Shown here in pieces: positions 1 to 25,644 of a stretch of 25,644 nucleotides of DNA. The notes under the pieces are model-generated. The model searched no databases and was not told where the DNA came from. It worked only from the letters and a program-made list of their open reading frames with translations. How positions within the stretch are numbered: position 1 is the stretch's first letter; every line of letters begins with the position of its first letter. The stretch lies in the IMG/VR virus record IMGVR_UViG_3300017752_000137, positions 1-25,644 of that record. One strand, given 5' to 3'. Source of the stretch: a virus. The translations under genes were made by a program, and so were the position numbers.

Positions 1-1
1 A

Positions 2-694
2 GGTGGTAATGACCTTAACATCATGACTTTTAAATCTTCTGATGTTGCACACGGTATGACTGGTAATTTTGAAACTGATACTTTTGCGGCTTTTAGAAAA
101 CAATCTGCAACACTCGGTGGTTTAGCTATTAGTTCTCAGTCTGAAGGTACTGAATCATTAAAATTTAATGTTAGTCATTCTAATGGAACAACAACTAAAT
201 CAAGTAGTGGTGTAGGTGCGGTAATTGTTGGTGTAAGTGAAAAAAGTGGCACAGGTGTTGGTGGAAATGGTACTAACGATAATTTATTGGTAATAACTGA
301 TTATACTTCTACACGATTTATCTTTGATGCTGATGGTGACTTTCACGCTGATAGTTCATCTACTACTTTTGATACCTATGAGGATGCTCAATTAGTTAGA
401 GCTTATGATTTATCTCATGGTAAAGGTGTTATTAACTCTCAGTTTGATAAATATATACAATATCAACATGAAGATTTAGCTGATGCAGGTTTAGTTGGTA
501 GAGAAGATGATGGCACACCTAATCACTTTATTAATGTTACTGGTTTCCAAAGACTACATAATGGTGCAATTTGGCAACAATATGAAAAACACCAAAGACT
601 AGCTAAAGCAGTATATGAACTAGCTAAAGTAGCGGTTGGTGAAGATAAAGCCAATGAGATACTAGAACAAAACGAAATTAAATTATTAAACTAA
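2..694 (+). CDS. Tail-fibre-like virion protein, C-terminal part (cut by window edge)
   Basis: The reading frame is open from base 2, so this is the 3' end of a longer gene; the first internal ATG is at 23 but need not be the start. About 230 residues are visible. The first two thirds are Gly/Ser/Thr-rich and beta-like (SSSGVGAVIVGVSEKSGTGV), as in adhesive phage tail proteins. The last third (NVTGFQRLHNGAIWQQYEKH followed by RLAKAVYELAKVAVGEDKAN) is helical and resembles the C-terminal segment of tail-fibre-like proteins in marine phages. It is followed after 10 bases by the next gene, with AAGGAG in between. A host-recognition or tail-appendage role is inferred from composition and from its place at the head of the virion gene chain; no catalytic motif is visible. 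Confidence 0.55.
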   Translation, partial: GGNDLNIMTFKSSDVAHGMTGNFETDTFAAFRKQSATLGGLAISSQSEGTESLKFNVSHSNGTTTKSSSGVGAVIVGVSEKSGTGVGGNGTNDNLLVITDYTSTRFIFDADGDFHADSSSTTFDTYEDAQLVRAYDLSHGKGVINSQFDKYIQYQHEDLADAGLVGREDDGTPNHFINVTGFQRLHNGAIWQQYEKHQRLAKAVYELAKVAVGEDKANEILEQNEIKLLN

Positions 695-704
695 GGAGAA
701 ACAA

Positions 705-1007
705 ATGGCAATAACAGCAAATATGACAACTCATGATGGCGTGGCACTAACAAGTGCATACGTTAGAGTAACGTCTGCATACGTAAAAAAAATGGGTACT
801 GATTGGAAACTAGTCTATGATGTTCTTATATATAAAGATAAAGATACTCGTGATGATGAAACAAAAGAACAATCTATGCGTATATCTAACAGACATGTAG
901 ATCATTTTAAAATTGACTACAGTTTAGATGCAACAGATAATCCTGTTAAATTAGCTTATGCTGATTTGAAAACTAATAGCCAGCTATCAAATGTTAAAGA
1001 TGCATAA
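705..1007 (+). CDS. Small protein of unknown function in the virion gene block
   Basis: A complete 100-residue ORF with a strong AAGGAG site at 694-699 and an ATG six bases later. The N-terminus alternates polar and small hydrophobic residues (VALTSAYVRVTSAYVKK, a short internal SAYV repeat), followed by a charged segment (YKDKDTRDDETKEQ), suggesting a small, mostly beta-strand protein. There is no signal peptide or membrane segment. Its position between a tail-fibre-like gene and other virion genes suggests a minor structural or assembly protein. I do not recognise a family. Confidence 0.75.
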   Translation: MAITANMTTHDGVALTSAYVRVTSAYVKKMGTDWKLVYDVLIYKDKDTRDDETKEQSMRISNRHVDHFKIDYSLDATDNPVKLAYADLKTNSQLSNVKDA

Positions 1008-1020
1008 GGAATAAAGTACC

Positions 1021-1245
1021 ATGGAAATGGAACCCCAAACCGAACGAGAACATATTATTTCAATACAAGGACATATAACTGGCGTGAAAAGAGATATTAA
1101 TAATTTAAAGGATGATGTATCGCATCTGCATAGAGACGTAGAAAAATTGGGTGGCAAGATAGATAAGATCTATTGGGTTGTACTGACTACAGTGGGGGCT
1201 GTAGCCTTAATGGCATTAGAGACTTTATTAGAAATGATGAATTAG
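1021..1245 (+). CDS. Small coiled-coil membrane protein (XhlA/holin-accessory-like shape)
   Basis: A 74-residue ORF. Residues about 8-48 form an amphipathic heptad-like helix (ISIQGHITGVKRDINNLKDD and onward to HRDVEKLGGKIDKIYW), followed by one hydrophobic membrane segment (about residues 52-70, VVLTTVGAVALMALETLLEM). A coiled coil followed by one C-terminal membrane helix is the general shape of XhlA/hemolysin-like phage lysis accessories, but the match is of shape only. An AAGGA sits 10 bases before the ATG at 1021; a second ATG at 1027 is possible. The stop TAG at 1243-1245 overlaps a GTG that may start the next gene. Confidence 0.65.
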   Translation: MEMEPQTEREHIISIQGHITGVKRDINNLKDDVSHLHRDVEKLGGKIDKIYWVVLTTVGAVALMALETLLEMMN

Positions 1246-1388
1246 TGGCAAAGAAAGCTAAAGCATATTCAGATCATATTAGAATTAAAAAGGGCACATC
1301 TATAGGTAGGCACCCTATTACAAGCAGTATGAATAAAAAAAAGAAAGCAAGTTTTAAGAAATATAGAGGACAAGGAAAGGCAAGATAA
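1245..1388 (+). CDS. Small basic protein, probable GTG start coupled to the upstream stop
   Basis: This frame can be opened by an ATG at 1173, but that would overlap the upstream gene by 73 bases and lacks a ribosome binding site. A GTG at 1245 overlaps the upstream TAG in a TAGTG junction and gives a 47-residue product, which I prefer. The protein is very basic (SIGRHPITSSMNKKKKASFK followed by KYRGQGKAR). Similar short Lys/Arg-rich proteins with an SIGRHP..SSMNK core occur in the virion gene blocks of marine phages, as far as I recall. Binding to DNA or RNA is possible but not shown. Its stop overlaps the next ATG (TAATG at 1386-1390). Confidence 0.6.
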   Translation: MAKKAKAYSDHIRIKKGTSIGRHPITSSMNKKKKASFKKYRGQGKAR

Positions 1389-2749
1389 TGGCAACAGTAT
1401 CATCACAATCACAAGGCATACAGACAACTGTAGGTGATCAGGTAGAAAATCCAGATCTTCCAGCAGGTTCTACAGTAACAGCACAGTTACAAAATGTAGG
1501 TGTTGGTGAAACTATGGGCACTTCTGGGCTTGGCACAACATCACCAGCAGCTGCTATGTCAACAGGTCAAATGTCAACTCAAGCTGGTACAGGAACAGGA
1601 ACTGCAGCTACTGTAGGTGCAGTTTCACCTATAGCCGCAGGATCTTATGCAGCACAAACAGGTATAACAGCACCTCAAGCAGCAGATGAACAATTAGCTA
1701 CACTTACTCAACCAGCAGTTGGTGCGTCTGGAACTATTACTAGCCAGGCTACAGTACAAGGACAATTAGAAAACATTACACAAGATATTGAGAGTGCATT
1801 AGCTAATAACACTCCATTGCCTGCATTTGCTAGAGGTGCATCTAAAATGGCTATGGCAGCTATGGCACAAAGAGGATTATCTGCAAGCACTATTGCAGCA
1901 GACGCAGTAGCTGAAGGTGTACTTAGAGCATCTACACAAATAGCAGCAGCAGATGCTCAAACATATAAAGAAATGGTATTTCAAAATCTTAGCAATAGAC
2001 AGCAAGCGGCTACTATTAATGCTCAAAATTTTTTTCAAATGGACATGGCTAATTTAAACAATAAGCAGCAAACAGAATTAGCAAATACACAAATACGACA
2101 ACAATATTTATTATCTGATCAAGCAGCAGTAAATGCTTCTAGACAATTTAATGCCACAAATAAACAACAAACAGACCAGTTTTTTGCAAATTTAAATACT
2201 TCAATAAAAGATTCTAATGCAAAAAGAGCAGATGCTATGGCTCAAGTTAATATTACAGAACAGAATAAGATAAATGCTACCAATGCAAAGAATCAAGTAG
2301 CTGTAAATGAAGCTAATGCAGCAAGACAGGCTGCACTTAATCAGTTCAATGCATCTTTAAAAGATACTAGAGATAAATTTAATGTAGAGAATCAAAGAGT
2401 AATAGACCAAAGTAATGTAGAATGGAGAAGGGCTATTAATACAGCCAATACAGCAGCAATAAATGCTACTAATCAAACTAATGCTCAAAACAAATTAGAC
2501 ATCTCTAACTATGCTATGAATGCTTTATGGCAGCAATGGAGAGATGAAGCATCATGGGCAAATACAGGACTTGAAAACGATAAAAACAGAGCACACAATA
2601 TGGCTATTGCAGCATTAGAAAGATCTACCACATTTGATATAATGGATGAGGCCAAGAAAAATACTTTAATAACTACACTTGGAGATTTTGCATTTAAGTT
2701 ATGGGGTGCTCAATATAAATATGGTGGAGATACGGAGGAAACAACATAA
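1388..2749 (+). CDS. Virion structural protein, Ala/Gln/Asn-rich with long helical repeats
   Basis: A 453-residue protein. Residues about 1-130 are Gly/Ala/Thr/Gln-rich and low in complexity. Residues about 145-200 contain a helix-rich core (GASKMAMAAMAQRGLSASTI). Residues about 200-390 are a long helical region with recurring N-A-x and F-N-A/Q units (NRQQAATINAQNFFQ, ASRQFNATNKQQTDQF, ALNQFNASLKDTRDKFN), giving a repeated Asn/Gln/Ala pattern. Comparable proteins lie in the structural modules of cyanophages and other marine phages. No enzyme motif or membrane segment is evident. It lies between the tail-fibre-like gene and the giant protein; a role in the internal core, ejection apparatus or tail is likely but unproven. 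Both ends are one-base TAATG overlaps. Confidence 0.75.
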   Translation: MATVSSQSQGIQTTVGDQVENPDLPAGSTVTAQLQNVGVGETMGTSGLGTTSPAAAMSTGQMSTQAGTGTGTAATVGAVSPIAAGSYAAQTGITAPQAADEQLATLTQPAVGASGTITSQATVQGQLENITQDIESALANNTPLPAFARGASKMAMAAMAQRGLSASTIAADAVAEGVLRASTQIAAADAQTYKEMVFQNLSNRQQAATINAQNFFQMDMANLNNKQQTELANTQIRQQYLLSDQAAVNASRQFNATNKQQTDQFFANLNTSIKDSNAKRADAMAQVNITEQNKINATNAKNQVAVNEANAARQAALNQFNASLKDTRDKFNVENQRVIDQSNVEWRRAINTANTAAINATNQTNAQNKLDISNYAMNALWQQWRDEASWANTGLENDKNRAHNMAIAALERSTTFDIMDEAKKNTLITTLGDFAFKLWGAQYKYGGDTEETT

Positions 2750-3141
2750 TGTGGGACATGATAAAAGCAGGCTACGAATCAGCTAAAGATATATTTGGCT
2801 TTGATGAAAGTGACATTATTAGAGAAGGTGTAAAGTATTATAATGAATCTAGAGAAGGTGCAGGTAGTAGGTCACAAGAGTTGGCAAACATATACGCATC
2901 TACTAGGAATCAAAGTTTTCCTGGACGTGTAGAAGTAGGAGTAAGGACTCCTGATGCATCTTTTAATTTAAGAGGAATTGATAGAGGGGCAACAACTGAT
3001 GCAGAAGTTTACTCTAATAAATGGAGTAATATTTTTAGACGTGCAATTTTATTATCTAGAGAAACTACGCCTACACTACCAATAACAATTACTTCAAGAA
3101 AAAAAGAAACTAAAACTAGTGGAGCATCCACTAAAGCATAA
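2749..3141 (+). CDS. Virion-block protein of unknown function
   Basis: A 130-residue ORF starting at an ATG that overlaps the previous stop (TAATG). The N-terminus (MWDMIKAGYESAKDIFGFDE) is amphipathic and helical; the middle carries a short beta-like stretch (GRVEVGVRTPDASFNLRGID); the C-terminus is basic and Ser/Thr/Lys-rich (SRKKETKTSGASTKA), probably disordered. I do not recognise a family. Its position suggests a minor virion or assembly component. Confidence 0.7.
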   Translation: MWDMIKAGYESAKDIFGFDESDIIREGVKYYNESREGAGSRSQELANIYASTRNQSFPGRVEVGVRTPDASFNLRGIDRGATTDAEVYSNKWSNIFRRAILLSRETTPTLPITITSRKKETKTSGASTKA

Positions 3142-3162
3142 GTAACAAATTAAGGATTAAAT

Positions 3163-3663
3163 ATGGCAATAGAAGAATTTAGTGCACCAATACCTGGAGA
3201 ATCATTAACAGAAGAACCAGGCAAATGGTCGTGGGACAAACCTCCAAGATTTCCAAAATTTGAGGATGCATTAGACACAACAATGGAAAGAATGTTTTCT
3301 CCTAAAAGTGTATCTAAAGTATTAACTATGCTAGATGCTGGAGTAGATGCAGAAAGTATTTCAAGAGTAGTTTTATTTTCTGGTTTTATGGAAGGACAAT
3401 ACACTCCTGATGTAGCAGTATTAATGGGACAAAATGTATATGAGGCAGTAGTAACTATAGGAACTATAGGGGGTATTAAAAATTTAAAATTAGAAAATAA
3501 GCCATCTAATAAAGATGACATAGATTTTGCACAAGAGATGGCAAATTTAAAATTTACAAATGATATAAAAGAAAGACCAATAAAAGAAATTGCTACTAAA
3601 AGTAAAGAACAAACTATGGGTTTAATGGCAAAACCAGAAGTTAAAGAAGAGGAGATAGTGTAA
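3163..3663 (+). CDS. Virion-block protein with PIPGESL N-terminus
   Basis: A 166-residue protein with an AAGGA at about 3152 ahead of the ATG at 3163. The N-terminal segment (APIPGESLTEEPGKWSWDKP) followed by a helical domain with VLTMLDAGVDAESISRVVLF and MEGQYTPDVAVLMGQNVYEA resembles proteins in the structural gene blocks of several marine phages with the same PIPG.SLT.EP opening. The C-terminal 50 residues are charged and probably extended. Its function is unknown; it may be a scaffold-like or internal virion protein. It is followed by a TAATG overlap with the 521-residue gene. Confidence 0.7.
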   Translation: MAIEEFSAPIPGESLTEEPGKWSWDKPPRFPKFEDALDTTMERMFSPKSVSKVLTMLDAGVDAESISRVVLFSGFMEGQYTPDVAVLMGQNVYEAVVTIGTIGGIKNLKLENKPSNKDDIDFAQEMANLKFTNDIKERPIKEIATKSKEQTMGLMAKPEVKEEEIV

Positions 3664-5228
3664 TGGGCATTGGAGATGGATTAATGTCGTTAGGCATAAC
3701 TACAATTGATAGTGTAAATAAAGGAATTGATGAGTATTATGATAAAGTTGATGAGGGTGTAGCAGAGGCAGAACAAAAAGCAGCACAATTTCTTTTAGAC
3801 AATACCAACCGTGGTGCAGAGTCAATTAGATCTGAAAAAAATTTTTATAATAATTTAACTAGAAATAGAAAAAATAATTTTAATCAGATACTGTCAGAAT
3901 ATGGTCCTGATAAACTAGAAGAATTAAATGTGCTATCTGAAGCAAGGCCTGATTTATTTTCTGGAGATCTTGCTCAATCAAGGCTAATGGTTCAAGCATT
4001 TATAGAAGATAGATCTGCTCCTAATATTGACGAACAAGGAAATATTACTGTGCCTAGATTTGATCAATCACTGGGAACAACACAGTTTGTGCCACTTGAA
4101 GGAGAGGGTGCAGATTTTTATAAACAGTCTATATTTGGAAGAGAAAAAATTACTGGTGCTGAATTATTTAAAAGACAAAGAGATGAACTTAACAAAAATG
4201 TTTTTAAAGGTTATGGAGACAACTATGGTTTAAAATCTGCAGACTTACATTTAGGCTCTTTTGCAAAAGCAAGTAGTCCTGCTAAAGAAATTATAGAAAC
4301 TAAAAGAGATTTTAATACAGGTTTAGAAATAAGTCCTAGTCAAGTTACAGAAAGTATTACAGAAATTGTAAATAGGCAAATGCTTAGTGATCCTTTTGCA
4401 ATAACTAGAGGTCAAATTGTAAGTGCTACTAATTGGTATCCTGTACAAAATTATGATACATTATATGCAAAGGCCTATACTGATAACAGAGGAGATGCAT
4501 TAGGCACGCAATCAGATGTACTTAATTTTTCTATACAAATGCTTAATGCAATTGAGGAAAGAGACGGTGAAGGTGCCGCACAATCAGCTGTAAATAGTGG
4601 TGCTTTTACTAGTGACAGTGTTATGGCAGTTATAATGAGTAACCCTGCAGTTGAAATGTCAAGGATTGCATTAGAAGAAGGTAGAAAAATAGATATGACA
4701 TTAAATAAAGATATTAATGCAGGAGAAATAGCATTAAATGTTCCAACTAATGAAAGATCAGATGAACAAACTGCAGCTATAATTAAAATGAAAGGGATAC
4801 AAGCAGATTACTATAGAAATGCGCAACTTACTGTTCAAGAAAGTGGCTTCTACACTAGAAAAAATGAGTTTATAAATTTGGTAACACCAAATGAATTTCC
4901 ATCAGAGTTAGGAATTAAAATTAAAGGAAAAAATATGTTAATAATACCTAATCCTTTAGATGGTTTAGTAAAAATAGTTCCTTCTGGTAACGCTGCAGAT
5001 GACAGCGAATCAATAAGAATGCATGTTAGGTCATTTGTAAGAGAAGAAAAAGGCGGATACGCAAAGAGTGGATCAGACGGTCAGCCAAATTTATATTACA
5101 GTGAGAAATATGGTTATGATAAAGAAACAGGCATTAACAATAGATTTGAACTTGTGCAACAACATTTTATGAGAAATGATGCATTTGGTATAAACTTTGT
5201 AGATCAACTTAGAGGCAATATAAAATAA
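3663..5228 (+). CDS. Large virion protein, probable internal/ejection component
   Basis: A 521-residue protein directly upstream of the giant protein and coupled to both neighbours by TAATG overlaps. The N-terminal ~100 residues are helical and charged (IDEYYDKVDEGVAEAEQKAA). The rest is mixed alpha/beta with no catalytic motif, signal peptide or clear membrane helix that I can see. In T7-like phages the genes just before the very large ejection protein (gp16) are the other internal core proteins (gp14, gp15). By gene order alone this could be the gp15 counterpart, although I see no sequence match and it is shorter than T7 gp15. Confidence 0.7.
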   Translation: MGIGDGLMSLGITTIDSVNKGIDEYYDKVDEGVAEAEQKAAQFLLDNTNRGAESIRSEKNFYNNLTRNRKNNFNQILSEYGPDKLEELNVLSEARPDLFSGDLAQSRLMVQAFIEDRSAPNIDEQGNITVPRFDQSLGTTQFVPLEGEGADFYKQSIFGREKITGAELFKRQRDELNKNVFKGYGDNYGLKSADLHLGSFAKASSPAKEIIETKRDFNTGLEISPSQVTESITEIVNRQMLSDPFAITRGQIVSATNWYPVQNYDTLYAKAYTDNRGDALGTQSDVLNFSIQMLNAIEERDGEGAAQSAVNSGAFTSDSVMAVIMSNPAVEMSRIALEEGRKIDMTLNKDINAGEIALNVPTNERSDEQTAAIIKMKGIQADYYRNAQLTVQESGFYTRKNEFINLVTPNEFPSELGIKIKGKNMLIIPNPLDGLVKIVPSGNAADDSESIRMHVRSFVREEKGGYAKSGSDGQPNLYYSEKYGYDKETGINNRFELVQQHFMRNDAFGINFVDQLRGNIK

Positions 5229-8200
5229 TGGCTGAAATTACTCCATTAACAATGGAAGATTTTGATACTCCTGAAACAGATGTAAATAAAAAACAACCAA
5301 CTCCATTAACAATTGAAGATTTTAATGATCCTGAAACAGATGCAATACTGTCGGATGATGAAAAAATTAATTTTAATACTGATACTATTTATCAAATACA
5401 ACAAAAAACTAACTCTAAAACTATACCTTTTATAGAAGAACAAGATCCAGATGAGGCAGCTAAAATAGAACCAGGTAAGGCTTTTTTATTTGGTTGGTAT
5501 AATGGTAAGTCACATCTTAAAAGTTTTCAGGCCCACATATTTAATTGGGCTGATAGGGCTGCAGACAATGCTATAGAATTATTTGGCGGTGATGCAAGAA
5601 AATGGGAATACGAATACTTATATGGAAATAATTTTGCACAACAAAATAATATTTTAAGTAACGCAGAGTTTAATAATTTAGATAGCAAATTAAAAGAAAG
5701 AGAAGAGTTTAAGTCTAGTTTAAATTTTACTTCAACTAAAGTAGGTACAGGTAAACTTAAAAATGCTATAACAGAGCCAGTGTATACTTCAAGTTTAGAT
5801 AATCCTAGCAAACAAGCATTAGCAGATTTATTCACTGAAAGATTTGTTGGTAAAGGTAGAATGATGCCTTTATCTAAAAGGCTAGGAAGTTTTGTTTGGG
5901 ATAAAAATTATCGCTATGAAACTTTAGTAGGTCTAGACTCATACATAGATTTATTAAGAGAGAGAGCAGTTGAGTTAAAGCCTAATAATTTTAAACCAGA
6001 TTACTTTGGAAGATTTCAACCAGAAGGAGTATGGGAAAAAACTATGGCAGGATTTGGACAAGCCCCTTCTGATTTAGCAATTATTGGTGGGGCTACGCTA
6101 TTAACTAGAAGTCCTGTATATGGTTTTGCTTTAGTTTCTGCTATAGAATCTTCTGATGAAAGTGTGGGTAGAGTTGCCTACAATACTGTAAAAGGCGGTA
6201 TAGAAGGATTTATTATTGGTAAGATAGCACATCAACCTACTTGGAAAAGAAGAGTAGGAATGTTTGGTTTATATGGTTCTGGTAACGCATGGATGCATGG
6301 AGGTCAATTTGATGATATAGTATCTTCTGGTATAGTCATGTCAACTTTTGGTTTTATGCCATCAGGTAGAGCTACTGATAAGGCAGGCTTAACTGATTCT
6401 AAGAGTAGAATAAATGAAAAAGGCGAAGTAATTAGTGTTGACCCTAAAGCTAAAGATACAAACGTTGATGGGGTAACAGTTATTGAAGTTAATGGTGCAG
6501 AAAGAATTTCTTTAGATATACAAAAACACGATGCACACTCAGTTCCTATAAAAGAATTTGTAAATAATAAAGATACATCAGGGTATAAGAGAGAAACAGA
6601 ACCGCAAATTCCAGAAGTAGATTCTAGAACACTTGCTCCAAAAGAAAAACCAGTAGAAGACATGTCTCATTTAGATAACATGACTCCTATTAAAGGTAAA
6701 AATGGAACGGAAGCAGCAATTAAAAGAGGAGATGAATACATACCATTTGAAGTAATTAAAGAAGAAACTAAAAGCGAATATAGAGATCCTATGTTTGATA
6801 TAAAAGAAACTAAAGATGGTAAAATGGAAAGTATAGAAGCACCCCTACCAGTTAAAGAAACAATTTCTATACCTAGAGAAAATGTTATTAAAAATGGTAA
6901 ATTTTTAGATATCTATTTATCATTAGATGGTAAAGGCAAACTAATAAAAGTTGCAGACACTACTGTTAGATCTGATTCATTTAATCCTAGAGCAAAAGAA
7001 TGGGCTATTGAAAGTCCAGAAACTACAGCAAGAAGAATATTAGAAAAAGAAAAAGCCTTAGAATTAGAAAAAGCTAGAGAAAATATTTTAGATGCTAAAG
7101 GTAAACCTAAATACAAAAAGAAAAAAACTAAAGAAGAGAAGCCTGAAGTAAAAGTTTTAGATCCGCTAGGAGAAACAACTTTAGAAAAATGGCAAACAGT
7201 TGCATTTGCAGATGCTTATGGTCTTAAGCTAGGCGGTGACGGTTCTGTAATAATAAAATATTCAGATTTAATTAGATTAAAAAATAAAAAAGATACGCTT
7301 GGAGAAAGTTTAAATAAAAAAGATAATAAATGGATATCTAATGCTATTAAAGAAGCAGATGTAGTACTTGAAAAAAGAAATACAGAGTTAGATAAAAGAG
7401 TTAATAACTATAATTCTCTATTAAATCGTTCTCGTATAGGTTTAAATGATCATCTTACTTCTATACTAGAAGCTAGACCTACTTTGGGTGACACTAATGT
7501 TAGAAGGCATGAGCATTTAGAGGCAGCTATATATGAAAATGTAAATGTAAAAGAGCCTACAAGAAAAACAGGAGAAGATGGCAGACCTGTAGAAACAGAC
7601 ATAACTCCTGAAGCAGCACCTGGTAAAATAGGTATGTTTAATCAAATGCTTAAAAAGGGTTTAACTTTTGTAGAAATGATGGCATTAGCTCCTAAATTTA
7701 TTGGCGATCAAAAAAGAAATATGATTATGAATTTTGGTATAACCAGAACTGATAATATAATGTTTAGAGAAACTAGAGCATTACTAGACAAACTTTTATA
7801 TAGATCAGAAATTAAGTATGATCCTAAAACAATTGACAGTTCTAAATATGTTGTACAAGAAGGCAGCAGAATAAAATTACCTTTTATAATTAAAGTAATG
7901 GAAAATGCTTTAGGTAAAATTGTTCCTGTACGAGGTAAAACAGGTGCTTTAACTTTATTTGAACAACTTTACAGAGGTGGTAAAGAACAAATTATACAAG
8001 CAAAACAAGTTGTTGATGCTATAAGAGAAAGAAGTTTTACAAAAGAAGCAGAAGCTAGGGCTAATGTTAAAGGTAATAAAACTAAAGAAAAAATTAATAA
8101 AGAGTATCTTACAAGAAATGCAGATGGTACATTTAAGTATCAAATGTCATATGCTGAAATGCAATCTAAGTATAAACTTAGTGATCTACAAATAGAAATA

Positions 8201-10651
8201 GTTAAAGCAATGGACATTGGTCTTAGTAATATGCTAACTCTTTACAATCAAAAGGTTAGAAAATATAAAGATCAAAGTAATACTGTAATTATAGAACGTC
8301 CTAACTATGACATAAGATCTTGGCTTGGAAATGAAAGAGCATTTATTAGGGCAAAACGAGATATAGCAGAACTAGGAATAAAAGAAGGTGATCTAGTTGT
8401 AGCACTTCCTGGAAAAAATGCAAAAGATTTAAAAAAATTTATGAATTTTTTTATTAAAGAAAATCCTATGTACGCAAATACAAAAAATTTTAGTATTGAT
8501 TATGTTACTAAACAAAGACAATTAGTTAAAGATAACGTTAAACTTGTTGATGTGTTTCAAGAAATTCATAAATTTGCAGAACAGACTAACCCTGAAGCAA
8601 TGGCAGCAATTAAAGCTACAGAAATATCTTTTGCTAAAAGAAATAAATCTTTTACTCCAACACTAGAAAGAAAAGGTGTTAGAGGATTTGCTGGAGAAAA
8701 ACCAGGAAGAGAAGGAGTTCAAGATTATTGGAAAGCATACATTGATTATATGGATGGTGGTGTCAGGGCTATTAAAATGATGGAGTGGAAAGATAAAGTA
8801 GAACCTATGCTTTATAATAAAAATTTTTTAAAAGATTTTCCACAACAAATGAAAGTTACTCAGGCTTGGATAGACAATGCATTGGGAAGAAATCCTGGAA
8901 ACATTGCCAAAACTATAGATAATACAATGATTACTGTTGGTAATAAATTTAAAAACAATGCAGATTTTATACCATGGTTGGTAAGAGTAGGTAATAAAGC
9001 AACTCTATATAAAAATTTATTATTTTTTAATATTAGATTTGCCAATGCACAATTGGTGCAACCATTACAAGTGTTAGCCCCAGCTCTAGCAGACTTAAAA
9101 GCTAACTATAATATTAAAGGAGATATAGGTTATTCTTTAATAAATGGATCGTATCTAACTTTTAGAGCTACTAAAGAATTTTCTGAGTTAATAGTTGAAG
9201 CGTCAGAGGCAAAACATAGAACTCTAGATGATAAGCATTTAAGAGAGTTTGGTGTTGACCCTACTAGTGGACGAGATTTGTTAACTAGAAATGAAGACAT
9301 GGCCAGATTAGCTTTAGATGTAGCTACAGGAAAAAATTTAACAGGCATGCTAGAAAGACACAGTAGGCTTCAGGCATTGGCTACATACTATAGCTATCTT
9401 AAAAGTGCTAAATATGATAAAACATACGGTAAAGAAAAAATGTTTGAGCAGGCAATGCGACAAACAGATAATCTTATGGTTGAATATGATGCAAGACATA
9501 GAGCCATAATGTATGGTAATCAAGGAGTTGGCGGAACTCTTGGAAATTTTATGGGTTTGTTTAAAACATTTCAACATAACTATTTTGGTAAGACTGCAAG
9601 ATATATTAGAACTGCAAGAGAGAATGGTGTTAAGGGAATTGAACCTTTAGTTGGACACTTTACAATGCAAATACTAACAGCAGGTCTATTTGGTGTCATG
9701 GCTATAGAACAAGCTGATGCTATTATAGAACATATAAATACAGCAAAATCTAAATTATTTAAATCTCAAGGAAAAATACCTACAGTAACTGAAATGATAT
9801 TAACCTCAGAAGATTTAAGCATTGGAGAAAAATTTGGCATGCCTTCTGTAATAGCAGGCTTTGATATATCTTCTACATTACAGGCACCAGGGCTAAGTAT
9901 CAATGATATCTTTAGTTTTCCAGCTGCATCTTATCTATTTGGTTGGGGTGACAATAGACACAACGGTATACTAGGAGATGGACTGCATTATGCACCTAAA
10001 ATATTAATGGGTACATTTAATGATGTAGACTTTTATAGGTATATGAAAATTGCTCTACCTCCTGTACTACAAGGACCTTTAGATCAGCACTTTGCAAACA
10101 TGCCATGGAGAGAATACCCAGAAGCATTTGGTCTTGTAGACCCTAACAAAACTATACACTACACTGACGATCATGCAACTTTTTATACTAGAGATAAAGA
10201 TAGGTATGTTATAAGAGATCCTTTTAAAGAGATGGCGGGTAAAGTTAGAAGAGATGCTGAAGATTTTATGGCAGTATGGTTTTCTGGTAAAAGTTTTGAA
10301 GAGAGTTTAATAACTAGAGCATTGTGGTCTCAGAAAAAAATAAGCAATCATATTAAAGATATAAAAACTGCACATGTTACTGGAGGAGCAATAGCATTAG
10401 GGCAGGGAGATCAGCCAACTCTTATGTATCATATATTTGCCCTAATGGAAATGAACTACAGTCAAGATGCTGCATTTAAAATGATAACTAGAAGAGTAAA
10501 AAATATGGATGATACTGCTATAAATAGAATTAAAGCATTATCTAAAGAATACAATATGGAAACAGCTGACTTTATAGATTCAGTTATACATAATAACAAT
10601 CTTTCTGGAGATATTATGCCAGGAATTAGATACGGAAATATATCAAAATAA
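5228..10651 (+). CDS. Giant internal virion / DNA-ejection-type protein (1807 aa)
   Basis: The largest gene in the window. It starts with a duplicated 20-residue unit (TPLTMEDFDTPETD, then TPLTIEDFNDPETD at residues about 6-19 and 26-39). Residues about 80-270 are a charged helical domain. Hydrophobic stretches lie at about 282-304 (DLAIIGGATLLTRSPVYGFA), 320-332 and 343-377, and another near 1476-1494 (MQILTAGLFGVMAIEQ). Residues about 380-740 are highly charged, Lys/Glu-rich and probably extended. The C-terminal third is helical with aromatic clusters (GNFMGLFKTFQHNYFG). Size, position before the lysis genes, and scattered membrane-prone segments fit the very large ejectosome proteins of podoviruses (the T7 gp16 role). 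I see no lysozyme-type catalytic motif at its N-terminus, unlike T7 gp16. Its C-terminal stop overlaps the amidase ATG. Confidence 0.75.
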   Translation: MAEITPLTMEDFDTPETDVNKKQPTPLTIEDFNDPETDAILSDDEKINFNTDTIYQIQQKTNSKTIPFIEEQDPDEAAKIEPGKAFLFGWYNGKSHLKSFQAHIFNWADRAADNAIELFGGDARKWEYEYLYGNNFAQQNNILSNAEFNNLDSKLKEREEFKSSLNFTSTKVGTGKLKNAITEPVYTSSLDNPSKQALADLFTERFVGKGRMMPLSKRLGSFVWDKNYRYETLVGLDSYIDLLRERAVELKPNNFKPDYFGRFQPEGVWEKTMAGFGQAPSDLAIIGGATLLTRSPVYGFALVSAIESSDESVGRVAYNTVKGGIEGFIIGKIAHQPTWKRRVGMFGLYGSGNAWMHGGQFDDIVSSGIVMSTFGFMPSGRATDKAGLTDSKSRINEKGEVISVDPKAKDTNVDGVTVIEVNGAERISLDIQKHDAHSVPIKEFVNNKDTSGYKRETEPQIPEVDSRTLAPKEKPVEDMSHLDNMTPIKGKNGTEAAIKRGDEYIPFEVIKEETKSEYRDPMFDIKETKDGKMESIEAPLPVKETISIPRENVIKNGKFLDIYLSLDGKGKLIKVADTTVRSDSFNPRAKEWAIESPETTARRILEKEKALELEKARENILDAKGKPKYKKKKTKEEKPEVKVLDPLGETTLEKWQTVAFADAYGLKLGGDGSVIIKYSDLIRLKNKKDTLGESLNKKDNKWISNAIKEADVVLEKRNTELDKRVNNYNSLLNRSRIGLNDHLTSILEARPTLGDTNVRRHEHLEAAIYENVNVKEPTRKTGEDGRPVETDITPEAAPGKIGMFNQMLKKGLTFVEMMALAPKFIGDQKRNMIMNFGITRTDNIMFRETRALLDKLLYRSEIKYDPKTIDSSKYVVQEGSRIKLPFIIKVMENALGKIVPVRGKTGALTLFEQLYRGGKEQIIQAKQVVDAIRERSFTKEAEARANVKGNKTKEKINKEYLTRNADGTFKYQMSYAEMQSKYKLSDLQIEIVKAMDIGLSNMLTLYNQKVRKYKDQSNTVIIERPNYDIRSWLGNERAFIRAKRDIAELGIKEGDLVVALPGKNAKDLKKFMNFFIKENPMYANTKNFSIDYVTKQRQLVKDNVKLVDVFQEIHKFAEQTNPEAMAAIKATEISFAKRNKSFTPTLERKGVRGFAGEKPGREGVQDYWKAYIDYMDGGVRAIKMMEWKDKVEPMLYNKNFLKDFPQQMKVTQAWIDNALGRNPGNIAKTIDNTMITVGNKFKNNADFIPWLVRVGNKATLYKNLLFFNIRFANAQLVQPLQVLAPALADLKANYNIKGDIGYSLINGSYLTFRATKEFSELIVEASEAKHRTLDDKHLREFGVDPTSGRDLLTRNEDMARLALDVATGKNLTGMLERHSRLQALATYYSYLKSAKYDKTYGKEKMFEQAMRQTDNLMVEYDARHRAIMYGNQGVGGTLGNFMGLFKTFQHNYFGKTARYIRTARENGVKGIEPLVGHFTMQILTAGLFGVMAIEQADAIIEHINTAKSKLFKSQGKIPTVTEMILTSEDLSIGEKFGMPSVIAGFDISSTLQAPGLSINDIFSFPAASYLFGWGDNRHNGILGDGLHYAPKILMGTFNDVDFYRYMKIALPPVLQGPLDQHFANMPWREYPEAFGLVDPNKTIHYTDDHATFYTRDKDRYVIRDPFKEMAGKVRRDAEDFMAVWFSGKSFEESLITRALWSQKKISNHIKDIKTAHVTGGAIALGQGDQPTLMYHIFALMEMNYSQDAAFKMITRRVKNMDDTAINRIKALSKEYNMETADFIDSVIHNNNLSGDIMPGIRYGNISK
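5240..5342 (+). repeat. Tandem 60-bp duplication in the giant gene's 5' end
   Basis: Bases 5240-5282 and 5300-5342 are nearly identical and lie exactly 60 bp apart, in frame. They encode two copies of a TPLT(M/I)EDF..PETD segment in the predicted N-terminus of the 1807-residue protein. Differences include aatgga versus aattga and gatact versus aatgat, so it is a diverged duplication and not an assembly artefact. Confidence 0.85.
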
Positions 10652-11073
10652 TGGAACTAAGAAACAGAACAGACTACATAGTAATACATTGTGCGGCTAC
10701 AAAAGCTAGCATGGATATTGGACTTACAGAAATAAGAAAATGGCATGTAAAAGATAATGGTTGGAGAGATGTAGGATATCATTATATAGTTCGCAGAAAT
10801 GGTGAGGTAGAGTTAGGTCGTTCTCAAAGAGACACAGGAGCCCATGCTTCTGGCTATAATCATAAGAGTATAGGCATATGTATGGTTGGGGGTATGGCTG
10901 ATGATAACTCTGCTGAAAATAATTTTACAGATAAACAATGGACTGCTCTATTAGATTTAGTTAAACAACTAAAAGTTGATTATAATGAAGCAGATATTAT
11001 TGGACACAATGAAATAAGTCAAAAAAAATGTCCATCATTTGATGTACAAAAATGGAAAGAGGATAATATATAA
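10651..11073 (+). CDS. N-acetylmuramoyl-L-alanine amidase (T7 lysozyme-like endolysin)
   Basis: A 140-residue zinc amidase that would cleave the bond between N-acetylmuramic acid and L-alanine in peptidoglycan for lysis. The family signature is complete: IVIHCAATK (zinc ligand H13), GWRDVGYHYIVRRNG (Y43, equivalent to T7 lysozyme Y46), the DTGAHASGYNHKSIGICMVG segment, and IIGHNEISQKKCPSFD with zinc ligands H119 and C127 and catalytic K125 (T7 H122, C130, K128). Its length is close to the 151-residue T7 gp3.5 and there is no added cell-wall-binding domain. There is no signal peptide, so it needs the neighbouring holin. T7 lysozyme also inhibits the phage RNA polymerase; no such polymerase lies in this window. 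Start and stop are TAATG overlaps. Confidence 0.95.
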   Translation: MELRNRTDYIVIHCAATKASMDIGLTEIRKWHVKDNGWRDVGYHYIVRRNGEVELGRSQRDTGAHASGYNHKSIGICMVGGMADDNSAENNFTDKQWTALLDLVKQLKVDYNEADIIGHNEISQKKCPSFDVQKWKEDNI

Positions 11074-11456
11074 TGGGACCACTACTATCAATGCTACCTA
11101 CAATATTAAAAACAGGGGCATCTGTATTTGCTAATAGACAAAAGGCAAAGATACTTATGTCAGATGCAGAACTTCTACATGCACAGAAGATGGCAACGGG
11201 AGAAGTAGAATATCAGGCACAAATTAGACAATCAAATGATCAAGGATACAAAGATGAGTTTGTTCTTATATTAGTATCAGCACCTGTGCTACTATTAATT
11301 TGGAGTGTATTTTCAGGAGATCCTGATATACAAATGAAGTTAGATTTATTCTTTGAGAAGTTTGGCAGTCTACCTTTTTGGTATCAGTCAATTTTTATCG
11401 GTGTTGTTGCATCAATATATGGACTTAAAACAGCAGACATTATGAAGAAAAAATAA
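11073..11456 (+). CDS. Holin candidate (GTA-type multi-TM holin-like)
   Basis: A 127-residue protein immediately downstream of the endolysin, coupled by TAATG. Its N-terminus is mildly hydrophobic (GPLLSMLPTILKTGASVF), followed by a charged amphipathic linker (residues about 20-60), a membrane helix (about 64-81, FVLILVSAPVLLLIWSVF) and a second one (about 101-118, WYQSIFIGVVASIYGLKT), ending in a basic tail (MKKK). This layout, with a KDEF motif before the first strong helix, resembles the three-TM holins of gene transfer agents and marine phages (GTA_holin_3TM-like). Forming the membrane hole that lets the amidase reach peptidoglycan is inferred from topology and from the endolysin-holin neighbourhood. 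Confidence 0.75.
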   Translation: MGPLLSMLPTILKTGASVFANRQKAKILMSDAELLHAQKMATGEVEYQAQIRQSNDQGYKDEFVLILVSAPVLLLIWSVFSGDPDIQMKLDLFFEKFGSLPFWYQSIFIGVVASIYGLKTADIMKKK

Positions 11457-11671
11457 TGTATTGGGTAATTACAGTAATGTTAATGTTTCATGGTACTGAT
11501 GTCTTAGTAGAAAGAGAATATAAACTTAAGTCTTTCCAAGATGATTGGAGTTGTCATGAATTTATTCACGAGAATAAGATTGAGTTACTAAAGCAGCATG
11601 TTATAGACTACCCTAAACAATTAAAAAGTTTTGAATTCTATTGTGAAAACAGATATGCAGAGGAAGTGTGA
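11456..11671 (+). CDS. Small protein with hydrophobic N-terminus, lysis-adjacent
   Basis: A 71-residue protein following the holin candidate with a TAATG overlap. The first 12 residues are hydrophobic (MYWVITVMLMFH) and could be a weak signal or anchor; the remainder is polar with two cysteines (C33 in WSCHEF and C63 in FYCENR) that could form a disulfide if exported. It is not a recognised spanin, and no lipobox is present. It could be an accessory lysis or envelope protein, given its place next to endolysin and holin. Family unknown. Confidence 0.65.
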   Translation: MYWVITVMLMFHGTDVLVEREYKLKSFQDDWSCHEFIHENKIELLKQHVIDYPKQLKSFEFYCENRYAEEV

Positions 11672-12042
11672 AGATATCAGACTCAACACAGATATCATTA
11701 CCTGCTAGAAATCTTTTAGCTATATTGGCTGCAGTTGCAATAGGTACTATGAGTTACTTTACTATTGTTGAAAGACTTAACTCTATAGAGACTACCTTAC
11801 AGTTGATGGAGAAAGACATAACATCAGCTAATCAATTTATAGAAGGTGTCCCCAAAGGCGACATGGTAAGTCCACAGATTCAAGAGCTTTACATGTTGGT
11901 AGAATATTTATCAGGTAATGTAGAAAAATTAAAAGAACAAATGGAACAAGAAATTCCACTGATACTTAAAAATGAAATGATCATACAGTTTCACGAAGAC
12001 AGACTTATAGATCTAGAAGAGAGAAAGAATGGGAATCATTGA
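11668..12042 (+). CDS. Membrane-anchored coiled-coil protein, GTG start
   Basis: A 124-residue protein starting at GTG 11668, overlapping the previous TGA by four bases (GTGA). Residues about 13-32 form one membrane helix (ARNLLAILAAVAIGTMSYFT). The rest is charged and helical with coiled-coil character (IETTLQLMEKDI, YLSGNVEKLKEQMEQEI). An N-terminal anchor plus an extramembrane coiled coil is also the shape of inner-membrane spanins, and it lies two genes after the holin, but there is no partnered lipoprotein gene. Similar short TM plus coiled-coil genes occur in marine phages. I leave the function open. Confidence 0.65.
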   Translation: MKISDSTQISLPARNLLAILAAVAIGTMSYFTIVERLNSIETTLQLMEKDITSANQFIEGVPKGDMVSPQIQELYMLVEYLSGNVEKLKEQMEQEIPLILKNEMIIQFHEDRLIDLEERKNGNH

Positions 12043-12253
12043 AACAGTTATTATACTTAGTTTGTACGTCTACGATGGCGGCAATAAAAATATAGAAGGT
12101 TGGTATCATCAGGACAACTTAAGTACGTGCCTTGCTGCCAAGCGTTTAGCAGAGAGAAATTCAGGTAATCAAGTGCAGTACACTTGTACCCTAGAACAAT
12201 GTGAAATGATAACAGATAAAACTGGTGTTAAGCATTGTGATAAAATAAAATAG
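12029..12253 (+). CDS. Small Cys-containing, possibly exported protein
   Basis: A 74-residue ORF that overlaps the preceding gene by 14 bases, with a purine-rich GAAGAGAGAAAG just before the ATG. The N-terminus is hydrophobic (MGIIETVIILSLYVYDGG), too short to be sure it is a signal peptide. The remainder has four cysteines (C33, C52, C57, C69 in STCLAAK, YTCTLEQC, KHCDK), which would suit disulfides in the periplasm. It sits in a run of small exported-looking genes. Function unknown. Confidence 0.6.
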   Translation: MGIIETVIILSLYVYDGGNKNIEGWYHQDNLSTCLAAKRLAERNSGNQVQYTCTLEQCEMITDKTGVKHCDKIK

Positions 12254-12263
12254 GAGAAGAAGT

Positions 12264-12956
12264 ATGATTAGAAGTATAGCTATAGCTGTAGTAATTACAG
12301 TCTGTATGTTGTGGGCCTTTGGTGCATTAATGGATTCTGCAATGGCAGATGTTACCTCAAGTGGTTCAACTACTAATGATCAGGTAAATTCTAGTGGGAG
12401 CAATACCGCAATCACTGGAGGCTACTCATCTACTTCTACTACAAATTTTCAAGATGGCAGTTCTAGTAATACTACTACAAATAATACAACTAATGCATAT
12501 CAAGGTGATTCTAGAGTAGTGCCTAGTGCATCAGCCCCTGCAATATCTAGTATGTCACAAGACTTATGTACTGTAGGTATATCTGCTGGCGGTCAAACCT
12601 TTTCGTTTGGTGCTAGTCTTGGTATGACTAAGAGAGATCTTAATTGTGAAAGACTTAAACTAGCCAAGGCTCTACATGACATGGGCATGAAGGTTGCTAG
12701 TATAGCCCTTATGTGTCAAGATAGCAGAGTGTTTTCAGCAATGGCAATGTCGGGAACTAGCTGTCCATATTTAGGATCTATAGGGACTGAGGCCCAGGCT
12801 AAGTGGGAAAAATATGGTAAGCTAAGACCAGACTATGAAGAGTATGTTAAGACTTTGCGTATTACAGAACAAATAGACAATGAAATATTAGAGGATATAG
12901 ATGATGGTCAGGTTATTAATTATTCTGGTGGCACTATTAAACTCGGCAATAAGTAA
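12264..12956 (+). CDS. Secreted Ser/Thr/Asn-rich protein with conserved Cys domain
   Basis: A 230-residue protein with TAGGAGAAG before the ATG. It starts with a convincing signal peptide (MIRSIAIAVVITVCMLWAFG then ALMDSAMA, cleavage likely after AMA at residue 28). Residues about 30-90 are low-complexity Ser/Thr/Asn/Gly. Residues about 100-190 form a compact domain with four cysteines (DLCTVG, LNCERL, LMCQDS, SCPYLG) around KALHDMGMKVASIALMCQD. The same CERLKL.KAL.DMGMKVASIALMC segment occurs, as I remember, in other marine phages without assigned function. Export implies action at the host envelope (periplasm or outer membrane). Its 3' end overlaps the next gene by 56 bases. Confidence 0.75.
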   Translation: MIRSIAIAVVITVCMLWAFGALMDSAMADVTSSGSTTNDQVNSSGSNTAITGGYSSTSTTNFQDGSSSNTTTNNTTNAYQGDSRVVPSASAPAISSMSQDLCTVGISAGGQTFSFGASLGMTKRDLNCERLKLAKALHDMGMKVASIALMCQDSRVFSAMAMSGTSCPYLGSIGTEAQAKWEKYGKLRPDYEEYVKTLRITEQIDNEILEDIDDGQVINYSGGTIKLGNK

Positions 12957-14511
12957 AGCAGATACTATTTGTCTACAAGATGTTCCAAATATTGGAGACC
13001 AAACTTGTACCACAACTTATAGTACAGGCACTACAACTACGACAAGTAATTTAATATCAGAAACTTTTAATGATGGCACTTGGAATGGAACTATGTTTCC
13101 TGATAGTTCAGATTTAAATGAGTCAACTTATCTAACAGGTAAAGATGGTAAGTATGCTGAGACTACAATTAACAGCGTAGACCTAATGACTATAAATGAG
13201 TTAAGACAGGGCTTTACTAGTAATTTTACTGCAGATATAAGATGGTGGAATAAGTGGCAATCAACAGTTACTATGAGCCAAATAGCAGTAAGTGGTAATG
13301 GGGACACAACTACACAAACTTTATTACTGACTGATACGACTAATGCTAATTATCAATTTAATAACTATGGTAATACACTTATTGTTTCGCCTAATACTGA
13401 ATACACGCACGGAACATTAACAGCTAGGTTTGATTTTGATGTAGAGCAATCAGCAGGTAATTGGAACTCATATCATAGTGGTGTTGATGTGACCGATCCT
13501 AGTTTAATACTAGATTATACCACACTAACAGAAGTCACTAACACTACTGTTAAATTTTGTTGGGAGTTTACTCCTAGTACTTGTCCTCAAGCAGTTGAAG
13601 ATATAGCAGAAACTATTGTAAATATAGAAGATGATTTAATAGTTATAATACAGGATATAGAGACACCTGAAATTGAAATAGATTTACCCATTATAACATA
13701 TGAGCCTGAGATTATAGAAGTAGATGAACCACAAATTGAAATAGAAATACTAAGTATAGAAACAGTAGATATAATTCCTGATGTAGATACAGTTGAAGTA
13801 TTATCTATACCAGTGGAAACATCTATGATTGAAGAAGAAATTACAACGGAAGAATTAATTGATGCCTACGATACTGAGCCTGTTGTGGAAACAGCAACAA
13901 ATGATGAACTTTCAACTACAGAACCAGATGCCGATCCTATTGAAATGGTGGAACAAAACGATGAACCAATTGAAGAGCAACCCAGTAGCGAAGAAGTTGT
14001 TGCAGAGCAACCAATTCAAGAAACAGATAGTCCAAAACAAGAAGAAATTGTCGAGGCAGATGTTGAAGAATCAGGACCAGAACCTATTGAAGAACCAGTG
14101 GAAGAAGATATAGTTGAGGTTGTAGAAGAAGAGTCAGAAGTATCTGTTGATGTAGTTGCAGTTGAAAAATATATTGATGACAAAGTACAAAGCCAGATAG
14201 AAAAAGTTGAAGCTACTTTATTAGTAGTTAATGAATTAGTAAATAGAGCTATGGTATCTAATCAAGTGGATATATCCAGCTACGGTACTATTAATGCTGC
14301 TATGTTTGACAGTCGTCAGTTACCTAAAGGTAATCAAGATTTTTTTAAACAGATAGTATTAGCAGGATATGATAAAACTATTTATAATAATCAAGTATCA
14401 CTAGTAGCTATAGATCCTGTTGCACAACATAGTATAAAAGTAAATAAAGCTCGTGATAAAACAGATAAAGCATACTATAAATTAAAAGCATTAATGGAGG
14501 CAAGACAATGA
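12901..14511 (+). CDS. Exported acidic Pro/Glu-rich protein of unknown role (536 aa)
   Basis: The ORF starts inside the end of the previous gene (56-base overlap); a signal peptide (MMVRLLIILVALLNSAISKA, cleavage before D21) supports that start. Residues about 45-220 are Thr/Asn-rich and beta-like with four cysteines (C24, C36, C220, C228), possibly a jelly-roll or lectin-like domain. Residues about 233-418 are a long, extremely acidic Ile/Val/Pro/Glu segment (PEIEIDLP, EPIEEPVEEDIVEVVEEE), with Pro-Glu repeats like periplasm-spanning or stalk-like regions. Residues about 420-536 are helical and basic at the end (KARDKTDKAYYKLKALMEAR). It may be an envelope-spanning or surface-presented factor made late in infection; this is inferred from export and composition only. 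Confidence 0.75.
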   Translation: MMVRLLIILVALLNSAISKADTICLQDVPNIGDQTCTTTYSTGTTTTTSNLISETFNDGTWNGTMFPDSSDLNESTYLTGKDGKYAETTINSVDLMTINELRQGFTSNFTADIRWWNKWQSTVTMSQIAVSGNGDTTTQTLLLTDTTNANYQFNNYGNTLIVSPNTEYTHGTLTARFDFDVEQSAGNWNSYHSGVDVTDPSLILDYTTLTEVTNTTVKFCWEFTPSTCPQAVEDIAETIVNIEDDLIVIIQDIETPEIEIDLPIITYEPEIIEVDEPQIEIEILSIETVDIIPDVDTVEVLSIPVETSMIEEEITTEELIDAYDTEPVVETATNDELSTTEPDADPIEMVEQNDEPIEEQPSSEEVVAEQPIQETDSPKQEEIVEADVEESGPEPIEEPVEEDIVEVVEEESEVSVDVVAVEKYIDDKVQSQIEKVEATLLVVNELVNRAMVSNQVDISSYGTINAAMFDSRQLPKGNQDFFKQIVLAGYDKTIYNNQVSLVAIDPVAQHSIKVNKARDKTDKAYYKLKALMEARQ

Positions 14512-14777
14512 TTGAAAAATTACAAAAGGTAGGGCTACTCATAACTTTAATATGTACAATTGGAGGTGGGTTTTACACCTGGGGTACGTTTAACCAAAGA
14601 CTAGACGCTATAGAAAACAAAAAATTTACAGTTAATCAAACAGTAGATCTTACAGAAGTTAATAAAAGTATAGAAGGACTAAAGGCAGACATTAAAATTA
14701 ATGGTGCTGCATTAGACTATCTTGAGGCTAAATTAGAAGAACTAAAAATACAATTAAATAATCCATTACTTAACTAG
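14508..14777 (+). CDS. Small membrane-anchored coiled-coil protein
   Basis: An 89-residue ORF with a four-base ATGA overlap with the preceding stop and a GGAGGCAAGACA site just upstream. A short N-terminal membrane helix (about residues 7-26, KVGLLITLICTIGGGFYTWG) is followed by a charged helical region (NQRLDAIENKKF, IEGLKADIKINGAALDYLEA). Its shape parallels the 11668 and 1021 genes. Function unknown; a companion of the exported acidic protein is possible because the two are translationally coupled. Confidence 0.65.
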   Translation: MIEKLQKVGLLITLICTIGGGFYTWGTFNQRLDAIENKKFTVNQTVDLTEVNKSIEGLKADIKINGAALDYLEAKLEELKIQLNNPLLN

Positions 14778-14785
14778 AGAACAAA

Positions 14786-15967
14786 ATGCCAGACACATTA
14801 GCACCAAAAAAAACTATGACGCAAAGAGAGTTAGATAATAAGCTAACTCCTATAGCAGAAAAAGTAAAAGAAGGCCCATTGGTTACAGGAGAGATAGTTA
14901 AAGACTATTTGTTTAAGCCTTTACCTTTATTACAAGATGAAAGAATATCTGTTAAGACTAAAGAACAGCAACAAACTCAAGCATCTGCAAAAGAAGGACT
15001 TGTAAAAAGACCTGAAGTTGAAGATACTGGAGATATAGAAAATGTAAGTACCGTTCAACAAGGTGAGGTAAAACCTACACTAGCTGCACGGCCTGTTATG
15101 TATGCGGCTGATGGTATGGATGATAAAGAAATAAATAATCCTATAGTAGTAGGAGAAAAAGGTCCAGAAATGTTAGTGCCTACAGGAAATGGCAGATTTT
15201 CTATACTTCCTAACGATGTAGTTAATGGGCTTATGGAAAAAACTAAAACTCCTACACCTGAATTGTCGTCAACTGTATCTATGGAAGATACATCTACTGG
15301 TTTTATGACAGATGAACAAAGAGAAGATGTTGTGTATCTATCAGATAATCCTAATATAACAGGGACAGCTGCACAAATAACTGGAGTTGGTACTCTTTAC
15401 ACACAGGCTTTAATTAAAAGAAAATTTAATAACGAAATTGTACCAACACTTAAAGGAAAAACTTTAGATCTTCCTAAAAATATTGCAGGTGATGATATAA
15501 GTGGATCTCTTAGAGATGCGTATCAGCATGGGTACATATCAGGATTTACTAACTTACGAGATGGCACACTACAAAGTGAAATTATGGCTCAAGGAAGAGA
15601 AGTTCCAATATATAGTCTTTTCAGAAAATTAGATCAAGCTGAAGCTAAAGATAATACCATGGATATGAATAATAATAAAGTAGGATTTGCTGTAGCTAAT
15701 GAAGTAAGAGAAGAGCTAGGCTATAAGGGAAAAACAATACCATCCAATAAAATAAAAGAGGCGGAGATGTTATTTAATTTAAGATTTAATGAGAGATACC
15801 TTGATGAAATAGCACTATATGCTGCTGGAAAAGGAAAAAAGTATTCCGATAAGGTTTCAAAATTTGATCAGTATGCACAGGCTTTTTCAAGAGAGAAGCC
15901 TGATCGTATGATTTTAGAGTTCTCTCCTGAATATATAGAAAAAGAAAAAGCAAAACTAAATAAATAA
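14786..15967 (+). CDS. Late protein with VGEKGPE motif and DUF6973-like C-terminal pattern
   Basis: A 393-residue protein with GAGAA before the ATG. Residues about 1-110 are polar and probably disordered. Residues 122-145 carry VGEKGPEMLVPTGNGRFSIL then PNDV, a motif typical of phage tail proteins, especially the C-terminal ends of tape-measure proteins. Residues about 240-300 hold DAYQHGYISGFTN (D244, H248) followed by DQAEAKDNTMDMNNNKVGF (E286, D293, N295-297). The spacing recalls the D-A-x-R-H-x-Y ... M-D-x-x-N-N-x-V-G pattern of DUF6973-type domains; this is a pattern judgement, not a proven match. It is the last gene of the late block; its TAA directly abuts the stop of the convergent gene. 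Confidence 0.7.
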   Translation: MPDTLAPKKTMTQRELDNKLTPIAEKVKEGPLVTGEIVKDYLFKPLPLLQDERISVKTKEQQQTQASAKEGLVKRPEVEDTGDIENVSTVQQGEVKPTLAARPVMYAADGMDDKEINNPIVVGEKGPEMLVPTGNGRFSILPNDVVNGLMEKTKTPTPELSSTVSMEDTSTGFMTDEQREDVVYLSDNPNITGTAAQITGVGTLYTQALIKRKFNNEIVPTLKGKTLDLPKNIAGDDISGSLRDAYQHGYISGFTNLRDGTLQSEIMAQGREVPIYSLFRKLDQAEAKDNTMDMNNNKVGFAVANEVREELGYKGKTIPSNKIKEAEMLFNLRFNERYLDEIALYAAGKGKKYSDKVSKFDQYAQAFSREKPDRMILEFSPEYIEKEKAKLNK

Positions 15968-16348
15968 TTACTCCTTAATCTTATACGGATCGGTACTTAA
16001 TCTAGGAACCTTACCTTCTAAGTCTTCACCCGATAGTATACTTTCTATATGTTTGTGTATGTACACAACAGCTGCACCTATGATAGAGTCTTTAGTAAAA
16101 GTTTCTGCTATCTCTTTAAGACTACATCCATACTGCAACAGTAAAGACACTGCCTTACCAGATGCTCTAAGCTCTCTATCCAGAGTACTTTCATTTGGTT
16201 TTATCTTAACCCAAATAGCCATAGGCGTTACTCCTCCAGAGCTTATAGTGTAGTCCACTATAGCTACTACTCTTCTATCATCTATATCCATACGTACTGT
16301 ATTACTTCTCATTCTATTTGGTACTTCCATTCTAGCCACGTTATCCAT
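15968..16348 (-). CDS. Stand-alone TSCPD-domain protein (ribonucleotide-reductase C-terminal-like)
   Basis: A 126-residue protein whose second half (ELRASGKAVSLLLQYGCSLK followed by EIAETFTKDSIIGAAVVYIH) matches the TSCPD domain found at the C-terminus of class II (B12-dependent) ribonucleotide reductases, which also occurs as a separate small protein in phages. The N-terminal half (RMDIDDRRVVAIVDYTISSG) is beta-like, as expected for this fold. No reductase catalytic subunit is present in the window, so the role may be as an accessory in dNTP supply or something else. It starts at a TAATG overlap with the upstream gene and is the last gene of the - strand block. Confidence 0.75.
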   Translation of the reverse strand: MDNVARMEVPNRMRSNTVRMDIDDRRVVAIVDYTISSGGVTPMAIWVKIKPNESTLDRELRASGKAVSLLLQYGCSLKEIAETFTKDSIIGAAVVYIHKHIESILSGEDLEGKVPRLSTDPYKIKE

Positions 16349-16572
16349 TATAACCTTTCTATTAAATCTTTTATTTCGTAATTAAGTTTTTCAGCATTGC
16401 TTTTACAATGCCTGATTACCGCAGCCAATATGTTGGCATGAAACTTTTCTTCTATATCATTTAGTTCCTGTTGCACAACACTTGGCTCTGGATAATCTAA
16501 GTTGATTGCTATCTCATTTGAACCAGTCAAATGGATATTCATTCCAAACAGATGTGATTTATTTTTTGCCAT
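16348..16572 (-). CDS. Small protein of unknown function
   Basis: A 74-residue product if translation begins at the second ATG (16572). An ATG six bases earlier (16578) is also possible, but the purine-rich GCGAAG is better spaced for 16572. The N-terminus (MAKNKSHLFGMNIHLTG) is followed by a helical region (VVQQELNDIEEKFHANILAA) and an acidic-basic end (IKDLIERL). It overlaps the gene upstream by 14-20 bases and the gene downstream by one base (TAATG). No family recognised. Confidence 0.65.
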   Translation of the reverse strand: MAKNKSHLFGMNIHLTGSNEIAINLDYPEPSVVQQELNDIEEKFHANILAAVIRHCKSNAEKLNYEIKDLIERL

Positions 16573-16783
16573 CTGCATTCTTCGCTACAAAGTCAGCCCC
16601 AATGTTTGGATCTAGTTCTTTTAATCCTCTAGATAGAACTTCAATACCCTGTACTACTTCACCATAAGGTCTAGTAAACAGATATCTTAGTATACTTTGT
16701 ACTTGAGATCCAGATATTATATATTGTTTCTCAGCTAATCTATTAGCCTCTTGCATTTGTTCTTCTGTAGTTTTTTCTGCCAT
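16559..16783 (-). CDS. Small protein of unknown function, strong RBS
   Basis: A 74-residue ORF with a good AAGGAGA eight bases before its ATG. The N-terminus is acidic and helical (MAEKTTEEQMQEANRLAEKQ), followed by a mixed region (SILRYLFTRPYGEVVQGIEV). It is the first gene after a 121-bp non-coding gap, so it probably begins a short transcription unit with the two genes downstream of it. Family not recognised. Confidence 0.7.
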   Translation of the reverse strand: MAEKTTEEQMQEANRLAEKQYIISGSQVQSILRYLFTRPYGEVVQGIEVLSRGLKELDPNIGADFVAKNADGKK

Positions 16784-16856
16784 TTTATTCTCCTTTTATT
16801 AAAATTTTTCTTGTTTAGATATAGTAAATATTAACGAATAATGTATGGGTGATACG

Positions 16857-16893
16857 ATTATATCATATAGCACACATTTGTTTGTACGTGCAA
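16857..16893 (-). promoter_or_regulatory. Weak candidate promoter in the 16784-16904 gap
   Basis: On the - strand, TATAAT (16862-16857) is perfect, but the nearest -35-like hexamer, TTGCAC (16893-16888), is 25 bp away. An alternative -10 (TATATG) would give about 18 bp with a TG-type extension. The gap precedes the 16783 gene, so a promoter is expected here, but the spacing is poor. Confidence 0.3.
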
Positions 16894-16904
16894 GTTTGAC
16901 CCCT

Positions 16905-17135
16905 TTAAATTGATTTCATGTCTTTTACCTCCTTTATTAGTCTCTTCAAGTACCATTCTGCTTTTTCTAAATCTTGAATGGCATTTCCTTTATATTTATA
17001 CCTAGACATGTACTTCATGCATGCACCTTTTAAGTATCCATGAAACTCTTCTACAGTCATAGAAGATTTAATTATGTCAATAGTCTCAGTAGACGACTGC
17101 CTATAGTGATTAGGATTATTTACTAGGTCTTCCAT
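16905..17135 (-). CDS. DUF3310 (SaV-like) small phage protein
   Basis: A 76-residue protein matching the DUF3310 signature from end to end: NNPNHYRQSSTETIDIIKSS at the start, EEFHGYLKGACMKYMSRYK in the middle, then KGNAIQDLEKAEWYLKRLIK. The family is widespread in phages and is related to part of T7 gp1.7, which has nucleotide kinase activity; the function of the minimal domain is not settled. It overlaps the phosphoesterase gene upstream by 20 bases and ends before the 121-bp gap. Confidence 0.88.
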   Translation of the reverse strand: MEDLVNNPNHYRQSSTETIDIIKSSMTVEEFHGYLKGACMKYMSRYKYKGNAIQDLEKAEWYLKRLIKEVKDMKSI

Positions 17136-17865
17136 ATCTTCTTTTTACTTCCTTTACATTTACTATTTCTATATCGTACTCTCCACCTTTAACATTGCGT
17201 TTAACTATCAGTCCACTCCACCACATTCGTTGTGTATTATATGCGTATGATTCTTTGTGTGTTAAGTAACATCCTGCAGATAGTCCCATTATCTTTTTAC
17301 CTGTTGGATATGCACCTACAGCATAGTCTAGAAGATGACAGTGCCCTACAGTAGATGATACTTTATTCTTATTTAATAAAGTCCTAGCTATATTCTCTCC
17401 AGAAATAGCCGATCCCATAATACCACTAGGAAAATTATGTGAATAGTGTACCCCATCTATAATTACAGGATATCTATAAGTATACTCATTCCAGCCATAG
17501 TCTGGATACTTTAAGTCATCAATAGATATAGCACCTTCAAGCTCTGGATTATCTTCTACCATACGATCAATACGATCTTCATGATTACCTAAAGTCATGT
17601 GCATCTCTGCTTTATGGTTGCCCATAGCATTGTTAAATAACTCTAAGGCTTGATGGGCATGTCCAATATCTTTACGATATCTCCTACCTTGAAAGGATTT
17701 TTTACCTCTATCCCAACTAGATAGAGAGTCCATACTTGCAAAATCTCCCATACATATTATCTTATCTGCCCCAATATCTTTTGCCATTCGTCCTGCCCAA
17801 GTAAATCTTTCGTTACTAGCATGAGGTGTACAATGGGGGTCTCCTATTACTAAGTGAGTTGTCAT
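17116..17865 (-). CDS. Calcineurin-like metallophosphoesterase
   Basis: A 249-residue protein with all core motifs of the dimetal phosphoesterase fold: GDPHC (D9, H11), MGDF (D41), LGNHEDR (N94, H95), YSHNFP (H143, with H140 nearby) and GHCH (H175, H177). Members cleave phosphomonoesters or phosphodiesters of nucleotides or nucleic acids; the substrate cannot be read here. Phage versions often sit with replication and nucleotide genes, as here. AAGGAGA lies in the end of the upstream gene, nine bases before the ATG, and the start is also a TAATG overlap. Confidence 0.9.
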   Translation of the reverse strand: MTTHLVIGDPHCTPHASNERFTWAGRMAKDIGADKIICMGDFASMDSLSSWDRGKKSFQGRRYRKDIGHAHQALELFNNAMGNHKAEMHMTLGNHEDRIDRMVEDNPELEGAISIDDLKYPDYGWNEYTYRYPVIIDGVHYSHNFPSGIMGSAISGENIARTLLNKNKVSSTVGHCHLLDYAVGAYPTGKKIMGLSAGCYLTHKESYAYNTQRMWWSGLIVKRNVKGGEYDIEIVNVKEVKRRYGRPSK

Positions 17866-18146
17866 TAGTTTAAGTCTCCTTTTTTAAAATTAAATAGATC
17901 AACAACATTATCTTTGTTGTTTTTCTTACCATGTTCTATATCATCTTCATAAAAACCTTGCATGCCCTCTTCATATATTATGTCAGCATTAGTTGTAACA
18001 AATCTAATTAAACCTTTAGCTATATAAGAACATATGTCTCTATCTTCAGGTGGTTTAGAATCTATTACCCCACATGTAAATCCTTTTTTATGTGGGGTAA
18101 TTATCACAGATACAGAATTAAATATATCTATCGGATCATCTGACAT
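17865..18146 (-). CDS. Small acidic protein of unknown function
   Basis: A 93-residue ORF coupled at both ends by TAATG overlaps. The N-terminus (MSDDPIDIFNSVSVIITPHK) is followed by KGFTCGVIDSKPPEDRDICS and a helical part, with an acidic region (YEEGMQGFYEDDIEHGKK) near the end. Codons about 16-28 overlap a perfect 12-bp inverted repeat (see the repeat at 18064-18101), which is odd for a coding region. No family recognised. Confidence 0.65.
   Translation of the reverse strand: MSDDPIDIFNSVSVIITPHKKGFTCGVIDSKPPEDRDICSYIAKGLIRFVTTNADIIYEEGMQGFYEDDIEHGKKNNKDNVVDLFNFKKGDLN
18064..18101. repeat. Perfect 12-bp inverted repeat inside a coding region
   Basis: ATTACCCCACAT at 18064-18075 and ATGTGGGGTAAT at 18090-18101 are exact reverse complements with a 14-base loop (gtaaatcctttttt on the + strand). 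The hairpin is much more stable than its AT-rich surroundings and lies within the first third of the 17865-18146 gene. The 10-mer ATGTGGGGTA recurs at 25038-25047 in the structured non-coding block. Confidence 0.8.
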
Positions 18147-18328
18147 TATATATTGCCTATCAATTCATCTAATCCTTTTATCTCTTCATCATCTTCAGGT
18201 AAACCAGTTTCTAGTAATTTTTTTCTTTTCACTACTAGATTGTGTATAGCTTCTTGCTGTTCTTCTTCTGTTTTTTCTGCCATAAGTTCTAGCTCTTCAT
18301 CTGTAAGTTCGGTATAAAATGTAACCAT
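18146..18328 (-). CDS. Short acidic helical protein, first gene after a sigma70 promoter
   Basis: A 60-residue, strongly acidic helical protein (ELTDEELELMAEKTEEEQQE). AAGGAG lies eight bases before its ATG, and a near-consensus promoter (18356-18383) lies just upstream, so it starts a transcription unit. The size and charge resemble small phage regulators or inhibitors, but no family is recognised. Confidence 0.7.
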   Translation of the reverse strand: MVTFYTELTDEELELMAEKTEEEQQEAIHNLVVKRKKLLETGLPEDDEEIKGLDELIGNI

Positions 18329-18330
18329 TA

Positions 18331-18693
18331 TTATTCTCCTTTGTTGTTTTGTTTTATTATACCTAAAAATGAAGTGAAGTCAAGTACAATAAGGGGTTTT
18401 CTGCCATTCATTTTTAATACTACAGCAGGTTCTAAGTTAGCATTGGAAATAGATTGATCATAAGAATCATACAATCCTTTCCATGTTTCTTTATTCTTAC
18501 ATTCAATAGAGAATGGGAATAACTTTTGGGCTTTTTCAGATAGCTTGATGTCTATACCAGACTCTCCCATGATAGCACACCATACATCTGTATCTATTTT
18601 TAAGCTAGGGAACGCACCAAGTAGTGCGTCCCTAACCCAGTTTTGAAGCCTTCGCCCCTTGGCTTTTCTACTTCGTACACTAGAAGCCATCAT
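18331..18693 (-). CDS. PD-(D/E)XK nuclease-like protein (resolvase-type)
   Basis: A 120-residue protein. The N-terminus is basic (SVRSRKAKGRRLQNWVRDAL). The core has G-x-D (GIDIKLSEK, D48) followed by a beta strand with ECK (SIECKNKE, E64 and K66), the spacing expected for a PD-(D/E)XK catalytic site. The rest (YDQSISNANLEPAVVLKMNG) fits the helix and strand after the active site. Small nucleases of this type in phages are often Holliday-junction-resolvase or VRR-NUC-like; which DNA structure it cuts is inference. Two ATGs (18693, 18690) are possible. It overlaps the exonuclease gene by 14 bases. Confidence 0.75.
   Translation of the reverse strand: MMASSVRSRKAKGRRLQNWVRDALLGAFPSLKIDTDVWCAIMGESGIDIKLSEKAQKLFPFSIECKNKETWKGLYDSYDQSISNANLEPAVVLKMNGRKPLIVLDFTSFLGIIKQNNKGE
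18356..18383 (-). promoter_or_regulatory. Sigma70-type promoter, TTGACT-16-TATAAT
   Basis: The -35 TTGACT (18383-18378) and a perfect -10 TATAAT (18361-18356) are separated by 16 bp on the - strand, inside the end of the nuclease gene. The predicted transcript start near 18349 leaves about 20 bases of leader containing AAGGAG before the ATG at 18328. It should drive the small acidic gene and those downstream. Confidence 0.65.
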
Positions 18694-19570
18694 CTACCCT
18701 CGGATTACTGACCTCAGTGTACCAAACCCACTTAGGGTTTTTTGCTTGCGATTGCTGTTGTGGCAGCATTTGCAAGTTTTCTCCCCAACAAGGAAACTTG
18801 TAGGGGCAGAAACCGCATGCCGTACCTAATACTTTATTGCCTGTCTTTTGTTTTCTAAAGTATTCGTCTTCGGCTTTGAAACATCTTTTAAATTCTTTGT
18901 CTAAAGTTATAGCTCTAATGTTATTATCAATAGTGCTTATAGCTTGCTCTTTATATTCATCATCTGCTATTGGTGCTTCAGTAACGACCCACTCACCTGT
19001 AGATTTATTAATAACTATCCAACCACCAAAAGGTTTTTGCCTAGACTCAGCATACATATACCCTTGAGTTAGATAGCCAAACAAATCATCCTCTGCTACT
19101 GCATGAAAGCCACCATTCTCTCCAAACTTATTAGTGAAAGACCATGGTGATGCACTTTTAATATCCCATACTTTATCTTCTATCTCAACATCAAGAGTAC
19201 CGTTAACTGTAACCGCATCTAGCTTGTACTCTGTCTTAGTTTGCTCTGATTGTATCTCTACACCAGATGCTTTCATTATAATCATTGCCGCTTGTTCTAT
19301 AAGATCACCAAATAGATTTCTCATCTTAACATTATAAGGTTGCGACTCACCTTTAATGCCCCTCTTCTCCATCTGTAATTGACACAGAGGTCGTCCGATG
19401 CTTGATGCCCTAAGACCAAACTCTTTTTTTCTTTGGTCAGTGAACTGCTTGCGGAATGATTCCTTACAAGCCTCACCAAACTGGTCTATCAAATCATCGG
19501 ATACCTCTACTGCGTCTTTGTTTGCAGACTCCAGGAACACCCTAACTTTTTCTAGGATGTTTGAACTCAT
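18680..19570 (-). CDS. Cas4/RecB-like Fe-S exonuclease
   Basis: A 296-residue protein with the PD-(D/E)XK exonuclease core of the RecB/Cas4 group: GDLIEQ (E92), GTLDVEI (D127), WDIKSAS (D136, K138) and LTQGYMYAE (Q169, Y173). Four cysteines are placed as in Cas4/AddB-type iron-sulfur nucleases: C63 (RPLCQLQ) near the N-terminus and C252-x2-C255-x5-C261 (ACGFCPYKFPCWG) near the C-terminus. It would probably degrade DNA ends, in host DNA breakdown or phage recombination. It overlaps the candidate ssDNA-binding gene by ATGA, so the two are likely made together, as in phage exonuclease-annealing pairs. No Cas genes are nearby. Confidence 0.85.
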   Translation of the reverse strand: MSSNILEKVRVFLESANKDAVEVSDDLIDQFGEACKESFRKQFTDQRKKEFGLRASSIGRPLCQLQMEKRGIKGESQPYNVKMRNLFGDLIEQAAMIIMKASGVEIQSEQTKTEYKLDAVTVNGTLDVEIEDKVWDIKSASPWSFTNKFGENGGFHAVAEDDLFGYLTQGYMYAESRQKPFGGWIVINKSTGEWVVTEAPIADDEYKEQAISTIDNNIRAITLDKEFKRCFKAEDEYFRKQKTGNKVLGTACGFCPYKFPCWGENLQMLPQQQSQAKNPKWVWYTEVSNPRVDDGF

Positions 19571-20415
19571 GCAGATAGAACTTCTATTGGATCATCTTCA
19601 AGTTCATCTGTAGCTTCTATAATCTTAGCATCAGATTTAGATGGAGAAGATTTTTTAGCTGAACGCCATAGCTCTACTATCTCTTCGTTCTCAGTGTTGA
19701 TAACATCTTGAAAAGATAAGAGAATCTCTTTCTCTTTATCAGTGAAATTAACTTCCTCTGCATTAACAGATATGTTTGATACATAGAATACATTACTACC
19801 TGCTTTCTTCTTCATAGTTTTAAGATCAAGTGTGTGATTAAACATTACCTTACCTCTGCGTCTAAGACTTTCTATTGCCTCGCCTACAGGTTTAAAGTTA
19901 CTGCCTGTTACTTTCCATAACACAGGTAAATCATCTACCTCTACTTCTTCCCCTCCTGGAAGAGTACCTTTAAAAGAAACTAAACCATAAACTAAACGAT
20001 AACACTTTACCGCTTTCTGTTTCATTCTCTCTTCGTCAGAAAGACTAGCAAGTTCTTTAGCTGGTATCTTACCACATCTAGTACCACCTTGTATATCTAT
20101 CGCCTCATCTTTCCAAGACTTAAAGATTATACTTCTGTTACTATATTCATTCTTTTCTGCATCATACTTCATGTACTGGTATGCATTCATGAATGGCCTA
20201 AACGTTACTGGCTTTCCATAAGCCATGCTGTCTAGCTCTGGAACATACACACCGTATGATCCTACTGGTACTTCTGCACCATCATCGTTCTCTGGAAATC
20301 TATTTATGGCTAACTTCGGTAAGAAGTTCCCAGTAGAAGATTTTTCTTGGCCAATCATAGACATGATCTGATCTTGTGATAGACCATCTATGTTAGCTAC
20401 TTCATTATTTGACAT
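19567..20415 (-). CDS. Candidate phage ssDNA-binding/recombination protein
   Basis: I place the start at the ATG at 20415 (282 residues), not at 20454: AAGGAGGA is well spaced before 20415, and 20454 would lie upstream of the transcript start of the promoter at 20446-20474. The N-terminus (NIDGLSQDQIMSMIGQEKSS) leads to a beta-rich domain with TFRPFMNAYQYMKYDAEKN, GGTRCGKIPA and YRLVYGLVSFKG. The C-terminus is helical, then highly acidic (EATDELEDDPIEVLSA), like phage single-strand binding proteins such as T7 gp2.5. Its place next to polymerase and exonuclease supports ssDNA binding. I cannot confirm an OB fold by eye, so the role is a reasoned guess. Confidence 0.6.
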   Translation of the reverse strand: MSNNEVANIDGLSQDQIMSMIGQEKSSTGNFLPKLAINRFPENDDGAEVPVGSYGVYVPELDSMAYGKPVTFRPFMNAYQYMKYDAEKNEYSNRSIIFKSWKDEAIDIQGGTRCGKIPAKELASLSDEERMKQKAVKCYRLVYGLVSFKGTLPGGEEVEVDDLPVLWKVTGSNFKPVGEAIESLRRRGKVMFNHTLDLKTMKKKAGSNVFYVSNISVNAEEVNFTDKEKEILLSFQDVINTENEEIVELWRSAKKSSPSKSDAKIIEATDELEDDPIEVLSA

Positions 20416-20445
20416 CAAATTGTCCTCCTTCGGTTGGTTTGTTTT

Positions 20446-20474
20446 TTTATACACTATTTTACAAAAAAAGTCAA
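20446..20474 (-). promoter_or_regulatory. Sigma70-type promoter, TTGACT-17-TATAAA
   Basis: TTGACT (20474-20469) and TATAAA (20451-20446) are separated by 17 bp on the - strand. The transcript start near 20439 gives a leader of about 24 bases with AAGGAGGA before the ATG at 20415. This is one of the cleanest promoters in the window and argues for the short start of the ssDNA-binding gene. Confidence 0.75.
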
Positions 20475-20512
20475 GTTAAATTATAAAAAATTATATAAAA
20501 TTATTCCTATAA

Positions 20513-20562
20513 ATACTACCAAAAAAAGCAGTATAGTAAATACTCTCTCGAATATTAAGAGA
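20513..20562 (-). terminator. Weak hairpins just after the polymerase gene
   Basis: In the 151-bp AT-rich gap after the polymerase stop, the - strand shows TCTCT...AGAGA (20562-20558 with 20548-20544) and then ATACT...AGTAT (20534-20530 with 20517-20513) around a run of seven T. Together these could end or pause the polymerase transcript, but the stems are short (5 bp). Confidence 0.3.
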
Positions 20563-20566
20563 AATT

Positions 20567-22627
20567 TCATAGAGTGTCACCTTTCTGTTGAGTTAACTCC
20601 TGCATATCAAGCCAATTGTATCCTATCTTAGTTTCTGTGTCAAGTGGCACATTAAAGTCTAAGCCATAATAAGATTGAAGAGAATCTATAACTTCAAACG
20701 TAGCAGCATCTAGTATATCTGCCATAGTATCTTCTTCTCCAGGATATATATCTGCAACAATAGAATCATGTACTGTATTAATAAGCAAACTCTTAACCCC
20801 CTGTTCTTTCATAAGGTTATAGGCATTAATACATGCGATAGGAACTATATCGGCAGTTGCAAAACCCTGTACTGGATAGTTTTTTATCTGAGTTGAATAG
20901 CTTGATCCCCCCCAGGCCTGTCTCTGTGCGTAAGGAAAGGCATACTCTCTTCCAGATGGAGTCTTAATTTTTTTAAACTCAATAGCACTACTTTGCAAAG
21001 TTTCATGCCACTTTGCTATATCTTTATACTTATCTAAGAATGCTTTGTAATATCTTTTCTCATCCTCTGTACCAGACATACCACCATATAGTGGCTTAAA
21101 CGTATGTGCTTTAGCATCCTGCCTACTAACACCTATAGTATCTGCAGTAAATTGGTGTACATCTACACCATCATCTATATCTTTCATGCCCTGCTTATCT
21201 TGTGCTAAAAATACAGCAGTTCTAAACTCTAGTTGAGAAAAATCTATCTCCATTATTTTACCACCTTTAAATCTAGATGTAATTACTTTACGAATAGGAA
21301 AGGTATTGCCTCGTGGTTGATTCTGAAAGTTAGGATCACGACTTGATAGTCTTGCTGTTGCTGTAACGCACTGCATAAACTTAGGATGTAGTATGCTATC
21401 TGCATTTACATGGTCCCTCATACCATTTACAAATGTGTTTAAGTATGTGTCTATTGCATTGTATCTTATAATTAAATCAATGAATTCTCTTAGCTCTCCT
21501 GTTGCTCGTGACGCTATCTTTTTAAGAGTATCTCTATCTGTTTTAAATCCTCCATCAGCTACCTCAGATACACCTACAGGTGTCTGCTCAAAACCTGCAG
21601 TACGATTTAACTCTGTATATATTAGTCCTGTACCCTCACACACATCACACTTAGATAAGTTTTTATATCTATCACCATTAACTTTAACTCTTTGTATAGT
21701 TCCATCACCACTACATTTTTCACATTGAGTTGCCATAGTTTTTTTAATTATAATTGTATTAAAATTTACAGCATCTTTAAATTTAGATTTAGAAAAGATA
21801 GGTCGTTTCTTTTTTTTCTTAGTGGCTTTATCTATTCCTATATTAAACATCTGTGCCCATTTCTTTTTATCTGTAACTTTTCTAGAATATATAAGCCAAG
21901 ACAGTTGCTCTCCGCTACTAGGATTGATAGGGGTATCACCCATTTGCTCCCATATTATAGTCTTAATCTTTTGTGCTATAGTACCAAACTCTTCTTTAAA
22001 CTCTTGCTCAACTAGATCAAGTCCAGGAACATCTATGTGTATTCCATTCATCTCCATATTGCCTAACACAGGTAAGAACTCATTCATCATCTTAACAGAT
22101 TTAAGCAATCCTTTATTGTCTGCCTTCTTAAAGTCTGCCATCTGTGAATCAAACAAAGCCCTAGTAGATATGACATCTTGTCTGCCATACTCTTCAATAA
22201 TATCTACTGGTATATTCTCAAAAGATATTTTATCTTTCATGTATTGATCTACTGCATCAGATTTTTGTGATATACTTCTACGTTTACAAATCTCTTTTAG
22301 AGACAATGGCTTACGCAAACCTCTAAGCAATACATACTCACCGATCATTGTATCATATAGTCTGCCATCATATTTAAATCCAGACTCTAGTAGCCATACT
22401 AAATCAAACTTAATATTGTGACCAACTAATAGTTTTGTTCTATCTAGTATAGCTTGTACTGCTAAATGATTAGACTTAATATCATGCTCATTATGATTAT
22501 GATTAAAAAAATAGTAATCGTCATTGACTCCTATACTAACTAAAAAATTATGGGGATTAAAAGGTAGTGGGTCTACCTTACCATCTACAATTTGAAAGCT
22601 AGTCTCTACGTCTAATACTGTAATCAT
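20567..22627 (-). CDS. polA: Family A DNA polymerase with inserted DnaJ-type zinc finger
   Basis: A 686-residue replicative polymerase. The 3'-5' exonuclease domain is complete: VLDVETS (D6, E8), HNIKFDL (D75) and YGRQDVIS (Y147, D151). The polymerase domain has TARLSSRDPNFQNQPR (425-439), motif A EIDFSQLEFR (D462), the O-helix RQDAKAHTFKPLYGG (R503, K506, F510, Y514) and motif C NTVHDSIV (D621). F510 corresponds to E. coli Pol I F762. The motif C residue after the Asp is Ser instead of the usual Glu. Between the domains, residues 302-334 hold CEKCSGDG and CDVCEGTG, a four-cysteine DnaJ-central-domain-like zinc site (C302, C305, C327, C330), preceded by a Lys-rich stretch (KATKKKKKRP). This is the layout known in phage HMO-2011. 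It is coupled to helicase by ATGA. Confidence 0.97.
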   Translation of the reverse strand: MITVLDVETSFQIVDGKVDPLPFNPHNFLVSIGVNDDYYFFNHNHNEHDIKSNHLAVQAILDRTKLLVGHNIKFDLVWLLESGFKYDGRLYDTMIGEYVLLRGLRKPLSLKEICKRRSISQKSDAVDQYMKDKISFENIPVDIIEEYGRQDVISTRALFDSQMADFKKADNKGLLKSVKMMNEFLPVLGNMEMNGIHIDVPGLDLVEQEFKEEFGTIAQKIKTIIWEQMGDTPINPSSGEQLSWLIYSRKVTDKKKWAQMFNIGIDKATKKKKKRPIFSKSKFKDAVNFNTIIIKKTMATQCEKCSGDGTIQRVKVNGDRYKNLSKCDVCEGTGLIYTELNRTAGFEQTPVGVSEVADGGFKTDRDTLKKIASRATGELREFIDLIIRYNAIDTYLNTFVNGMRDHVNADSILHPKFMQCVTATARLSSRDPNFQNQPRGNTFPIRKVITSRFKGGKIMEIDFSQLEFRTAVFLAQDKQGMKDIDDGVDVHQFTADTIGVSRQDAKAHTFKPLYGGMSGTEDEKRYYKAFLDKYKDIAKWHETLQSSAIEFKKIKTPSGREYAFPYAQRQAWGGSSYSTQIKNYPVQGFATADIVPIACINAYNLMKEQGVKSLLINTVHDSIVADIYPGEEDTMADILDAATFEVIDSLQSYYGLDFNVPLDTETKIGYNWLDMQELTQQKGDTL
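20615..20643 (-). promoter_or_regulatory. Candidate promoter in the polymerase 3' end, TTGACA-17-TACAAT
   Basis: TTGACA (20643-20638) and TACAAT (20620-20615) with a 17-bp spacer lie inside the last codons of the polymerase gene on the - strand. It would give a second, longer transcript for the ssDNA-binding and exonuclease genes. Because it overlaps coding sequence (DTETKIGYN), the match could be chance. Confidence 0.4.
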
Positions 22628-23832
22628 ACTCTATACCTCGATAGTTGTGGTTCGATATTACAAGTTATCTCTCCATGATAGCCTGATATCTTATTCTTAC
22701 TTATACACAATACTCGTGTAGTGTCAAGGGAATCTAAACTACCATGCTTACCTATGCCTATGATTAGGTCTGCCTCTGCGGCTTTACCTGTCTTAGAGTT
22801 CTCCATCATATCGAATGATATGCTTGTCTTACCATGTGCATCTGCTGATGCTTGTGATATAGCTATAACACAACAGTCATGTCTCTTTGCTATCTCTCTT
22901 GCTCCTGTATATACAGCCCGTAACTTCTCATCTGTGCGTGAAAAATTACCCAGTACATTTACTTTATCTAACTGATCAATGATAAGTATGTCGGGCTTAT
23001 GTTGCTCACAATGATTATTGACATCATCAATAGTCCAATCAACAGTATCCATAAGTTTAACATTATCTTTTATATCCTTCCATTTATCTTTTGCTACGTC
23101 CATGTTATCTAGTATCTCTTCTTTAGTCATGCCTGTGTGTGCATTAATAACTCGCATCTGTGTCCTAACTGCAGGCTCTTCATTAATTAGTGCGTGTACC
23201 TTTGCTCCTTGTGATGCAAAACCTTGTATGCCACCTACTAGATTAACCCAGAATGCAGTCTTACCAGACTCTGGTCTGGCAAATAATATAACTAGATTGC
23301 CTGCACCTATGCCTGGAACGTGTTCGTGTAAACTTGGTAAGTTAAACTCAAACTTAGTTTGTATCTCTAAACTTTCTATAAGTTCTCCTATATCATCTGT
23401 CACTGCTTCTTCTTCCTGAACTTCTTCTTGTGTACCCTCAAGTAAATCCTTGATATCATTGAAAGATCTGGAGTGACCATTGAATATATCTGTAGCCACT
23501 ACTGCTACCTTGTGTGCAAGATTACGTTTGTGTACTGCAGTTAATATATCCTCAACAACATTTTCATTAGGCTCTTGTTCGTTTCTTATTTCATCTACCA
23601 TAGATTCAAAATTAATCCTAGCCGCACGAGTAAGGGCAGGATTATATTTCTCTAAATGTAAATCTATAAGTTCATCTATTGATAAATCTTTTTCATAATC
23701 TTCATGGGCTTTTTGTATAGTAGTAAAAACATTTCCAAGACCATTAGTAAATGTGGTCTTAGAAACTTTTGCTTTGTTCTTATCATAAAACTTTTTCTTT
23801 AATAGAAGTTTTATTAGCTGTCGTTCTTGCAT
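22624..23832 (-). CDS. DnaB-like replicative helicase (RecA-fold ATPase)
   Basis: A 402-residue protein. Residues about 1-130 are helical, like the DnaB N-terminal domain. The C-terminal ATPase domain begins near 165: Walker A ARPESGKT (K191, T192), the catalytic Glu after the next strand (NEEP, E218/E219), Walker B DILIIDQLD (D286) and the sensor strand CVIAISQAS (Q327), followed by a KTGKAAEADLIIGIGK segment. It would unwind the fork as a ring. The helicase is separate from the primase, unlike T7 gp4 where the two are fused. The primase gene overlaps it by 19 bases and it overlaps the polymerase start by four, giving a primase-helicase-polymerase unit. Confidence 0.9.
   Translation of the reverse strand: MQERQLIKLLLKKKFYDKNKAKVSKTTFTNGLGNVFTTIQKAHEDYEKDLSIDELIDLHLEKYNPALTRAARINFESMVDEIRNEQEPNENVVEDILTAVHKRNLAHKVAVVATDIFNGHSRSFNDIKDLLEGTQEEVQEEEAVTDDIGELIESLEIQTKFEFNLPSLHEHVPGIGAGNLVILFARPESGKTAFWVNLVGGIQGFASQGAKVHALINEEPAVRTQMRVINAHTGMTKEEILDNMDVAKDKWKDIKDNVKLMDTVDWTIDDVNNHCEQHKPDILIIDQLDKVNVLGNFSRTDEKLRAVYTGAREIAKRHDCCVIAISQASADAHGKTSISFDMMENSKTGKAAEADLIIGIGKHGSLDSLDTTRVLCISKNKISGYHGEITCNIEPQLSRYRV
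22700..22727 (-). promoter_or_regulatory. Candidate internal promoter in helicase gene, TTGACA-16-TATAAG
   Basis: TTGACA (22727-22722) and TATAAG (22705-22700) separated by 16 bp on the - strand, about 70 bp before the polymerase ATG at 22627. It would allow polymerase to be expressed apart from helicase. It overlaps codons for LDTTRVLCISKN, so part of the match may be coincidental. Confidence 0.4.
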
Positions 23833-24605
23833 AGTATCTCCTTTATCATTGCTGGTCTATAATATTTTAGGTCGTCTTTAAGTATAACTACCCTTGTCTT
23901 AAGTTTCATACTACTAAGTTCTTTTGCAATGTCAAATGATTTTGTAGTTGCGTCTCTGTCTAGTGCCACAATTACTTCTTTGTATTTACTTTGTATGATG
24001 GGTATAAATGTTTCTGGTAAACTTGTACCCATAAGTGCAACACCTGCAAAGTCTTGTGATACTGCACAAGCAGAGGCACAGTCCTCTACCAATACAGCCA
24101 CATCACCTTCACCACATATGTAGGGATAATCTTTTCTGCCATACACATACCACTTGGGCATCATGTCTGAACGCATGGCTCTACCTACACCACCAATTAT
24201 ATTGTGCTTGTCATCTTGTATCATGAACACAGCTCTATGATTCTGTGGATCATATTGTATGTTAGCATTACCCTGATTGTATGCCTCAATACAGTTGTTT
24301 CTGCTTAAGTATTTTGCTACTGTGTGAGTAGAATGTCCAGGCTGAAAGTGGCTGGGTACTTTCCAATCTATTTTATCTTCTGATTTTTTCTTTACCATAT
24401 AAGTAATATCCTCCATTGTTTTGTCTGTGTCAATAACTCCTTTAGCATTACAAGAAGCACTGAAGCAATACCATTTCATCTGTCCACTTTCTTTGGTTAG
24501 CTGTAAGGTATTGTTATGAAAGCAAAAAGGACAATCCATTCTTATGGACTGTCCTGTATGTATGGGTATGTTTTGTATTACTTCTTTTTGTTCTCTGTAA
24601 TTCAT
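23814..24605 (-). CDS. DNA primase (zinc finger plus TOPRIM)
   Basis: A 263-residue primase similar in layout to the primase half of T7 gp4. Zinc ribbon: CPFC (C25, C28) and WYCFSASCNAKG (C47, C52). The RNA-polymerase-like region contains IIGGVGRAMRSDMMPKWYVY (137-154). TOPRIM motifs: VLVEDCASA (E174) and VALDRDAT (D216, D218). It makes RNA primers at the fork for the helicase and polymerase encoded just downstream. There is no ribosome binding site before the ATG at 24605, and the promoter at 24612-24640 places the predicted transcript start at or within a base or two of this ATG, so the message may be leaderless. A later ATG (M23) is unlikely because it would sit almost on the first zinc cysteine. 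Confidence 0.92.
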   Translation of the reverse strand: MNYREQKEVIQNIPIHTGQSIRMDCPFCFHNNTLQLTKESGQMKWYCFSASCNAKGVIDTDKTMEDITYMVKKKSEDKIDWKVPSHFQPGHSTHTVAKYLSRNNCIEAYNQGNANIQYDPQNHRAVFMIQDDKHNIIGGVGRAMRSDMMPKWYVYGRKDYPYICGEGDVAVLVEDCASACAVSQDFAGVALMGTSLPETFIPIIQSKYKEVIVALDRDATTKSFDIAKELSSMKLKTRVVILKDDLKYYRPAMIKEILCKNDS

Positions 24606-24611
24606 GCTTTG

Positions 24612-24640
24612 CTTATACCATGATTGGTAGCTTATGTCAA
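24612..24640 (-). promoter_or_regulatory. Sigma70-type promoter for the primase operon, TTGACA-17-TATAAG
   Basis: A perfect -35 TTGACA (24640-24635) and -10 TATAAG (24617-24612) with a 17-bp spacer on the - strand. Transcription would start at about 24605, the first base of the primase ATG. It would drive primase, helicase and polymerase. Confidence 0.7.
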
Positions 24641-24645
24641 GTGAT

Positions 24646-24706
24646 TATGAAGCTTGCGCCCCAGATTTCTCTAAAAGAATCACACCTGGGGCTTGCCCCC
24701 TTCATA
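24646..24706. repeat. Long nested hairpin at the edge of the non-coding block
   Basis: TATGAAG (24646-24652) pairs with CTTCATA (24700-24706); inside it CCCCAG (24659-24664) pairs with CTGGGG (24686-24691); inside that GATT/AATC-type pairing continues the stem. The arms are separated by similar internal-loop sequences (cttgcg and cttgcccc). There is no T-run, so it is not a standard terminator. It lies at the 3' end of the predicted non-coding transcript and just before the primase promoter. Confidence 0.75.
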
Positions 24707-25125
24707 GCTGCGCGCGTTTACCTCCAGCCAGGGGGCGTGGATCACTTTCTCTCGAGAACAGTATTCGCGATCCCGATTGTACTCTTAAGCCTCTCGCATA
24801 CACCGAGACCAGGTGGTAGGTAGCGAACCTAACGCTCTCTAAAAGTACAATCGGCATAGCGATTGTGGGTGGGGGATGCCTGTGCCGTTGATGGCTAGTA
24901 CCTCGGATATACTTTAAGAAAAACTAGCAATAATTCTTAACGATTATATTTAGACCCGTCCCCCATAATTTGGGTGGGGGTGCCCAGTAGGCTTCAGATT
25001 GTAACTGGCTTTCGGTACCGTAACCTGCACCCCCATAATGTGGGGTAGGCAACGACCAAGCCCACCCCTTGAATACGAACACTACCTCTGTAGCATGCTT
25101 TGTGTTTTACTATGCTCGTAATCAA
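24646..25125 (-). ncRNA. Candidate large structured non-coding RNA (or origin region)
   Basis: The only long gene-free stretch (24606-25164), markedly richer in G and C than its surroundings. A TTGACA-17-TAATAT promoter points into it. Besides the long hairpin at 24646-24706, it has: an 11-bp helix (24773-24783 with 24844-24854) enclosing two small hairpins (TAGGT-TCGCT-ACCTA and TCTCG-GTGTATG-CGAGA); a competing 7-bp hairpin (24847-24853 with 24860-24866); a 7-bp stem (24914-24920 with 24934-24940) whose loop pairs with 24894-24899, an H-type pseudoknot; an 8-bp helix (24976-24983 with 25027-25034); and CCCCCATAAT copies 70 bp apart (24960, 25030). These helices imply selection for RNA or DNA structure. 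It is not a recognisable tRNA or tmRNA. Strand and ends are inferred from the promoter and hairpin. Confidence 0.45.
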
Positions 25126-25131
25126 TATGGT

Positions 25132-25160
25132 ATATTAACACTTCTTTGGCTCTGTGTCAA
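25132..25160 (-). promoter_or_regulatory. Promoter reading into the non-coding block, TTGACA-17-TAATAT
   Basis: A perfect -35 TTGACA (25160-25155) and -10 TAATAT (25137-25132) with a 17-bp spacer on the - strand, located right after the stop of the WYL_2-like gene. No gene follows for over 500 bp, so its product would be the structured RNA, possibly reading through to primase. Confidence 0.55.
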
Positions 25161-25164
25161 GTCG

Positions 25165-25491
25165 TTATATTAAATTACTAACACTAGATAGTTTTAACTT
25201 TCTACCTTTAGGTGTCACCTCAACAGTATACATATTACCATTGAATTTAATCCATTGTAATCTAGATAGAGATACATTGATATACTTAGAGTTAACTGTG
25301 TCCCATACAATCATGTAGTCTTTAGGGTCAGTAGTTCTGACACCACCCTTAAGATGTTTAGTAACATTGAACTTACAGTTAGCAACTCTAGTGCTATCGT
25401 CTTTCTTTATAAAGCAGGCAGAGAAAAACTTTGCTCCTACTCGCTTTCTTATTTCACCTTCAAAGTCTAGGCGTTTTATTGATTCAGTCAT
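25165..25491 (-). CDS. WYL_2-like, Sm/SH3-type small beta-barrel protein
   Basis: A 108-residue protein with AAGGAGG spaced well before its ATG. The pattern RVGAKFFSACFIKKDDSTRV, then TKHLKGGVRTTDPKDYMIVW, then INVSLSRLQWIKFNGNMYTV resembles the WYL_2 family (Sm-like SH3 beta-barrel) of small phage proteins: F.KKD.S.R..N, KGG.....Y..V.D, then R...I...G. Such proteins are thought to bind nucleic acid or ligands, but the function is not established. It is the last gene before the structured block. Confidence 0.7.
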   Translation of the reverse strand: MTESIKRLDFEGEIRKRVGAKFFSACFIKKDDSTRVANCKFNVTKHLKGGVRTTDPKDYMIVWDTVNSKYINVSLSRLQWIKFNGNMYTVEVTPKGRKLKLSSVSNLI

Positions 25492-25510
25492 GTGACCTCC
25501 TTTGTTGTTG

Positions 25511-25642
25511 TTAATGTGTTTTAAATATCACTGGTTGTTTCTTCATTGCCCAGCATAGACCACAATCAGCACAGCTCTTAGCCTTGCCTGTCTGCTCTGG
25601 ACATATCACACCTTTGTCTGCTATCTCTTCTGAGTTAGCTGA
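25511..25642 (-). CDS. C-terminal end of a Cys-motif protein (cut by window edge)
   Basis: An open - strand frame entering from the right edge and ending in TAA at 25511. The 43 visible residues read SANSEEIADKGVICPEQ, then TGKAKSCADCGLCWAMKK, ending QPVIFKTH. The cysteines (C14, then CADCGLC at 24, 27 and 30) look like a metal-binding knuckle at a protein C-terminus. Nineteen bases separate it from the next gene. The family cannot be fixed from this fragment; replication- or DNA-related phage proteins sometimes end in such a motif. Confidence 0.7.
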   Translation of the reverse strand, partial: SANSEEIADKGVICPEQTGKAKSCADCGLCWAMKKQPVIFKTH

Positions 25643-25644
25643 TA

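Follow-up and report, generated by a model that had tools for sequence, protein, structure and literature searches.

Gene content of the locus

We analysed a virus stretch of 25,644 nt, the window (IMG/VR record IMGVR_UViG_3300017752_000137, positions 1 to 25,644), and found a run of six consecutive genes behind an amidase-type endolysin and a small membrane protein (Table 1). All six open reading frames that a preliminary description had placed at 11456-14777 are present. The last three, known here as A, B and C, are tightly packed: the B reading frame shares 56 nt with the end of A, and the start of C overlaps the stop of B by 4 nt. The small membrane protein at 11073 belongs to a family without an assigned function in PHROGs and a Pfam search gave no holin match; its relatives adjoin endolysins in several loci, and it is a candidate holin.

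Table 1. Features of the window around the A-B-C genes
Feature	Position	Strand	Basis
Endolysin, N-acetylmuramoyl-L-alanine amidase	10651..11073	+	Pfam Amidase_2 E 5.2e-21; phrog_822 amidase E 1.4e-62
Small membrane protein, candidate holin	11073..11456	+	phrog_2524 E 4.1e-24; membrane helix 63-81
Two-cysteine protein, 71 aa, weakly hydrophobic start	11456..11671	+	best PHROG E 0.3
D, 124 aa, N-terminal membrane helix 16-34, remainder probably helical	11668..12042	+	phrog_20984 E 3.1e-16
E1, 74 aa, 4 Cys, weakly hydrophobic start	12029..12253	+	phrog_24646 E 8.8e-8
A, Cys-domain protein with export signal, 230 aa	12264..12956	+	hydropathy; phrog_20531 E 8.8e-16
B, 536 aa, export signal	12901..14511	+	ORF, hydropathy, AlphaFold2
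B residues 21-218, head with a predicted beta-sandwich similar to sugar-binding domains (Fbs1/Fbs2, CBM16)	12961..13554	+	AlphaFold2, VIA-align
B residues 253-417, acidic Pro-containing predicted disorder	13657..14151	+	pLDDT <50; 36% Asp+Glu, one Lys/Arg
B residues 418-536, helical C-terminal region	14152..14508	+	low to middling model confidence
C, 89 aa, N-terminal membrane helix, remainder probably helical, NPL tail	14508..14777	+	ORF, hydropathy, alignment

Export signals were called with a hydropathy script that scores the best N-terminal 19-mer, with a cut of 1.6. All six genes had been described as carrying signal peptides or N-terminal membrane helices; this stands for 12264 (2.53), 11668 (2.17) and 12901 (1.83), is just missed by 14508 (1.48) and is weak for 11456 (1.22) and 12029 (1.06), while the neighbouring 11073 scores 1.13. 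Three of the six genes thus exceed the cut, compared with 0 of the 26 remaining window genes (Fisher P 0.004); including 14508 gives four of six and P 0.0004 with a lower cut that was picked after the values were known, and since loci and ORFs are non-independent all P values are descriptive. A cruder cleavage-site score from the same script is less clean, placing neighbour 11073 (3.56) above both 11668 (3.11) and 14508 (2.89). Judged from their sequences, 12264 and 12901 look like proteins with cleavable signal peptides and 11668 and 14508 like membrane anchors. By eye, the hydrophobic starts of 11456 and 12029 are short and show neither a basic n-region nor an AxA site.

Features of the A, B and C proteins

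Protein A consists of a signal peptide to about residue 28, a Thr/Asn-rich part at about 35-90 and a Cys domain at about 100-195. The cleavage site was placed by eye (AMA), and the script's top-ranked site lies after residue 18. The earlier recognition of a Cys domain is borne out, as Cys 102, 128, 151 and 167 are invariant in 67/67 aligned homologues. A belongs by profile to phrog_20531, to which PHROGs assigns no function. Fold searches with its model were negative (Foldseek top match at E 1.6; no VIA-align match with Z ≥2) and no solved structure was related to it by sequence at E 1; with a mean pLDDT of 63.7 the model is confident in part, and we therefore make no claim of a new fold. A hydrophobic C-terminus was found in 8 of 21 genome_contigs loci versus 0 of 78 viral_contigs loci.

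Protein B contains the acidic stretch of 190 residues that had been described, at residues 231-420 (35% Asp+Glu, 8% Pro, one Lys/Arg). The AlphaFold2 model has mostly high pLDDT in residues 21-218, and this head is predicted to adopt a carbohydrate-binding-type beta-sandwich fold. In VIA-align it matched 8zuh_A (Z 13.2, rmsd 3.1, 152 residues aligned) and 2zey_A (Z 11.5, rmsd 3.2, 132 aligned), and other jelly-rolls also score Z of at least 10 against it. The Fbs1/Fbs2 sugar-binding domain, CBM16 and CBM22 share the predicted fold over B residues 43-207, but identity to such beta-sandwiches is about 10-14% and none of 56 B proteins matched a CBM family at E 0.001; one matched the unrelated Chol_subst-bind (E 6e-4). 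B further differs from them in that the head is fused to an acidic linker and a helical end. The head is the most variable structured part of B, with a median pairwise identity of 25% versus 33% in the C-terminus, so recognition of a changing surface would fit as well.

Both C and D have a single N-terminal membrane helix by hydropathy, that of C lying just under the cut. The C profiles of the SAR11-type group and the other group align over a 13-column tail only, and hhalign found no relation between C and B. Of the 42 phage records with D, 37 belong to Pelagibacter phages; in PADLOC, D matched DndD with E 0.002 over 66 residues. In HTVC115P the genes for D, E1 and a small ORF are followed by one for a C-type protein, whose tail reads NPLSNMK.

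Linkage of A, B and C

The linkage and order of A, B and C are obligate. From 594 relatives in at least 600 stretches we took the best 80, a sample that consequently leans toward the kin of the window. The order A, B, C holds in 54/54 uncultivated loci whose sequence continues for 3.5 kb or more beyond A; the other 26 of the 80 had too little room after A and were excluded. B starts less than 400 nt from A in 44 of these 54 loci and farther away in 10. The profiles were built from the window and phage records, neither of which was counted, and the sample includes near-identical loci (L019/L021/L035 and L067/L070).

Counted from C, the gene immediately upstream is B in 60/63 loci, and A lies upstream in 34/34 loci with room, after exclusion for too little upstream sequence of 14 of 77 loci for B and 43 of 77 for A. 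For this count the profiles came from the window and L013-L092 and the counting was done on L122-L198; L172, L179, L181 and L191 are on contigs of the first set, and L016, L017 and L048, found again in this search, were counted once. In the three exceptions an ORF of 79-82 aa precedes C and a large ORF precedes that; L194, the sole one extending further, contains A (E 1e-57). A hydrophobic N-terminus is retained in 86/88 A, 69/73 B and 70/74 best C-profile matches, the last being partly D-type (66 proteins make up the clean C cluster).

Six genes had been described as one cluster. The last three, A-B-C, are strongly kept as a unit, whereas the first three come and go. In more distant loci other large ORFs fill the slot between A and C, and A and C remain. 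A C-terminal domain shared by SAR11-type B and these other B-slot proteins was rejected (hhalign probability 3.8).

The trio is present in several cultivated and many uncultivated pelagiphages (SAR11 phages) with different backbones. Carriers include Kyanoviridae, Autographiviridae, HTVC033P and one phage that encodes a tape measure as well as minor tail proteins. Among cultivated phages the cassette genes are gp46, gp45 and gp44 of HTVC033P, gp45, gp46 and gp48 of HTVC023P, and 00202, 00201 and 00200 of Mosig. A was found by tblastn in 11 of 50,697 phage records, so most phages do without it. HTVC022P and HTVC027P, which are covered by a transcriptome study (PMC12753301), are absent from the matches listed, and profile searches for A and B were negative on the stretch of HTVC027P that was covered. 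A DNA search with the whole cassette gave short matches only, in three pelagiphages, each spanning 3-8% of the query. No published description of the cassette was found in the literature searched.

Association with lysis genes

Lysis genes are close to the cassette in most loci. Among the best 80 of 594 relatives, 31 loci were counted, the other 49 having flanks shorter than 2.5 kb or no C found after A. In 22/31 the cassette has a gene of holin, endolysin or spanin type no more than 2.5 kb away, compared with 63/187 control ORFs in a first control, which removed A alone and thus includes B genes, and 15/79 in a cleaner one omitting cassette and lysis genes. Some profile seeds were genes first met beside the cassette, which biases these counts toward lysis enrichment; endolysins alone, a comparison still partly seeded from cassette neighbours, are within 2.5 kb in 15/31 loci versus 9/79 control ORFs. 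The endolysin type differs among loci (amidase, lysozyme, peptidase M15, GH19-like). In Mosig, a 3TM holin scoring above the Pfam gathering score adjoins A; L023 and L028 have a phrog_812 Rz-like spanin upstream of A; phrog_3427 holins occur in L104 and L110, and phrog_181 endolysins in L111 and L012. Loci with divergent B also have lysis neighbours.

The remaining 9/31 loci have no recognised lysis gene inside that distance. The cassettes of Baldr and HTVC202P precede the terminase, and an annotated lysozyme or peptidase M15 is about 11 and 19 kb distant; in Mosig about 24 kb separate the cassette from an annotated GH108 gene. Elsewhere the cassette adjoins primase and nrd genes. Extra ORFs in L103, L108, L110 and L111 had been named pilin-like, chaperone-like and nidogen-like by eye, and these names were dropped; Pfam gave no support for such names in ten proteins from L097, L106, L108, L110 and L111.

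Comparison with known systems

The options first offered for these proteins were envelope modification, superinfection exclusion, a spanin-like contribution to lysis and carriage on the virion. The export signals and the linkage to holin, endolysin and spanin genes are compatible with envelope and lysis options alike. Spanin membership of the window genes was tested and rejected. No + strand lipobox ORF, the lipoprotein partner of a two-component spanin, lies between 4 kb before and 4.5 kb after A in the window, and no spanin family was matched (D against phrog_739, E 0.1; C against NCBIfam LysB, E 0.076 and 13.3 bits, below the cut-off of 92.75). A, B and C of the window have neither the lipobox nor the C-terminal helix of a unimolecular spanin. 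Among 81 sources, 13 have a lipobox ORF near A, two of these being A itself (L042 and L074, with a lipobox-like stretch within its signal), under a strict rule (basic n-region, consensus lipobox) that misses the spanin-like lipoprotein of L023.

The cassette nevertheless resembles two-component spanins (lambda Rz/Rz1, P2 LysB/LysC) in its place beside holin and endolysin genes in many loci, in the single N-terminal membrane helix predicted by hydropathy and probably helical remainder of C and D, and in the conserved cysteines of a partner; C is also similar in layout to an i-spanin. It differs in that A (230 aa) and B (536 aa) carry signal peptides and match no spanin family, and in that no outer-membrane lipoprotein was found in the window. 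Because L023 and L028 hold an Rz-like spanin besides, the cassette is no simple spanin replacement, and the idea that it replaces spanins everywhere was rejected.

The partial curli (CsgG/CsgF) operon of pelagimyophages likewise encodes exported proteins of unclear purpose in SAR11 phages. A role in cell aggregation has been suggested for it (PMC7029224), and curli genes have been suggested to bear on lysis in a related methylophage (PMC9004378). In contrast, the cassette genes differ and occur beyond myophages, and A, B and C of the window matched no curli profile in Pfam or NCBIfam. Searches of PADLOC and PHROGs gave no superinfection exclusion or defence family for A, B or C.

Proposed role

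We put at roughly two in five the probability that A, B and C form an exported complex, tethered to the inner membrane, that works on the host envelope at a late stage; its most likely task would be in lysis and virion release, at the outer-membrane or periplasmic step. This reading draws on the linkage seen from both A and C, the enrichment of lysis genes nearby, the holin, endolysin and spanin matches next to the cassette and the i-spanin-like layout of C. C would remain fixed in the inner membrane and extend its helical stretch and NPL tail into the periplasm, where the helical C-terminus of B may pair with it. The long acidic disordered part of B would cross the cell wall, and its sugar-binding-type head might grip an envelope glycan, either peptidoglycan or LPS. 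The four cysteines of A would hold this protein together through putative disulfide pairing, and A could organise or lock the assembly. After removal of the wall by the endolysin, the tether would pull on or destabilise the outer membrane. Mutual binding of the three proteins, their topology, the glycan target, the late timing and the part in lysis are inferred. Several findings weigh against this reading: the nine loci with no lysis gene nearby, the distant annotated lysis genes of Baldr, HTVC202P and Mosig, the Rz-like spanin already present in L023 and L028, the small number of phage records with A, and the variability of the B head. A and B also have no lipobox in the window, so there is no known outer-membrane anchor.

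It is conceivable, though we hold this tentatively, that the cassette represents a phage envelope machine of a new kind, in which a constant pair, the Cys-domain protein A and the inner-membrane anchor C, export and hold an interchangeable glycan-gripping B. Such a cassette, carried among marine phages with different backbones, would either tear the outer membrane during lysis or re-coat the infected cell.

A role in surface remodelling or superinfection exclusion, the main rival, is somewhat unlikely. B would be a lectin-like protein, assembled and anchored by A and C and displayed at the outer membrane or beneath it, and would mask receptors or glycans from rival phages or stick cells together; the 'sibling capture' proposed for pelagimyophage curli genes is comparable. 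The resemblance of the variable B head to sugar-binding domains and the other large ORFs found between persisting A and C in distant loci would suit this role, as would the tiny lipoproteins that adjoin A in some loci, one of which weakly matches the Cor exclusion family (E 0.01), and the partial curli genes that pelagimyophages are reported to carry (PMC7029224). However, the cassette is enriched beside holins, endolysins and spanins, and A, B and C have no significant match to exclusion, defence or secretion families.

It is less probable still that the lysis link reflects shared genome position only and that the trio forms an envelope module with another task, related to host takeover or nutrients. 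The nine loci without a lysis neighbour and the cassettes before terminase or beside primase and nrd genes point in this direction, whereas the enrichment over control ORFs, seen with endolysins alone as well, and the lysis neighbours of divergent-B loci argue against it. That these are virion parts or decorations (tail or fibre) that merely have hydrophobic starts is very improbable: phage tail fibres do have similar beta-sandwich heads (BFVD and PDB matches), but the hydrophobic N-termini are retained, the same trio recurs across phage families and genome layouts, and proteins with signal peptides are unlikely to be carried on the virion.

Very high abundance has been reported for SAR11 phages, with the HTVC023P type alone accounting for about 7.6% of virome reads (PMC12753301), and the literature consulted says little on how they open or alter the host envelope. 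The fixed exported trio gives named genes in cultivated phages for ideas of lysis, exclusion and surface display.

A three-gene cassette of putatively exported proteins

Within the run of six genes at 11456-14777, the exported Cys-domain protein A and its neighbours B and C form a cassette. A tblastn search across 50,697 phage records detected relatives of A in 11 of them, and at least 594 uncultivated viral contig stretches (594 of the 600 examined) encode one. Linkage was counted in 54 of the best 80 of these at least 594 loci, namely those with at least 3.5 kb after A; B followed A and C followed B in all 54. B began no more than 400 nt from A in 44 loci; in the other 10 the gap was larger, and D, E1 or small membrane proteins often lay in it. 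Counted from C, B was immediately 5' in 60/63 loci and A was upstream in all 34 with room. The three loci that break this pattern have a 79-82-aa ORF ahead of C and a large ORF ahead of that; the only one of them extending further upstream (L194) carries A. Conservation of the cluster as a unit, a check proposed in the preliminary description, is thus borne out for A-B-C. The first 56 nt of the window's B gene lie within A, and the start of C and the stop of B overlap by 4 nt; B overlaps A or begins within 60 nt after it in 47 of the 74 loci with B.

Features of the 25,644-base virus record
Feature	Position in window	Strand	Basis or remark
Amidase	start 10651	+	family match
Small membrane protein, phrog_2524	start 11073	+	family match
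D, 124 aa	11668-12042	+	phrog_20984
E1, 74 aa, 4 Cys	12029-12253	+	phrog_24646
A, 230 aa	12264-12956	+	
B, 536 aa	12901-14511	+	
C, 89 aa	14508-14777	+	
393-aa gene 3' of C	14786-15967		family search: nothing above noise
DNA polymerase-like ORF with CxxC-type insert resembling DnaJ zinc region	20567-22627	-	by eye
Stretch with just short ORFs	24606-25164		between ORF ending 24605 and ORF starting 25165

The window shares the gene order amidase, phrog_2524-type protein, small genes, A, B, C with Pelagibacter phage HTVC033P, which PMC9038755 classes as an HMO-2011-type phage. We infer that the window is of this type too, an assignment helped by the DnaJ-like insert in the DNA polymerase-like ORF. 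Plus-strand genes upstream of the amidase are taken to be structural, and the 393-aa gene is perhaps a virion protein, judging by position and by eye. GC content is 0.42 at 24001-25000 against 0.30-0.40 elsewhere in the window; the stretch with just short ORFs may be non-coding, of foreign origin or an assembly artefact.

Distribution

The A-B-C order recurs in Mosig (a phage filed under Kyanoviridae), in HTVC033P, Baldr and HTVC023P, in HTVC202P, whose annotation includes tape measure and minor tail proteins, and in the Autographiviridae genome S28C10. In HTVC115P, A and B are followed by D, E1, a small ORF and a C-type protein with an NPL tail; in roseophages CRP-207 and CRP-810 and in record MW202675 a different large ORF follows A, and after it stands a C-profile match ending NPL or NPM. 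Bacterial and archaeal genome contigs yielded 24 loci, mostly titled metagenome-assembled genomes of many phyla, which we read as stray phage contigs; among the matches listed, other large ORFs often fill the slot after A. At 8 of 21 such loci (L098, L099, L103, L106, L107, L108, L110 and L112), against 0 of 78 on viral contigs, A ends in a hydrophobic stretch, and may therefore be membrane-anchored there. Extra small ORFs with hydrophobic starts were seen between the B-slot gene and C at L108:2970-4245 and L110:4971-6234; none matched Pfam, and one from L108 matches phrog_37374 (unknown function, E 4.6e-12).

Export signals and protein anatomy

All six genes had been credited with signal peptides or N-terminal membrane helices. 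By 19-mer hydropathy (own script, cut 1.6) this stands for A, B and D; C falls narrowly below, and the signals of the first and third genes (starts 11456 and 12029) are doubtful. Near the N-terminus, 0 of 26 other window genes pass the cut, and the only further membrane helices in the window are in the genes starting at 1021 (residues 52-70) and 11073 (residues 63-81). A cruder cleavage-site score ranks the latter above C and D, so the export evidence is not clean for anchors. Family-wide, a hydrophobic 15-mer lies near the start of 86/88 A, 69/73 B and 70/74 best C-profile matches.

The Cys domain described for A is real: Cys 102, 128, 151 and 167 are kept in 67/67 aligned homologues. The Thr/Asn/Ser/Gly-rich part N-terminal to it is well conserved, with a median pairwise identity of 52% against 64% in the Cys domain, and despite this its AlphaFold confidence is low. 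Searches of solved structures gave neither a fold nor a sequence relative of A. A lipobox-like signal on A at loci L042 and L074 would fit a spanin-like past; a strict lipobox scan of 81 sources left A unflagged in the other 79. In CRP-810 an 86-aa ORF directly 5' of A (L011:5558-5818), with a lipobox by eye, adjoins an 80-aa membrane-helix protein; it matches the A profile (E 7e-6) and weakly phrog_20531 (E 0.007), and is perhaps an outer-membrane relative of A.

The AlphaFold model of B has a mostly confident beta-sandwich (residues 21-218), a disordered stretch (253-417) and a C-terminal helical region of low to middling confidence. Best matches of the sandwich are sugar-binding domains, Fbs2 (8zuh_A; Z 13.2, rmsd 3.1, 152 aligned) and CBM16 (2zey_A; Z 11.5, rmsd 3.2, 132 aligned), and other jelly-rolls, including tail spikes, reach about 10 to 11. 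Counted in 73 homologues, the most acidic 100 consecutive residues of B include 43 Asp+Glu at the median (range 19-53). C ends in NP[LM] plus at most six residues in 64/66 members of a clean cluster, and in NP[LMF] plus at most six in 76/77 of a second set. Its profile matches D proteins of HTVC010P and HTVC019P (E 1e-5 to 2.4e-5), which may reflect distant kinship or just shared coiled composition.

In family searches none of A, B and C matched a family with an assigned function at a significant score. In the parts of the open-licence literature covered, including PMC9038755, PMC6811365, PMC9004378, PMC7029224 and PMC10504331, the cassette was not found described, and publication elsewhere is possible. 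The exported curli-like CsgG/CsgF set of pelagimyophages and a methylophage (PMC9004378 and PMC7029224, parts covered) is a different one from A-B-C.

Lysis neighbourhood and proposed role

With homemade profiles, 22/31 loci with enough flanking sequence had a gene of holin, endolysin or spanin type no further than 2.5 kb from the cassette; in 21 of them it was a holin or endolysin, and in one just a spanin-like gene. Control ORFs of 200+ aa had such a neighbour in 63/187 cases (just A removed) and in 15/79 (cassette and lysis genes removed). Several of the genes that seeded the profiles had first drawn attention next to the cassette, which favours enrichment. For endolysins alone the counts were 15/31 and 9/79. 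Family matches support individual cases: the 3TM holin of Mosig, above the Pfam gathering score, the phrog_812 Rz-like spanin (L023, L028), phrog_3427 holins (L104, L110) and phrog_181 endolysins (L111, L012). Nine of the 31 loci had no recognised lysis neighbour within 2.5 kb, and in Baldr and HTVC202P the cassette is distant from the annotated lysis genes, which counts against the link. D and E1 adjoin a small membrane protein or endolysin in stretches of HTVC019P, HTVC010P and HTVC027P, where the A and B profiles had no match. HTVC027P gp14 (L119:3456-3989), a 177-aa Cys protein, stands next to D, E1 and a peptidase M15; by eye its signal peptide closely resembles the one on the A protein of L071, and its mature part differs.

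We tentatively propose, with a probability of about 0.4, that A, B and C make up an envelope complex acting late, in outer-membrane disruption. C would hold the complex at the inner membrane, B, of glycan-binding type, would reach across the cell wall, and A would be a partner. The main rival, somewhat less likely, is that the cassette alters the host surface or excludes superinfection. Tiny lipoproteins (about 51-55 aa, with lipobox) were observed next to the cassette, upstream of A in L065, L066, L072, L077 and L081 and also in L046 and L056; that of L066 weakly matches the Cor exclusion family (E 0.01).

The likeness of the proposed envelope complex to spanins would lie in its working, not in membership: searches of the window yielded neither an outer-membrane lipoprotein partner nor spanin family matches, and the Rz-like spanin (phrog_812) stands alongside the cassette in L023 and L028. 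As PMC6139136 lists 91 of 677 phages that have no recognised spanin, unrecognised systems are to be expected.
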